Source: Tessaracoccus flavus
GTDB lineage: Bacteria; Actinomycetota; Actinomycetes; Propionibacteriales; Propionibacteriaceae
DNA length: 64,000 bases
NCBI RefSeq assembly: GCF_001997295.1
Contig: NZ_CP019605.1
Coordinates: 3,038,001-3,102,000, forward strand
Direction: 5' to 3'
The notes beneath the pieces are model-generated. The model had not been told where the DNA came from and did not search any database. It saw only the letters and a list, made by a program, of their open reading frames with translations. Shown here piece after piece: positions 1 to 64,000 of the stretch (its first letter is position 1; each line of letters starts with the position of its first letter). The translations under genes and the position numbers were made by a program.

Positions 1-1248
1 CGCGTCGAAGGGCAGGCTCCAGGTGCCGTGGCCGCTGGCGCCAGAGAGCTCGTCGATCCTGGGAGTCAAGTCCGACCCACCGGCAACGAACCGGCTCTTG
101 CGGCAGATTTTGCTGGATCGTGCTCTCGTAGAGCCGCAGTGCTTGTTCCTGACCTGGATCGAAGATGGACTCGAGTCCGTTTTCGTGGAGGAACGACCGT
201 AGCCGCTCGAAGTTGGAGCGAGTAGCCCGATTCATAGCATCCGCGCTGAACCATTCAACGAGTTGGGCGACAGTCATGAACTCCTCTCGGGCGGGCGCGT
301 ACCTGGCGAGTTGATGGTACTCGGCGAGTTCCGCGGTTCGGGAGTCGTGAGGAATCGTGAGCGAGGGAACCCCGGCCAGAAGTGCAGCGATGTTGCCATG
401 GATCCTGGTCCCGAAGGAGAAATCGAAACTGCGTAGCCGGCCTATCCAGGAATCGGCATCCAACATGAACTCCGCGGTCCCCGAGCGAAACTGAGGATGG
501 CCAGCCCAGATGGGCAGTCGACGATCTCGACGCATCGGACTTCTCTTGGAGCCCCAGAGCATCAATCCGAGAGTCTGCAGGTCTTGGGGAAAGTAGACGG
601 CTCGGTAGTTTAGTTCGGCGTCAGCGACTGCAGCGCCCATCCTGTCGACAGAGGTCTCGACGTTGTAGGCAACGAGGGTGTCCTCGCTGATCACGGGGTT
701 GGGGACGGAGTGCGATGGACCAAACATTGCCATCGAAGGACACCCGATGACAGCAGTGTCCTTGAACCCGAGGGTGTGTAGATAGGCTTCTGTCCGTTCC
801 CCCGAACGCCGAGGCGTGCACTGCGATCGAGCACGGCACGACAGAAGGCGGCAATGTCATCCCTCATGGGTGTTAGGTTCGCGAAGCCTCCATCTGGTCC
901 ACTCTGAGCGCCACCTGAAAGCATGATCACCGGGATCTTGAGTGCCGATACGAATCCAGTCAGCTGCCGGAGCCGATCCCGGAAGCCGGGTCGAAATGCA
1001 TTCGCCAAGGGAAGAACGACCGCGTCATATTCCTCGTTGACGCGCGGAGCGCCGGCCGGATCGAAGTCGAAACCATTACAGTGAATCGTCGTGTCTGTTG
1101 TGGAAAGCAGCTTGTAGGCCGCGGTCGTGAACAGCAAGTTCCCGTTGTTATTGCTGATCAGATTCCGTCGGTAGACGTCTTCGGCATCGAGTCGGTCGGT
1201 TGGCGCCTTCGCTGCCCGGAGAAGGATGCGTTTGGGCGGGGACTGCAT
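1..1248 (-). pseudogene. Polysaccharide pyruvyl transferase family protein, frameshifted and cut by window edge
   Basis: The N-terminal part (from ATG at 1248, preceded by GAGGAA) reads as a PF04230-type polysaccharide pyruvyl transferase, with segments such as IPVIMLSGGAQSG. At about 799-803 the frame breaks in a run of five G (minus strand). Adding one G joins LGVRG to ERTEAYLHTLGF, a typical family sequence, and the new frame stays open to the left edge with the C-terminal hallmarks FSFGTRIHGNIAALLAGVP and IPHDSRTAELAEYHQLARY. Members add pyruvate ketals to cell-surface glycans. It lies 47 bp downstream of the nucleotide-sugar dehydrogenase on the same strand, so it is probably the next gene of that operon. 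The single-base homopolymer lesion may be a real inactivating mutation, phase variation, or a sequencing error. Confidence 0.75.
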
Positions 1249-1295
1249 CAGACTGGATTCCTCACGATAGGACGACGCTGCAAGGCCTTCTCCAC

Positions 1296-2573
1296 TCAGA
1301 GACGCCAGGTTGAGTGTCCCAGAGGTAGGGCACCCCTAAGGTCCACGAACACTCGACGGGCCCCCACCAGTGGTTCCGTTAGTGCAGTCAGCTGTTCAAC
1401 GTAGGCACGGTGTGGCACCGCCAAGATTATGCCAACGTAGTCGGTTGCATCCCACTGGTCCTTAAGCTGCAGGCCGTAGTAAAGTTCGGCTTCGGCCGGG
1501 TCCGCCCAGGGGTCGTTGACATCCACGTTGATGCCGTAACCCTCCAGTTCGGAGATGATGTCCACGACGCGGGTGTTGCGTAGGTCGGGGGTGTTCTCCT
1601 TGAAGGTCAGTCCCAGGATCAAGACCCTGGAGCCGTTGATTGGCACGCCCGCCTTGGACATGAGCTTGACCATCTGCGAGGCCACCCAGGGACCCATCGA
1701 GTCGTTGATGCGGCGGCCGGCCAGGATGATCTCGGGGTGGTGGCCCACCTGCTGGGCCTTGTGGGTGAGGTAGTACGGATCGACGCCGATGCAGTGGCCG
1801 CCGACGAGGCCCGGGGTGAAGCGCAGGAAGTTCCACTTCGTGCCAGCGGCCGCCAGGACGTCATGCGTGTCGATGCCGAGCTTCCCGAACAGGATGGCCA
1901 GCTCGTTCATGAGCGCGATGTTGACGTCGCGCTGCGTGTTCTCGATGACCTTGGCGGCCTCGGCCACCTTGATGGTCGGGGCTTTGTGGGTGCCCGCCGT
2001 GATGATGCGACGGTAGAGCTCATCGACGAAATCCGCGGCCTCGGGGGTGGAGCCCGAGGTGACCTTGACGATCGTGGAGACGCGGTGCTCCTTGTCGCCC
2101 GGGTTGATGCGCTCAGGGCTGTAGCCGGCGAAGAAGTCCTCGTTGAACGTCAGTCCGGAGATCTCCTCGAGGATCGGCACGCAATCCTCTTCGGTTGCAC
2201 CGGGGTAGACGGTGGATTCGTAGATGACGACGTCGCCTGGCTTCAGGACAGCCGCGACGGTGCGGGTGGCAGAGAGCAGCGGAGTCAGATCGGGACGCTT
2301 GTGCTCGTCGATCGGCGTGGGGGTCGTGACGATGAAGACCGTGCAGTCGGCAATGTCCGCGGCGTCAGCGGTGAAAGACAGGGACTGGACGGACGCGAAT
2401 TCCTCGGCGGTGACCTCCAGGGTGCGGTCTGTGCCGTCCTTGAGTTCGTCGATCCTGCGGTGGTTGATGTCGAAGCCCACGACGGGGAGTTGCTTCCCGA
2501 ACTCGACGGCCAGCGGTAACCCGACGTACCCCAAGCCGATCACGGCGATCTTCACGTCCTCAACGCGCTGCAT
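1296..2573 (-). CDS. Nucleotide-sugar dehydrogenase (UDP-glucose/GDP-mannose dehydrogenase family, TviB/WbpO-like)
   Basis: A 425-residue NAD-dependent enzyme that oxidises C6 of a UDP-sugar to the uronic acid for capsule or exopolysaccharide synthesis. It shows the N-terminal Rossmann motif GLGYVGLP (residues 13-20), the central helix [13 protein letters not shown], and the catalytic cysteine C261 in [12 protein letters not shown]. The motifs [26 protein letters not shown] region and the VDPYYL loop resemble the UDP-N-acetyl-hexosamine 6-dehydrogenase subgroup more than UDP-glucose dehydrogenase, but substrate is inference. The start at 2573 is chosen over an in-frame start 34 codons upstream because the Rossmann fold begins at residue 8 and GGGGGAAAC precedes it. 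Divergent from the glycosyltransferase at 2906. Confidence 0.92.
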
Positions 2574-2905
2574 GTTTCCCCCATGTGCATCGCTGGCACT
2601 CTGATGAGCTGCCATCAGGGAACACACTATCCGGACGTCCACCCAAGGCTCTACTCGGCAGGAACCGCCTGGCAAGAAAATTGTCAGTGCTGGCGATTAT
2701 CTTGCGGGCGTAGTTTCGGCGACCCTGATCCAGCGTGCCCGATCGTGGCGAGACTGATCACCTGCCACTTTTTGAGCGCCTGAACTCTCACGAAATGACG
2801 CCCGTCGACTTGTAGGGTAATGGGTTTCTCGATGGAACTCAGAAGGGTCTTGGAGTCTCGGGCGCTTCACGGTTGTCCGAGCCGGCGCCGCGCTAGGGTT
2901 GCCGC
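2574..2905. other. Divergent intergenic region, 332 bp
   Basis: It separates the leftward polysaccharide operon from the rightward glycosyltransferase gene. No convincing ORF was found. It must hold two outward promoters; the rightward one is annotated separately. The sequence is visibly more AT-rich than most of the window. Confidence 0.6.
2894..2905 (+). promoter_or_regulatory. Predicted leaderless promoter -10 box
   Basis: TAGGGT is followed by six bases and then ATG at 2906, with no Shine-Dalgarno. TTGTCC at 2873-2878 is a possible -35, though the 15-bp spacing is short. This predicts transcription starting at the A of the start codon. Confidence 0.45.
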
Positions 2906-3697
2906 ATGGGGGATGGCTCACTGACGTTCGTGGTTCCAGTCCGAGACCCGAGGGGGGTCAGGAACTGGTCCCGCATGATGGAGTTAATGGCCGCTACTTT
3001 CGATTCCCTGAGCCGAGCTCAGGGGCGTGTTGTGGTATCCGCGACACGTGGCACGCAGCTACCTGCTCTTCCCCCTGGGGCGCGGCTCGTTGAGGTGGAT
3101 CGCCCCTATGTCCCTTTGCCGGAGGGGGAGGGGCCCGCTCGATATGCCGCGGTACGACGGGACAAAGGAGCACGAATTATCGCAGGACTGGTAGCGGAAC
3201 AGCCCCGTGGGCACGTGATGGTGGTGGATTACGACGACTTCGTATCGTCGAGGCTTGCAGAGCTCCCGGCGGCCGACCCAGACTCTGTGGGCTGGTTTGT
3301 GGACAGCGGATTCCTCTTCGACGGTGGCAGGCTAGTCCTGAAGCACCCGTCGAATTTTGACCGCATGTGCGGCACTAGCCTGATTGTGCGAGCTGATCTG
3401 TTGCGCATACCAGACACGTTGGATGATGTAGATGAGACGTTCGTGGATAGGGCCTTGGGGTCTCACATCTTCTTGAAGAATGACCTAGCGGCAGTGGGCA
3501 CACCGATGAGACCCGTCGCGTTTCCGGGGGCAGTATATCGAATTGGTTATTCAGACTCAACGAGCCCGCCGAAGGCGATTCTCACTGCTTATCTGTCGCC
3601 CGGCCGGATGTTGCGGAGACCCAAGCAGTGGGCCCGAAACGTCCGGCTGTTGCGGTTGACATCCAGCATCCGTGGCGAGTTCGGGCTGCCGAACTAG
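2906..3697 (+). CDS. Putative glycosyltransferase (GT-A-like), 263 aa
   Basis: The N-terminus LTFVVPVRDPRGVRNW resembles the first strand of GT-A glycosyltransferases, and VMVVDYDDFVSSRL near residue 95-110 supplies an acidic DYDD cluster in the place where a DXD metal-binding motif is expected. No membrane segment is evident. It is divergent from the nucleotide-sugar dehydrogenase and sits in the polysaccharide region, which supports a role in glycan assembly, but donor and acceptor cannot be read from the sequence. ATG is chosen because the nearest -10-like box lies six bases upstream, implying a leaderless mRNA. Family assignment is by motif and context only. Confidence 0.6.
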   Translation: MGDGSLTFVVPVRDPRGVRNWSRMMELMAATFDSLSRAQGRVVVSATRGTQLPALPPGARLVEVDRPYVPLPEGEGPARYAAVRRDKGARIIAGLVAEQPRGHVMVVDYDDFVSSRLAELPAADPDSVGWFVDSGFLFDGGRLVLKHPSNFDRMCGTSLIVRADLLRIPDTLDDVDETFVDRALGSHIFLKNDLAAVGTPMRPVAFPGAVYRIGYSDSTSPPKAILTAYLSPGRMLRRPKQWARNVRLLRLTSSIRGEFGLPN

Positions 3698-3874
3698 CAC
3701 CGATCACTTTCACCGGCTCGGCTAATTCGTCGTAGTTGGTTCGCAGAACTGCTAATTCGTCTCGCCTGGTCGTTGCCTGCCGGTCACGGGAGCCAGGCGC
3801 CGATGACTCTGACGGCGTTACGTCATCCGTAGTGGTCAGCCACTGGTCTGTCTCCTGCGGTGCTTCGACTCCTC

Positions 3875-4855
3875 TCAGGCGCGGTTCACCCCAGACCGGG
3901 AATGGCTGGCCAGCCCCACCACCATGCCCATCGCCAGCGGGATGGCGGGGAACTCAAGCAGGTGGTCGACGAACGTATGGATGAACAGCGCGGCGACGGC
4001 GGCCGCGCCCAGTAGCCGTGAGCGTGGCTCGGCAGGTACGAGTTGAACGAAGGCGAGGAGCACGAACGTCGCGAAGAGGATCACCCCGATGATGCCAAGC
4101 TCTGACCCCACCTGGAGCACCGACATGTGTACCCGTTCGGTGTCCGAATCCAGAGTCAATCCGCCGATCGCCCTGAAAGAGCCCGGACCTCCGCCGGTGA
4201 CGGGGTGCTTCGCCCACAGCCCCAGGGCCTCCGACCAGAGCTGCCGTCGCGCGCTGCTGAAGGCTTGCGTGTAGGCCGGCGGCCACTCGGACATCCGCGC
4301 GGCGTGCATGACGGTGGCTCCGGCAGCCACCACCATCAGGGCCGACGCTGGGATCACCCACGGTCGGCGCTTGGCTGGCCCGATCGTCGCGACGGCGACG
4401 GCCACCAGGTAGGCAATCAACAGGACGAGGCCAGCCCGGCTGAGCGTCCACGGGACGGCGACGGCGAACAGCGCAGCAGCCCAGATGGCCCAGGACCGCG
4501 CCTGCCCCCGGACGCTCAGCGCCGTGATGGCGGCCACGGCGGAGAGTTGGACGGCCAGCGCGGCGTTGGCGTTCGCATAGCCCAACGGACTACTCGCCCT
4601 TCCCAACACCGTCACGCCGGCCAGCACGTAGACGGAGAGCGCCAGCAGGGACGCGGCGAACCATCGCGGGATGCCTCGGGTCTGCAGCAAACGGCCCGCG
4701 GCCACTCCCAGAGCTCCGAAGGTCGGTGCGGTGAGGTAGGGGAGGGCGTCGGCGAAGGCCGACTCGTGGGAGATCGCCGAGGCAACCACCCACGTCCCCC
4801 AGAGACCGAGCAGCACGATGCCAGCACGATCGATGAATGACAGGTGCACCTTCAT
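3875..4855 (-). CDS. O-antigen ligase/polymerase-like membrane protein (Wzy_C type)
   Basis: A 326-residue, very hydrophobic protein with about nine to ten membrane spans and one larger loop containing the ligase-type segment SSARRQLWSEALGLWAKHP followed by GGGPGSF. This W-x-A-x5-HPxxGxGxGxF pattern is typical of PF04932 O-antigen ligases/polymerases that join or polymerise lipid-linked glycans at the membrane. It is shorter than usual members (about 400 residues), so the N-terminal spans may be reduced. ATG has GGGGAGG four bases upstream. Its 5' end faces the tyrosine phosphatase gene, transcribed outward. The 177 bp between it and the glycosyltransferase contains two direct copies of GCTAATTCGTC but no gene. 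Confidence 0.75.
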   Translation of the reverse strand: MKVHLSFIDRAGIVLLGLWGTWVVASAISHESAFADALPYLTAPTFGALGVAAGRLLQTRGIPRWFAASLLALSVYVLAGVTVLGRASSPLGYANANAALAVQLSAVAAITALSVRGQARSWAIWAAALFAVAVPWTLSRAGLVLLIAYLVAVAVATIGPAKRRPWVIPASALMVVAAGATVMHAARMSEWPPAYTQAFSSARRQLWSEALGLWAKHPVTGGGPGSFRAIGGLTLDSDTERVHMSVLQVGSELGIIGVILFATFVLLAFVQLVPAEPRSRLLGAAAVAALFIHTFVDHLLEFPAIPLAMGMVVGLASHSRSGVNRA

Positions 4856-4948
4856 CAGCCTCCCCCTGCTTCAGACTACGCGGCGGCTGGTAACCCAGGC
4901 CGCGTTCCCGGACGGCTCCCGCGCGGGGATACCTATACAGTCGTGGGC

Positions 4949-5416
4949 ATGCGATGGGTCTTTGTGTGCACGGCCAACATCTCGCGCTCGCCCTACGCCG
5001 AGCGTCGGATGGCTCAGCTCCTGGGGGACACATCCGCGGTCGAGGTGGCCAGCGCCGGGATCCCCGGCTTCGACGGCCGGCCGATGGACCCGCAGATGGC
5101 CGCTCTGCTGGAGGTAAGGGGCGTTGACGCGTCGGACCATGCGAGCCGCATCCTGACCGAGGACATCCTCAGGGACGCCAGCCTCGTCCTGACCATGGAG
5201 TTCTCCCATCACATGGCCATCCTCGAGAAGTGGCCGTGGGCTACCGACCGGGTGCGCGGCCTCGGTCAGTTCGCGAAGTCGGGGCAGCGCAACAGCATGG
5301 TGTGGGACATTGCAGACCCCTATCGACGCGGTCGCGGTGCAGCGAAGAAAGCGGCGCAGCAGATCGACCAGTACCTCACCGAGATCCTGCCGCTCGCGCA
5401 GGAGTCAGCCCGGTAG
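4949..5416 (+). CDS. Low-molecular-weight protein-tyrosine phosphatase
   Basis: A 155-residue cytoplasmic phosphatase of the arsenate-reductase fold. The signature P-loop CTANISRS sits at residues 7-14 (nucleophile C7, R13), and the general-acid loop DPYRRG starts at D123. Homologues next to polysaccharide genes (Wzb-like) dephosphorylate a tyrosine-kinase chain-length regulator; no kinase is visible in this window. The start at 4949 places the P-loop at the normal distance from the N-terminus. TACAGT seven bases upstream and no Shine-Dalgarno suggest a leaderless transcript. Its last 12 bases overlap the convergent nucleotidyltransferase/glycosyltransferase gene. Confidence 0.92.
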   Translation: MRWVFVCTANISRSPYAERRMAQLLGDTSAVEVASAGIPGFDGRPMDPQMAALLEVRGVDASDHASRILTEDILRDASLVLTMEFSHHMAILEKWPWATDRVRGLGQFAKSGQRNSMVWDIADPYRRGRGAAKKAAQQIDQYLTEILPLAQESAR

Positions 5417-7285
5417 CTTGGCGCGAAGCCCCTTGAGCCAATGGATCAGGCCGACCGTGCCGTTGAGGCCCAACGCGTTGTAGAGCAGGCCCACCACGCG
5501 CATCTTCGGATCGCCGTGACGAACCGGTAGGTCGCCCGCGTCCCTCTGCCACGTGCGCAGCAGCCGCGCCGCGGAGGCCGAGGGCACCTGGGAATCAGGG
5601 TGGTGCAGGTTCAGGCCCGCCGAGATCAGGCTGCGGATCTGCAGATAGTTGATCAACGACGCGAACTCGGGCGTGTGCAGGTGGCCAGTGAGACCAGCCA
5701 ATCGCGAATTCGCCGACGTGAGTTCCTCGTACTTGTGCGGCCTATATGCAGAGGTCAGCGATCCCGGACGAGGCCGGTGCTTGTACAGCTGTTCTGGCAG
5801 GAGCGTGATCCGGCGAGCCTGCAGAAGGTACCCCGCGTTGAAGATGATGTCCTCGCGCAGGGACAGGTCCTCCTCGAAGAGCACCGTATGGTCTCGGAGT
5901 ACTTCGGTGCGCAGTAGCTTGCCGTGCATGTTGAGGGTTCCCAAGCGTATGCCCTCGGCTATCGCAGTTGCGCTGTCGACGATGCGTCCCTCGCGGGGCC
6001 AGCCTGACATGACCGCGTCTGTGTGGCCCAAGGCCGAGACGAGGGTTTCGACGAGGGTGGGGGAGACCACGTCGTCGGAGTCGACGAAGGTGAGCAGCTC
6101 GCCGCTCGCCACCCGGATGCCGGTGTTGCGGGTGGCGCCCACGCCCTCGTGCTTGCGGCGGATGACTCTCACCCGGGGGTCGCCGTCGGCGATCCGCTGC
6201 AGCATGGCGAGGGAGTCGTCGGTGGAGCCGTCGTCGACGCAGACGATTTCAAGGTTGGTGTACGTCTGCGCGAGCACCGAGGTCAGGCAGTCCTCCAGGT
6301 AGGCGGCCGTGTTGTACACGGGGATGACGACCGACACCAGCGGGGGCTCGCCCGGCCGGGGCTGGGCGGATTGCGTGGCCGCCGAGACCGGTGTGGTGGC
6401 CGTCCCCCACCCCAGTTTGACCTTCAGCGCGCGGCCGATGCGGGCGGCGCCGTCGGTGAGGCGCTTGAGGCGGATGCCGTCGATGTCCGTCGCGTTCGGC
6501 GGGATGCGCGACGTGGCGCGGAGGAACTCCTCGCTGGGCCAGACCGCGTGCCAGACCAGGCCCGGCCAGCGGTGGACCGGTTGCTCGCGCAGGTTCGCTC
6601 GCCACGCCTCCAGGGACGACACCTCGCCGTGGATCACGTGCCGCCAGCGGACGATGTCGGCGGGAGAGGCACCGTCGTCGGTGCTGACGGGGACGCCCAT
6701 CAGCGGCAGCACCTCGTCGAGCGCTTGGCTGCAGCCGGTGGCGCGAGCGACCTCGGCGACGTCGGCGCGCTGCTGCTCGGACCACCCGGCGGACAGGTGG
6801 ATGAGATGGGCCAGCTCGGCGGCGTGGCGGGAGTTGTCGGCCCGGCTGCGCGCCGAGTGCAGGGCGAGGATGAGCGCGCTGGAGGAGAAGTCGGGGATGT
6901 CGACGCCCTGGTGCGCCGAGGTGATCTCCTGTCGCCGGCTCCACAGGACGTCGAACACCTCGTCGGCGCTCCGGAGGAAGCCGGGGTAGACGCGGTGGAC
7001 GTCGAGGTCGACCGGCCACGTGTCGTGGATGAGCGTGACCGAGTGGTTGCGCACCGGGTAGTCGTTGTACCTGCCCATTCGGGATCGCCACCCGATGGCG
7101 GCCATGGCCTCAAGGTAGGCGTCGACGTCGGCGGGTGCCACGAGGACGTCGACGTCGGCGTGGGTGCTGCGCTCCCGGAGCCCATGGTGGGAGAGGGATT
7201 CACCCTTGATCACCAGCACGCGGTGGCCGTGGCGGCGCGCGACGTTGATTGCGAGGGCCCGGAGCAACGCCAACGATTCGTGCAT
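5405..7285 (-). CDS. Nucleotidyltransferase-glycosyltransferase family 2 fusion protein
   Basis: A 626-residue two-domain protein. Residues about 20-300 match the uncharacterised nucleotidyltransferase family (PF14907-like): LVIKGESLSHHG followed by a DXD at D44/D46 in HADVDVLV. Residues about 315-540 are a canonical GT2 domain: VSVVIPVYNTAAYLEDC, VDDGSTDDS (D351/D352), the acceptor-side NTG, and DSDD (402-405). GT2 enzymes transfer sugars from nucleotide donors during polysaccharide synthesis; the NTase domain has no established role in this context. It is divergent from the PqqD-like gene at 7436, and PF14907/PqqD neighbours recur in exopolysaccharide loci. No strong Shine-Dalgarno precedes ATG 7285. 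Confidence 0.85.
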   Translation of the reverse strand: MHESLALLRALAINVARRHGHRVLVIKGESLSHHGLRERSTHADVDVLVAPADVDAYLEAMAAIGWRSRMGRYNDYPVRNHSVTLIHDTWPVDLDVHRVYPGFLRSADEVFDVLWSRRQEITSAHQGVDIPDFSSSALILALHSARSRADNSRHAAELAHLIHLSAGWSEQQRADVAEVARATGCSQALDEVLPLMGVPVSTDDGASPADIVRWRHVIHGEVSSLEAWRANLREQPVHRWPGLVWHAVWPSEEFLRATSRIPPNATDIDGIRLKRLTDGAARIGRALKVKLGWGTATTPVSAATQSAQPRPGEPPLVSVVIPVYNTAAYLEDCLTSVLAQTYTNLEIVCVDDGSTDDSLAMLQRIADGDPRVRVIRRKHEGVGATRNTGIRVASGELLTFVDSDDVVSPTLVETLVSALGHTDAVMSGWPREGRIVDSATAIAEGIRLGTLNMHGKLLRTEVLRDHTVLFEEDLSLREDIIFNAGYLLQARRITLLPEQLYKHRPRPGSLTSAYRPHKYEELTSANSRLAGLTGHLHTPEFASLINYLQIRSLISAGLNLHHPDSQVPSASAARLLRTWQRDAGDLPVRHGDPKMRVVGLLYNALGLNGTVGLIHWLKGLRAKLPG

Positions 7286-7422
7286 CGCAATGCTCGAGAG
7301 GGGCTGGTCGCTGCGCGTGGGCGGGCTGATCGTTCTTCCCTTTCGCGGGGCGTGGAGGACGCCGCCAATCTACACCGTCGACGGGTGCAGAGAGTGAGCG
7401 GCGGCTGCAACGTCGGCCGCAC

Positions 7423-7435
7423 TACCATGACGGGC
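7423..7435 (+). promoter_or_regulatory. Predicted leaderless promoter -10 box
   Basis: TACCAT lies seven bases upstream of ATG 7436. An in-frame ATG at 7427 overlaps the box, so the internal ATG is preferred as start. Confidence 0.35.
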
Positions 7436-7720
7436 ATGAGCGAACGTGAGCCGCGGTGGCAGGTCCGAGGGGACGTCGCGTGGACGGGCAGCGGCGACCG
7501 CTTCGTCGCCATGGCCCTGGCCACACCCGAGAAGCAGCCCCTCGTCCTCGAAGGCCCAGCGGCGCTCATCTGGCAGACGCTCAGCGAGGGACCGCTGGCT
7601 GAGACCGACGTCGTGGCCCAGGTGGCCGAGCTCGCCGGCATCGAACCGGGAGTGATCACCGACGACGTCGCCGCGTTCCTGCGGCAGCTGGAGGACGCGA
7701 AGCTCGCGAGCTGCGGCTGA
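7436..7720 (+). CDS. PqqD-family protein
   Basis: A 94-residue protein with the PqqD/RRE-like (PF05402) pattern: an N-terminal beta hairpin (RWQVRGDVAWTGSGDRFVAM), then LEGPAALIWQTL, and a C-terminal winged-helix-like segment (DDVAAFLRQLEDAKL). In peptide-modification systems PqqD binds precursor peptides; stand-alone versions occur beside PF14907 nucleotidyltransferases in polysaccharide clusters with unknown function. Here it is divergent from such a gene and is followed after 5 bp by the convergent CapD-like gene. No precursor peptide or radical SAM partner is adjacent (the nearest radical SAM gene is at 41480). Confidence 0.75.
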   Translation: MSEREPRWQVRGDVAWTGSGDRFVAMALATPEKQPLVLEGPAALIWQTLSEGPLAETDVVAQVAELAGIEPGVITDDVAAFLRQLEDAKLASCG

Positions 7721-7725
7721 AGGCC

Positions 7726-9555
7726 TTACGTCCGCACCTCTGGGCGGATCGACTGCTCGCTGTCGAGGATCTCCAGCACGTCGTCGCTGGAGAGCACATC
7801 GTCGGGCACCATCTCTGGGCTGAGGCTCGGCACGTGGACCGCGCTGATCAGGGGATGGCGGCTGTCGGAGCCGATCTCGGCGGTGCTGAACAGCACCTCG
7901 TGCATCTTCTCGCCATCGCGGAGACCCGTGAACTGGACCTCGATGTCTTTGCCGGACTCGGCGATCATGCGCTCCGCAACGTCGAGGATCCTCACGGGTT
8001 CGCCCATGTCGAGCACGAGCACGTCACCGGGCTCGCCGATGGCCCCCGCCTGGAGGACCAGCTCGCAGGCCTCGGGGATAGTCATGAAGTAGCGCGTGAC
8101 GTCCGGGTGCGTGACGGTGACGGGGCCGCCCTTTTCGATCTGCGAGCGGAAGGTGATGAGCACCGAGCCCCGGGAGCCCAGCACGTTGCCGAAGCGCACC
8201 GACAGGTAGGGCAGGCCGTAGAACTCCGCGTACCAGGCGGTGAGGCGCTCCGCGAGCCGCTTCGTGCGGCCGAGGACGCTGGTGGCGGCGGCGGCCTTGT
8301 CTGTGGAGATGTTGACGAAGCGCTCGACTCCGGTCTCCTGCGCCATGCGCAGGACGTTGCGGGTGCCAAGGACGTTCGTCTTCCATCCCTCGACGGGGAA
8401 ACGCTCGAGCATCGGCAGGTGCTTCAGCGCCGCGGCGTGGAAGACCACCTCGGGCTGGTGCTTGTGGAAGACCTCGCGGAGCGCTTCCTCGTCGCGGATG
8501 TCGCACAGGATGGTCTCCTCGCTGTTGAGGAGGCCGTGACCGTAGATGTCGAGTTGGACGCCGTGCAGGGCGGACTCGTCGCGGTCCAACAGCAGGAGTT
8601 GCTTGGGGCCGAGCATGTACACCTGGTTGGCGAGCTCGGCACCGATCGAGCCGCCCGCGCCGGTGACGAGGACCCGCTTGCCCGTGATGTATCCCGCGAT
8701 GGAGTGCAGATCGGTGGAGATGGGACGTCGGCCCAGGAGGTCGGCGACGTTGAGCTGGCGGATTGAACCGATCGTCACCTGGCCGCCCACCATCTCTCGC
8801 ACCGGCGGGACGATGAGGAGCTCGAGACCGTTGTCGCGGCAGGTCTTGTCGATCTCCTGGATCAGCCTGGGGCTGGCGGAGGTCACGGCCAGGATGACCA
8901 CCTGGGCCTCGGTGTTCTGCGCCACCTTGGCGAGATCCTTGCCTCGGCCCATCACCCGGATTCCCCGGAGGCGGAGATGCTTCTTGCTCCTGTCGTCGTC
9001 GATGAGGCCGACGATGCGGTAGGGCGGCTCCTCAGACATGTGCATGAGCTGGACCACTTGGAGGCCCGCATTGCCGGCGCCGTAGATGAGGGCCGGCACC
9101 GCGCCGTCGTAGTCCCTCTTGGAGCGCGCGTCGACGAGGCTGCGGAACAGCCACCGGGCGCCACCCATGATGAGGAGCGCCATGGGCGGTGCCGCGAGCG
9201 TGACGCCCCGGGGGATCTCGGTGTCGACGGCGGTGAAGAGAAGCAGGAGCGGGGCGGCGATGACCGCGACGATGAACGCCGTCCACGACGCCTCACTGAA
9301 GCTGCCGATGCGGCTTCTGCCGAGGTAGTGCTGCGTCAGGAACCCCGCGATGATCTGCCCGAAGACGGCGAGCGTCGTGTAGACGAAGGTCATCTGCCAC
9401 TGCGCGGTGGTCAGCGTTAGGTCGTAGCGGGTGAGCGCGAAGGCGAAAATCCCGAAAATCCAGGCCAAGGCGTCCCAGATGATGAGAGCCATCCGCCTAA
9501 AAGCGACTGGCAGCCTGCCGATGGCGGCGCCGAGATCACCAGTGTTAACCGTCAT
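7726..9555 (-). CDS. Membrane-bound polysaccharide biosynthesis protein, CapD/WbpM-type nucleotide-sugar 4,6-dehydratase/epimerase
   Basis: A 609-residue protein with about four N-terminal membrane spans (residues 20-130), a CoA-binding-like Rossmann domain starting at PALIYGAGNAGLQVV, and a C-terminal extended-SDR domain with GAGGSIGAEL, HAAALKHLPMLE and the catalytic STDKAAAATSVLGRTKR stretch. Family members convert UDP-GlcNAc to a 4-keto-6-deoxy sugar for capsule or glycan synthesis. The Tyr of the usual YxxxK is replaced by Met in WbpM; here the equivalent region reads VLGRTK. ATG 9555 is chosen because GGGGGAC precedes it; an upstream in-frame start lacks a ribosome site. Convergent with the PqqD-like gene. 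Confidence 0.9.
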   Translation of the reverse strand: MTVNTGDLGAAIGRLPVAFRRMALIIWDALAWIFGIFAFALTRYDLTLTTAQWQMTFVYTTLAVFGQIIAGFLTQHYLGRSRIGSFSEASWTAFIVAVIAAPLLLLFTAVDTEIPRGVTLAAPPMALLIMGGARWLFRSLVDARSKRDYDGAVPALIYGAGNAGLQVVQLMHMSEEPPYRIVGLIDDDRSKKHLRLRGIRVMGRGKDLAKVAQNTEAQVVILAVTSASPRLIQEIDKTCRDNGLELLIVPPVREMVGGQVTIGSIRQLNVADLLGRRPISTDLHSIAGYITGKRVLVTGAGGSIGAELANQVYMLGPKQLLLLDRDESALHGVQLDIYGHGLLNSEETILCDIRDEEALREVFHKHQPEVVFHAAALKHLPMLERFPVEGWKTNVLGTRNVLRMAQETGVERFVNISTDKAAAATSVLGRTKRLAERLTAWYAEFYGLPYLSVRFGNVLGSRGSVLITFRSQIEKGGPVTVTHPDVTRYFMTIPEACELVLQAGAIGEPGDVLVLDMGEPVRILDVAERMIAESGKDIEVQFTGLRDGEKMHEVLFSTAEIGSDSRHPLISAVHVPSLSPEMVPDDVLSSDDVLEILDSEQSIRPEVRT

Positions 9556-9620
9556 GCTTTGAGTCCCCCAACCCCGATCCACACTAGGCTATCTGTTCCC
9601 TTTCCGATAGCCCAAATGCG

Positions 9621-9810
9621 ACCGCGGTTGGGGCCGTAACCCTTCGACAAGTTCAGGGATCAGTTCTTGGGCTCAGGGGTCAGTCTTGGGGGCGGTGACC
9701 GCGGTTCTTGGACTCAGGGGGATGTATTGGGGGCGGTGACCACGGTTGGGGCCGTTACCCTTCGACAAGCTCAGGGATCAGTTCGTGGGCTCAGGGGTCA
9801 GTCCTGGGGG
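9621..9810. repeat. Family A palindromic repeat, two direct copies
   Basis: Two about 70-bp near-identical direct copies (9621-9690 and 9740-9810) carry the core CCTTCGACAAGYTCAGGGAT and a downstream CTCAGGGGTCAG. The second copy runs into the 3' end of the neighbouring hypothetical gene and supplies its stop codon. Confidence 0.85.
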
Positions 9811-10217
9811 ATGGTGCCGTTGAGCGTCCAGTCGAGGAATTCCTTGAGGTCGCCGGTCTCCCCGTCGCGGCCGCCGCGGCCGATGACCAGCGGCGCCAGC
9901 GTCGGGGTGAGCTTCACGCCGCGGAGGCGCTCCTTGAGGCCTCCCGGCACCACGAGGGAGTAGTAGTTGCCGTCGGTGTCGATGGCCACCGAGTGGTTCG
10001 TGCGGAGGTACCAGCCGACCTTGTCGGTCTTCACCACATGGCCGTCCAGCGTCGTCGCCTTGAGGGGGCGGGGGGCGAGGCCCTTCTCGTTGGCGGCCGC
10101 GATGAACTCGTCGATCAGCACCTTCGCCCGCGCCGCTTCCGCCCGGGCGTTGCCCTGGCTGAGTTCATGGCGGATCTTCGCCGCCCGCTGGCGCTCAGTG
10201 AGGTGCTCGTCTGCCAT
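9798..10217 (-). CDS. Conserved hypothetical protein, 139 aa
   Basis: A soluble, charged protein with an Arg/Ala/Glu-rich N-terminal helix (ERQRAAKIRHELSQ) followed by a more beta-rich half (VGWYLRTNHSVAIDTDGNYYSLVV). I do not recognise a named domain. The start at 10217 is chosen because TACCCT lies exactly six bases upstream on the minus strand, matching the leaderless pattern seen elsewhere here; the longer reading from 10274 adds an unlikely Pro/Ser-rich N-terminus. Its last codons and stop come from a family A repeat. Divergent from the MFS gene at 10320. Confidence 0.6.
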   Translation of the reverse strand: MADEHLTERQRAAKIRHELSQGNARAEAARAKVLIDEFIAAANEKGLAPRPLKATTLDGHVVKTDKVGWYLRTNHSVAIDTDGNYYSLVVPGGLKERLRGVKLTPTLAPLVIGRGGRDGETGDLKEFLDWTLNGTIPQD

Positions 10218-10229
10218 GAGGTAAGGGTA
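10218..10229 (-). promoter_or_regulatory. Predicted leaderless promoter -10 box
   Basis: On the minus strand TACCCT is followed by six bases and ATG 10217; there is no Shine-Dalgarno. Confidence 0.45.
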
Positions 10230-10319
10230 GTCGGCGGCCGGGCAAGGCACGCTGTCAGGGCCGGATCGGGGCACGGCGGAGCTCTAGGCTGAGGCCCCAA
10301 CCGCGTGGTACGTTGCCCC

Positions 10320-11729
10320 GTGGGCATTCGGAGCCTGACTCGGGCACAGACGTTCAACCACGTCCTCGGCAACACCGCCGCGGCGATGCTCGGCACCACC
10401 TTTATCTGGTTCGGCATCACGTTCTGGGCCTACCTTGAGACGCGGTCGGTGCTGGCGACGTCGTTCCTCGGCGGGGCCTACATGCTCGGCATGGCCGTCC
10501 TCGGGGTGCCGTTCGGCACGCTCATCGACCGACACCACAAGCACCGCGTGATGGTGTTCTCGGCGGTCGCGACGTCGATCGTCTTCTCGCTCGCGGCCGC
10601 CGTGTTCCTGCTGACTCCGCCTGACCGGTTGACCGACCTGGGGCAGCCCTGGTTCTGGCTCTTCTGCGGGCTGATCCTCATGGGCGGGTTGCTGGCCAAC
10701 ATCCGCTCCATCGCCCTGTCGACCTGCGTCACGATCCTGGTGGACTCCGAGCGCCGCGCGAACGCCAACGGCCTGGTCGGCACCGTCAACGGCATGATGA
10801 TGATGGTCACGGGGGTACTGTCGGGCCTCGCGATCGGCCAGCTGGGGCTGCTGTGGACGCTGCTGATCTCGCTCGCGGTGGTGCTGCTCTCCCTGGTCCA
10901 CCTGTTGACCATCCGGATCCCCGAGCCCGAGATCGTCCACGTCGAGGGAGCGCCCAAGGCCGTGGACTTCAAGGGCGCCTGGGCCGCCGTCGTCGCCGTG
11001 CCGGGCCTGATCGGGCTCATCCTGTTCACCACGTTCAACAACTTCCTCGGCGGCGTCTTCATGGGCCTGCTCGATCCGTACGGACTCGAACTGGTGTCCG
11101 TCGAGGTGTGGGGCATCCTGTTCGGGCTCTCCGGCATCGGGTTCATCGTCGGCGGCGCCATCATCGCCCAGCGGGGGCTGGGACGGCTGCCGCTGCGCAG
11201 CCTCCTGTTCTCGTGTCTGGGCATGTGGATCGTGGCGGGCGGATTCACGATCCGCGACTCCGTGGTCCTGCTGGTGGTCGGCATGTTCCTCTACATGGTG
11301 CTCATCCCGTTCATCGAGGGCGCCGAGCAGACCCTCCTGCAGCAGGTGGTGCCGCTGGCGAAGCAGGGCCGCGTCTTCGGCTTCGCCCAAGCCGTCGAGG
11401 TGTCGGCGGCGCCCATCAGTGCGTTCATCATCGGACCCGTCGCGCAGTTCTGGCTGATCCCGCACGCTGAGTCGCCGCGGGGGCAGCGTCAGTGGGAGTG
11501 GCTGCTGGGCACCGGGGATGCCCGCGGGATCGCGCTGGTCTTCGTGCTCGTCAGCGTCGGGGGCCTGATCCTGACGTCGCTGGTGTTCTTCACCAAGACC
11601 TACCGCCGGCTAAACGCCACGTACGAGGCGGGCGACGTCAACAAGGACATCGCCGCCTTCGCGCCCGGCGAGGCCGCCGACCCGATCCCCGGACCCGACC
11701 CGCTCGGCAAGGGCCACGCTGAGTCGTAG
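10320..11729 (+). CDS. MFS transporter
   Basis: A 469-residue permease with about twelve hydrophobic spans. The loop between spans 2 and 3 reads GTLIDRHHKHRVMV, a variant of the MFS G-x3-D-R-x-x-R/K motif. The C-terminal 35 residues are hydrophilic (AAFAPGEAADPIPGPDP). Substrate cannot be inferred. GTG 10320 is preferred over GTG 10305 because TACGTT lies five bases upstream and the first span then starts at a normal distance. The gene is followed by a DnaA-box-like 9-mer and a long hairpin. Confidence 0.8.
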   Translation: MGIRSLTRAQTFNHVLGNTAAAMLGTTFIWFGITFWAYLETRSVLATSFLGGAYMLGMAVLGVPFGTLIDRHHKHRVMVFSAVATSIVFSLAAAVFLLTPPDRLTDLGQPWFWLFCGLILMGGLLANIRSIALSTCVTILVDSERRANANGLVGTVNGMMMMVTGVLSGLAIGQLGLLWTLLISLAVVLLSLVHLLTIRIPEPEIVHVEGAPKAVDFKGAWAAVVAVPGLIGLILFTTFNNFLGGVFMGLLDPYGLELVSVEVWGILFGLSGIGFIVGGAIIAQRGLGRLPLRSLLFSCLGMWIVAGGFTIRDSVVLLVVGMFLYMVLIPFIEGAEQTLLQQVVPLAKQGRVFGFAQAVEVSAAPISAFIIGPVAQFWLIPHAESPRGQRQWEWLLGTGDARGIALVFVLVSVGGLILTSLVFFTKTYRRLNATYEAGDVNKDIAAFAPGEAADPIPGPDPLGKGHAES

Positions 11730-11732
11730 GGC

Positions 11733-11741
11733 TGTGGATAA
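11733..11741 (-). promoter_or_regulatory. DnaA-box-like 9-mer
   Basis: TGTGGATAA is the reverse complement of TTATCCACA, the strong DnaA-box consensus. It lies between the MFS stop codon and the 80-bp hairpin. Confidence 0.4.
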
Positions 11742-11742
11742 C

Positions 11743-11822
11743 TTGAGCAAGTGAGATGGGTCGACGAATCCAAACGCTGTTACACCGGCGTGTCATGGCG
11801 TTGACCCATCTCATTTGCTCAA
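11743..11822. terminator. 80-bp long hairpin, terminator or small palindromic element
   Basis: The arms 11743-11766 and 11799-11822 are 24 bp each and pair fully as RNA with only two G-U wobbles; the 32-base interval itself contains ACGC/GCGT. It follows the MFS gene and precedes the AGCS gene. The stem is much longer than a usual intrinsic terminator and there is no T-run, so a mobile palindromic element is an alternative. Confidence 0.6.
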
Positions 11823-11945
11823 CTCGCCGTCCTGCCACCGCCCCAGGCATCCGCCAGCCGGAAATCCCGCGCGGAGGGTAAGCCGCGTGGCAGACTCACG
11901 ATCGTCGGCGACGGCGTCGGCCCCAGCTACGGAAGGAGTGCTGTC

Positions 11946-13382
11946 ATGGAGACGATCACGAACTGGCTCGACGGCTTCAACGGACAGATCTACTCCTGGA
12001 TCCTCATCCCCGTCCTCCTCGGGGCGGGCGTGTGGTTCACCGTCGCGACGCGGGGCATGCAGTTCCGCCTCATCGGACGCATGTTCTCGGTGCTCGGAGG
12101 GTCGCGACACTCGGCCGACAAGGACGGCGGGATCTCGTCCTTCCAAGCCTTCGCCATCGGGCTCGCCTCACGGGTCGGCACCGGAAACATCGCCGGCGTC
12201 GCCATCGCCATCACGCTGGGCGGGCCGGGTGCGGTGTTCTGGATGTGGGTCGTCGCGCTGCTCGGCATGGCCACCGCGTTCATCGAGGCGACGCTGGCCC
12301 AGATCTTCAAGATGCCGTGGGGCGACGGCACCTTCCGCGGCGGTCCCGCCTTCTACATCTGGCGCGGGCTGAAGTCCTGGAAGTGGGGCGCGGTCTTCGC
12401 CGTCGTGCTGCTGTTCACCTACGGGATCGCCTTCCAGATGGTGCAGGCCAACACGATCGCCACCACCGTCCAGAGCACCTTCGGGGTCGACACCTGGATC
12501 ACCGCCCTCATCATCGCGGCGCTGACAGGGGCCGCGATCATCGGCGGCATCCGCTCCGTGGCGAAGGTCTCCGAGGTGCTGGCGCCGGCCATGGCGCTCA
12601 TCTACGTGCTCATCGCGCTCGTGGTCATCGCGCTCAACCTCGACCAGATCGGCTTCGTGTTCAGCGAGATCATCCAGTCCGCGTTCGGCCTCAACGAGGC
12701 GTTCGCCGGCACGGCTGGCGGCATCACTGCGGCCATCATGAACGGCGTCAAGCGCGGCCTCTACTCCAACGAGGCCGGCATGGGATCGGCGCCCAACGCC
12801 GCGTCGACGGCGACGACGATCCACCCCGCGCGCCAGGGCCTCATCCAGTCCTTCGGCGTCTTCGTCGACACCATGATCGTCTGCTCCGCCACCGCCTTCA
12901 TCGTGCTGTCCTCCGGGGTCTACACCCCCGGCCAGGACCTCGAGGGGGCGACCCTGACGCAGTCCGGAGTGGCGGCGGCGCTCGGCGACTGGATGGCGCC
13001 GGTCATGGTGGTGCTCATCTCGGTGTTCGCCTTCTCCACGCTCATCGGCAACTACGCCTACGCCGAGGTCAACCTCGACTACCTGACCAAGGACCGCCCC
13101 GGGTCGGACCTGACGCTGAAGATCGTCGTCGTCATCGCCACCTTCGTCGGCGGCATCGCCAAGCTCTCCTCGGTCTGGGTGCTGGCCGACACGTCGATGT
13201 TCTTCATGGCGATCATCAACCTCGTCGCGATCATCCTGCTCGGCAAGTGGGCGTTCGCCGCGCTGCGCGACTACGAGGCCAACCCCGAAGGCCGCTTCGT
13301 CGCCGTCGGCAACGATCACCTGCCGGGCGTTCTCGACACCGAGATCTGGGTGGCCGACCCGCCCAAGGCGGCCGTCCGCTAG
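11946..13382 (+). CDS. Alanine/glycine:cation symporter (AGCS family)
   Basis: A 478-residue inner-membrane symporter importing alanine, glycine or related amino acids with sodium or protons. The family signature VGTGNIAGVAIAITLGGPG lies at residues 76-94, followed by GPAFYIW and the conserved GLYSNEAGMGSAPNAA loop near residue 275. About ten to eleven membrane spans; length is normal for the family. GGAAGGAG precedes ATG. It lies 86 bp upstream of the fumarase gene on the same strand; CCCCC-GCTC-GGGGG near 13402 in that gap may be a weak terminator. Confidence 0.93.
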   Translation: METITNWLDGFNGQIYSWILIPVLLGAGVWFTVATRGMQFRLIGRMFSVLGGSRHSADKDGGISSFQAFAIGLASRVGTGNIAGVAIAITLGGPGAVFWMWVVALLGMATAFIEATLAQIFKMPWGDGTFRGGPAFYIWRGLKSWKWGAVFAVVLLFTYGIAFQMVQANTIATTVQSTFGVDTWITALIIAALTGAAIIGGIRSVAKVSEVLAPAMALIYVLIALVVIALNLDQIGFVFSEIIQSAFGLNEAFAGTAGGITAAIMNGVKRGLYSNEAGMGSAPNAASTATTIHPARQGLIQSFGVFVDTMIVCSATAFIVLSSGVYTPGQDLEGATLTQSGVAAALGDWMAPVMVVLISVFAFSTLIGNYAYAEVNLDYLTKDRPGSDLTLKIVVVIATFVGGIAKLSSVWVLADTSMFFMAIINLVAIILLGKWAFAALRDYEANPEGRFVAVGNDHLPGVLDTEIWVADPPKAAVR

Positions 13383-13468
13383 ACCGCGACGGCTAAGCCC
13401 CACCCCCGCTCGGGGGCCGACATCGCCTCTGGAAGACTGGCGTTTGCCCGTCAATCAGGAGAACCGCA

Positions 13469-15169
<1,701 letters not shown>

Positions 15170-15176
15170 GTCTTCC

Positions 15177-15203
15177 AGATGAGAAAGCTCTCATCTTCTG
15201 TTC
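15177..15203 (+). terminator. Intrinsic-like terminator after fumarase
   Basis: AGATGAGA-AAGC-TCTCATCT forms an 8-bp perfect stem followed by TCTGTTCGTT. It is the most typical rho-independent arrangement seen in the window, although the stem is GC-poor. Confidence 0.5.
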
Positions 15204-15254
15204 GTTACCTTCACATGCGGGTGGCCTGTACTGGGCTGTGACGGAGGAGGCCGG

Positions 15255-15674
<420 letters not shown>

Positions 15675-15681
15675 GCCGTTT

Positions 15682-15872
15682 CCCTGAGTGGCGGCCCCGA
15701 GGGACGCGGGGTGTGTTTGTACGTCCCCCTGAGTAGCGGCCCCGAGGGACGAGGGGTGTGTTTGTACGTTCCCCTGAGTAGCGGCCCCGAGGGACGAGGG
15801 GCCGTGTATCGAAGGGCTCGTGACTGGGCCGCTGTCCCTAGTCAGCGGGATGCGTGGGTAGCCCTTCGATAC
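15682..15872. repeat. Family B palindromic repeat, left part with three tandem 45-bp units
   Basis: Three CCCTGAGTRGCGGCC units start at 15682, 15727 and 15772 (45-bp period). The last leads into GTATCGAAGGGCT (15806-15818), which has a perfect 13-bp inverted partner at 15860-15872. The right arm of this palindrome resumes beyond the IS110 element at about 17298. Confidence 0.85.
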
Positions 15873-16188
15873 AGAGAGGATTGGGGGTACCGGGTTTCCC
15901 GGGGATCAGCAAGGATGAGGGTGCCGGGCTTTCCGGTGGTCTTGTGGTGGTGGCTGTCTTCGATACTGCCCTGGAGGGCGTTGCTGCGATGTGCCCTGCC
16001 TCGTTGATCCCTGGGAGATCCGGGCCGGTGTCTGACCCCGCGTGCGGGTTGGGGGATGGGTCAGGCCGGGGCGGTAGCTTGATAAGACCGTGCCCCGCGT
16101 GTGTGGGGCTCATCTCTGTAGTGCTCCGGTCCCCGGCCTGCTGAGCCATCCCTCCCGGCTGATAGTGACAAGCCTTGAGGGAGGCAAC
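15873..16188 (+). ncRNA. Candidate IS110 bridge RNA region
   Basis: IS110-group elements encode a structured guide (bridge) RNA in the non-coding end upstream of the transposase. This 316-bp stretch is non-coding and rich in stem-loops, for example CTGACCC (16032-16038) with GGGTCAG (16058-16064) enclosing CCCGC/GCGGG. Exact ends and loops are not resolvable by eye. Confidence 0.45.
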
Positions 16189-17280
16189 ATGTACAAGACA
16201 TCACACACGCGCGGTCACCGCAACCCCCCATCAGGATCGGTGGTGGTGGGTATCGATACCCATCTGGACATCCATCGCGCGGCGTTGGTGGATGCGGCGA
16301 CCGGTGCTCCGGTGGCTGACCAGCAGTTCCCGGCCACCCCGGCCGGCTATCTTGAGTTGCTGGACTGGGCTGTGGGTCATGGCAGGGTCTCGCGGGCCGG
16401 GGTGGAACAGACCGGCACCTATGGTGCCGGGTTGACCGCCGTGTTGCATGCTGCCGGGATCGAGGTGATCGAGATCAACCACACCGAACGAGGTGACCGG
16501 GCCCGGCACGGGAAGACCGATGAGCTCGACGCGTACCGGGCGGCGACCGCGGCGGCGGCCGGCACCCAGAAGGGCCTAGCCAAGCACTATCATCCCGCGA
16601 TCGCCGCGCTACGACCGTTGATGGTGCTGCGGGCCCATCACCGGAGCTCCAGGCAGCGGGCCTGGGGCCGTGTAGGCGGGATGCTGGTGACCTGTCCCGA
16701 CGACCTCGCTGACCAGGTGCGGGGGTTGAACTCGGCCCAGAAACGGGCCCGGATCGCCGCGTGGCGTCCCGACCTGACTCGTCTCCACGACCCTGTCAAC
16801 AGTTACAAACTCGCCCTCAGGGACCTCGCCCGTGCCTGCCTCGACCATGATCGGGCCATCGTCGAGATCGATGCGCAACTGCTCAGGATCCTCACCCCGA
16901 TCGCGCCGACCCTGCTGGCCCAGCATCATGTCGGGCCAGTGACCACTGCCCAGTTGTTGATCACCGCCGGTCACCCCGGCCGGATCACCTCCGGTGACGC
17001 GTTCGCCAAACTTGTCGGCGTGGCACCACTGCCCGTTCAATCGGGAAAGTCCAGCCGGTGGAGATTGTCGCGCTCGGGCGACCGGCAAGCCAACAGCGTC
17101 ATCCACCGCGTCGTCATCGGACGCCTCGGAACCGACCCGCGATCCAAGACCTACATCCAACGCCGAGTATCCGAAGGAAAGACCCGCTCCGAAGCCATCC
17201 GAGCACTCAAACGACACGTCACCCGAGACCTCTGGACCGCCCTCCAAACAGACCTCAACAACCTCCCCCACACCACTTGA
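16189..17280 (+). CDS. IS110-family transposase (bridge-RNA-guided recombinase)
   Basis: A 363-residue DEDD-type recombinase. The N-terminal RuvC-like domain has VVGIDTHLDIHRAAL (first Asp), VEQTGTYG (Glu) and KTDELDAYRAA (Asp pair); the C-terminal Transposase_20 domain has HHVGPVTTAQLLITAG and the catalytic-serine segment LPVQSGKSSRWRLSRSG. All catalytic motifs and normal length are present, so it appears intact. GAGGGAGG precedes ATG 16189. It catalyses excision and insertion of the element using the RNA encoded upstream. Confidence 0.93.
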   Translation: MYKTSHTRGHRNPPSGSVVVGIDTHLDIHRAALVDAATGAPVADQQFPATPAGYLELLDWAVGHGRVSRAGVEQTGTYGAGLTAVLHAAGIEVIEINHTERGDRARHGKTDELDAYRAATAAAAGTQKGLAKHYHPAIAALRPLMVLRAHHRSSRQRAWGRVGGMLVTCPDDLADQVRGLNSAQKRARIAAWRPDLTRLHDPVNSYKLALRDLARACLDHDRAIVEIDAQLLRILTPIAPTLLAQHHVGPVTTAQLLITAGHPGRITSGDAFAKLVGVAPLPVQSGKSSRWRLSRSGDRQANSVIHRVVIGRLGTDPRSKTYIQRRVSEGKTRSEAIRALKRHVTRDLWTALQTDLNNLPHTT

Positions 17281-17297
17281 CAGACCATAAGACCTTC

Positions 17298-17332
17298 GCT
17301 CGCTCGTTCCTCGCTCGCTACTCAGGGCGACG
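17298..17332. repeat. Family B repeat, right arm split off by IS110
   Basis: GCTCGCTCGTTCCTCGCTCG followed by CTACTCAGGGCGACG is the inverted counterpart of the CCCTGAGTAGC arm left of the insertion sequence. Confidence 0.75.
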
Positions 17333-17351
17333 TGGCGGCCGCTCGTGGTGG

Positions 17352-18017
17352 TCAGATGAGGCGGTAGCCCATCCCGCGGACCGTCTCGAAGCGGTCCTTC
17401 CCGAGCTTTCCGCGCAGGTAGCGGACGTAGACGTCGACGACGTTGGAGCCGGGGTCGAAGTCGTAGCCCCAGACGTTGCTCAGCAACTGTTCACGGCTCA
17501 GCACCTGGCCCGGGTTGCGCAGGAAGGTCTCGGCGAGCGTGAACTCGCGGGCCGACAGGTCGACCCACTCGCCGTCGACCTGCGCCTTCCTTGTGCGGAA
17601 GTCCAGAACAAGCCCGTTATGGCTCAACTGGGTGGCCGACGCGCTCCCGGCGGAGGAGTCCGCGCGCAGACGCAGCCGGATGCGGGCCAGCAGCTCCTCG
17701 AACGAGAACGGTTTCGGGACGTAGTCGTCGGCCCCACCCTCAAGGCCGGCCACGCGGTCGGCGACCGACGAACGCGCGGTCAACATGATGACCGGGACGC
17801 TCACCCCCTGCCCCCGGATCCGCTCCAGGACCTCGAAGCCGTCGATGTCCGGCAGCCCGACGTCGAGGATGACCAGGTCGAAGTTCCCATGGACGGCCAG
17901 CGCCACCCCCTCGGCGCCGGAGGCCGTCTGGTGGGACGTGAACCCGGCCGCCTTCAGGCCCTTCGCGATGAAGCCCGAGATCCTCGGCTCGTCCTCGATG
18001 ATCAAGATGGTGCTCAC
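17352..18017 (-). CDS. OmpR/PhoB-family response regulator
   Basis: A 221-residue regulator: receiver domain (acidic pair E8/D9, phospho-acceptor D52 in LVILDVGLPD, conserved Thr in MLTARS, Lys in VPKPFS) and a C-terminal winged helix (LSAREFTLAETFLRNPG ... VDVYVRYLRGKLG ... VRGMGYRLI). It is activated by phosphotransfer from the histidine kinase, with which it overlaps by 4 bp (kinase stop, regulator start order on the minus strand), indicating translational coupling. Targets are unknown; the neighbouring genes do not point to a specific signal. Confidence 0.95.
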   Translation of the reverse strand: MSTILIIEDEPRISGFIAKGLKAAGFTSHQTASGAEGVALAVHGNFDLVILDVGLPDIDGFEVLERIRGQGVSVPVIMLTARSSVADRVAGLEGGADDYVPKPFSFEELLARIRLRLRADSSAGSASATQLSHNGLVLDFRTRKAQVDGEWVDLSAREFTLAETFLRNPGQVLSREQLLSNVWGYDFDPGSNVVDVYVRYLRGKLGKDRFETVRGMGYRLI

Positions 18018-19447
18018 ACGTCCTCCTTCGGACCGAGGGGAAAGACGATGATGAAGGTGGACCCCTCACCCTCGCGTGACTCGATGTCCAGCCGCCCGCC
18101 GTGGGACCGGACGATGCTCTCGACGATACTGAGCCCCAGACCTGCGCCCTGGGCGTGCGACGCGCCCTCTCGCGTTCGGCCGAACCGCTCGCGGACCGTC
18201 TCCAGCTGGTCGGGCGCGATGCCGATGCCTTCGTCCTTGACCCACAGGAACACCTCGCCCCGGTGCAGCGCGGAGCCGAGCGTGATCGCGGTGCCCTCGT
18301 CCGAGTACTTGACGGCGTTGGCCGCGAGCTGCAGCCAGGCCTGTGTGATCCGGCCGGGATCGAACCAGGCTTCGGCGGACGCCACCCGCTCCAGCCTCCA
18401 GCGTCGGTTGCCGAGCGTCCTGGCCTTCTCGAAGGTCTGGTCGGTGAGCGTCGCCAGGTCGAACCACTGGGGAGTGACGAAGTCGCTCTCGCCGGCCTTG
18501 GCGAGCATCAGCAGGTCGTTGACCAGCACGCTCATGCGGTCCACCTCGTCGATGACGAGGTCGCGGGTCTGGACGACGTCGGCGGGATCGGCCGGGTCGA
18601 TGAGCTCCATGTGTCCACGCACGACGGTGATGGGGGTGCGCAGTTCGTGGCCGACGTCGTCGAGCAGTCGACGCTGGCTCTCGACGGAGCGCTGCACGCG
18701 GTCGAGCATGTGGTTGATGGTCACCGAGAGCGCGGTTAGATCGTCGCGGCCGTGGACCGGGACTCGGGAGGTCAGGTCCCGCTCGTCGATGGATTCGGCG
18801 GCCTCGCGCAGCTGCTCGATCGGCTTCAGGAGCCTGCCGACGGCGAACCAGGCCAACAGGACCACGACGACGATGGTGATGAGGGCGACGACGGCGTAGG
18901 ACGTCATGGTGCGCCGCAGCTCGGCCTCGGCGGCGTCGAGGTCGTGGACATGCACCAGCGCGCCGGACTCATTCGGGAAGATGACCGGCGCCACCAGCAC
19001 GTAGTAGTGGGCCTGGTCGGTGCGCATGCGTTCGATGACGATCTGATTCCCCGTCGCCAGCGGGGTGACCATGGCGAGGAGCTGCTCGTCGTTCTCGGGC
19101 CTCAGCGCCGCGTCTTCGGTCACCCACGCCACCCTGCCGTCGACGAAGGCCAACTCGCCCTCGGCGGGGCCGATCACGGTGCGCTGCAGGTACGTCTGCA
19201 GGAGCTGTGACGGCCCGGTGAACGCGGCTCCGGTGGCGGGGTCGACGCCGCGCGACGCGAGTACCTGCAGCTCGTCCTTCGACCGGCTCAGTTGCGCGTA
19301 GACGTTGGCGTGGATGTTGCGGTCCTGGAGCACGGCCACGACGACACCCGACGTGATGAGCGACGCCACCGCCAGCAGCACCATCGTCCACATGATCCGG
19401 GCGCGGATCGTCGCCGTCGGGGCGAAGGCGGTCGCGGGCGCGGTCAT
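18014..19447 (-). CDS. Sensor histidine kinase
   Basis: A 477-residue membrane kinase. An N-terminal span (about residues 20-42) and a second one around residues 180-200 flank an extracytoplasmic sensor region of about 140 residues; a HAMP segment follows (LKPIEQLREAAESIDERDL). The HisKA box has the phospho-accepting His at about residue 267 (GHELRTPI), and the ATPase domain has the N box (LAANAVKYSDEG), DEGIGI and GAGLGLSIV motifs. The start at 19447 is preferred to a longer reading because the membrane segment follows at the usual distance. Overlaps the regulator gene by 4 bp. The ligand is unknown. Confidence 0.93.
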   Translation of the reverse strand: MTAPATAFAPTATIRARIMWTMVLLAVASLITSGVVVAVLQDRNIHANVYAQLSRSKDELQVLASRGVDPATGAAFTGPSQLLQTYLQRTVIGPAEGELAFVDGRVAWVTEDAALRPENDEQLLAMVTPLATGNQIVIERMRTDQAHYYVLVAPVIFPNESGALVHVHDLDAAEAELRRTMTSYAVVALITIVVVVLLAWFAVGRLLKPIEQLREAAESIDERDLTSRVPVHGRDDLTALSVTINHMLDRVQRSVESQRRLLDDVGHELRTPITVVRGHMELIDPADPADVVQTRDLVIDEVDRMSVLVNDLLMLAKAGESDFVTPQWFDLATLTDQTFEKARTLGNRRWRLERVASAEAWFDPGRITQAWLQLAANAVKYSDEGTAITLGSALHRGEVFLWVKDEGIGIAPDQLETVRERFGRTREGASHAQGAGLGLSIVESIVRSHGGRLDIESREGEGSTFIIVFPLGPKEDV

Positions 19448-19871
19448 GCCCCAAGTGTGCCTGCTCCCCTGCGCGCGGGAGGCGGTGTGCATAGGTCCAT
19501 CAAAGGGCAGGCGCCGGTGGTAGAGGGTGAGGTGGACCTGAGAGGTCTCTCATGATCCCTGAGCTTGTCGTCCTCGTTCCCTGAGCTTGTCGTCCTCGTT
19601 CCCTGAGCTTGTCGAAGGGTTACGGCCGGGACTGTGGTCGCCGCCCTTGCGGTCGGGGGCGGTGGTAGGTGGTAGGTCGTGACCCTTCGACGGACGGGCT
19701 GCTCGCTGCGCTCGCCGGCCCTGCTCAGGGAGCAGATGGGCGCCTGGATTGTCGGGCTCTCACAAAGTTTCTCCGACGACGTTGGGCGTTGCCGTCGCCC
19801 GTTCACCCCGGTTCATGAGGAATTCTGACAACACCCGGTCTTCTCCGGGTCTAGTGCTCTGCCCAGGAGGA
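19448..19871. other. 424-bp intergenic region between kinase and carboxylase genes
   Basis: Most of it is the family A repeat at 19556-19730. Close to the carboxylase gene, CTGACA (19825) and TCTAGT (19850) could be a weak promoter with 19-bp spacing, enclosing the small palindrome ACCCGG/CCGGGT. No gene is supported. Confidence 0.5.
19556..19730. repeat. Family A palindromic repeat with three tandem arm tips
   Basis: CCCTGAGCTTGTCG starts at 19557, 19579 and 19601 (22-bp period), followed by the body and an inverted end CTGCTCAGGG at 19721-19730. Confidence 0.85.
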
Positions 19872-25394
<5,523 letters not shown>

Positions 25395-25405
25395 CGCCAG
25401 GCCAG

Positions 25406-25417
25406 TAGGCTCGTGGG
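25406..25417 (+). promoter_or_regulatory. Predicted leaderless promoter -10 box
   Basis: TAGGCT is followed by six bases and GTG 25418; no Shine-Dalgarno is present. Confidence 0.4.
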
Positions 25418-25696
25418 GTGACCGACGACGACCTGTGGGACCTCACCCGCACCCGGCTTTTCTGGGCCGGGATCCTCGCCAACGGCGTGACCAGCGACGA
25501 CGGCGCGATCGCCGTCGAGGCGGCGCTCCCCGCCCGGCCCACCGCGCGCGGGGAGCTGCTCCGCCTCCACCAGCTGGCCACCGACGAGCTGACGGGGATG
25601 CTTGCCCTCCTCTCGGACGACGAGCCGCGGTGGGCCGACGGGGAGGGGACGACGGTCGGCGACGTCCGCCGCCTGTTGGATAGCGACGCGGGCTGA
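25418..25696 (+). CDS. Hypothetical protein, 92 aa
   Basis: A small acidic, helical protein (MTDDDLWDLTRTRLFWAG ... LLRLHQLATDELTGMLALL) starting at GTG 23 bp after the carboxylase stop codon. It does not match the acyl-CoA carboxylase epsilon subunit, which would be expected next to beta subunits, and no domain is recognised. The position right behind the carboxylase is suggestive, but a -10-like box six bases upstream of GTG indicates that it can be transcribed on its own. Coding is supported by start signal, normal codon bias and lack of overlap. Confidence 0.55.
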   Translation: MTDDDLWDLTRTRLFWAGILANGVTSDDGAIAVEAALPARPTARGELLRLHQLATDELTGMLALLSDDEPRWADGEGTTVGDVRRLLDSDAG

Positions 25697-25709
25697 CCAT
25701 CGACCCCCA

Positions 25710-25789
25710 ACCCTCTCACGTTGCGCTCGACGACACCTCTGAGCGTGTAGCCACGCTGAGACCCTGCGTCGAGCGCAATTCCAGAGGGT
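25710..25789. repeat. 80-bp nested palindrome at the 3' end of the ATPase gene
   Basis: ACCCTCT (25710-25716) pairs with AGAGGGT (25783-25789); TTGCGCTCGACG (25721-25732) with CGTCGAGCGCAA (25767-25778); and AGCGTG/CACGCT forms an inner stem. It covers the convergent gap and the last 25 codons of the P-type ATPase. It could act as a bidirectional terminator. Confidence 0.7.
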
Positions 25790-27644
25790 CTGAGGCGAGT
25801 ACACGGCTCGGTGGAGAGGGTGTCGGCCGCAGCAGCCGCATCGCGTTGACGATCACGACCAGCACCGACGCCTCATGGACGAGCATGCCGATCGCCATGG
25901 TCACGCCTCCGAACAGCACGCCAGCCAGGAGCGCACCCACCGTCGCCAGAGCGATCACGATGTTCGAGCGCATGACGCCGACGGTCCTCTTGGCGAGGCC
26001 GAGCGCGTGCGGGATCCGGTCGAGCCGGCTTGCCATCAGCGCGATGTCGGCGGTCTCCACCGCCACCGGAGACCCTGCCGCGCCCATCGCGATCCCGACG
26101 TCGGCGACGGCCAGCGCCGGGGCGTCGTTGACGCCGTCACCCACCATGGCCACCGAGTGGCCCTGGCTCTGCAGATCGGTGATGACGGCCAGCTTGTCGT
26201 CGGGCAGCAGAGAGGCGCGCACCTCGTCAATGCCCACCTGACGGGCGATGGCATCGGCCACCTGCTGGTTGTCGCCGGTCAGCATGAGGACCCGTTTGAC
26301 GCCGATGGCGCGCAGTTCCTCGACCAGCTCCCGGGCGCCGTCGCGGATGGTGTCGGCCACTCCCAGCGCGCCGACGACCGTGCCGTCGAGCGCCAGCAGG
26401 AGCGGGGTCAGCCCCGCGGCGGAAAGCTCATCAGCGGCCTGGTCCGCCCAGGGTTCATGACCCACCAGCGCGAGGTTGCCGACCGCCACCTCCCTGCTGT
26501 CGACGGTGGCGACGACCCCGTGGCCGGGGACCGTGCGGACGTCGTCCGGCACCGCGGGGACGGCGAGGCCGCGGTCCCTGGCGGCAGCGACGACGGGGAC
26601 GGCGAGCGGATGCCCGGAGCCGGCCTCGGCGCGGGCTGCCCAGGACAGCACCTCGTCGTCGGAGAACCCGTCGCGCGCGAGGATCGAGATCAGCTCCGGC
26701 TCGCCGCGCGTGATGGTGCCGGTCTTGTCGAGCGCGACCACGTCGATCCTCGCGGCGGTCTCCAGGAACTCGCCGCCCTTGATGAGGACGCCGTCGCGAG
26801 CGGCGCGGCCGATGCCGGCCACGAGCGCAACGGGCACCGAGATGACCAGCGCGCCGGGGCAGCCGATGACGAGCAGGGTGAGCGCGAGCTCCAGATTCAT
26901 CGTCGCCAGGCCAACGACCAGCGACAACACGATGATCCCGGGGGTGTACCACTTCGAGAAGCGCTCCATGAACTGCTGGGTGCGGGCCTTCGCGTCCTGG
27001 GCCTCCTCGACGCGGTGGATGATGCGGGCCAGCGTCGTGTCGGCGCCGACTCCCGTCGCGGTGAGCGTGAGGAAGCCGTCGGCGACGATGGTGCCGGCGT
27101 ACACGTCGTCGTCGGGGCTCTTCTCGGCTGGGATCGACTCCCCGGTGATGGCGGCCTCGTCGACGGCGGCCTGCCCGGCCGTCACGGTGCCGTCGACCGG
27201 CACCCGGCCGCCGTGCTTGACGATGACGGTTTCGCCGACGCCGACGGCGTGGGCGGGCACCTCGACCTGGGCGCCGTCGCGGATGACCGTCGCCGTGGTC
27301 GGGGCGAGCGCGACCAGTTCAGCCAGGGCGGACCGGGTCTTCGCCAGCGTCGCGCTCTCCAGCGAGTGGCCGAGCGCGAACAGGAACGTGACGGCCGCGG
27401 CCTCCCAGAAGTTGCGGATGGCGACGGCGCCGATCGCGGCGACGGCGACCAGCAGGTCGATCCCGACCACCCTGACGGCAAGGGCTCGGTAGGCCTTGAT
27501 CACCACGGGGGTGCCGGCGACGACGGCCGCGGTGAGCATCAGCAGGTCGCCGACGGTGGTGTTGAGACGCCCTGCGACGAGGGCGGAGACGATCAGCGTG
27601 CCGGCGACGGCGGGGATCGCCCAACGGCGTGTGCGTGCATTCAT
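25716..27644 (-). CDS. Heavy-metal-translocating P1B-type ATPase without HMA domain, CPG motif
   Basis: A 642-residue metal-exporting ATPase. Actuator motif TGES (168-171), phosphorylation motif DKTGT (306-310, D306), SGHP in the nucleotide-binding domain, and GDGVNDAPAL hinge are all present. The intramembrane metal-site motif reads CPG (262-264) instead of CPC or SPC. There is no N-terminal metal-binding domain; a separate HMA protein is encoded 13 bp upstream in the same operon. The last about 38 residues (after NAMRLLR) are hydrophilic and are largely encoded by the 80-bp palindrome, so they may be a late addition. Zn/Cd/Co-type or Cu-type transport cannot be decided. Confidence 0.93.
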   Translation of the reverse strand: MNARTRRWAIPAVAGTLIVSALVAGRLNTTVGDLLMLTAAVVAGTPVVIKAYRALAVRVVGIDLLVAVAAIGAVAIRNFWEAAAVTFLFALGHSLESATLAKTRSALAELVALAPTTATVIRDGAQVEVPAHAVGVGETVIVKHGGRVPVDGTVTAGQAAVDEAAITGESIPAEKSPDDDVYAGTIVADGFLTLTATGVGADTTLARIIHRVEEAQDAKARTQQFMERFSKWYTPGIIVLSLVVGLATMNLELALTLLVIGCPGALVISVPVALVAGIGRAARDGVLIKGGEFLETAARIDVVALDKTGTITRGEPELISILARDGFSDDEVLSWAARAEAGSGHPLAVPVVAAARDRGLAVPAVPDDVRTVPGHGVVATVDSREVAVGNLALVGHEPWADQAADELSAAGLTPLLLALDGTVVGALGVADTIRDGARELVEELRAIGVKRVLMLTGDNQQVADAIARQVGIDEVRASLLPDDKLAVITDLQSQGHSVAMVGDGVNDAPALAVADVGIAMGAAGSPVAVETADIALMASRLDRIPHALGLAKRTVGVMRSNIVIALATVGALLAGVLFGGVTMAIGMLVHEASVLVVIVNAMRLLRPTPSPPSRVLASDPLELRSTQGLSVATRSEVSSSAT

Positions 27645-27657
27645 TGCTCTCCCCGAC

Positions 27658-27888
27658 TCAGAAAGCCGACGGGCGGGCGACGTAGCCGAGCTTGCCGACG
27701 GCGGCGACGAGGTCGTCGACGGAGGTGACGGCCGGGTCGTGATCGACCTCGATGCGGGCCGACGCGAAGTGGACCGTGGCCGCGCTGACCCCCGGAAGCT
27801 GGCCGAGGCCCTTCTCGATCTTCGCGACGCAGGACGGGCAGCTGAAGCCCTCGGCCCGGAGCGTGGTGTGGGTGGTGGTGGTGAGCAT
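27658..27888 (-). CDS. Heavy-metal-associated (HMA) domain protein
   Basis: A 76-residue metallochaperone-like protein with the ferredoxin-like HMA fold and the metal-binding CPSC motif at C17-C20 (EGFSCPSCVAKIEKGL). It probably delivers a soft metal ion to, or regulates, the ATPase encoded 13 bp downstream, replacing the missing N-terminal domain of that pump. GGAGGAG precedes ATG 27888. The operon is divergent from the Crp/Fnr gene and shares its control region. Confidence 0.92.
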   Translation of the reverse strand: MLTTTTHTTLRAEGFSCPSCVAKIEKGLGQLPGVSAATVHFASARIEVDHDPAVTSVDDLVAAVGKLGYVARPSAF

Positions 27889-27956
27889 GGCTCCTCCTTC
27901 TCGTTGGTCCGCGGGGTGCGGATGATTCGAAGGTAGGCGGGGACGTCGGATTACTC

Positions 27957-27972
27957 CTTGACGCAGATCAAG
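27957..27972. promoter_or_regulatory. FNR/FLP-type operator between HMA-ATPase operon and crp/fnr gene
   Basis: CTTGACGCAGATCAAG is a near-perfect FNR-type palindrome (TTGAY-N4-ATCAA). It lies 33 bp upstream of the Crp/Fnr gene start and 69 bp upstream of the HMA gene. The regulator's recognition helix (ETLSRR) has the E..SR residues that read this site in FNR. Confidence 0.65.
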
Positions 27973-28004
27973 CCGCGATTTCCACAGTCGGGCAAGGTGG
28001 ACCC

Positions 28005-28682
28005 ATGAGCGAAGACACATGCGTGGCGAAGGTGCCGATCTTCCGGGGACTCACCCCCGAGGAGCAGCGGGAGGTGGCCGACTTCGCGCGCCCGGTGATG
28101 GCGTCGCCCAACGAGCAGGTGATGACGGCGGGCAGCAGCCGACGTCGACTCCTCGTTGTGCACTCCGGGCGGGTGCGCGTCGTCCATCTGCTGCCGAACG
28201 GTCGCGAACACGTGGTCCGGGTGCTGGGGGAGGGCGACGTGGTGGGCGAGGACGCGTTCGTGCTCGGCCGTCGCCCCACCCACTACGCCTACGCCGACAC
28301 TGATGCGCAGCTCTGCACGTTCGACCACGACGACCTCGCACGGCTCGTGGCGCGCTACCCGGGGATCGCGCTGCGGATGCTGCAGATCCAGTCCGAGCGG
28401 CTGGCCAACGCCGAGCGGATGCTCGCGTCCATGGGGGGCGCTGAGGTCGGCACGCGGCTGGCCGCCTACCTCCTCGATCTCCCCTCCCGCCAGAGCGACG
28501 AGGGGGTGCTGGTGGAACTGCCGATGGCGAAGAAGGACGTCGCATCGTACCTCGGCACGAGCCCCGAGACGCTCAGCCGCCGGCTGCGGGAGTTCGTCGA
28601 CGCCGGATCGATCGAGCTCCGCGGCCGACGGGGCGTCCTGATCCGCGACGTGGACGCCCTCCTGACCCAGGCGGCGCTCTGA
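28005..28682 (+). CDS. Crp/Fnr-family transcriptional regulator
   Basis: A 225-residue regulator: cyclic-nucleotide-binding-type beta roll (about 10-120, VGEDAFVLGRRPTHYAYA), dimer helix (about 125-150) and C-terminal winged helix with recognition segment GTSPETLSRRLREF. The glutamate, serine and arginine spacing matches FNR rather than CRP, agreeing with the FNR box just upstream. Only two cysteines are visible (C6 and one near residue 103), so a canonical four-cysteine [4Fe-4S] cluster is not possible; it may sense through thiols or another ligand. Divergent from the HMA/P-type ATPase operon, its most likely target, and possibly autoregulated. Confidence 0.9.
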   Translation: MSEDTCVAKVPIFRGLTPEEQREVADFARPVMASPNEQVMTAGSSRRRLLVVHSGRVRVVHLLPNGREHVVRVLGEGDVVGEDAFVLGRRPTHYAYADTDAQLCTFDHDDLARLVARYPGIALRMLQIQSERLANAERMLASMGGAEVGTRLAAYLLDLPSRQSDEGVLVELPMAKKDVASYLGTSPETLSRRLREFVDAGSIELRGRRGVLIRDVDALLTQAAL

Positions 28683-28705
28683 ACGGTCCTGCGGCTACTC
28701 CAGGT

Positions 28706-28855
28706 CCCTGAGCTTGTCGTCCGTTGGTCCCTGAGCTTGTCGAAGGGTCACGGCCGTGAGCGTGGTCGCCGCCCTCTGGGATCAGGGGCGGCGGTAGGGA
28801 ACGGGGTCGTTACCCTTCGACGGACGCTCACTCGTTCCTCGCGAGCTGCTCAGGG
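28706..28855. repeat. Family A palindromic repeat
   Basis: Two arm tips CCCTGAGCTTGTCG at 28706 and 28729 (23-bp period), a body with CCGCCCT ... AGGGGCGG, and inverted ACCCTTCGAC ... GCTGCTCAGGG ending at 28855. Confidence 0.85.
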
Positions 28856-28870
28856 GGCCGACCAGCGCCC

Positions 28871-28882
28871 TACTCTTGGTTC
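28871..28882 (+). promoter_or_regulatory. Predicted leaderless promoter -10 box
   Basis: TACTCT plus six bases precede ATG 28883; no Shine-Dalgarno. Confidence 0.45.
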
Positions 28883-30280
28883 ATGAACCAGCCGATCGAA
28901 CGCGCGTCCGACATTCCCTTCCCCCGCGAGCGTGTCTTCGACTGGTGGCTGCGGCCCGGATCACACGAACGGCTGAGCCCGCCCGGGTGGGGCGAGGTCA
29001 TCGGCGGCGACCGGGACGCGCGGCAGGTGGGCGACACCGTCACGCTCCAGCCGTCGCACCCGCTCATGTCGGCCATCCCCGGAGCGTCGCTGCTCAAGCT
29101 GCGCCCGGTGACCGCGCGACTCGACGTCGTCGAGCCGGGCGAGAGGATCGTCGTCGCCCTCGAACACGGGCGATCGCGGTGGACTGAGGAGACGAGGTTC
29201 ACCGACTCCGGCGACGGCGGCACTCGCGTGGAGCAGCGCGTCTCCGGCGACTACCCCGCGTCCACCGGTGACGCGTTCCAGGCCCAGCTAACCTTCCTCG
29301 CTGACCAGGCCGAGGCCGACCTCGCGCTCGTCGAACGGCTGGCCGCCAGGCCGTCGCGCATCGTCGTCGCCGGATCGTCGGGCCTCATCGGGACGCAGCT
29401 CGTGGCGCTGCTCAAGATGGCGGGCCACGACGTCACTCGCCTCGTCCGCGGCACCCCAGAAGCGCCCGACGAGGTGCGCTGGGATCCCGCATCCGGTGAG
29501 GTGCCGACCGACGTTATCGCGGGGGCCGACGCCGTGGTCAACCTCGCCGGCCACACCATCGGTGGGCGGTTCACCGACCGCAACAAGAAGCTGATCCTGC
29601 AGTCGCGGGTCGACAGCACATCCACCCTGGCCAACGCCCTCCGCGACAGGGGATCGTCCGCGGCGCTCATCCAGGCGTCCGGCATCGGGTTCTACGGCGC
29701 CCGCCGCCCAGCCGAGCTGCTGACCGAGGAGTCGCGCCGCGGCTCGGGATTCCTCGCCGACGTCGTCGACGCGTGGGAAGCCGCTGCGGCGCCCGCTGTG
29801 GACGCGGGGGTGCGGACCGTGTTCGTCCGCACCGGGATCGCGCTCAGCTACGCCGGCGGCGCACTCCAGCGGCAGGTGCCGCTCTACCTCGTCGGGGCTG
29901 GCGGTCGGCTGGGGAAGGCGCAGCAGTACCAGAGCTGGATCGGCATCGACGATCTGGTGCGGGCCTACGTGCATGCGCTGTTCACGCCCGATCTGTCGGG
30001 CCCGATCAACGCGGTGGCGCCAAACCCCGTCACCAACGCGAAGTTCGCCGAGACGCTGGGCAAGGTCTTGCAGCGGCCGTCGCTGCTGCCCACCCCGTCG
30101 TTCGGGCCGAAGCTCATCGTCGGCGACGAGGGGTACGACCAGCTGATCGACACCGACCAGCGGGTGAGCGCGGACAAGCTCCTCGCATCGGGCTTCGAGT
30201 TCACGCACCCCACGCTGGAACCCGCCCTGCGGCACACCCTGCTCAGGCAGAGTGGCGCTGGCGGCCACGATTCACCCTGA
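28883..30280 (+). CDS. TIGR01777-family SDR epimerase with N-terminal SRPBCC domain
   Basis: A 465-residue fusion. Residues about 1-150 form a START/SRPBCC-like ligand-binding domain (FPRERVFDWWLRPGSHERLSPP, EETRFTDSGDGGTRVEQRVSG). Residues about 157-455 are a YfcH/TIGR01777-type atypical SDR: RIVVAGSSGLIGTQLVALL nucleotide-binding loop, VVNLAGHTIGGRFT, QASGIGFYG, a long insertion, and SWIGIDDLVRAYVHAL. The physiological substrate of the family is not established; relatives are linked to cell division or plastid functions. The fusion is common in actinobacteria. Convergent with the DHA2 transporter across a terminator hairpin. Confidence 0.9.
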   Translation: MNQPIERASDIPFPRERVFDWWLRPGSHERLSPPGWGEVIGGDRDARQVGDTVTLQPSHPLMSAIPGASLLKLRPVTARLDVVEPGERIVVALEHGRSRWTEETRFTDSGDGGTRVEQRVSGDYPASTGDAFQAQLTFLADQAEADLALVERLAARPSRIVVAGSSGLIGTQLVALLKMAGHDVTRLVRGTPEAPDEVRWDPASGEVPTDVIAGADAVVNLAGHTIGGRFTDRNKKLILQSRVDSTSTLANALRDRGSSAALIQASGIGFYGARRPAELLTEESRRGSGFLADVVDAWEAAAAPAVDAGVRTVFVRTGIALSYAGGALQRQVPLYLVGAGGRLGKAQQYQSWIGIDDLVRAYVHALFTPDLSGPINAVAPNPVTNAKFAETLGKVLQRPSLLPTPSFGPKLIVGDEGYDQLIDTDQRVSADKLLASGFEFTHPTLEPALRHTLLRQSGAGGHDSP

Positions 30281-30331
30281 GAAAACGTGCCTCGGGCGCC
30301 GTATAGGCCCTGGCACCACGTTTCTTCAGGG
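30275..30331. terminator. Bidirectional terminator between convergent genes
   Basis: CCCTGAGAAAACGTG (30275-30289) and CACGTTTCTTCAGGG (30317-30331) form a 15-bp stem with two mismatches. It provides an A-rich side and a T-rich side for both convergent genes. Confidence 0.6.
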
Positions 30332-30342
30332 CGAAACCTGAC

Positions 30343-32391
30343 TCAAAGCAGGGTGTCGTCCCAGCGGCGGGTCGCGATGTCAGCCACAAGCGCGCTGTCG
30401 AGCATCATCAGCGCGCGGCGAAGGCCTGCCCCGTCGATCCCGTCGGGGGTGTCGATGCGCGGTTTCGTCGGGGTGCCGGCGCGGTGCAGCGAGACCAACT
30501 CGGCCACGGCGTCGAGACGGGCGGTGACCGACTCGCTCAGCATCCGCTGCTGCTGACCCCGCTTCGACAGCTCGACGGCGAACGCCTCGTGCTCGTCCAT
30601 GACCGCCGGGTCCTCGGTCAGGAGGAGCGTGCCGGTGGACCGAAGGATCTGGATGCCCCGCTCCAGGTCCCCGCCGCCGAAGTCGGCGACCGCGTCGCGC
30701 AGGATGGGGTTGTCGTCGTGCACCTGCTCGGCCAGCAGGACGAGGTGCGCCCCCATGATCCGCTCGCGCCGCCGCGCGTGCTCGTCCTCGGGCGACAGCA
30801 TGCGCTCCTGGTCGGGGCTGGACATCGCTGTCGAGTCCAGGATCTCGCGGCCCCGGTCCTCGGGCTGCGCGAGGGTGTCTCGGAGCTTGAGGGGCTTGAT
30901 GAAGATCGTGGCGAGCAGAGACAATGCGGTGAGCACCGGCAGCAGCAGGAAGACCGCGTGCATCGCGTCGGCCAGTGAGGCGCGCATGATGTCGGCCAGC
31001 TCCACCGGCAGGTAGGCGAGTTTCCCCGGGTTGAGCACCGCGTTGGGGTCGAGCCCGCCCGTGGGGATGCGTTCCCGCAGCTCCGGCGTGAGGCGGGATT
31101 CGATGCCCGACATCAGGTGCGTGGTCATGATCGTGCCGGCGATCGCCGTGCCCAGCGTGTTGCCGATGTTGCGGAAGAACTGCAGCGAGCTTGTGGCGGT
31201 GCCGAGGTCGCGCCGCTGCACGGCGTTTTGCACCGCGAGCATGTAGATCTGGAACGCGAGCCCGTAGCCGAAGCCCAACACCCCCGTCGAGACCACCACT
31301 TCGAGCCCGGAGCTCGCGGCGTCCAAGCGCAGCATGAGCAGCGCGCCGACGATCTGGAAGACCCCGCCGGCGACGGCGAACTCCTTGTAGTGGCCGGTCT
31401 TCGTGATGAGGTTGCCCACCACGATGCCGATGGCGAAGAGGACGACGTTCATCGGCATCAGGATGAGGCCCGACTCCGTGGCCGTCATCCGCAGCACGCC
31501 CTGCGCGTAGACGGGGATGTAGATGAGCACGGCCATCATGCCCATGTTCATGAAGAACGCCGCGACGGTGGACACGGTGAAGACCGAGTTGCGGAACAGG
31601 GGGAGCGGGACGATGGGCTCCTCCGCCTTGCGCTCGATGAGGACAAAGGCGACGACGAAGGTAACGCCGACGCCGAGCAGCAGCAGCACCTGGGGGGTCA
31701 GCCATCCGGTGGCGCCGCCGAGGCTGATGCCGAGCAGCGTCGACGACACGCCCACGGTCATCGTCGAGATGCCGGCGTAGTCGATCTTGGCGGGGATGGA
31801 GAGCTCCGGCACGTGGAGGTGACGCACGACGATGACCAGCGCCGCCAGCCCGACTGGCAGTGAGATGTAGAACAGCCACCGCCAGCTCGAGACGTCGGTG
31901 ACCCATCCGCCGAGCAGCGGCCCGGCCACCTGCGAGGCGCCCATCACGGCACCCATGTAGCTCTGGTATTTGCCGCGCTGGCGCGCCGGGATGATGGCAC
32001 CCAGGATCGTCTGGCTGAGCGGCATGAGGATGCCCATGCCGATGCCCTGGACGGTGCGGGCGAAGATGAGGAAGCCGAACGTCATCGCCAGACCCGACAG
32101 CATCGAGCCGATCATGAACAGGACCAGGCCGATGATGTAGAAGCGGCGGCGGCCGAAGATGTCGGCCAGCTTGCCGCTGATCGGAGTGATGACGGCGGAG
32201 ACGAGCATGACGATCGTCGACAACCACGAGTACCAGGCCAGGCCACCCAGGTCGGCCACGATCCGGGGGATCGCCGGGCTGACGATCGTCTGGCTGATCG
32301 ACGCGGTGAACATGCCGATCACGAGCCCGATGTAGGCCCATTTGATGGCGCCGAAATCGAACGTGGCTGGGGCCTGGGATGGATTTGTCAC
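30343..32391 (-). CDS. DHA2-family (14-span) MFS drug transporter with long cytoplasmic tail
   Basis: A 682-residue drug/proton antiporter. The first about 500 residues have 14 hydrophobic spans with GKLADIFGRRRFYI (loop 2-3) and the span-5 motif GPLLGGWVTDVSSWRWLFYI. The remaining about 183 residues are hydrophilic and helical (EDEHARRRERIMGAHLVLL, RGQQQRMLSESVTARLDAVAELV), far longer than in ordinary DHA2 pumps, and may be a regulatory or partner-binding module. Start is GTG 32391. It is followed downstream on the same strand by nothing; 53 bp upstream lies the stop of an ABC exporter gene, so the two may form a multidrug-export operon. Confidence 0.9.
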   Translation of the reverse strand: MTNPSQAPATFDFGAIKWAYIGLVIGMFTASISQTIVSPAIPRIVADLGGLAWYSWLSTIVMLVSAVITPISGKLADIFGRRRFYIIGLVLFMIGSMLSGLAMTFGFLIFARTVQGIGMGILMPLSQTILGAIIPARQRGKYQSYMGAVMGASQVAGPLLGGWVTDVSSWRWLFYISLPVGLAALVIVVRHLHVPELSIPAKIDYAGISTMTVGVSSTLLGISLGGATGWLTPQVLLLLGVGVTFVVAFVLIERKAEEPIVPLPLFRNSVFTVSTVAAFFMNMGMMAVLIYIPVYAQGVLRMTATESGLILMPMNVVLFAIGIVVGNLITKTGHYKEFAVAGGVFQIVGALLMLRLDAASSGLEVVVSTGVLGFGYGLAFQIYMLAVQNAVQRRDLGTATSSLQFFRNIGNTLGTAIAGTIMTTHLMSGIESRLTPELRERIPTGGLDPNAVLNPGKLAYLPVELADIMRASLADAMHAVFLLLPVLTALSLLATIFIKPLKLRDTLAQPEDRGREILDSTAMSSPDQERMLSPEDEHARRRERIMGAHLVLLAEQVHDDNPILRDAVADFGGGDLERGIQILRSTGTLLLTEDPAVMDEHEAFAVELSKRGQQQRMLSESVTARLDAVAELVSLHRAGTPTKPRIDTPDGIDGAGLRRALMMLDSALVADIATRRWDDTLL

Positions 32392-32444
32392 AGCTTGAGA
32401 CTGTACGCCTCCATCTCGGCGCTCAGAAATCGCGGGGGTGGCGG

Positions 32445-34247
32445 CTACGAGGTGATGTCGTAGGCCAGCAGCCTCGCCTTGTCGGCCTTGCGGGTCGAGC
32501 CCTGCAACGCCAGGAGTTCGGCGTAGATGCCGCCGGTGGTGGCGAGCTCCGCCGGCGTGCCGATCTCGTCGATCCGGCCCTCGCGGAGCGTGACGATCCG
32601 GTCCACCGTCGAGATGGTGGAGAGACGGTGGGCGATGATCAGCGTCGTCCGGCCCTCCATCAGCTCCTCGAGCCCGGCCTGCACGGCGCGCTCCGACTTG
32701 GTGTCCAGCGAGCTGGTCGCCTCGTCGAGGATGAGGACGGGGGCGTCCTTCAGCAGTGCGCGGGCCACCGAGAGGCGCTGCTTCTGCCCGCCGGAGAGCT
32801 TGACGCCGCGCTCGCCGATCTCCGTGTCGAAGCGGTCCTTGAGCCCGTTGATGAAGCCGAGGGCGTTGGCGCGGCGAGCCGCGGTCTCGAGTTGCTCGTC
32901 GGTCACGTCGGCGATGCCATAGGCCATGTTCTCGCGGATGGTGCCGCTGAAGAGGCTGGCGTCCTGGAAGACGACGCCGATCTCGCGGCGCAACTCCTCG
33001 GTCGGGACGTCACGCACGGACTGGCCGTAGACGCGGATCTCGCCGGAAGTGGCGGGGTAGAGCTTCATGATGAGGTTGACCAGCGTCGTCTTGCCGCCGC
33101 CGGACTCGCCGACGAACGCGACGCGCTCGCCGCGGTTGATCTCCAGATCGATGTCTTTGAGCACCAGGTCGCCGTCGTCATCGCCGTACCCGAAGTTGAC
33201 GTCGCGGAAGGCGACGACCGGATCCTCGTCGGTCCATTCGACGGTCGCCGACGGCTGGGCCTCGAGTGGGTTATTCGGCTCGTCGATCTCGTTCATCACC
33301 TTGAAGTACTCGTGGCTGCCGGCGATCGCGCGCTGAGTGGTGTCGACGAGGTAGCTCATCGACGTGACGGGCTGCCGGGCCATCGTGACGAGCTGGATGA
33401 GCATGACCATGACGCCGAGCGAGTACTGGCCCTGCGCCGTTTGGACGAAGATGATGGCGTAGATCGCGAAGAAGACGACGTCGAGCACCCCGCGGCGGGC
33501 CAGGTCCATCCGGTGCCAGAACGCCGACTGCTCGCGGGTGAGCCCGACCGCAGCGTCGTAGTGACCGGAGAACTTGTCCAGCTCGCGACGCTCGGTGACG
33601 AACGACTTCACCACCCGCATCTGCCCGATCACCTCGGCGAACCGGCCGCCGGCGATGTCGTAGTGCTCGTTCTTCTGGTGCTCCCACACCTGCCAGCGCT
33701 TGCTGGTGAGGGTGGTCAGCCACACGAACGTCGGGTAGATGAGGATGAGCAGCAGCGCGAGCCACGGCGAGTAGAACAGCGAGATGCCGAGCACCGCGAA
33801 CACGGTGATGAGCATCGGGAAGAAGCTGTTGGAGAACATCTGCAGGAAGTCGGTGATCGACGTGATCGACCGGTTGAGCCTGGAGATGAGGGTGCCGGTG
33901 AGCTCGTTGTCGTAGTAGCGCTGGGGCAGGCGCAGGAGCTTGTGGAAGTAGCGCTGCGACAAGATGACGCGCAGCCGCGTGGCCATGAGGTCCCCCCAGA
34001 ACCCGGTCAGGTTCGAGATCGCGGAGTTGGCGAGGTTGATCACCAGCAACGCGACCGCCAGCCAGATCAGGGTGCTCACCGCGCCGCCGCGCCCCTCGAC
34101 GATGCCGACCACCGTGTCGGTGGCCCTCGCGATGACGAACGGGGTCATCAGGCTGGTCACCGCGATCGCGATGGCGCCGATGACGATGCCGAGGTAGAGC
34201 GGCCACAACTGCTTGGCGGTGGCCATGATCTTGATGATGCTGCGCAA
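32445..34247 (-). CDS. ABC exporter, fused permease and ATPase (multidrug/lipid type)
   Basis: A 600-residue half-transporter: six-span ABC_membrane domain (about 15-310) and nucleotide-binding domain with Walker A GESGGGKTT (about 375-385), Q-loop VFQDASLF, signature LSGGQKQR, Walker B VLILDEATSSLD and switch His in IAHRLST. It would dimerise to export drugs, lipids or peptides. The start is TTG 34247, supported by AAGGAG seven bases upstream; the first ATG lies seven codons further in. It precedes the DHA2 pump on the same strand and is divergent from another MFS pump at 34362, forming an efflux cluster. Confidence 0.93.
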   Translation of the reverse strand: MRSIIKIMATAKQLWPLYLGIVIGAIAIAVTSLMTPFVIARATDTVVGIVEGRGGAVSTLIWLAVALLVINLANSAISNLTGFWGDLMATRLRVILSQRYFHKLLRLPQRYYDNELTGTLISRLNRSITSITDFLQMFSNSFFPMLITVFAVLGISLFYSPWLALLLILIYPTFVWLTTLTSKRWQVWEHQKNEHYDIAGGRFAEVIGQMRVVKSFVTERRELDKFSGHYDAAVGLTREQSAFWHRMDLARRGVLDVVFFAIYAIIFVQTAQGQYSLGVMVMLIQLVTMARQPVTSMSYLVDTTQRAIAGSHEYFKVMNEIDEPNNPLEAQPSATVEWTDEDPVVAFRDVNFGYGDDDGDLVLKDIDLEINRGERVAFVGESGGGKTTLVNLIMKLYPATSGEIRVYGQSVRDVPTEELRREIGVVFQDASLFSGTIRENMAYGIADVTDEQLETAARRANALGFINGLKDRFDTEIGERGVKLSGGQKQRLSVARALLKDAPVLILDEATSSLDTKSERAVQAGLEELMEGRTTLIIAHRLSTISTVDRIVTLREGRIDEIGTPAELATTGGIYAELLALQGSTRKADKARLLAYDITS

Positions 34248-34361
34248 CGAATTACTCCTTCCCTCGAACTGTAGCCCGCACGGTGCGGACGGCTGAAGTT
34301 GGGCGGCCGCGCGACGGCGCCGGAATCGGGGATCCGACGGCGGGGTGATAGAACTGCCCTC

Positions 34362-35807
34362 ATGCCGACTCCCAACCGCAACGTCATCACGGTGGAGGGG
34401 ACCGACCGCACCTTCTCGCGCGTCCGGATCCTCTTCGTGCTCCTGATGTCGATGGGGATGTCGCTCATCGCCGTCTCGTCGGTCAACGTCGCGCTGCCCG
34501 CGCTGGAGCAGGGGCTCGACGCGTCGTCGTCGGATCTGCAGTGGGTGCTCACGGGCTACGCGCTGGCGATCGGGGTGACGCTCATCCCGGCCGGCCGGGC
34601 GGGCGACGTGCTGGGGCGCGGGGCGTTCTTCGTCGTCGGGGCGGCGATCTTCACGATCGCCTCGCTGGCCTGCGGTCTGGCCCCGACGCCGCTGCTGCTC
34701 AACCTCGCCCGCATCGTGCAGGGCATCGGCGCGGGCCTCTTCTCGCCCCAGGTCACCGGCATGATCCAGCAGTACTTCTCCGGCGGGGGACGCGCCAAGG
34801 CGTTCGCGCTGCTGGGCGTGGTGATCTCGGCGTCCGTGGCGGTGGGGCCGGTGCTGTCGGGTGCCATCATCTCCGCGCTGGGCGAGGAGACGGGGTGGCG
34901 CTGGGCGTTCTTCATCTACCTACCGGTCGGGCTGGCGGCGGTGGTGCTGGCGCTGCTGTGGTTCCCGTTCGAGACCGAACGGCAGCTCCGCAACCCCGGC
35001 CGGGCGCGCAGCCGGATCGACCTCGACCCGGTCGGGACCGTCCTCGTGGTGGCCATCGTGCTCGCTGTCATGTACCCGTTCATGGCCCGGCAGCCGCTGG
35101 CCTGGACGCTGCTCGCGGTGGCGCCCGTGCTGCTGTGGATCTGGATCCGCTGGGAGCGCGGCTATGCGGAGTCGGGGCGCGAGCCCATCGTCGACCTGAC
35201 GCTGTTTCGGTACCGCTCGTACCGCAACGGGCTCATGGTGTCCGGGGCCGTCTTCCTGGGGGTCACCTCGACGTTTGCGGTGCTCGCGCTGTTCCTGCAG
35301 TCGGGGCTGGGCGTCAGCGCGATCTTCGCCGGCCTGATCGGGCTGCCGAACGCGATCAGCAGCGCCATCTCCGCGACGGTGACGGCCCGCTACGTGCTGA
35401 GCCACGGCCGGCAGCTGGTCATCCTCGCCGTCGTCCTTCTGCTCACCGGCACCCTGCTGAGCCTGCTCGTCGCGTGGCTGATCGGGGCCTTCGGCATCTC
35501 CTTCTGGTGGCTGTCGCCCACGCTGGTCCTGAACGGTCTGGGTATGGGCATCTTCGGATCGGCCAACCAGACCCTCAGCATGCAGGACATCCCGCCCGCC
35601 CACGGCGGCACCGCGAGCGGCATCAAGCAGACCATCGAGCGGATCACGACGGCGCTCGGCAACGCGGCGATCACTGGCCTGTTCTTCGTCGTGGTCGCCG
35701 ACGTCTCGTGGGTGAGCGGGATCGCCGCCGCCTACGCGGCGATCGCCGTGTGCCTGGTCGTCGCGTTCGGCCTCGGCCTGATGGACCGACGCCAGCACGC
35801 TCGCTGA
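34362..35807 (+). CDS. MFS transporter (DHA2-like drug exporter)
   Basis: A 481-residue permease with 12-14 spans. ALPALEQGLDASSSDLQWVLTGYAL and GRAGDVLGRGAFFVVGA (loop 2-3) plus GPVLSGAII and GWRWAFFIYLPVGLAAV (span 5 region) are the usual drug-exporter signatures. ATG 34362 is chosen over an upstream in-frame start because a long Arg-rich leader would otherwise precede the protein; TAGAAC lies seven bases upstream, so it may be leaderless. Divergent from the ABC exporter gene. Confidence 0.88.
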   Translation: MPTPNRNVITVEGTDRTFSRVRILFVLLMSMGMSLIAVSSVNVALPALEQGLDASSSDLQWVLTGYALAIGVTLIPAGRAGDVLGRGAFFVVGAAIFTIASLACGLAPTPLLLNLARIVQGIGAGLFSPQVTGMIQQYFSGGGRAKAFALLGVVISASVAVGPVLSGAIISALGEETGWRWAFFIYLPVGLAAVVLALLWFPFETERQLRNPGRARSRIDLDPVGTVLVVAIVLAVMYPFMARQPLAWTLLAVAPVLLWIWIRWERGYAESGREPIVDLTLFRYRSYRNGLMVSGAVFLGVTSTFAVLALFLQSGLGVSAIFAGLIGLPNAISSAISATVTARYVLSHGRQLVILAVVLLLTGTLLSLLVAWLIGAFGISFWWLSPTLVLNGLGMGIFGSANQTLSMQDIPPAHGGTASGIKQTIERITTALGNAAITGLFFVVVADVSWVSGIAAAYAAIAVCLVVAFGLGLMDRRQHAR

Positions 35808-35825
35808 TACGACGACGACCTTGAT

Positions 35826-36042
35826 CCCTGAGCTGGTCGAAGGGTAACGACGTGACTGTGGTCACCGCCCTTGTGGTCAGACGACCCTGATCCCTGAGCT
35901 TGTCGAAGGGTGACGACCGTGACTGTGGTCACCGCCCTTGTGGTCGGGGGCGGCGGATGCGTAGGGGCCGTAACCCTTCGACAAGCTCAGGGAACGGTGC
36001 GACAAGCTCTCGGAACGGTGCGACAAGCTCTCGGAACGGGGC
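35826..36042. repeat. Family A repeats, with three tandem 21-bp arm tips
   Basis: Two CCCTGAGCTKGTCGAAGGGT arms (35826, 35892) and an inverted arm are followed by GACAAGCTCWSGGAACGG at 35980, 36001 and 36022 (21-bp period). Confidence 0.8.
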
Positions 36043-36100
36043 GATTGGTGGGAGCGGGGGGATCGTGGAACAGTATTCCTCGATCCGAGGAGGTGGCGCT

Positions 36101-37417
36101 GTGGAGGAGCTCAAGGGCGGGCCGAGGCAGGTCCTGTCGGCCATGCTGACCGCAGGAGTCATCGGTTTCGGCGGTGGCAGTGCCCTGATCCCGGTGATGG
36201 AGCGGCTGACGGTCCACAAGGGGCTGCTGGCGGCCGCCACCTACACCCGCCACGTCGTCGTCGCGAACATCACCCCCGGGGCGCTGCCCGTCAAGCTGGC
36301 CGCCGCGGCGGGCCTCAACCGGGGCGGCGCCCGCCTCAGCACCGCCTCCGCCCTCGTCGTCGCGCTGCCTGGAGCGCTCGCCACCCTCCTGCTCATGGTC
36401 GGCATCTCGGCGCTGGGGGAGGGCGGCCTCAACCTGCTCAACTTCGCCTCCGTCGGCATCACCGCGTTCATCATCGCCCTGCTGGCCGGCTACGTCATCA
36501 AGGTCCACAGCCACGCCGGATCCGCTTGGCCCAAGTTCGCCCTCATCACCGCCGTGACCGCGGCCGCCACGGGCGCCAACGTCATCGCCGCAGTGGGTGC
36601 CGAGCTGCTGGGACTGCCCGAGCCGAGCGGCGAGCTGCCGCAGCTATCGGCAGTGCAGGTCATCCTCGCCGCGCTCGTCGCCATCTCCGTGGCCAGCCTC
36701 GTCGCCCATCGGGGCGAGGAGCGCAGTCAGAGCCGCCTGCAGCTGCGGTCCATGACCTCGATCTGGCGCGCCACCGCCGCCTTCGCCGTGCTGACCGCGC
36801 TCGGCCTCGGCCTGTTCGTGGTGGCGGCGGGGACTTCGGGGCTCGCGTTCGGTAGCCTGCTGGCGCTCTCGACCATCACCGCCTTCGGCGGCGGCGAGGC
36901 ATACATCGCGGTCGCCGACGGTTTCTTCGTGCAGCCCGGCCTCATCGACGCCGGCGTCTTCTACACCCAGTTGGTGCCCATCGCGAACGCTCTCCCGGGG
37001 CCGATCCTCGTCAAGGTGGGTGTCGGGTCCAGCTACCTGTTCGGCGTCGCGCACGGCGCCTGGCAGGGCTGGGCTCTCGGCGGGGCAGGCCTCCTCATCA
37101 CGGTGGGCGCCTGCTGCGCGCTCGCGGTCCCGGTGCTGGGGCTCTACAAACAGCTGAAGGACCATCCGGTCATCGTCGGCATCGGGCGCTACATCCTTCC
37201 GGTCATCTGCGGGCTGCTGGTGTCCGTGGCGGCGACGATGCTCGAGGTGTCGGCCGGTGTGATGGAGGACGTCGTCGACCCGGTGGGGCCAGCACTGTGG
37301 GTGCTGGTGGCCGCGGCGGCGATCCTGACGGTGCTGCACGTCCGTAAGCTCGCGCCCGACCTGGTGTTGCTGGCCGTCGCCGGCGTGCTGTCGCTGGTGG
37401 CGCTACTGCTGGTGTGA
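36101..37417 (+). CDS. chrA: Chromate transporter (CHR family)
   Basis: A 438-residue two-half (long-chain) CHR protein. The repeated signature appears once in each half: GFGGGSALIPVMERL near the N-terminus and AFGGGEAYIAVADGFFV near residue 265, with NITPGALPVKLA and NALPGPILVKVG as matching partners. Characterised members export chromate; others may move sulfate or related anions. GTG 36101 is chosen because AGGAGG lies nine bases upstream; an earlier GTG at 36065 has no ribosome site. The gene is surrounded by family A repeats and overlaps, tail to tail, a degraded gene fragment. Confidence 0.88.
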   Translation: MEELKGGPRQVLSAMLTAGVIGFGGGSALIPVMERLTVHKGLLAAATYTRHVVVANITPGALPVKLAAAAGLNRGGARLSTASALVVALPGALATLLLMVGISALGEGGLNLLNFASVGITAFIIALLAGYVIKVHSHAGSAWPKFALITAVTAAATGANVIAAVGAELLGLPEPSGELPQLSAVQVILAALVAISVASLVAHRGEERSQSRLQLRSMTSIWRATAAFAVLTALGLGLFVVAAGTSGLAFGSLLALSTITAFGGGEAYIAVADGFFVQPGLIDAGVFYTQLVPIANALPGPILVKVGVGSSYLFGVAHGAWQGWALGGAGLLITVGACCALAVPVLGLYKQLKDHPVIVGIGRYILPVICGLLVSVAATMLEVSAGVMEDVVDPVGPALWVLVAAAAILTVLHVRKLAPDLVLLAVAGVLSLVALLLV

Positions 37418-37560
37418 CACACCCATGATGTCCGCGGCCGGACGTCCGGACGAGATGAGCCGCGCCATCTGCTCGATCGCGGGCGCCGCATGGCTGAAGA
37501 ACGTGTAGTAACCCTCGCACAGGTAGTTCTGACCCGGCTGGCCGTCGACGAAGGTCACGG
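37403..37560 (-). pseudogene. C-terminal remnant of a radical SAM/SPASM-like (anaerobic sulfatase-maturase-like) protein
   Basis: On the minus strand about 50 codons read VTFVDGQPGQNYLCEGYYTF, then FSHAAPAIEQMARLISSGRP and a stop inside the end of chrA. NYLCEGY followed by FFxH is reminiscent of the C-terminus of anaerobic sulfatase-maturating enzymes. Upstream the frame runs straight into a family A repeat and a stop, so the rest of the gene is missing. Assignment to the family is by this short motif only. Confidence 0.4.
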
Positions 37561-37882
37561 CCGTAACCCTTCGACAAGCTCAGGGACCTTGACCCCTGAG
37601 CAGTGACGAGCGCAAGAGCTAAGGAACGTCCGTCGAAGGGTGGTCCCTGAGCAGCTCGCGAGGAACGAGCGAGCGTCCGTCGAAGGGTAACGGCCCCGAT
37701 CCCTACCGCCGCCCCCGACCACAAGGGCGGCGACGAAGGTCACGGCCGTAACCCTTCGACAAGCTCAGGGAACTGGCCTCGACAAGCTCAGGGAACTGGC
37801 CTCGACAAGCTCAGGGAACTGGCCTCGACAAGCTCAGGGAACTGGCCTCGACAAGCTCAGGGAACTGGCCCCTGAGCAGTGA
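37559..37882. repeat. Family A repeat cluster
   Basis: Several complete and partial arms in both orientations, including ACCCTTCGACAAGCTCAGGG at 37565 and 37750, with a tandem expansion annotated separately. No gene is supported between 37561 and 38158. Confidence 0.85.
37755..37869 (+). repeat. Tandem repeat, five 23-bp units
   Basis: Five nearly identical 23-bp units of YTCGACAAGCTCAGGGAACT plus GGC, starting at 37755, 37778, 37801, 37824 and 37847. They are amplified tips of the family A arm. Confidence 0.95.
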
Positions 37883-37889
37883 TGTAGAA

Positions 37890-37991
37890 GGCCCGGGACG
37901 ATCCGGCAGCCCCCCAATGCTGCCGGCCTGATCACCGGGCCGCTTCCATTGTCAGCCGCCGCCCGGTAATTGGGGCGGTCGAAGGCGGCTG
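37890..37991. other. Structured intergenic segment with two nested hairpins
   Basis: GGCCCGG (37890) pairs with CCGGGCC (37935-37941) and encloses CCGGCAGC/GCTGCCGG; a second hairpin is CAGCCGCC (37953) with GGCGGCTG (37984). It lies between the repeat cluster and the citrate synthase terminator. Nothing else is recognised up to 38110. Confidence 0.5.
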
Positions 37992-38110
37992 TAGAGCGTA
38001 CGGACCTGTACGGACTCGGTCGAAACGGGCAATTCAGCTGCAAAGTCAGGCAAAACGCCTTGCCAAACGGCAGATGGCATACCAAATACCGGATCGTGAG
38101 GAACGCCGAA

Positions 38111-38140
38111 CGGCCCCCACAGCCGGGGCTGCGGGGGCCG
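38111..38140 (-). terminator. Terminator hairpin of citrate synthase gene
   Basis: On the minus strand a 14-bp stem (CGGCCCCCGCAGCC with its complement, one G-U pair) lies 18 bp after the stop codon. No T-run follows. Confidence 0.6.
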
Positions 38141-38158
38141 TCGAGGAGCGGACCGAGG

Positions 38159-39445
<1,287 letters not shown>

Positions 39446-39579
39446 GCATGTGCCTTTCTCTGATTGAAAGCGTCCAACGGTGGGCGCGAAAACCGTCTTC
39501 GTTGGCCGGTGGACACCCACCTTACAACCCGAGCGTAACGGGGTGGCAATTCGGTCCATACGTGCGCTCTGAGCGTGAA

Positions 39580-39610
39580 CAGCCCCGGTCGCGCGTGGCG
39601 ACCGGGGCTG
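39580..39610. terminator. Strong hairpin between DUF6458 gene and citrate synthase promoter
   Basis: CAGCCCCGGTCGC / GCGACCGGGGCTG form a perfect 13-bp stem with a 5-base loop, 15 bp after the stop of the leftward DUF6458 gene. Confidence 0.7.
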
Positions 39611-39624
39611 TTCGCTGCTCGGGA

Positions 39625-39867
39625 TCAGAGCCCGTCGTGCGACTCCGACCGGCGGACGGTCTCGCCCGTGTTGGGGTCCTGGACGACGCGGGACTCGGTG
39701 ACGCGGCTGCGCTGGGAGGCCATGAGCGCCCAGATGAGGCCGATGACGCCGGCACCGATGAGGATGTAGCCGACGAGGTCGAGGCTGATGTAGGGGATTT
39801 CGGCATTGACTGCCCAGGCGAGGATCGCGCCGACGGCGATGAGGACGATTGCAGAACCGATTCGCAT
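39625..39867 (-). CDS. DUF6458-like small membrane protein
   Basis: An 80-residue protein with two membrane spans (SAIVLIAVGAILAWAVNAEI and VGYILIGAGVIGLIWALMA) and a charged C-terminal tail (RSRVTESRVVQDPNTGETVRR). This matches the actinobacterial DUF6458 pattern; its function is unknown. AGGAGGAACC precedes ATG. It is a monocistronic unit bounded by the strong hairpin downstream and divergent from the UMF1-type transporter. Confidence 0.8.
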   Translation of the reverse strand: MRIGSAIVLIAVGAILAWAVNAEIPYISLDLVGYILIGAGVIGLIWALMASQRSRVTESRVVQDPNTGETVRRSESHDGL

Positions 39868-40047
39868 TGGTTCCTCCTAGGGGGTCGAGCGCAGAGCGCA
39901 GTGTGGGACTGAGCATAGGGCCTTGACCAGCGGCGATGCAGTAGATCGCGCTGTCGGGCGCGTCGCGGGAGGGGTGGCGGCGACGTCGCGTGGGGTTGCG
40001 TGGCCCTTCGATGTGTGGATCTGCGCTGCCGTGGGGGCGATTGTGGT

Positions 40048-40059
40048 TACGGTGGGCCC
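40048..40059 (+). promoter_or_regulatory. Predicted leaderless promoter -10 box
   Basis: TACGGT plus six bases precede GTG 40060; no ribosome-binding site. Confidence 0.45.
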
Positions 40060-41433
40060 GTGACGAATCTTCAGGAGGTGCCCGGCCTGACGCCCGGGGC
40101 ACTGTCGGCGACGGAGGCCCCGCGGAGCAGGGTCATCAGCTGGGCGCTCTGGGACTGGGGGACGCAGCCGTTCGCCACCGTCATCACCACCTTCGTGTTC
40201 TCGGTGTACCTGACGAGCTCGGCGTTCGGTCCCAAGGACGAGGTGACGATGAAGCTCGCCTGGGCCACCGGCCTGGCCGGGCTGCTCATCGCGCTGCTGG
40301 CGCCGGTGCTGGGGCAGGGGGCCGACCGCACCGGGAAGCGGATGTTCCACCTGCGGTGGCAGACGTGGGTGCTGGCGGCCATCTGCGCCGCGATGTACTT
40401 CGTCGCGCCCGCCCCGGAGTACTTCCTGCTCGGCGCGGCGCTGCTCGGCGCGGGCAACGTCATCTCAGAGATCGCCAACGTCAACTACTACGCCGCCATC
40501 GATCAGGTCAGCACCCCCCGCAACGTCGGCCGGGTGAGCGGCCTGGGCTGGGGTCTCGGGTACCTGGGCGGCATCGCGATCCTGCTGCTCATCATCGCGG
40601 TGCGCGGCTCGGAGTTCGGGCCCGACGACGTCCGCGTGGCCATGCTGTTCTGCGGCGCGTGGACGCTCGTGTTCACGGTCCCGATCTTCGTCGCCCTCAA
40701 GGACCGGCGCCCCGACCACGTGGCACCCAAGATAGGCATCCTCGGCTCGTACCGGGAGTTGTTCCGTTCGATCAAGTGGCTGGCCAGGACCGCGCCCAAC
40801 ACGCTGTTCTTCTACATCGCCGCCGCACTGTTCCGCGACGGGCTGGCCGGCGTCTTCACCTTCGGCGGCGTGCTGGCGGCGGGCACCTTCGGGTTCGCCT
40901 TCTCGGAGGTGGTCATGTTCGGCGTGGCCGCCAACGTGATCGCCGGCGTAGCGACGATCGGCTTCGGCCTGATCGACGACAGGATCGGGCCCAAGACCGT
41001 CATCCTCACCTCGCTGGTCTCGCTCATCGCGCTCGGCACGGCCATCTTCATCTTCCACGACGGCGGCAAGCCGGTCTTCTGGGCTCTCGGGCTGGCCATG
41101 TGCATCTTCGTCGGGCCCGCGCAGTCGGCGTCGCGCTCCTTCCTCGCGAGGCTGATCCCGGAGGGGCACAGCGGGGAGATGTTCGGGCTCTACGCGACCA
41201 CCGGGCGCGCCGTCAGCTTCCTGGCCCCGACGATGTTCGGCGTGGCCATCGCCGTCGGAGCGACGTTCACCGACTCGGCCGAGGAGTCGGCGCAGCACTG
41301 GGGCATCCTCGGCATCGTGCTGGTGCTCGCCGTCGGGTTCGTCTTCGCGCTGTTCGTCAAGGACCCGTCCAAGCATCCCGTGGTCGCGGTGCCGCCCGAA
41401 GTGCGGTCGATGGACCCGCGTCGGCATCAGTAG
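40060..41433 (+). CDS. MFS transporter, UMF1/Atg22-like
   Basis: A 457-residue permease with about twelve spans. SWALWDWGTQPFATVITTFVF at the N-terminus, GQGADRTGKR after span 2, and ISEIANVNYYAAI are characteristic of the UMF1 (Atg22-like) subgroup, whose yeast member releases amino acids from the vacuole; the bacterial substrate is unknown. GTG 40060 is selected since a -10-like element sits six bases upstream and the family-typical SWALWDWG then lies about 30 residues in. Confidence 0.85.
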   Translation: MTNLQEVPGLTPGALSATEAPRSRVISWALWDWGTQPFATVITTFVFSVYLTSSAFGPKDEVTMKLAWATGLAGLLIALLAPVLGQGADRTGKRMFHLRWQTWVLAAICAAMYFVAPAPEYFLLGAALLGAGNVISEIANVNYYAAIDQVSTPRNVGRVSGLGWGLGYLGGIAILLLIIAVRGSEFGPDDVRVAMLFCGAWTLVFTVPIFVALKDRRPDHVAPKIGILGSYRELFRSIKWLARTAPNTLFFYIAAALFRDGLAGVFTFGGVLAAGTFGFAFSEVVMFGVAANVIAGVATIGFGLIDDRIGPKTVILTSLVSLIALGTAIFIFHDGGKPVFWALGLAMCIFVGPAQSASRSFLARLIPEGHSGEMFGLYATTGRAVSFLAPTMFGVAIAVGATFTDSAEESAQHWGILGIVLVLAVGFVFALFVKDPSKHPVVAVPPEVRSMDPRRHQ

Positions 41434-41467
41434 CGACCCGGCTGCAGGCAGCTCTCACTACGCCTTG

Positions 41468-41479
41468 TAGTATCGCGGC
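41468..41479 (+). promoter_or_regulatory. Predicted leaderless promoter -10 box
   Basis: TAGTAT plus six bases precede GTG 41480; no ribosome-binding site. Confidence 0.45.
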
Positions 41480-42694
41480 GTGAGCCCGCATCCTGGATCC
41501 CATCCCCACGAGGCCCGCAAGGGCGTCGTCCGCACCTTGCACCACGACGCGGGGGAGCGCCCTCACGTGCTGGTCTGGGAGGTGACGCGCGCCTGCCAGC
41601 TCGCCTGTCGTCACTGCCGCGCCGACGCCTTCACGCGCGCCGACCCGCGCCAACTCACCACCGACGAGGGCAAGGCGCTGCTCGACAGCTTCGCGTCCTA
41701 CGGCACCCCCCGGCCCATCGTGATCCTCAGCGGTGGCGACGCCTTCGAGCGTGACGACCTCGAGGAGCTCATCGCGTACGGCACCAGCATCGGGCTGCCG
41801 ATCGCGCTGTCGCCGTCGGTGACGCCGCTGCTCACCGACGAGCGCCTCGCCTCCGTCCGGGAGGCCGGCGTCAAGGCGTTCTCCCTGTCTCTCGACGGCG
41901 CTACCCCCGAGACCCACGACTCCTTCCGCGGCATCGAGGGCACGTTCGACGACACGATGGCCGCCGCCAAGCTGGTGGTCAAGCACGGCTTCCGGTTCCA
42001 GGTGAACACGACGATCTGCCGCAACAACCTCCGCGAGCTGCCCCAACTCCTTGCGACCGCGATGAGCATGCAGGCGCACATGTGGTACGTGCTGTTCCTC
42101 GTGCCGATGGGGCGCGGCTCCAACCTGGAGCCGCTCAGCCCGGAGGAGATGGAAGACGTCCTGCACTGGCTGCACGACGTCTCCGACCGGATCGCCGTCA
42201 AGGTGACCGAGGCGCCGAACTACCGCCGCGTCGCGATCCAGCGCGACGACGCCCGGACCGCCGGTCAGCCGATGCCCCCGACCGGTGAGCTGCACGCGTG
42301 GCTCACCGAAGAGACCGAACGGCTCCTCGGCGAGGTGACCGAGCGTCGCCCACCCCGGCCCCCGATCGGGGTCAACAGCGGCCGCGGGTTCGCGTTCGTC
42401 GACCACATTGGCGACGTCTACCCGTCGGGGTTCCTGCCGCACCGCTGCGGCTCGGTGAAGGAGCAGTCGTTCCCCGAGATCTACGCCGAGGCCCCGATGA
42501 TGAAGGCGCTGCGCGACCCGTCGTCGTACGAGGGCAAGTGCGGGGTGTGCGAGTTCAACTGGATCTGCGGCGGCTCCCGCGCCCGCGCGCACGCCATGCT
42601 CGGCGACCCGCTGGCCTCGGACCCGACCTGCGTGTGGATCCCCGAGGCGTGGCGCCCCTCGGCCCCCGTGATCCCTGAGCTTGTCGAAGGGTAA
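41480..42694 (+). CDS. Radical SAM/SPASM protein (TIGR04053-like)
   Basis: A 404-residue enzyme. The radical SAM cluster motif CxxxCxxC is at C39, C43 and C46 (CQLACRHC), followed by LSGGDAFERDDL and FSLSLDGATPETHDSFRG. The C-terminal half carries SPASM-type cysteines (HRCGSV, GKCGVCEFNWICGG, DPTC) for auxiliary clusters. The family is related to PqqE/NirJ-type enzymes that modify peptides or tetrapyrroles; the substrate is unknown and no precursor peptide is adjacent. The last seven residues (IPELVEG) and the stop are encoded by a family A repeat, so the C-terminus has been extended or replaced. GTG start, apparently leaderless. Confidence 0.88.
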   Translation: MSPHPGSHPHEARKGVVRTLHHDAGERPHVLVWEVTRACQLACRHCRADAFTRADPRQLTTDEGKALLDSFASYGTPRPIVILSGGDAFERDDLEELIAYGTSIGLPIALSPSVTPLLTDERLASVREAGVKAFSLSLDGATPETHDSFRGIEGTFDDTMAAAKLVVKHGFRFQVNTTICRNNLRELPQLLATAMSMQAHMWYVLFLVPMGRGSNLEPLSPEEMEDVLHWLHDVSDRIAVKVTEAPNYRRVAIQRDDARTAGQPMPPTGELHAWLTEETERLLGEVTERRPPRPPIGVNSGRGFAFVDHIGDVYPSGFLPHRCGSVKEQSFPEIYAEAPMMKALRDPSSYEGKCGVCEFNWICGGSRARAHAMLGDPLASDPTCVWIPEAWRPSAPVIPELVEG

Positions 42695-42792
42695 CGGCCC
42701 CTTTCCTGGCCGCCGCCCTTGGGCACCTGAGCCTGTCCACGTGATCCCTGTGCTTGTCCCCGTGATCCCTGAGCTTGTCGAAGGGTAACGGC
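42671..42792. repeat. Family A repeats at the 3' end of the radical SAM gene
   Basis: ATCCCTGAGCTTGTCGAAGG occurs at 42671 and again at 42767, the first copy being translated as the end of the upstream protein. Confidence 0.85.
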
Positions 42793-42843
42793 CCCTTTCC
42801 TGGCCGCCGCCCTGGTGGTCGGCTCGTCGAGGCGTCAACCCCG

Positions 42844-43130
42844 ACGCCAACGGTCAGGCCCGAACGCCAACGGTTAGGTTCAAACGCCAACCAACCTCCC
42901 CTGACGCCGCCGAGACTCAGCGACGCCCGTGATATTTCGCGGGCGTCGCTGAGTTTCGCCGGCGTTTTTCCTTGTCAGGTGGCGTTTCCGCATATCCGTT
43001 GGCGTCTCGACGTCCGCGTTGGCGTTTGTGGATCTCCGTTGGCGTCCGGCGCCTGGTCCTTGGCGTTTCCTTCCCTGGTTGGCGTTTCCTGCTCCCGGTT
43101 GGCGTTCTGACCGGACGGTTGGCGAATCGT
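42844..43130. repeat. Dyad array 1: 20-bp-phased ACGCCAAC boxes mirrored about a central hairpin
   Basis: Left boxes start at 42844, 42864, 42884 and (degenerate, ACGCCGCC) 42904. Right inverted boxes start at 42958 (GCCGGCGT), 42978, 42998, 43018, 43038, 43059, 43078, 43098 and 43118. Left and right boxes are exact mirror images about 42934.5 for the four inner pairs. The 12 bases between boxes are not conserved. The array lies between the radical SAM and PRPP synthetase genes, flanked by family A repeats. It is not coding: the 20-bp period shifts frame and no start signals exist. Confidence 0.9.
42904..42965. other. Central hairpin of dyad array 1
   Basis: ACTCAGCGACGCCC (42915-42928) and GGGCGTCGCTGAGT (42941-42954) are perfectly inverted; pairing continues inward to CCCGTGA-TATT-TCGCGGG and outward through GAG/TTC to the innermost boxes, giving a stem of about 29 bp with few mismatches. 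Confidence 0.85.
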
Positions 43131-43149
43131 CGGGCGGCGACTAGGAACG

Positions 43150-43200
43150 GGGCCGTTACCCCTTCGACAAGCTCAGGGAGCATGGGGACAAGCTCAGGGA
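43150..43200. repeat. Family A repeat, inverted arm with duplicated tip
   Basis: CCTTCGACAAGCTCAGGGAG is followed by a second GACAAGCTCAGGGA. Confidence 0.8.
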
Positions 43201-43273
43201 TCAATGTGGTACCCGGACATACCGCGGGCGAGGAGCACTAGGCTGAGGCCAACCTGCGGGAAGGGCATCATCC

Positions 43274-44254
43274 GTGAAGGGCATCGTAGTTTTCTCCGGC
43301 TCGGCGCACCCCGAGTTGGCCGACGAGATCTGTGGCTATCTCTCGCTTCGACGATCCGGGGTGAAGATCTCCCGGTTCAGCAACGACTGTCTCCAGGCCC
43401 AACTGCTGGCCAACTGCCGGCAGCGCGACGTCTACATCGTCCAGCCGCTCGTGCCGCCCACTCAGGAGCACCTGATGGAGCTGCTGCTCATGGTCGACGC
43501 GGCGCGCGGGGCGTCGGCCGGACAGATCACCGCCGTCATCCCGCACTACGCCTACGCGCGATCGGACAAGAAGGACTCGTCCCGCATCTCGCTCGGCGGG
43601 AAGCTCGTGGCCGACATGCTGGCGGCCGCCGGCGTCGACCGGGTCCTCACGATGGCTCTCCACGCGCCACAGGTGCACGGGTTCTTCTCCGTCCCGGTGG
43701 ACCACCTGACGGCGCTCGGCGTCATCGCCGACCACTACCGCGAGCGCGACCTCACCAACTGCGTCGTCGTCTCGCCCGACCTCGGCAACGCCAAGCAGGC
43801 CACGCTGCTCGCCCGGCTGCTCAACTTGCCTGTTGCTGCGGGCTCCAAGCAGCGGCTCGCCGACGACCGGGTGGTCATCGACGCCATCGTCGGCGACGTT
43901 TCAGGCAAGCGCGCGATCGTGCTCGACGACGAGATCGCCACCGGGGGATCGATCCTCGAGATCTGCAACCGCCTAGCGGACTTCGGCGCAGAGGAGGTGT
44001 CGGTCGCCTGCACGCACGGCCTCTTCACCGGCAACGCACGCGAGAAGCTCACCTCCTGCGGGAAGATCGTCGAGGTGGTCTCGACGAACACCGTGCCGCC
44101 GCCGTCGAACTTCCCGGGCCTCCAGGTGCTGAGCGTCGCCCAGCTCTTCGCCGAGGCGATCGACCGGATCCACAACGGGCGCTCGGTGAGCAAGCTCTTC
44201 AACGACGTCGACCCGTCCTACGCGCCGCCGCCCCAGCCGGAGGGGCTGTTCTGA
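43274..44254 (+). CDS. prs: Ribose-phosphate diphosphokinase (PRPP synthetase) paralogue
   Basis: A 326-residue class I-like PRPP synthetase, making PRPP from ribose 5-phosphate and ATP for nucleotide, His and Trp synthesis. Conserved regions: IVVFSGSAHPELA, VIPHYAYARSDKKDSSR, HAPQVHGFF, VVSPDLGNAKQA and the PRPP loop IVLDDEIATGGSI. Several positions differ from the housekeeping consensus (SPDAGGVKRA, DDMIDTGGTI, YARQDRK), so it may be a specialised second copy. GTG 43274 has GAAGGG nine bases upstream; TAGGCT at 43239 is a plausible -10. The dyad array lies just upstream. Confidence 0.9.
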   Translation: MKGIVVFSGSAHPELADEICGYLSLRRSGVKISRFSNDCLQAQLLANCRQRDVYIVQPLVPPTQEHLMELLLMVDAARGASAGQITAVIPHYAYARSDKKDSSRISLGGKLVADMLAAAGVDRVLTMALHAPQVHGFFSVPVDHLTALGVIADHYRERDLTNCVVVSPDLGNAKQATLLARLLNLPVAAGSKQRLADDRVVIDAIVGDVSGKRAIVLDDEIATGGSILEICNRLADFGAEEVSVACTHGLFTGNAREKLTSCGKIVEVVSTNTVPPPSNFPGLQVLSVAQLFAEAIDRIHNGRSVSKLFNDVDPSYAPPPQPEGLF

Positions 44255-44260
44255 GGCCGC

Positions 44261-44797
44261 CTAGGACGCGGCCTTCACGAGCGCGTCGAACAGGGCGTTG
44301 ACCTCGTCGGGGCGGCGGTCGATGGGCGTGAACGTGCCCTCCTTGAAGTCGGCGAAGAGGCTGATGTTCACCTCCGCGCGGATGTCGACCATCGAGAAGT
44401 TCGCGACGATGGAGCGCCAGTGCTCGATGGCCCTCACCCCGCCGACGGAGCCGTAGCCGACGAACGCGATCGTCTTGCCGATCCACTCCTCCCCGAGGCA
44501 GTCGACGGCGTTCTTGAGGGCGCCCGGCACGCCGTGGTTGTACTCGGGGGTGACGAAGACGTAGGCGTCGCAGGGGTCGATCGCGTTGCTCCAGGCCTGC
44601 ACCTCCTCCGAGTCGTACTTCCGCTTCGCCGCCATCGGGTGGGTGCCGCTGGTCAGCAGGGGGACGTTGAACTCCTTGAGGTCGATCAGCTCGTACTCGG
44701 CGTCGTCGCGCTTGCTTGCGATCTCATAGACCCAGTCGGCGATCCCGCGTCCGACACGTCCGTCCCTGATGGACCCGACGATGATTCCCACCTTCAT
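44261..44797 (-). CDS. NADPH-dependent FMN reductase family protein
   Basis: A 178-residue flavodoxin-fold reductase: KVGIIVGSIRDGRVGRGIADWV (phosphate-binding loop), FVTPEYNHGVPGALKNAVD (flavin ring motif) and VGYGSVGGVRAIEHWR. Members reduce FMN, azo compounds or quinones with NAD(P)H. GGAAGGAG precedes ATG 44797, chosen over a start eight codons upstream. Convergent with the PRPP synthetase gene, 6 bp apart. Confidence 0.92.
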   Translation of the reverse strand: MKVGIIVGSIRDGRVGRGIADWVYEIASKRDDAEYELIDLKEFNVPLLTSGTHPMAAKRKYDSEEVQAWSNAIDPCDAYVFVTPEYNHGVPGALKNAVDCLGEEWIGKTIAFVGYGSVGGVRAIEHWRSIVANFSMVDIRAEVNISLFADFKEGTFTPIDRRPDEVNALFDALVKAAS

Positions 44798-44837
44798 GGC
44801 TGCTCCTTCCGCAGAACGCATCCCAGGGTAGTGGGGC

Positions 44838-44874
44838 TCTGAGCTTGTCCGTAACCCTTCGACAGCTCAGGGAC
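44838..44874. repeat. Family A repeat, short form
   Basis: CTCTGAGCTTGTCCGTAACC then CTTCGACAGCTCAGGGACC: a minimal palindrome in which the body is deleted. Confidence 0.7.
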
Positions 44875-44880
44875 CGACGC

Positions 44881-46230
44881 TCAGCACTCGATGACGTTGA
44901 CGGCAAGACCGCCGCGGGCCGTCTCCTTGTACTTGACCTTCATGTCCGCCCCGGTCTCGCGCATCGTCTTGATCACCTTGTCGAGGCTGACGATGTGGCG
45001 GCCGTCGCCGCGCAGTGCCGTGCGGGCCGCAGCGATCGCCTTGACCGACGCGATCGCGTTGCGCTCGATGCAGGGGATCTGGACCAGCCCGCCCACCGGG
45101 TCGCAGGTGAGTCCGAGGTTGTGCTCCATCCCGATCTCCGCGGCGTTCTCGATCTGCTGCGGGGTCCCGCCCATCACCGCCGCCATGCTGGCGGCGGCCA
45201 TGGAGCAGGCCGACCCGACCTCGCCCTGGCACCCGACCTCGGCACCCGAGATGGAGGCCGTCTCCTTGAAGATCATCCCAACGGCGCCAGCGGTGAGCAG
45301 GAAGCGAACCACCCCGTCGTCGGAGGCGCCGGGCACAAACCGGGCGTAGTAGTGCAGCACGGCCGGGATGATGCCGGCGGCACCGTTGGTGGGGGCCGTC
45401 ACCACGCGGCCGCCCGACGCGTTCTCCTCGTTGACCGCCAGTGCGAAGAGCGTCACCCAGTCCATCCCGCGCATGGGGTCGGTCGAGTCGCCCTCGACGG
45501 CCAGTTTCGCGGCGAGTTCCGGGGCGCGACGGCGCACCTTCAGGCCGCCGGGGAGGTACCCCTCCGTCGCGATGCCCGCCTGCACGCACTCCTGCATCAC
45601 CGCCCAGATGCGCAGCAGCCCGGCGCGAACCTCGTCCTCGGAGCGCCAGGAGAGTTCGTTCTCCAGCGCGATCCGCGAGATCGACTTTCCGGTGGATTCA
45701 CAGAGTGCGAGCAGTTCGTCGCCGGTGTGGAACCGGTGGCTCACCGCCGTGGTGTCCTGCACCACGCGCGCGTCGCCGTCGGCCGCACCGTCGACGACGA
45801 ACCCGCCGCCCACCGAGTAGAACGTCCGCTCCTGCACCATCTCGTCTCCGGTGTAGGCGCGGAAGATCATGCCGTTGGAGTGCAGCGGCAGCTCCCGGCG
45901 GCGGTGGAGGGTGATGTCGTCGTCCATGCTGAACGCGATCTCGTGGCCGACGTCGAGCAGCCCGGTTTCGCGGGCCCGGGCCACCCGCTCGGCGCCGAGG
46001 CGTGGGTCGACGGTCTCCGGCAGCTCGCCCAGCAGGCCGAGCACGACGGCGCCAGGCGTGCCGTGGCCGTGGCCGGTCGCGCCGAGCGACCCGAAGAGGT
46101 CCGCGGTCACGCGCGTGGCGTCGTTGGGGAGGGAGGCGCGGAAGGTCGCGGCGGCGCGCATGGGGCCGACGGTGTGGGACGACGACGGCCCGATGCCGAT
46201 GCTGAACAGATCGAAGACGCTGAGGGCCAT
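44881..46230 (-). CDS. sdaA: L-serine ammonia-lyase (single-chain, iron-sulfur)
   Basis: A 449-residue enzyme deaminating L-serine to pyruvate. The beta domain starts [21 protein letters not shown] and the alpha domain contains [33 protein letters not shown] and [12 protein letters not shown], including the cysteines that hold the [4Fe-4S] cluster. Length is normal for the fused form. Its ATG overlaps the stop of the upstream MFS gene (TGATG), so both are translationally coupled; the MFS protein is therefore a candidate serine or organic-acid carrier. Confidence 0.96.
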
Positions 46231-47561
46231 CAGTGAAGCCTACGACCCGGCCGGCCCCGGCGGCGGCGGATGCGCTCGACCACCTCGCGCCAGGACGGCA
46301 CGACGACGCCCTGCTCCGCCATGAGCCGGCGCAAGCGGCGACGGCTGGCGAGGATGCCCGCCAGCCCGACGAGGAAGAACGGCGCCTGCAACGCCCAGGC
46401 CCAGCGGAGGTGGTCCGGGGTGTAGGGCCGGCCGTCGGCCACGAGGTCGAGGAAGACGCCCATGACGAGGATCAGCAACGTTGCGCCGCTGAACGAGCCC
46501 GTGATGACCACGCCGTTGGCCGCGCCCAGCCGGGTGAGGGGGAGGTTCGTGCGCGGGAAGTCGAAACCGATCCCGGTGCCCGGGCCCCCGGCGGAGAGCA
46601 CGACGACCAGCAGGATGAGCAGCGGCAGCGGCGCCCGCCCCGGCCACAGCAGGACGACCGCCCAGGCGAGGATGATGGCCCCGATGACGATGAGCGCGAG
46701 GTCGGAGCGTCGGAGAGGGTGACGGCTGGTGAGCGTCCCGATGATGGGACCGGCGACCATCGCTGACACGGCCAGCAGCGACAGCAGGCCACCGGCCGCC
46801 GCCTGGCTGAGCCCCTGCCCGACCACCAGGTACGGCAGGCCCCACATGAACACGAACGCGGTGAAGGAGAAGCCCGATGTGAAGTGGATCCAGAAGCCGA
46901 GCTGGGTGGCCGGGTGCTTCGTGACGCCGAGCACGTTCGAAGGGATCTCGCGGAGCCGGTCGCTGACGACGCCGGGTTCGGTGCCCGGCGGTGCGTTGCG
47001 GATCCAGATGGCGGCGGCAGTCGCAGGCAGCAGGCTCACCGCTGCGGCGATCAGCAGCCCGTACTCCCAGCCACCACTCTTGACCAGCGGCAGCAGCGCG
47101 GCGACTGCGGCGATCTGCCCGAAGGAGGCCGACATGCCCGTGACCTGGCTCAGCAGCGGCACCAGTTGGGGCCGGAACCAGCGGGGCAGCAGGCGCAGGA
47201 CCGAGTTGAAGATGCAGGCGTCGCCGATGCCGAGGAGCACGCGGGCCGCGTAGGCGAGCGGTAGGTCGTCGGAGACGGCCAGCAGCGCCTGCGAGCCCCC
47301 CATGATGAGGGACCCGGCCACCACCATCACGCGCGACCCGACGCGGTCGAGCACCAGGCCGACGGGCACCTGGGCCAGCGCATAGGTGGCCAGTTGCAGC
47401 ACGACGAAGGTGGAGACGATCCCGGGAGTGGTGCCGAAGTGGTCGGCCGCCTCGAGCCCCGCGACGCCCAGCGACGTCCGGTGCATGACGGCCACGCCGT
47501 AGGCGAACAGGCCGACGCCCCAGACGATCCAGCCCATGTGGCCGTATCCAGTCTTGTCCAC
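46230..47561 (-). CDS. MFS transporter coupled to serine dehydratase
   Basis: A 443-residue twelve-span permease. [18 protein letters not shown] in span 1 and [14 protein letters not shown] in loop 2-3 place it with the anion/sugar-phosphate-like MFS groups; the C-terminus is Arg-rich ([14 protein letters not shown]). GTG 47561 has GGAGAGG upstream; an internal ATG lies eight codons later. It overlaps sdaA by one base. The operon suggests uptake of serine or export of a product, but this is inference. Confidence 0.82.
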
Positions 47562-47653
47562 TCTCGCCTCTCCGCGATGATCCTAACCCGAGGATCGCCG
47601 TCGAGAGAGGGACGGTGACGCGGGGTAGTGGTGCCGCTTCCGAGCGGTTTCGA

Positions 47654-47860
47654 TGCTCGAGGCGGGCTGGGCTCAGCGGCGAGCAGCGTTTAGCATCAGC
47701 AGGGGTCGGCCCAAACGCCGGGAGTGTTGGGCCGACCTGTTAGCTGCAGGACAGTGGACGCTGTGCCTGCAGCTTCCATGATCGCCCATTCGATGCGGCG
47801 GTGTATCGGCGGGGCAGCGGTGGTCCTACAGCGTGTAGTGGTAGGCTTCTCTGCCCCGCC
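47654..47860. other. 307-bp intergenic region with four stem-loops, candidate ncRNA or terminators
   Basis: TGCTCG/CGAGCA (47654-47685), GGTCGGCCCAA/TTGGGCCGACC (47704-47737, perfect 11 bp), GCTGCAGG-ACAG/CTGT-CCTGCAGC (47743-47773) and GGCGGGGCAG/CTGCCCCGCC (47808-47860, with an inner CTACA/TGTAG). The last hairpin is 9 bp after the alcohol dehydrogenase stop (minus strand) and could terminate it. No gene is supported in 47562-47868. Confidence 0.5.
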
Positions 47861-47868
47861 GGCTGCAC

Positions 47869-48921
47869 TCAGTCGCCGATGGTGGCGGCGTCGATGACGT
47901 AGCGGTAGCGCACCTTGGAGGCGACGACGTTGTCGTAGGCCTCGTTGATCTCGTCGGCGTCGATGATCTCGATCACCGGGTTGATGCCGTGCTCGGCGCA
48001 GAACTCCAGCATCTCCTGGGTCTCCTTGATGCCGCCGATCTGGGAGCCGGCCAGCACCTTGCCGCCGCCGATGAGGCTGCCGAGGTTGATGGTGCTCGGG
48101 TGCTCGGGGAGGCCAAGGTTGACCAGCGTGCCGTGAGGCTTGATCAGCCGCAGCGTGGCGTCGAGGTCGACGCCGTCGGAGATGGTGGAGATGATGAGGT
48201 CGAAGGTGCCGCGGAGCTTCTTCATGGCGTCGCGGTCCTCGGTGGAGACGTAATCGTCGGCGCCGAGTTTCAGCCCGTCGTCGCGCTTGGCGAGCGTGCG
48301 GCTGAGCACGATGGTCTCGGCGCCCAACGCAGCGGAGATCTGGACGCCCATGTGCCCGAGGCCGCCCATCCCCAGGATCCCGACCCGCTTGCCGGGGCCG
48401 GCGCCGAACCGCTTGAGCGGGGAGTACAGCGTGATGCCGGCACACATGAGCGGCGCGGCGTGCTCGAGCGACGTCTCGTCGGGGACTCGCATGAGGTAGT
48501 CCTCCTCGACGGTGATGCCCTGGGAGTAGCCGCCGTGCGTCGGTTCGCCGTCGCGCCCGATGCTGGCGTAGGTGGCGATGGTGCCGGGGCGGCTGGTGCA
48601 GAACTGCTCCTCGTCGGCGAGGCACATCTCGCACTCGCCGCACGAATCGACGAAGCAGCCGACGCCCACCCTGTCGCCCACCTTGAACTTGGTCACGTCC
48701 GAGCCGACCTTCGACACGACGCCAGCGATCTCATGGCCGCCGACGAACGGGTAGTTGACCTTGCCCCACTCACCGCGCGCGGTGTGGATGTCGGAGTGGC
48801 AGATGCCCGCGTAGGCGATGTCGAGGTACACCTCGGTGGGTCCGGGCTCCCGACGGGTGATCGTCGTGCGCTCGTATCGGCCGGTGGGTGAATCGATGGC
48901 GTAGGCGGCGACGTCTGGCAT
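47869..48921 (-). CDS. Zinc-dependent alcohol/cinnamyl-alcohol-type dehydrogenase
   Basis: A 350-residue medium-chain dehydrogenase. Catalytic zinc ligands are in AGICHSDIH and VGGHEIAG; the structural-zinc cysteines are in CGECEMCLADEEQFC; the NAD(P) loop is GMGGLGHMGVQ. The GxGxxG-type loop and the CHSDIH/GHE sequence resemble the YahK/CAD subfamily, which reduces aldehydes with NADPH. AAGGAGG precedes ATG. A long dyad array starts about 110 bp upstream of its start. Confidence 0.94.
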   Translation of the reverse strand: MPDVAAYAIDSPTGRYERTTITRREPGPTEVYLDIAYAGICHSDIHTARGEWGKVNYPFVGGHEIAGVVSKVGSDVTKFKVGDRVGVGCFVDSCGECEMCLADEEQFCTSRPGTIATYASIGRDGEPTHGGYSQGITVEEDYLMRVPDETSLEHAAPLMCAGITLYSPLKRFGAGPGKRVGILGMGGLGHMGVQISAALGAETIVLSRTLAKRDDGLKLGADDYVSTEDRDAMKKLRGTFDLIISTISDGVDLDATLRLIKPHGTLVNLGLPEHPSTINLGSLIGGGKVLAGSQIGGIKETQEMLEFCAEHGINPVIEIIDADEINEAYDNVVASKVRYRYVIDAATIGD

Positions 48922-49030
48922 GGGTGGGTCCTCCTTGAACGACTGCCCACGATGCTACTCCGCGCCCGAGGCGTTGCTCGGCCCTCCTCCGGCCGGCCGT
49001 CCGTCCGCCCGCCCGTCGTCGCCGACGCCG

Positions 49031-49400
49031 ACGCCAACGGGTTCAGCGAAACGCCAACGGGGAGAGCCGAACGCCAACGGGGAGAGCCAAACGCCAACAG
49101 CGAGAGCCAAACGCCAACAGCGAGAGGCAAACGCCAACGGAGAGCGCCGAACGCCAACGGAGAGGGCGACTCGCCACCCAGACCCATCGACGCCTGTGAG
49201 ATCTCGCGGGCGTCGATGAGTGTCGTCGGCGAGTCCGATTGTCTGTTGGCGTTCGGTCCGGAGCGTTGGCGTTTCGCCTCGGCCGTTGGCGTTTGCCGCG
49301 CACGGTTGGCGTTCCGTCGGCTGGGTTGGCGTCGGGGAGGATCCGGTTGGCGTTTCCGCCGCGCCGTTGGCGTTTCGGTCGATCGGTTGGCGTCAGAGCA
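49031..49400. repeat. Dyad array 2: 20-bp-phased ACGCCAAC boxes mirrored about a central hairpin
   Basis: Left boxes start at 49031, 49051, 49071, 49091, 49111, 49131 and 49151 (seven exact ACGCCAAC, period exactly 20 bp) plus a degenerate one at 49171. Right inverted boxes start at 49225 (degenerate), 49245, 49265, 49285, 49305, 49325, 49346, 49366 and 49386. The inner six pairs are exact mirrors about 49201.5; one base is inserted before the outer right boxes. Left spacers resemble each other (GRGAGCC-like), right spacers do not. It occupies the 513-bp gap between the alcohol dehydrogenase and the secreted metalloprotease-like gene. Open frames across it are artefacts. Confidence 0.93.
49168..49235. 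other. Central hairpin of dyad array 2
   Basis: CATCGACGCCTGTGAGA (49185-49201) pairs with TCTCGCGGGCGTCGATG (49202-49218), 17 bp with two G-U pairs; outside it GACTCGCC (49168) pairs with GGCGAGTC (49228). The GACGCCYGTGA / TCGCGGGCGTC core is shared with array 1. Confidence 0.88.
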
Positions 49401-49434
49401 CGACGACGACGCGCCTCAGCAAGCAGGGCGGCGG

Positions 49435-50268
49435 TTACTCGCCGGCCAGCCCTTCAAGCCACAGGGGAGCGTCCTCTCCGGGCAGGGGCTCTTCGGCTCC
49501 CTCTGCCGGGAGAGCGCAGTCGGGGGTCGCCCCGGGGGCCGGGCCGAACTCCTTGCCACCGAAGATGTAGGTCTTGGCGTAGTCGTAGTACGCGTCGTGC
49601 TCGCCGGTGTCGTACGGGTTGTCCAGCGCGCAGCGCCCGACGTAGTAGCCGACGACGTCGGCGAACGTCTCGGTGATCTTGCTGCCCGCGTAGTTGCTGA
49701 AGCGACCCTCCCGCGCGTACAGCTCCTTGAACACCTGCCAGTACTCGGGGTTCTCGAAGCGGTCGGAGTTGCGGACGTGCGCCAGTTCGTGGGCGACGAG
49801 CCGCGTGAGCCGGCCCTCATCCCCGCTGTCCAGGGCCCGCTGGAACTTCGAGAAGTCGAGCGTGACGTAGCTGGTCCTCGTCAGGCTCCAGTCTCCCCAG
49901 GCGTAGCCGCTGATCGAAGCTGCGTTGATGCCGACGTTGCCGCCCTGCTTCGCGAGCAGGTCCGTGCGGTAAGTGGTGCACTCCATCGCGTCGAGCGTTT
50001 CCCACAGGATCTTGATGGAGGGCCGGCGCTCGTCGGTCCACTGGCTCCCGGCCAGCTTGAAGCCGTAGTTGGCCGTCAGCTGCGCCTGGATCTCTTCGAT
50101 GGAGGAGTCCGCGGGGTACTCGTGCGTCGTGGCGCAGGGGACGGGGATGCCCGTGACGGGGAGGACCGGTTCGGGGGCCAGGGGGAGGGCGGAGGCGCTT
50201 GTGGACGCGACGATGGAACCGGCCGCGACGGCGATCGTTGCCGTCAGCGTGGCGAGCCACTTGCGCAC
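49435..50268 (-). CDS. Secreted putative zinc metalloprotease, HELAH motif
   Basis: A 277-residue exported protein. Residues 1-27 are a signal peptide (AVAAGSIVASTSASA). A zincin motif VAHELAHVRNSDRF gives H160-E161-x2-H164, and TETFADVVGYYVGR about 35 residues later offers E200 as third ligand with an Asp, a gluzincin-like arrangement. Cys45, Cys97 and two C-terminal cysteines may form disulfides. No named family is recognised. GTG 50268 follows GGAGGGGAC. Array 2 lies immediately downstream of its stop. Confidence 0.7.
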   Translation of the reverse strand: MRKWLATLTATIAVAAGSIVASTSASALPLAPEPVLPVTGIPVPCATTHEYPADSSIEEIQAQLTANYGFKLAGSQWTDERRPSIKILWETLDAMECTTYRTDLLAKQGGNVGINAASISGYAWGDWSLTRTSYVTLDFSKFQRALDSGDEGRLTRLVAHELAHVRNSDRFENPEYWQVFKELYAREGRFSNYAGSKITETFADVVGYYVGRCALDNPYDTGEHDAYYDYAKTYIFGGKEFGPAPGATPDCALPAEGAEEPLPGEDAPLWLEGLAGE

Positions 50269-50439
50269 GTGGGCGTCCCCTCCCGAGATGTCTTCCGAGC
50301 CAAGATTCTCTCAGGATTCTCAGGAAGTCAAACGACGTCGATGCGCCTGTTGATAAGTGGGCAGGCGCCCTGCGCGAAGAACTGGCGACAAGGCGCGACG
50401 CAGCGTCATCCCACTGGCCGCAACGCGAGGGCGCGGCCG

Positions 50440-50451
50440 TAGGATGGCTGC
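50440..50451 (+). promoter_or_regulatory. Predicted leaderless promoter -10 box
   Basis: TAGGAT plus six bases precede ATG 50452; no Shine-Dalgarno. Confidence 0.45.
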
Positions 50452-50796
50452 ATGGATGATCGAATCCCTCGCGACGAGGTCGAAGCCTTTCTCGAGGTGC
50501 GCCGAGAGCAGGGCCGGGAGATCGAGCCTGCCCTGATCGACTCGATGACCGCGAAGATCGAGGGCGTGGTCAGACGGCGATACCAGGCCGAACTGCAGTC
50601 GAAGACGCGGCAGGATCTGGCCTCCAAACAGGGTCAGGGTGCCCGGCTCACCGTTGCGATCATTTCGCTGGTCATGGCGATCCCGCTGACAGCCATCGCC
50701 AGCGGGATGGGACTGGTTGGTCTGCTCATCGTGTGGGCCGGCATCGTCGCGGTCAACATCGCTTTTGCCTTGCGCCGCCCGCCGACCGCCGACTAG
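50452..50796 (+). CDS. Hypothetical small membrane protein, 114 aa
   Basis: An N-terminal charged helical region of about 60 residues (DEVEAFLEVRREQGREIEPALIDSM) precedes two closely spaced membrane segments (LTVAIISLVMAIPLTAIASG and GLVGLLIVWAGIVAVNIAFAL). Small actinobacterial proteins of this layout are common; no function is known. It lies upstream of the tad operon on the same strand, separated by 136 bp with a DnaA-box-like site, and is probably a separate transcription unit. Confidence 0.7.
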   Translation: MDDRIPRDEVEAFLEVRREQGREIEPALIDSMTAKIEGVVRRRYQAELQSKTRQDLASKQGQGARLTVAIISLVMAIPLTAIASGMGLVGLLIVWAGIVAVNIAFALRRPPTAD

Positions 50797-50822
50797 CTCA
50801 GGCACATCGACGGCGACGTTTC

Positions 50823-50912
50823 AAGATGTCCAAAAGGAAAGTCTCCGAAAGTAGATGAGTTATCCACATCTTCGGATTTGAGTTTCGCAGCGCTCAGGCC
50901 CCCGCCTAGATT
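50823..50912 (+). promoter_or_regulatory. Predicted control region of the tad operon
   Basis: AAGATGT (50823) and ACATCTT (50866) form an inverted pair; TTATCCACA (50860-50868), a perfect DnaA-box consensus, overlaps the second half. TAGATT at 50907-50912 is a possible -10 followed by a short leader with GAGAGGGGG before ATG 50933. Confidence 0.4.
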
Positions 50913-50932
50913 CACCGGCGAGAGGGGGGCCG

Positions 50933-51571
50933 ATGCTGACTACCCAACGCCCGACGAAGCCGGACGCCGCGCCGGACACTCCGCGGCCTGCCGCGGTGCA
51001 GCTGCGAGCCCGCCGCAGCCCGAAGCTCATCGCACTCGGGGTGCTCCTCGTCACTCTCGGAGGCCTTGCGGCCGCGTTCCTCTTCAGCCTGAACTCCGAG
51101 CAGCGACCCGTCCTGGTGATGGAGCGCGACGTCCGCCGCGGCGCCGTGATTGCGCCTGAAGATCTTGCCGTGATCGAGGTCCCAGGTGGGCTCCAGCTCG
51201 AGGCACTGACGCCGGAGAGCCGCGCTGACATTATCGGCCAGCAGGCGCTGAGCGATCTACCGCGCGGCTCATTTCCGCTCACCCAGCACGTCGGCGCCGA
51301 CCCGCTGCCCGAGGGGCAGTCCCTCGTGGGCCTGCGACTACCGCACGGCCGGCTGCCGGCCACCGAGCTGTTCAGCGGGACCGTCGTCAGCCTCGTCAGT
51401 CTGGCCGACGGCGACGACTCGGCCATCGCGGGTGTTCTGTCCTCCCCTCCTGTCGCGCTGGAGGACGGCACCTTCTCCGTCGATGTGCTGGTGGCCGACG
51501 TCGACGCCGCGCGCGCCGCGAAGCTGGGGGCCACCGACCTGCTCGCTCTTATGGTCACGGAGGAAGCCTGA
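50933..51571 (+). CDS. SAF-domain protein, CpaB/RcpC-like
   Basis: A 212-residue protein with one N-terminal membrane span (LIALGVLLVTLGGLAAAFLF) and an extracytoplasmic SAF domain (VLVMERDVRRGAVIAPEDLAVIEVP ... LPRGSFPLTQHV). This is the CpaB-like component of Flp/Tad pilus systems, thought to act at the envelope. It is the first gene of the tad operon; its stop overlaps the next start (TGATG). Confidence 0.8.
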   Translation: MLTTQRPTKPDAAPDTPRPAAVQLRARRSPKLIALGVLLVTLGGLAAAFLFSLNSEQRPVLVMERDVRRGAVIAPEDLAVIEVPGGLQLEALTPESRADIIGQQALSDLPRGSFPLTQHVGADPLPEGQSLVGLRLPHGRLPATELFSGTVVSLVSLADGDDSAIAGVLSSPPVALEDGTFSVDVLVADVDAARAAKLGATDLLALMVTEEA

Positions 51572-52371
51572 TGGCAGTCGTTGTGCTCGCTTCTGCCACC
51601 GGCTCTCCGGGTGTGACGACGACCGCGCTCGGGCTCGCCCTGGCCTGGCCGAGGCGGGTGCTCGTCGCCGATTGTGACCGGGACCCGTCGCAGGCTGTCC
51701 AGGCCGGCTACCTGCGGGGGATGGATCACGGCGGGCGCGGGCTGATGTCGCTCGCTCATCTCCACCGCGAGGGCGCGCCCCTCGATCCGGAGGTGTGGCG
51801 TCACGGACTGCCACTTGTTGAGGGTGGCGAGATCGAAAGACGCTTCCTGCCGGGCTTCGCGACAGCCGGGGCGTCGCGCCTCTTCGAGCATGTCTGGCGG
51901 CCGCTGGGGGAGAGCTTCGGGGCGCTGGATACCCAGGGGGCTGACGTCATCGTCGACGCAGGGCGGATCTCCACCACCGGGCTGCCCCTGGGGCTGCTGG
52001 CCGTGGCCGACACGGTGATCCTGTGCGTGCGGTCGTCGCTGCGGTCCCTGGCCGGGGCTCGGATTCACCTCACCACGCTGCAGGAACAGCTGCGGAGCCT
52101 TCCGGTGCCGCCTCCCGCAGCGCTGGCGGTGGTCGGGTCGGGCAGACCCTATTCCGGCGCGGAGATCGCGGCGCAGTTCTCCCTGCCGGTCGTCGTCGAG
52201 CCGGCGTGGGACCCGCGGGGCGCCGAGGTGCTGAGCGACGGTGGGCAGGAACCCCGCAGATTCAGTGACTCGCCGTTCATGGGCAGGTTCCGGAGCGACG
52301 CCAAGGCGTTGTCAGAGCGGATCGCGCGCACAAGGCAGCACACCGCCGTCATCGCGGGGGTGAGCGCGTGA
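51571..52371 (+). CDS. TadZ/CpaE-like ParA-family protein with degenerate P-loop
   Basis: A 266-residue MinD/ParA-type protein in the TadZ position between SAF protein and TadA. The Walker A region reads ATGSPGVTTTALGLAL, lacking the signature and catalytic lysines of GKGGxGKT, while VIVDAGRISTTGLP corresponds to Walker B. TadZ localises the pilus machine at the pole or septum; variants without ATPase residues are known in the family. Overlaps neighbours by 1 and 4 bp. Confidence 0.78.
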   Translation: MAVVVLASATGSPGVTTTALGLALAWPRRVLVADCDRDPSQAVQAGYLRGMDHGGRGLMSLAHLHREGAPLDPEVWRHGLPLVEGGEIERRFLPGFATAGASRLFEHVWRPLGESFGALDTQGADVIVDAGRISTTGLPLGLLAVADTVILCVRSSLRSLAGARIHLTTLQEQLRSLPVPPPAALAVVGSGRPYSGAEIAAQFSLPVVVEPAWDPRGAEVLSDGGQEPRRFSDSPFMGRFRSDAKALSERIARTRQHTAVIAGVSA

Positions 52372-53825
52372 GCATCAGCGAACTGCCGTCACTGGCCGGA
52401 GCCCTGGGACGTCTGGGCGTAGCCCCCGAACCCTACGAAACGCCAAGCTCCGCCGCCCAAGTCAGCGAGCCCCCTGCCCGGCGCTCCGTCGTCGAACCCG
52501 TTCCCTCCAGCCTCGACATCGACTGGCAGTTGGTGGTCGGGCTCCGACGCGAGGCGGCAGAGTCGATCTCGCGCGCGGCCGCGGAGTGGCTGGCCGAACG
52601 CGGCGCGCCGATGCCCGAGGCCGACCGTCGGGTGCAGGGCCGAGCCATCATCCGCAGCGTCGTCCACGCGCGTGCGCAGAGTCTCAGCGAGGCCGGCGAG
52701 GCGCTGTGGCCGATCGAGCTGGAGACCCGCTACGCCGACGCCGTCGAAAGCGCGATCTTCGGGTACGGCCGTCTCCAGCCGCTGTTCGACATCGCGGATG
52801 CCGAGAACATCGAGATCCACGGCTGCGACAACGTCATGGTCCAGTACGGCGACGGTCACCGTGAGCGGTTCCCGGCCGTGGCCGACACCGACGACGAACT
52901 GGTGGATGCCATCCGGTTCCTCGGCGAGACCGCGAGTCCGCCCCGTCCGTTCGACGACCTGCATCCCACCATGACGCTCGCGCTCGGCAACCGTTTCCGG
53001 CTGCACGCCATCGGTTTCGGCCTGTCATACAGGCCGAGCGTCGTCATCCGCCAGCACCTGCTCACGGACGTCACGCTCGACGACCTGGCCGACGGCGGAA
53101 TGCTGCCGAGAGACGTGGCCCGGCTTCTACGGGCCGCGGTGCTGGGGCGAAAGTCCATCGTCATCTCGGGTGACCAAGGCGCGGGCAAGACGACCCTGCT
53201 CCGCGCGCTCATCGCTGCGATCCATCCGCGGGAGCGCTTCGGCACTCTGGAAACGGATTACGAACTCCTCACGCACCTGCTGGATGACAGACGCAACGTC
53301 CTGGCGCTGCAGGCGCGCATCGGCATGGGCGAAACCTCGGGCGACGGATCGGTCGGCACCTACACGGTCGCCGACCTCATTCCCGAGGCGCTGCGCCAGA
53401 ACCTCACCCGACTGATCGTCGGAGAGGTGCGAGGCGCGGAGGCCGGAGCGATGTTCGAGGCTATGCAGTCTGGCGCGGGCACGTTGTCGACGACCCACTC
53501 CCACTCCGCCTCGTCGACGATCGATCGGCTCGCTGCGCGGGTGGCGCAGGGCAGGGTGCTCAGCATCGAGGACGCGATGCGCCAGATCGCCCACCACATC
53601 GACTTCATCGTGCATGTCAGCCTGCAGGACGATGCCTGGCGGGGCGGGGTCCGGCGCCGATACGTCTCCGAGATCCGTCAGCTCACCGGGGCGGTGGAGG
53701 CCGGGCGGCCGACGACCCACCTCGTGTACCGCGCTGCCACAGAGTCCTCGGCTGAGCTGTTCCAGCCGGAGGCGTCGATGGCGGCCGACTTGGCGCCGTT
53801 CGATCGGGCTGAGTCATGGAGGTGA
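52368..53825 (+). CDS. tadA: TadA/CpaF-family secretion ATPase
   Basis: A 485-residue hexameric ATPase powering Tad pilus extension and retraction. An N-terminal helical domain precedes the RecA-like core with Walker A SGDQGAGKTT (about 266-275), Asp box, GEVRGAEAGAMFEAMQSG (Walker B region) and the His box TTHSHSAS. GTG 52368 overlaps the tadZ stop. The length and all ATPase motifs are intact. Confidence 0.94.
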   Translation: MSISELPSLAGALGRLGVAPEPYETPSSAAQVSEPPARRSVVEPVPSSLDIDWQLVVGLRREAAESISRAAAEWLAERGAPMPEADRRVQGRAIIRSVVHARAQSLSEAGEALWPIELETRYADAVESAIFGYGRLQPLFDIADAENIEIHGCDNVMVQYGDGHRERFPAVADTDDELVDAIRFLGETASPPRPFDDLHPTMTLALGNRFRLHAIGFGLSYRPSVVIRQHLLTDVTLDDLADGGMLPRDVARLLRAAVLGRKSIVISGDQGAGKTTLLRALIAAIHPRERFGTLETDYELLTHLLDDRRNVLALQARIGMGETSGDGSVGTYTVADLIPEALRQNLTRLIVGEVRGAEAGAMFEAMQSGAGTLSTTHSHSASSTIDRLAARVAQGRVLSIEDAMRQIAHHIDFIVHVSLQDDAWRGGVRRRYVSEIRQLTGAVEAGRPTTHLVYRAATESSAELFQPEASMAADLAPFDRAESWR

Positions 53826-54676
53826 TGCTCGCCGCGCTCGCCGGGTCGATGATCGTCGCAGGGGCCATCGCCGTTGTCGTAGGCGCCCGCCGGGCGGTTC
53901 GCGAACCGTCCACAGCTTTGTCCACAGGTCTGTGGACAAGAATCGCGACCTTGTGGAGAGGCCTCCCGCGCGCCCACAGGCTGTGGGTCGTCGTGTCAGT
54001 GGGGGCCGGGGTGCTGGCGGCGGTCGCGTCGGGCTGGCTGCTGGCGCTCGTGCTGCTGCCCGCGGTGGCCATCGTCGTGCCGCTCCTGCTGAGCGCACCG
54101 CCCAATCGGGAGGTGGAGGTGCTGGCCGGGCTCGATCGGTGGGTGCGGGTCGTCGCGACGTCCCTGTCATCTGGGAAGTCGATCCGGGACGCGGTCTTCA
54201 GCACCCGGCACCAGGTGCCCGACGTGTTGGCCGACCCTGTGGCGAGGCTGTGCACTCGGCTCGATCAGCGCTGGACCATGCGCGACGCGCTGTTCGCGAT
54301 GGCCGACGAGCTGGAGTCGGCCGACGCCGACGCCGTCGTCGCCGCGTTGGCCATCGCCGCCTCGAAGGGCGGGGCTGGAGCGCGTGCCACCCTCGGGGCT
54401 CTGTCCGACAGCATCCAGGATCGGCTGCGCGCCCTGCGTGAGATCGCGTCGGAGCGCGCCAAGCCCCGCGCCGTCGTCCGCCAGGTCACCCTCATCACGC
54501 TCACGGTGCTGGCCGCCGCCATCCTGTTCAATGGGCGATTCTTCGAGCCCTACACCACGCCGCTCGGTCAGATCATCGCGGTGGCGTTGGCTGCCACGTA
54601 CCTGGGCTGCCTCCTCATGCTGCGGCGACTGACGGTCCCGCCGCCCGCTCCCCGCTTCCTGCGGAGCCAGGCATGA
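53816..54676 (+). CDS. tadB: TadB, type II secretion F-domain inner-membrane platform protein
   Basis: A 286-residue protein with N-terminal spans, a cytoplasmic T2SSF domain (LDRWVRVVATSLSSGKSIRDAV) and two C-terminal spans. It pairs with TadC to form the platform on which TadA acts. ATG 53816 overlaps tadA; an alternative ATG at 53825 would give TGATG coupling. Its codons 30-57 contain a cluster of DnaA-box-like sequences, annotated separately. Confidence 0.88.
   Translation: MEVMLAALAGSMIVAGAIAVVVGARRAVREPSTALSTGLWTRIATLWRGLPRAHRLWVVVSVGAGVLAAVASGWLLALVLLPAVAIVVPLLLSAPPNREVEVLAGLDRWVRVVATSLSSGKSIRDAVFSTRHQVPDVLADPVARLCTRLDQRWTMRDALFAMADELESADADAVVAALAIAASKGGAGARATLGALSDSIQDRLRALREIASERAKPRAVVRQVTLITLTVLAAAILFNGRFFEPYTTPLGQIIAVALAATYLGCLLMLRRLTVPPPAPRFLRSQA
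53906..53987. promoter_or_regulatory. Cluster of DnaA-box-like 9-mers inside tadB
   Basis: TTGTCCACA (53918-53926) and its exact inverse TGTGGACAA (53931-53939) are separated by 4 bp; a weaker CCGTCCACA lies at 53906 and CCCACAG-G-CTGTGGG at 53973-53987. TTGTCCACA is the high-GC actinobacterial DnaA-box form. Confidence 0.4.
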
Positions 54677-55542
54677 TCGGGCTCGTCGTGGCCTGCGGCA
54701 TGGTCGTCGGGCTGGGCTCGGTGCTCGTGGTGCGCGGCGCCCTGACCGCCCCTGTCCGACTCAGCGACGCGCTGGCCGCCCTGGACCGCCGGTCCGTCGT
54801 GATCGAGGCACCCCCGGCAGGGCTCGAAGGTTTCGGTGAGCGAGCGCAGCGGCGGCTGAAGCTGCCGCTCTCGGCCGCGCAGCAGCGGCTGCTGTTCATG
54901 CAGGGGCGCAGCGTCGGCGACTTCTTCATCGAGAAGCTTGTGTGGACCGTCGCTGGGGCGCTTCTCCCGCTGTTCTGGTCGATGGGCCAACTCATCCTCG
55001 GTAACCCACCCGGCCTCCTGCCGCTGGGGCTGGGGCTCGCCCTCGCCGGTGCCGGTTACTTCGTGGCTGACATCCGCCTGCGGGCTGGAGCGGAGCAGGA
55101 GCGACGGGCCGCGACCGACGGCATCCACACCTTCTTCGACCTCGTGGTGCTCGAGCGCCTCGCCAACTCATCCGCCGCACAAGCCACCGCCAACGCTGCC
55201 GCGATCTCGGACGCCCCGTTGTTCCGGCGGATCACCGCTGGGCTCGAGCGGGCGCGGATGGAGCAGACCCAGCCCTGGGACGAGCTCCACCGCATCGCCG
55301 ACGAGTGGAACGTCCCCGAGCTCGCGGACTTCGCCGACGTCATGCGCCTCGAGGAGCAGGGCGCAGCGCTGGCCGAAGTGCTCCAGGCGCGGGTCAAGGA
55401 GTTGCGCGACGCTCACCTCGCCCACCAGCGCACGGCGGCCCAGGAAGCGACGGAGGGGATGGCGCTGTGGATGACGCTGCCCGCGCTCATCCTCGGGATC
55501 ACATTCGTCACCCCTGCCCTTCTCACTCTCGTCAACTCATGA
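54673..55542 (+). CDS. tadC: TadC, second T2SSF-domain platform protein
   Basis: A 289-residue inner-membrane protein with a T2SSF domain (TFFDLVVLERLANSSAAQA ... LADFADVMRLEEQGAALAEVLQ) and spans at about 85-130 and the C-terminus (LILGITFVTPALLTLV). Overlaps tadB by 4 bp (ATGA). It would form the TadB/TadC heteromeric platform. Confidence 0.9.
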   Translation: MIGLVVACGMVVGLGSVLVVRGALTAPVRLSDALAALDRRSVVIEAPPAGLEGFGERAQRRLKLPLSAAQQRLLFMQGRSVGDFFIEKLVWTVAGALLPLFWSMGQLILGNPPGLLPLGLGLALAGAGYFVADIRLRAGAEQERRAATDGIHTFFDLVVLERLANSSAAQATANAAAISDAPLFRRITAGLERARMEQTQPWDELHRIADEWNVPELADFADVMRLEEQGAALAEVLQARVKELRDAHLAHQRTAAQEATEGMALWMTLPALILGITFVTPALLTLVNS

Positions 55543-55553
55543 AAGGAACCACC

Positions 55554-55736
55554 ATGCACGAGAACTTCCACAAGGCCGTGGCGCTGTGGGTCGAGGCCAC
55601 GCAGCCCCGTCCCCGCGACGAGCGAGGCCTCTCGCAGTCCACGGAGAACGCCATCCTGCTCGCAGGCGCGGTGGCCGTGGCTGCGCTGATCATCGGGATC
55701 ATCACGGTCTACGTCGAGCGCAACCTTCCCCGGTAA
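55554..55736 (+). CDS. Flp-like prepilin, 60 aa
   Basis: A 60-residue class III (type IVb) pilin-like precursor: hydrophilic leader to G25, then LSQSTENAILLAGAVAVA, a hydrophobic helix (about 32-53) and a short polar end. Flp prepilins are cut after Gly with Glu at +5; here Glu31 is at +6. AAAGGAACC precedes ATG, 11 bp after tadC. It is the only pilin candidate in the window, and no prepilin peptidase (TadV) or TadE/TadF pseudopilin is seen. Confidence 0.72.
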   Translation: MHENFHKAVALWVEATQPRPRDERGLSQSTENAILLAGAVAVAALIIGIITVYVERNLPR

Positions 55737-55824
55737 TCGAACGCGCACATGAATCCTGTGGATAGCGGCAACGAGTCCGCTCGACCACCGACAATGCCCA
55801 CGAACTGACCGAAGGAGGTTTCCG

Positions 55825-58497
55825 ATGCGACTCGTCCGTGCCGTCGCGGCGCTCAGCGCACTGGCGCTGCTGTTTGTGGGCGTGCCGTGGCTGCTGATCG
55901 CTATCGGCAACCCCGGGCACCTGCTTCAGGTTGACTGGTCGACGGCGCTGTTGGTCGGCGCCGACAGCAGGGTCGTGCTCGCGCTCGTCAGCGTCGTCGC
56001 GTGGCTGGCGTGGGGGATCCTTGCCCTGACCGTGCTGTTCGAGGCCGTGGCGGTACTGACCCGCGAGCGGGTGGTGCTGCGTCTGCCCGGTACGGCGTGG
56101 CTGCGGCCGGCGGCGGCAGCACTTGTCGTCGCGGCCTTCTCCGTTCAGGGCCCCTCGCACGCCGCCGCTACCGCTGGTGCGCCGGAGGCGCCGCCTGCCC
56201 TGGCCAGCACTGCCGACGGAGCCCGGCAGGCCGAGGTCGGGGAGCAGGAGGCCCGGGCGCGGCCCGTCGGACGCAGCTACATCGTCCAGTCGGGAGATGA
56301 GCTGTGGAGTGTTGCGGAGCGGGAGCTCGGCTCCGGCGAGCGCTGGCGCGACATCGTCGCGCTCAACCCCGGCATCTCCGATACGACCCGGCTCATCCCC
56401 GGCGAGGAGATCGTTCTCCCCGGCGAGCCCCACCAGCCTCGCGTCGTGACTGTGCAGCCGGGCGAGTCGCTGTGGTCCATCGCCGAGCGCGAGCTGGGAG
56501 AACCGGAGCGTTGGCCGGAGGTCTTCGAGCTCAACAGGGACCAGGTCGCCGACCCCGATCAGATCGACATCGGGTGGCAACTGGAGGTGCCCGGCGGACC
56601 GGATGCGGGCTCGGTCGTCGACGTGGAGGAAATCCCTGGCGATGGCGCTGCGGAGCTTCCGGCCGACGACCCTGCACCGCCCGAGCCATCGGTTGCGCCT
56701 GACAGTCAACCGGAGCCGGAGCCGGAGCCGGAGCCGGCCCGGCCGTCGCCGGTCGTCGTCGAGCCGTCGGCGGGCATCGAGGCGGCTGTGGTGGACAGGC
56801 TGATGGGTAGGGCGCAGGAGCCCGTGGCCCAGTCAGCGGCTGAACAGGGCGAAGCGGCACCGTTGTCGTCGGGTCGTAGTGCCGACGAGGTCACCATGCT
56901 GCTCGGCTCGATCGGTGCCCTGATGGCGGCCGGCGTGGTGGCCGGTCTGGCGACCCGACGTCGCGCCCAACTCCTGGGCAGGGCCGTCGGTCAACGGCTG
57001 GTCCCGGTCTCGCCCCAGGTGGGTCGGTTCTGGACCGCGCTGGGCAGACGTGCAGCCGACGACGACGCTGCGACCGCGATGACGCCGACGACGCTGGTGC
57101 TGGGCTGGGACGCTGACCGGCCCGTGCATCACGATCTCGAGCTGGCCCGGGCGACGGCGGTGACCGGCCAGAGCGAGCCGTTGCTGGCCGCTGCGCTCAC
57201 CAGCTTGACCTGCGCGCCGTGGTCGTCGTCGGTGTCGCTGATTGTCAGTGGTGACACGGACTGGGCGGCGGCGCTGGACGATCCCAGGGTGGAGGGCGAA
57301 CCGGACGCCGACGCGGCCATCGCCCGCCTGCTGCGGCAGAGTTCGCAGCGCCGGTTGGCGATGCGCCAGGAGAGATTGTCAACACTCCGGGCAGATCCTG
57401 ACCGCGCCGAAGCGTGGAGCCCGGTGGTCTACGTCTTCACCGACCCTCTCGCACCTGCCCAGCTGGATGCACTGGGCGACGTGCTGGCCCTCGGAGAGGT
57501 GGGGGTGAGCGTGCTGTTCGCCACCAACGAGCGTCCTCATGTCCCTGCGGTTCTGATCGAGGTCGGTCCGGCTGGTGCGTCCATGGACGGCACCGTCTTC
57601 GACCCCCAGCTCGTGGAGCGTCCAGCGAAAAGGGCGCTGCTGGAGCTGCTGACCGCCACCGGCACCGCCACCACCGAACCTGCTCCCTGGTGGCGACCGG
57701 ACGCCCTTCCGGCGAACGTCACCCCCCTCGATCCACCCGAGCCCGATCAGCCCGAGGACACAGCGATGACAGCATCCTCACCCCAGCACCCGACCCTGTT
57801 GCTGCTCGGGGAGGTAGACCTCGTGGGGGCGGCGGGCGACCCGCCGAGCCGTGCGCGAGGGCAGTGCATGGAGTACTGCGCCTGGATCCTCGCGCATCCC
57901 GGCGCGCGTGCCACGACCATGATGCAGAGCCTCCTGGTGGCCGACTCCACCCGCCGCTCCAACATGAGCCGGCTGCGCTCCTGGCTCGGCTCCGATGACG
58001 ACGGCGTCGCCTATCTGCCCGACGCCTACTCGGGGCTGATCTCGCTCGATTCCCGGGTCAGCTCGGACTGGGAACAGTTCGAGGGGCTGCTCAGCGGAGG
58101 TGTCAACGTCGCGTCGACCGAATCTCTTCGGCGGGCGCTGCGGATGGTGCGCGGAGAGCCGCTGGGAAGCTACGGCTTCCAGTGGATCTGGGCAGAGCAA
58201 CTGCGGGCCGACATGGTCGCGATGATCGTCGATGCGGCCTGCGTGCTCGCCGACCGCGCCCTGACGAAGGGTGACGTGGAAGGGGCTCTCTGGGCCGTCG
58301 GACGGGGACGGTTGGCGCAGGCCGACGACGCCCTGGCTGTTCGCGAAATCCACGCGCTGTCACTCGCCGGCCGCCAGGACGAGGCCGAGCGCGCCGTCGT
58401 GGCCCTCAACCGAGCCGCTCGGGCTGCCGGCCGCGATCTCGCTCCGGAGCACGCCCAACGCGTCCAGGCCGCACTGAGGTCGGCGCGGGTGGGCTGA
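55825..58497 (+). CDS. Membrane protein with two LysM domains and C-terminal BTAD-like domain
   Basis: An 890-residue multidomain protein. Two N-terminal spans (5-30, 50-75) and another hydrophobic stretch near 90-110 precede two LysM domains (about 151-198, YIVQSGDELWSVAERELG; and 206-257, VVTVQPGESLWSIAERELG), a Glu/Pro-rich linker, a span near residue 360, a cytoplasmic region of unknown fold, and a C-terminal helical region (about 655-885) resembling winged-helix/BTAD domains of SARP regulators (SNMSRLRSWLG, LRRALRMVRGEPLG). LysM would hold peptidoglycan while the BTAD part faces the cytoplasm. AAGGAGG is well placed. It closes the tad operon, as in related actinobacteria. Confidence 0.8.
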   Translation: MRLVRAVAALSALALLFVGVPWLLIAIGNPGHLLQVDWSTALLVGADSRVVLALVSVVAWLAWGILALTVLFEAVAVLTRERVVLRLPGTAWLRPAAAALVVAAFSVQGPSHAAATAGAPEAPPALASTADGARQAEVGEQEARARPVGRSYIVQSGDELWSVAERELGSGERWRDIVALNPGISDTTRLIPGEEIVLPGEPHQPRVVTVQPGESLWSIAERELGEPERWPEVFELNRDQVADPDQIDIGWQLEVPGGPDAGSVVDVEEIPGDGAAELPADDPAPPEPSVAPDSQPEPEPEPEPARPSPVVVEPSAGIEAAVVDRLMGRAQEPVAQSAAEQGEAAPLSSGRSADEVTMLLGSIGALMAAGVVAGLATRRRAQLLGRAVGQRLVPVSPQVGRFWTALGRRAADDDAATAMTPTTLVLGWDADRPVHHDLELARATAVTGQSEPLLAAALTSLTCAPWSSSVSLIVSGDTDWAAALDDPRVEGEPDADAAIARLLRQSSQRRLAMRQERLSTLRADPDRAEAWSPVVYVFTDPLAPAQLDALGDVLALGEVGVSVLFATNERPHVPAVLIEVGPAGASMDGTVFDPQLVERPAKRALLELLTATGTATTEPAPWWRPDALPANVTPLDPPEPDQPEDTAMTASSPQHPTLLLLGEVDLVGAAGDPPSRARGQCMEYCAWILAHPGARATTMMQSLLVADSTRRSNMSRLRSWLGSDDDGVAYLPDAYSGLISLDSRVSSDWEQFEGLLSGGVNVASTESLRRALRMVRGEPLGSYGFQWIWAEQLRADMVAMIVDAACVLADRALTKGDVEGALWAVGRGRLAQADDALAVREIHALSLAGRQDEAERAVVALNRAARAAGRDLAPEHAQRVQAALRSARVG

Positions 58498-58529
58498 CTC
58501 CATGCGTGGTCGGAGTGACACCCTCCAGA

Positions 58530-58590
58530 TCCCTGAGCAGTGACGAGTGCTTTGCGCGAGGAGCGTCCGTCGAAGAGTTACCGCACTGTT
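58530..58590. repeat. Family A repeat, degenerate
   Basis: ATCCCTGAGCAGTGACGAG, then GTCCGTCGAAGAGTTACC. It ends the tad region; no gene is supported in 58498-58721. Confidence 0.65.
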
Positions 58591-58721
58591 GCTTCCCGTG
58601 GTCCGTCCTTGAGCGCGGCGACCACAGGTGCAAAGGCAGAAAATGCGCGCATCGGGCGAGCCTACCCAGCGCGTGGACTCACCCGGTAGAGTCGCTCAGT
58701 CGAGGTCTACCATCGCTTGCT

Positions 58722-59795
58722 ATGCCCATGTTTCAAGTGACTCGCACGGCGACCTCCACGAGCGACGCCGCTCGCCAGGCGGCCCTCGCCGACCCGGGAT
58801 TCGGCCGCTACTACGTCGACCACATGGCCGTTGTCGACTACGTGGCAGGCGACGGATGGCAGGAGCCGAGGATCGTGCCCATGACGGAGTGGGCCCTCCA
58901 CCCGGCCGCAGCCGTGATGCACTACGGCCAGGAGATCTTCGAGGGGCTCAAGGCGTACCGGCGCGACGACGACTCCATCTGGCTCTTCCGCCCCGAGCGC
59001 AACGCCGCCCGCTTCGTCACGTCCGCCCAGCGGATGGGCATGGCGGTGCTCCCGGAGGAGCTGTTTCTGGCGTCGGTGACCGAACTGGTGGACATGGAGC
59101 GGGAGTGGGTGCCCACCAGCGAGAACGAGCAGAGCCTCTACATCCGCCCGTTCATGATCGCGTCCGAGCCCTACCTCGGTGTGCGCGAGGCCAACACCTA
59201 CCGCTACGCGGTCATCGCCACGCCAGCCGGGCCCTACTACTCCGAGCCGATGAAGCTCTGGATCACGCCCAACTACACGCGCGCCGCCCCCGGCGGCACC
59301 GGCACCGCCAAGTGCGGCGGCAACTACGCGGCCAGCCTCATCGCCACCCAGGAGGCGTACGCCAACGGGTGCGGCCAGGTGCTGTGGACCGACGGCGCCG
59401 AGCACAAGTGGATCGAGGAGTGCGGCACGATGAACGTCATGTTCGTCACCGCAGACGGCGAACTGGTCACGCCGGCGCTGGGCTCGATCCTCGCGGGCGT
59501 CACGCGTGAGTCCATCCTGATGCTGGCAGCCGACCACGGGCTCACCGCCGTCGAGCGCCCCATCTCGGTGGACGAGCTGCTCGACGGTCTCGAGTCGGGT
59601 CAGATCACCGAGGTCTTCGCCTGCGGGACGGCCGCCGTCGTGACCCCGATCGTCGGCTTCAACTCGCCCCAGCGGGGCGAGCAGGTGGTTGCCGACGGAC
59701 AGCCGGGGCCCAAGACGCGCGAGATCCGCCAGCACCTCGTCGACATCCAGTACGGGCGCGCCGAGGACAAACACGGGTGGACGGTCAAGGTCTGA
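58722..59795 (+). CDS. ilvE: Branched-chain amino acid aminotransferase
   Basis: A 357-residue fold-type IV PLP enzyme doing the last step of Ile, Leu and Val synthesis. HYGQEIFEGLKAYRRDD, RMGMAVLPEELF, YIRPFMIASEPYLGV and the PLP lysine in GGTGTAKCGGNYAAS are conserved; EECGTMNVMFV and GQITEVFACGTAAVVTP bind the cofactor phosphate. ATG 58722 is chosen because the upstream in-frame region is repeat-derived. TACCAT lies eight bases upstream. Confidence 0.96.
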   Translation: MPMFQVTRTATSTSDAARQAALADPGFGRYYVDHMAVVDYVAGDGWQEPRIVPMTEWALHPAAAVMHYGQEIFEGLKAYRRDDDSIWLFRPERNAARFVTSAQRMGMAVLPEELFLASVTELVDMEREWVPTSENEQSLYIRPFMIASEPYLGVREANTYRYAVIATPAGPYYSEPMKLWITPNYTRAAPGGTGTAKCGGNYAASLIATQEAYANGCGQVLWTDGAEHKWIEECGTMNVMFVTADGELVTPALGSILAGVTRESILMLAADHGLTAVERPISVDELLDGLESGQITEVFACGTAAVVTPIVGFNSPQRGEQVVADGQPGPKTREIRQHLVDIQYGRAEDKHGWTVKV

Positions 59796-59800
59796 CCCAG

Positions 59801-59833
59801 GGTTTAGTTGAAATCTAAACCATGATGTAGGCT
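59801..59833 (+). promoter_or_regulatory. Operator and promoter of the CE1758/CE1759-type pair
   Basis: GGTTTAG-N7-CTAAACC (59801-59821) is a perfect 7-bp inverted repeat, upstream of TAGGCT (59828-59833). It covers the expected -35 region, as a MarR-type repressor site would. No regulator gene is adjacent. Confidence 0.5.
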
Positions 59834-59859
59834 GGTGCCAACAGGTACTGGAGGACATC

Positions 59860-61017
59860 ATGCAGTTCGGCATCTTCACGATCGGCGACATCACCCCCGA
59901 CCCCACCACGGGCCGCACGCCCACCGAGCACGAGCGCATCAAGGCGACTGTCGAGCTCGCGCTCAAGGCGGAGGAGGTGGGCCTCGACGTCTTCGCGGCG
60001 GGCCAGCACCACAACCCGCCGTTCGTGGCCACCTCGCCGACGACGACGCTCGCGTTCATCGCCGCGAAGACCGAGCGGATCATCCTGTCCACCGCGACCA
60101 CGCTCATCACCACCACTGATCCGGTGCGCATCGCGGAGGACTACGCCCAGCTGCAGCATCTCGCCGAGGGGCGGGTCGATCTGACGCTCGGCCGCGGTAA
60201 CACCGGCCCGGTCTACCCCTGGTTCGGGCAGGACATCCGCGACGGCATCGCGCTCGCGATCGAGAACTACGAGCTCCTGCACCGGCTGTGGCGCGAGGAC
60301 GTCGTCAATTGGCAGGGCAAGTTCCGCACCCCGCTCCACGGGTTCACCGCCACTCCCCGTCCGCTCGACGGAGTGGCACCGTTCGTCTGGCACGGCTCGA
60401 TCCGCTCGCCCGAGATCGCCGAGCAGGCCGCCTACTACGGCGATGGTTTCTTCCACAACAACATCTTCTGGCCGCCCAGCCACACCCGCCGCATGGTGGA
60501 GCTGTACCGGCGCCGCTACGAGCACTACGGCCACGGCAGGGCCGACCAGGCGATCGTCGGGCTCGGCGGGCAGGTGTTCATGCGCAAGAACTCCCAGGAC
60601 GCCATCCGCGAGTTCCGTCCCTACTTCGACAACGCCCCGGTCTACGGCGGCGGCCCGTCGCTGGAGGACTTCTCCCGCGAGACGCCGTTGACCGTCGGCT
60701 CGCCGCAGCAGGTGATCGAGCGGGTCCTCGGGTTCCGGGAGTACGCGGGCGATTACCAGCGCCAGCTCTTCCTCATGGACCACGCCGGGCTGCCGCAGAA
60801 GACCGTGCTGGAGCAGCTCGACCTGCTCGGCGAAGAGGTCGTGCCGGTGCTGCGCCAAGAGTTCGCGAAGCTGAAGCCCGCTCACGTGCCCGACGCCCCC
60901 ACCCACGCCTCGCTCGTCGCCGCCGCCGGCGCGCCCGATCCCCCGGCCGAGCGCGGCCCCTCCGCGGACCGCTGGACCGGCACCCGCGCCGAGGACGGCA
61001 ACCGCCTGACCGGCTAG
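59860..61017 (+). CDS. LLM-class flavin-dependent monooxygenase, CE1758 family
   Basis: A 385-residue luciferase-like TIM-barrel enzyme: MQFGIFTIGDITPDPTTGR, AAGQHHNPPFVATSP, LTLGRGNTGPVYPWFG, and FVWHGSIRSPEIAEQAAYYGDGFF. It uses reduced FMN and oxygen on an unknown substrate. The paired FMN reductase 26 bp downstream would supply the flavin. The C-terminal 40 residues are Pro/Ala-rich. GGAGG precedes ATG. Confidence 0.92.
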   Translation: MQFGIFTIGDITPDPTTGRTPTEHERIKATVELALKAEEVGLDVFAAGQHHNPPFVATSPTTTLAFIAAKTERIILSTATTLITTTDPVRIAEDYAQLQHLAEGRVDLTLGRGNTGPVYPWFGQDIRDGIALAIENYELLHRLWREDVVNWQGKFRTPLHGFTATPRPLDGVAPFVWHGSIRSPEIAEQAAYYGDGFFHNNIFWPPSHTRRMVELYRRRYEHYGHGRADQAIVGLGGQVFMRKNSQDAIREFRPYFDNAPVYGGGPSLEDFSRETPLTVGSPQQVIERVLGFREYAGDYQRQLFLMDHAGLPQKTVLEQLDLLGEEVVPVLRQEFAKLKPAHVPDAPTHASLVAAAGAPDPPAERGPSADRWTGTRAEDGNRLTG

Positions 61018-61043
61018 TTCGTCACCCTTCGAAGGAGTTAGCT

Positions 61044-61634
61044 ATGACCCGCATCGTCGTCATCTCCGGCGGCCTCGGCACGCCGTCGTCCACCCGCGTC
61101 CTGGGCGACCTCATCGTCGCCCGCCTCCGTGAGGAACTCGCCGGCGACGGCGACCTTGAGGTCTCGGTCGCCGAACTGCGCGAGCTCGCCCATCCCATCG
61201 TCGACGCCATGCTGACCGGCTTCCCGACCGGCGAGCTGGCGCGAGTCGTCGACGATGTCGCGGACGCGGATGCCCTCGTGGTGGTCAGCCCCACGTTCTC
61301 GGCGTCGATGAGCGGGCTCGTCAAGAGCTTCTTCGACATTCTCGAGCCCGACACGTTGCGTGGGAAGCCCGTGCTCATGGCCGCCACCGGGGGCACCGAG
61401 CGCCACTCGCTGATGCTGGACTTCGCCATGCGACCGCTGTTCTCGTACCTCGGGGCCGAGCCGGTGCGCACGGCGATCTTCGCTGCCACCTCGGACTTCG
61501 GCGGCCCCGGATCGGCTGCGCTCGGGCGTCGGGTCCGCGACGGCGCCGCCGACCTGGCCCGCGCCCTCACCTCCGCGCCCAGACAGCGCGAGCCGGAGGG
61601 TTTCGTGGACTTCGAAACCCTCCTCGCCGGCTGA
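61044..61634 (+). CDS. NADPH-dependent FMN reductase, CE1759 family
   Basis: A 196-residue flavodoxin-fold reductase: RIVVISGGLGTPSSTRVLGD (phosphate loop), VVVSPTFSASMSGLVKSFFD and MAATGGTERHSLMLDFAMRPLF. It is the reductase partner of the LLM monooxygenase encoded just upstream, and both should be co-transcribed from the promoter at 59828. GAAGGAG precedes ATG 61044. Confidence 0.92.
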   Translation: MTRIVVISGGLGTPSSTRVLGDLIVARLREELAGDGDLEVSVAELRELAHPIVDAMLTGFPTGELARVVDDVADADALVVVSPTFSASMSGLVKSFFDILEPDTLRGKPVLMAATGGTERHSLMLDFAMRPLFSYLGAEPVRTAIFAATSDFGGPGSAALGRRVRDGAADLARALTSAPRQREPEGFVDFETLLAG

Positions 61635-61644
61635 CCCCTCGCCG

Positions 61645-61835
61645 TTTCCCTGGGTTGCGGCCGTGAGGGTCGAGCGTGACGTCCGCGCCGTTTCCCTGAG
61701 TAGCGGCCGTGAGGGACGAGCGGCCGTGTATCGAAGGGCTCGTGAGGTGGTCCGCTGTCTCTGGTGGGCGTGGCGCTGTGGGGGGCCTTTCGATACGGGG
61801 CTCGTTCCTCGCCCCTACTCAAGGAGACGTGCCCT
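61645..61835. repeat. Family B palindromic repeat, uninterrupted copy
   Basis: Left arm CCCTGAGTAGCGGCCGTGAG ... GTATCGAAGGG (61727) and right arm CCTTTCGATAC ... CTCGTTCCTCGCCCCTACTC mirror each other around a variable middle. It serves as the template for reading the IS110-interrupted copy. No gene lies between 61635 and 61918. Confidence 0.8.
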
Positions 61836-61918
61836 ACTCTGAAGGGGTCACTTTGGTGACACGCGCGACCATAATGGTCGTACGTGTCGCTGAATGGCAC
61901 CTCTCGGTAACGTAGGGG

Positions 61919-63667
61919 CTAGCGCGGGAGGATGTCGACGCTGCATCCCGCGTCGACCAGGGGCTGGAGGGTGTGCGCGTCGGTGATGCCGTCGGCCGAC
62001 CAGAACAGCAGTTTCCGCAGCGACACCTGACCCGCCAGCGGCGATACCTGCGTGATCGAGTGACCGCGGAAGTACAGCTCGCGAAGCACCGGCTGCACCG
62101 TCCAGCCAGCAAGGCTCGCCACCGGCGAATCGCCCACGCTCAGCATGCGCAGGGATGGCTGGACCTGCATCCCACCCAGCTGGGTCACTCGACTGTTGGA
62201 GGCGTCGAGCGACTGGAGCTTCGGCAGCGAGGGTAGGCCCGAGAGATCCGCCACCGACGTGTAGTCGATCTGCAACGTGTCCAGCGACGGCTGTGGGGCG
62301 AACCCGGCGGTGGTCGTCAGCGGGTTGAACGACGCGTCGATGCGCGCCAGCAGCGGCATCGTCGGCAGGCCGGCCCACGAGGTGAGCTCGTTGTGGGTGA
62401 TATTCAGGTAGGTGAGCGACGGCAGCGGCGGCAGGCCTGCGAAGGATGTCAGCCCGTTGCCACTGGCCACAAGGTCCTTCAAGATCGGCAGCGCCGGCAG
62501 CCCCGCGAACGACGGCGTCTGCAGCCCGGACGCCTGGAGCAGCGTGAGCGACCCGAGCGACGGCATCCCCTCGAACGAGGTGATCGGGTTGTTGTTGAGG
62601 TGGAGCGACGCCAGCTTCGGCAGCGACGGCATCCCGCGCAGGGTGCTGACCTGGCCGTCGCCGACCGACAGGAAGTCCAATTGACCCAGCGACGGCAGGG
62701 TCGCCAGCGACGTGAGCAGGGTCTCCCGCGCGTCGAGGTGGGTCAGCGACGGGGTGTGCCGCAGCGGGCTGAGGTCGCTGACCGGGGTGTCCCACATGGT
62801 CAACCTCGTCAGGGCCGGCAGGTGGGCCACCTCGGCGAGCGATGCGACGTTCGACGACTGAAGCCCGAGGAAGCTCACCTTCGCCTGGGGGGGCAGACCC
62901 TTCAGACTCCCAAGCTCGGTGAAGGAGAAGTCTAGGCCGGTGAGGTTGGGCAGGTACGGCATCCCTTCCAGCGATCGCACGCCGGAGTAGCTGCAGTTCA
63001 GACGCGTCAGGCGGGCGGCGGCCTCGGCGTCGAAGTCTGCGGCCGTGCGCACCCCGGAGCGAAGCACAATGCAGCTCTTGAGCCCGGCGTCCTTGACCTG
63101 GCTGAGGTCGCGCGGCCATTCGGGGCCGGGCTCGGCCGGCGGCGTGGGCGTCGGTGTGGGCGTGGGGGCGGCCGCGGGCGGCGAGAACCGCACCATGTTG
63201 TTGAGAATCTCCTTGGTGACCCACCGGTACGAGGTGCCGCCCGACGCTGCACGCACGGACTCGACGACGCTCGCCTTGAGGAAGGTTCGGCAGCCGTTCT
63301 GGCCGGTCAGGGGGGTGTCGCACTCGGTGCGCCATGTGCGCCCGGCGTTGGTCCACGTACCGGTGTTGGCCAGCGGGTTGTCGCCCCACCCGGCGCGGGG
63401 CATCGGGGCGTAGGTGAGGTTGTTGAAGGCCCAGTCGGTCTCGGGCACGAAGCGGCCGTTGATGTAGGACACCACCGTGGCCATGATCTCGGTGCGGCAC
63501 CGCTTCGTCTGCGAGTACGGCTCGCACTCGGTGCTCCACAGGCGCCCGTTGATCTCATGGACGCCCGGCTCGAGGTAGACGTCGAGGGCGGCGGCGGGGG
63601 CTGCTGGGGCCAGCGGTGCGGCGGCGACCGCCACGAGCAGGGCCAGCGCGAGGCGGAGCTTCTTCAC
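61919..63667 (-). CDS. Secreted leucine-rich-repeat protein
   Basis: A 582-residue exported protein. Signal peptide 1-27 (ALALLVAVAAAPLAPAAPAAA), then two related about 45-residue modules with W-x-TEC ... CRT (WSTECEPYSQTKRCRT, WRTECDTPLTGQNGCRT), a Pro/Thr linker (PTPTPTPTPP), and about fifteen LRRs of about 22 residues (LPSLTYLNITHNELTSWAG type) to residue 570. The repeat consensus resembles SDS22/internalin LRRs, which bind proteins. No sortase motif or C-terminal anchor is present, so it is probably released. GTG 63667 with a -10-like TAGCTT six bases upstream. Confidence 0.85.
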   Translation of the reverse strand: MKKLRLALALLVAVAAAPLAPAAPAAALDVYLEPGVHEINGRLWSTECEPYSQTKRCRTEIMATVVSYINGRFVPETDWAFNNLTYAPMPRAGWGDNPLANTGTWTNAGRTWRTECDTPLTGQNGCRTFLKASVVESVRAASGGTSYRWVTKEILNNMVRFSPPAAAPTPTPTPTPPAEPGPEWPRDLSQVKDAGLKSCIVLRSGVRTAADFDAEAAARLTRLNCSYSGVRSLEGMPYLPNLTGLDFSFTELGSLKGLPPQAKVSFLGLQSSNVASLAEVAHLPALTRLTMWDTPVSDLSPLRHTPSLTHLDARETLLTSLATLPSLGQLDFLSVGDGQVSTLRGMPSLPKLASLHLNNNPITSFEGMPSLGSLTLLQASGLQTPSFAGLPALPILKDLVASGNGLTSFAGLPPLPSLTYLNITHNELTSWAGLPTMPLLARIDASFNPLTTTAGFAPQPSLDTLQIDYTSVADLSGLPSLPKLQSLDASNSRVTQLGGMQVQPSLRMLSVGDSPVASLAGWTVQPVLRELYFRGHSITQVSPLAGQVSLRKLLFWSADGITDAHTLQPLVDAGCSVDILPR

Positions 63668-63679
63668 GACCGAAAGCTA
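63668..63679 (-). promoter_or_regulatory. Predicted leaderless promoter -10 box
   Basis: On the minus strand TAGCTT plus six bases precede GTG 63667. Confidence 0.4.
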
Positions 63680-63714
63680 CACCCCGCGCGGGCGTTCCCC
63701 GCAGTCGGGGACGA

Positions 63715-64000
63715 TCAGGCCTCGGCGAGGACCTCGGCCATGGCCTCGGGGCCCCAGCTCAGGATCTGTACCTGCGGGGAGGCGCTCAGCAGGACGGCGT
63801 TGCCGTGGCCCACGAAGACCCAGGTGTACTCGTTCGGCTGCGCGAACACCTCGTAGCCCGACTCCTCGGCGCTCTCGGTGACGGCCGTGATGACGGCGGA
63901 GGGGTCCTCGTCGATGATCATGACGTAGGCGGGCTGGGCGTCGCTGACCAGAGACTCCTCGGGGAGCTTGATGCCCTTCGGCACCTCGATCTCCTGCGGG
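63715..64000 (-). CDS. Hypothetical protein, 5' end beyond window
   Basis: At least 94 codons are open through the right edge (the residues PQEIEV precede a possible GTG start at 63984). The visible part (YVMIIDEDPSAVITAVTESA ... WVFVGHGNAVLLSASPQVQ) is acidic and probably a small alpha/beta protein. No domain is recognised and the true start is outside the window. Confidence 0.55.
   Translation of the reverse strand, partial: PQEIEVPKGIKLPEESLVSDAQPAYVMIIDEDPSAVITAVTESAEESGYEVFAQPNEYTWVFVGHGNAVLLSASPQVQILSWGPEAMAEVLAEA

What the first reader, a model, noticed from the sequence alone, without database searches (positions are those of the whole stretch)
49031..49400. Array 2: a 370-bp dyad of 20-bp-phased boxes
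Seven exact ACGCCAAC boxes at exact 20-bp steps are followed, across a hairpin, by eight inverted GTTGGCGT boxes. The inner six pairs are exact mirrors about 49201.5. The 12 bp between boxes are not conserved, so the box and its phase are what is kept. All boxes fall on nearly one face of the helix, which suggests cooperative protein binding; alternatively mirrored boxes pair, giving a ladder of short helices in cruciform DNA or RNA. I know of no named element with this layout.
Basis: seen in the sequence. Interest (0 to 1): 0.88.

Follow-up and report, generated by a model that had tools for sequence, protein, structure and literature searches.

The report
Hairpins flanked by 20-bp-phased box arrays
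An actinobacterial genome carries dozens of copies of a symmetrical DNA element, a small hairpin with rows of one 8-letter word spaced about 20 letters apart on both sides, sitting mostly just behind genes; it looks like a docking site for a DNA-binding protein that nobody has identified yet.

Summary
The array is real and is one of at least 77 such dyads in this Tessaracoccus genome. Each has a ~15-bp hairpin core with ACGCCAAC boxes on both sides, pointing at the core, at 20-bp steps (545 of 590 steps). Neighbouring boxes differ by 5.6%, their spacers by 48%. Mirrored spacers are no more alike than unmirrored ones, so the arms look like separately selected protein-binding rows, not a ladder of pairing helices; only the inner stem covaries. 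All 66 strictly scored dyads are intergenic: 35 convergent, 28 tandem, 3 divergent, outer edge a median 44 bp from stop codons. Three sister species carry the same box at 19-20 bp around an unrelated hairpin. Some orthologous sites in relatives are empty. Dyads are thinned around the replication terminus, strongly in one relative, more weakly here. No RAYT transposase was found, and no description in the word searches made. Best reading: dispersed arrays for one unidentified, cooperatively binding chromosomal protein that insulates gene ends and/or marks the chromosome outside the terminus. The protein and the function are inferred, not shown.

The parts
49031..49158 (+). Left arm of array 2: seven exact ACGCCAAC boxes, steps 20 bp
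49171..49178 (+). Degenerate innermost box in phase (TCGCCACC, 6 of 8)
   Evidence: sequence; phase position k=-1
49182..49221 (.). Core hairpin: 17 pairs with one mismatch, loop GATC, centre 49201.5
   Evidence: RNA fold -29 kcal/mol, z -5.79; family alignment
49225..49232 (-). Mirror of the degenerate innermost box
   Evidence: sequence
49245..49393 (-). Right arm of array 2: eight exact inverted boxes, steps 20 bp except one of 21
42844..43105 (.). Array 1, second dyad of the family in the window (three exact boxes left, five exact right; centre 42934.5)
47869..48921 (-). Context: zinc alcohol dehydrogenase gene, begins 109 bp beyond the left edge of array 2
   Evidence: Pfam ADH_N and ADH_zinc_N
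49435..50268 (-). Context: gene without a family match, its stop codon 41 bp beyond the right edge of array 2
   Evidence: gene; no Pfam or NCBIfam match

Best explanation
The dyad is one copy of a dispersed family of protein-docking arrays. One sequence-specific chromosomal protein (unidentified) binds the 8-9-bp box (A)ACGCCAAC. Neighbouring protomers touch across the fixed ~20-bp step, so each arm carries a cooperative row of protein pointing at the central hairpin. Copies lie mostly just behind stop codons, favouring converging genes, where protein and hairpin can insulate the two transcription units; thinned out around the terminus, they may also give the protein a map of the chromosome. 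Shown by sequence: architecture, conservation of box and phase over spacers, independence of the arms, 3'-end location, terminus depletion, same box around another hairpin in sister species, absence at some orthologous sites. Inferred: the protein, its cooperativity, and the insulating or mapping role.
For: 545 of 590 steps are exactly 20 bp. Adjacent units differ 5.6% in box and 48.4% in spacer, 390 pairs (boxes had to match 6/8 to be counted). Found by core alone, 77 of 83 core hits have boxes in phase on at least one side; the 6 without are all at the threshold score 21/30. No mirror signal in spacers. Same box, other hairpin and other spacers in G020, G079, G019. 66 of 66 intergenic; 35 convergent and 3 divergent, against 40 and 64 among gene pairs without a dyad in the same stretches. 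G020-type context 11 convergent, 11 tandem, 2 divergent, 3 unreadable of 27. Far-from-dnaA depletion.
Against: No binding protein identified and none searched for directly. 8 dyads could be placed in sampled relatives and 4 of them are missing in at least one, so single copies are dispensable. Most sampled genus members show no such arrays with the detector used. Terminus depletion is weak by the far-half measure in G000 (30 of 76, p 0.04) and not significant by it in G079 (5 of 15, p 0.15). A neutral repeat tolerated only at gene ends would also give the location bias.
Confidence: 0.6

Rival explanations
1. Chromosome-position marker alone, working like Noc or SlmA sites: protein bound at the dyads outside the terminus couples division or segregation to replication; the gene-end location is only where arrays are tolerated.
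For: G020: 3 of 26 dyads in the half far from dnaA, and one arc of 51% of the chromosome holds at most one dyad (0 of 20,000 shuffles); G079: such an arc is 62% (0.00065); G000: 13 of 76 in the far third, 25.3 expected, p 0.001, arc 12.6% (0.03). Copy number like that of Noc sites (~70, PMC4726725, passages). dnaA placed.
Against: Convergent bias and nearness to stop codons are not predicted by it. Density of convergent gaps along the chromosome was not available as a control. Noc and SlmA sites are single palindromes. Dyad lists for G020, G079 and G000 were put together from partly cut listings.
Confidence: 0.25
2. Bidirectional transcription terminator acting at RNA level: the hairpin, and perhaps the repeated C/A-rich box in the incoming transcript, stops RNA polymerase from both sides; no DNA-bound protein.
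For: Stem covariation, stable stem (-29 kcal/mol), 3'-end location, and both converging transcripts meet the same strand of the box.
Against: The core has no T-rich tail (the only terminator-like match in 48900-49500 is a 5-pair stem at 49225-49239, 0.5 expected by chance). RNA action does not explain an exact 20-bp step over many units.
Confidence: 0.12
3. Selfish or neutral interspersed repeat (MITE/REP-like) that spreads by copying and survives at gene ends.
For: Missing sites in relatives; subfamily pairs of 87-96 of 100 identical core bases at unlinked loci, in both orientations, with extra shared flanking repeats.
Against: Boxes stay while spacers diverge. No Y1 transposase/RAYT (PF01797) in the genome; other transposase families were not tested. 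No constant outer ends: arms run from 0 to 11 boxes.
Confidence: 0.15
4. Ladder of short helices: mirrored boxes pair in cruciform DNA or RNA.
For: The 391-nt strand folds at -242.9 kcal/mol against -177.4 for shuffles, z -10.95.
Against: No mirror signal in spacers, no matched box changes, unequal arms, no covariation beyond the inner stem. Inverted conserved boxes pair well in a fold prediction anyway.
Confidence: 0.03

Closest known systems
REP/BIME extragenic palindromes, GTAG and CGTC super-families (PMC3733652: abstract, outline and passages seen)
   Same: Many copies, extragenic, palindromic, mostly between converging or unidirectional genes and close to 3' ends; species-specific types
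   Different: REP stems are 5-13 bp with an unpaired tag; here a longer stem without such a tag is flanked by long box arrays at 20-bp steps, and the box, not the hairpin, is shared between species
Stoperators of cluster A mycobacteriophages (PMC9283540: abstract and outline seen)
   Same: Dispersed asymmetric binding sites outside promoters, proposed here to block transcription
   Different: Phage genomes and a phage repressor there; chromosomal inverted arrays here; blocking not tested
Noc and SlmA binding sites (PMC4726725: passages seen)
   Same: Tens of chromosomal sites, under-represented near the terminus
   Different: Single palindromic sites there; arrays of an asymmetric box around a hairpin here; no link to division tested
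Iteron and centromere arrays of plasmids (recalled, no call)
   Same: Short boxes in direct repeats about two helical turns apart, bound cooperatively
   Different: Usually one array per replicon; here dozens of inverted pairs of arrays on a chromosome

Membership tests
REP, GTAG type | Cognate RAYT (Y1 transposase, PF01797) in the genome | tested here: not met
   0 matches in G000; control found it in 5 of 14 named genomes
REP, GTAG type | Unpaired GTAG tag at one end of the palindrome | tested here: not met
   No constant GTAG beside the core in the 66 aligned copies, read by eye
REP, CGTC type | Stem 8-9 bp, loop 4-5, unpaired CGTC tag | tested here: not met
   CGTC lies inside the stem and is paired; definition from PMC3733652 passages
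REP in general | Located between converging or unidirectional genes, near 3' ends | tested here: met
   63 of 66 dyads not divergent; median 44 bp to stop codons
Noc/SlmA-type sites | Depleted around the terminus | tested here: met
   clear in G020, weaker in G000; G079 significant by arc and far third but not by far half
Noc/SlmA-type sites | Bound by a division regulator | not testable with these tools
   needs ChIP and genetics
Stoperators | Repressor-bound sites that stop elongation | not testable with these tools
   needs binding and transcription assays
Intrinsic terminator | G+C-rich stem followed directly by a T tract | tested here: not met
   no such match at the core; one weak match at 49225-49239
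Known RNA family (Rfam) | Match over the gathering score | tested here: not met
   42500-50500 searched; only RF03984 at 27.4 bits (gathering 70), by array 1
Transposon ends or MITE | Constant outer ends with target duplication | tested here: inconclusive
   Arms vary from 0 to 11 boxes, so no constant outer ends; target duplications were not analysed

The most novel reading that the evidence does not exclude
A new class of bacterial chromosome-organising site: inverted, ~20-bp-phased arrays of one asymmetric box around a hairpin, read by a cooperative DNA-binding protein that seals gene ends and marks the chromosome outside the terminus. The box can be replaced between lineages (GYTGGTRTC, CGGTTGAGC or GGCCAGC in sister species) while the step of about two helical turns stays.
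Probability: 0.3. Interest if true: 0.88.

Novelty: new variant of a known kind. Interest (0 to 1): 0.72.

Why it matters
If one protein fills these arrays, it would be an architectural factor of actinobacteria that has not been described in what I could search, with at least 77 ready-made landing platforms behind genes. Relatives without a dyad at the same site give natural controls, so the effect of a single dyad on read-through, supercoiling or chromosome position can be measured directly.

Tried and rejected
Ladder pairing of the arms: contradicted. Known RNA family: none over threshold in 42500-50500. Viral or plasmid source: 0 matches in IMG/VR to three exact boxes at exact 20-bp steps, no phage match, one plasmid match that is a GACGCC/GAACGCC simple repeat in Burkholderia. 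RAYT: none.

Universal presence in the genus: not supported. In 42 loci (765,279 bases; 20 unnamed genus genomes and two named Tessaracoccus loci, which may overlap with the unnamed) one chain of four exact 7-mers with diverged spacers was found at 19-21 bp, no more than some other periods gave.

The order-wide pattern matched 32 of 391 genomes (9 of 36 genus rows), but several matches in other genera are plain tandem repeats; its backward-read control is not empty either: 4+6 in the own genome, 16+13 in G010, 0+6 in G155 and 0+5 in G020. In G010 and G155 these are arrays of another box; in the own genome I take them to arise from boxes followed by CG (not checked).

An early idea that hairpin orientation follows the replichore came from the asymmetry of my search pattern and was dropped when the dyads proved symmetric. 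Paper searches by box letters gave 1,205 and 89 papers, of which 20 each were listed and none looked relevant by title; topic searches gave 1, 0 and 0 papers. The library is open-access only.

Full report
OBSERVATION. The finding is real. The window is 3038001-3102000 of a 3,222,890-bp single-contig genome. Array 2 has seven exact ACGCCAAC boxes (49031-49158) and eight inverted ones (49245-49393). Left steps are all 20 bp; right steps are 20 except one of 21. The inner five pairs mirror about 49201.5, the next two about 49202.0. The genome holds 151+155 exact ACGCCAAC-N12-ACGCCAAC pairs, the backward-read control none. By the neighbouring alcohol dehydrogenase the nearest named records are Tessaracoccus lapidicaptus (80%) and T. 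bendigoensis (78%); the own record may be left out of that list, so the genus name is an inference.

A FAMILY OF AT LEAST 77 DYADS. Hits guided 71 stretches; each listing was cut at about 100 places, so the part after 2.42 Mb is less completely covered. A strict score found 66 dyads in these stretches and the window. A second scan by the core alone, in the same stretches, found 83 hits at 21/30 or better; 77 have a box at the expected phase on at least one side, and the 6 without all score exactly 21. Arms hold 0 to 11 boxes, the two arms of a dyad correlate 0.21, and 545 of 590 steps are 20 bp (22 are 21, 17 are 19, 3 each 18 and 22).

WHAT IS KEPT. Neighbouring units of one arm differ by 5.6% in the box and 48.4% in the spacer (390 pairs); 413 of 545 units have an exact box (a box had to match 6/8 to be counted). 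A count without that rule: of 509 box positions inside arms, 455 match at 7/8 or better and 43 below 6/8. Spacer identity is 0.432 between mirrored units (124 pairs), 0.433 between non-mirrored units of opposite arms (527), 0.42 between elements and 0.54 within an arm (701). Of 188 mirrored box pairs 64 have one variant and 10 have two, none of the 10 with the same change. On 36 copies (thinned from 66 at 80% identity) pairing exceeds shuffles mainly at single positions of the inner stem (z 4.4, 3.3 and 2.4 at 14, 11 and 10 bases from the centre); outer core, boxes and spacers show no excess. The arms thus look like rows of separate binding sites. The inner stem is a true hairpin in RNA or cruciform DNA, or is kept symmetric by quasipalindrome correction (a recalled process).

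WHERE THEY SIT. With my own gene caller, 66 of 66 dyads are intergenic: 35 convergent, 28 tandem, 3 divergent. Gene pairs without a dyad in the same stretches are 40, 221 and 64 (Fisher p 3e-9 for convergent against divergent, 0.002 for divergent against the rest). The outermost box is a median 44 bp from a stop codon (98 cases) and 160 bp from a start codon (34 cases); in tandem pairs 22 of 28 lie nearer the stop.

RELATIVES. Of 24 same-genus genomes, two have exact phased pairs: G020 (13) and G006 (1). A looser triple pattern matches 9 of 36 genus rows, own included. G020, G079 and G019 carry a compact form with the same box around an unrelated palindrome, with 24, 13 and 1 matches at up to 3 mismatches among 39 genus genomes. 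In the 27 distinct dyads that I read from these three, arms step 19 (27 arms), 19-20 (21), none (3), 19-20-19 (2) and 20 (1); their context is 11 convergent, 11 tandem, 2 divergent, 3 unreadable. Sister species show other boxes at a similar step: GYTGGTRTC, 72 triples in G010, one of which equals the T. bendigoensis array in L166 letter for letter; CGGTTGAGC in G010 at 19-21 bp, 29 triples of its first six letters; one dyad-like GGCCAGC chain in G003. Random samples do not show the feature as general in the genus.

GAIN AND LOSS. For 8 of 66 dyads both flanking genes could be placed within 4 kb of each other in a sampled relative (12 rows). Four have at least one relative with a shorter gap and no boxes: array 2, own gap 513 bp against 56 (T. 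lapidicaptus) and 55 (G022); 59946, 516 against 119 (G024); 804682, 596 against 150 (G021) and 178 (G001); 1170118, 1166 against 502 (G019). Two carry boxes in the relative too: 2550133 in G020 (L151), and 2961108 upstream of gyrB in G079 (L264). The other two, and further rows for array 2 (L163, L166), have wider or equal gaps without boxes and are not clean empty sites. In G020 a dyad likewise lies about 250-310 bp upstream of the aligned start of gyrB (the gyrB stretch of L091 is partial and matches the gyrB models below their cut-offs). G014 has an array between two tandem genes where G000 has a 53-bp gap. Subfamily pairs agree at 87-96 of 100 core bases at unlinked places and in both orientations.

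TERMINUS. The best DnaA match lies at 2,946,373 in G000, 31,110 in G020 and 343 in G079. In G000 13 of 76 listed dyads (66 strict plus 10 added) lie in the third of the chromosome farthest from it (25.3 expected, p 0.001), but 30 of 76 in the far half (p 0.04). In G020 3 of 26 lie in the far half (p 4e-5), and one arc of 51% of the chromosome holds at most one dyad (0 of 20,000 shuffles). In G079 5 of 15 lie in the far half (p 0.15) and 1 of 15 in the far third (p 0.02); one arc of 62% holds at most one (0.00065). In G000 that arc is 12.6% (0.03) (the origin was set to position 1 for G020 and G079; the lists come and may miss copies). Density of convergent gaps was not available as a control.

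A BREAKPOINT AT THE HAIRPIN. A 6,774-bp segment, 98.5% identical, is shared by G000 (2572082-2578855) and G006. One end falls at the foot of a dyad core, leaving half a dyad in G006. Sequence beyond the other end in G006 looks recombinase-like by my own reading (not searched). It is one case; it fits a palindrome that breaks.

MECHANISM. The most economical reading is one DNA-binding protein that fills the phased boxes cooperatively. The dyad symmetry lets each of two converging genes meet the same layout. Whether the outcome is insulation, positional marking, or both cannot be told from sequence. The covarying stem and the 3' location favour insulation, the terminus depletion favours marking, and the empty sites show that single copies are dispensable. 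The boldest reading is that lineages replace the box and share only the step.

KNOWN KINDS. It resembles REPs in location and palindromy (PMC3733652, abstract and passages) but fails the RAYT and tag tests. It resembles Noc and SlmA sites in number and terminus depletion (PMC4726725, passages) but not in form. The likeness to stoperators (PMC9283540, abstract) is an analogy.

Noticed in passing
window 42755-42790 and 43160-43200: Short repeats of the kind CCTTCGACAAGCTCAGGGA flank array 1; I recall this as a widespread extragenic repeat, untested here. L119 and L121 (another genus of the family) show 19-bp GCCAACT repeats next to the same motif.
   Followed up: no
L166 5199-5284 and G010: A species matching T. 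bendigoensis has many arrays of another box, GYTGGTRTC, at 19-20 bp, and a third box, CGGTTGAGC, beside GTGACGAAACC sequence.
   Followed up: partly
L083 2993 and G006:C6:127191-133964: A 6.8-kb segment shared with another species at 98.5% ends at the foot of a dyad hairpin.
   Followed up: partly
flanks of 481583, 547932, 1710793, 1730844, 2299147, 101770 in G000: Members of one dyad subfamily share further repeat tracts outside the arms, such as CTGACTTCCAGGTGAGGGA, so copies look mosaic.
   Followed up: no
L091 4838, L009, L114: A dyad lies roughly 250-310 bp upstream of the aligned start of gyrB in three species.
   Followed up: partly
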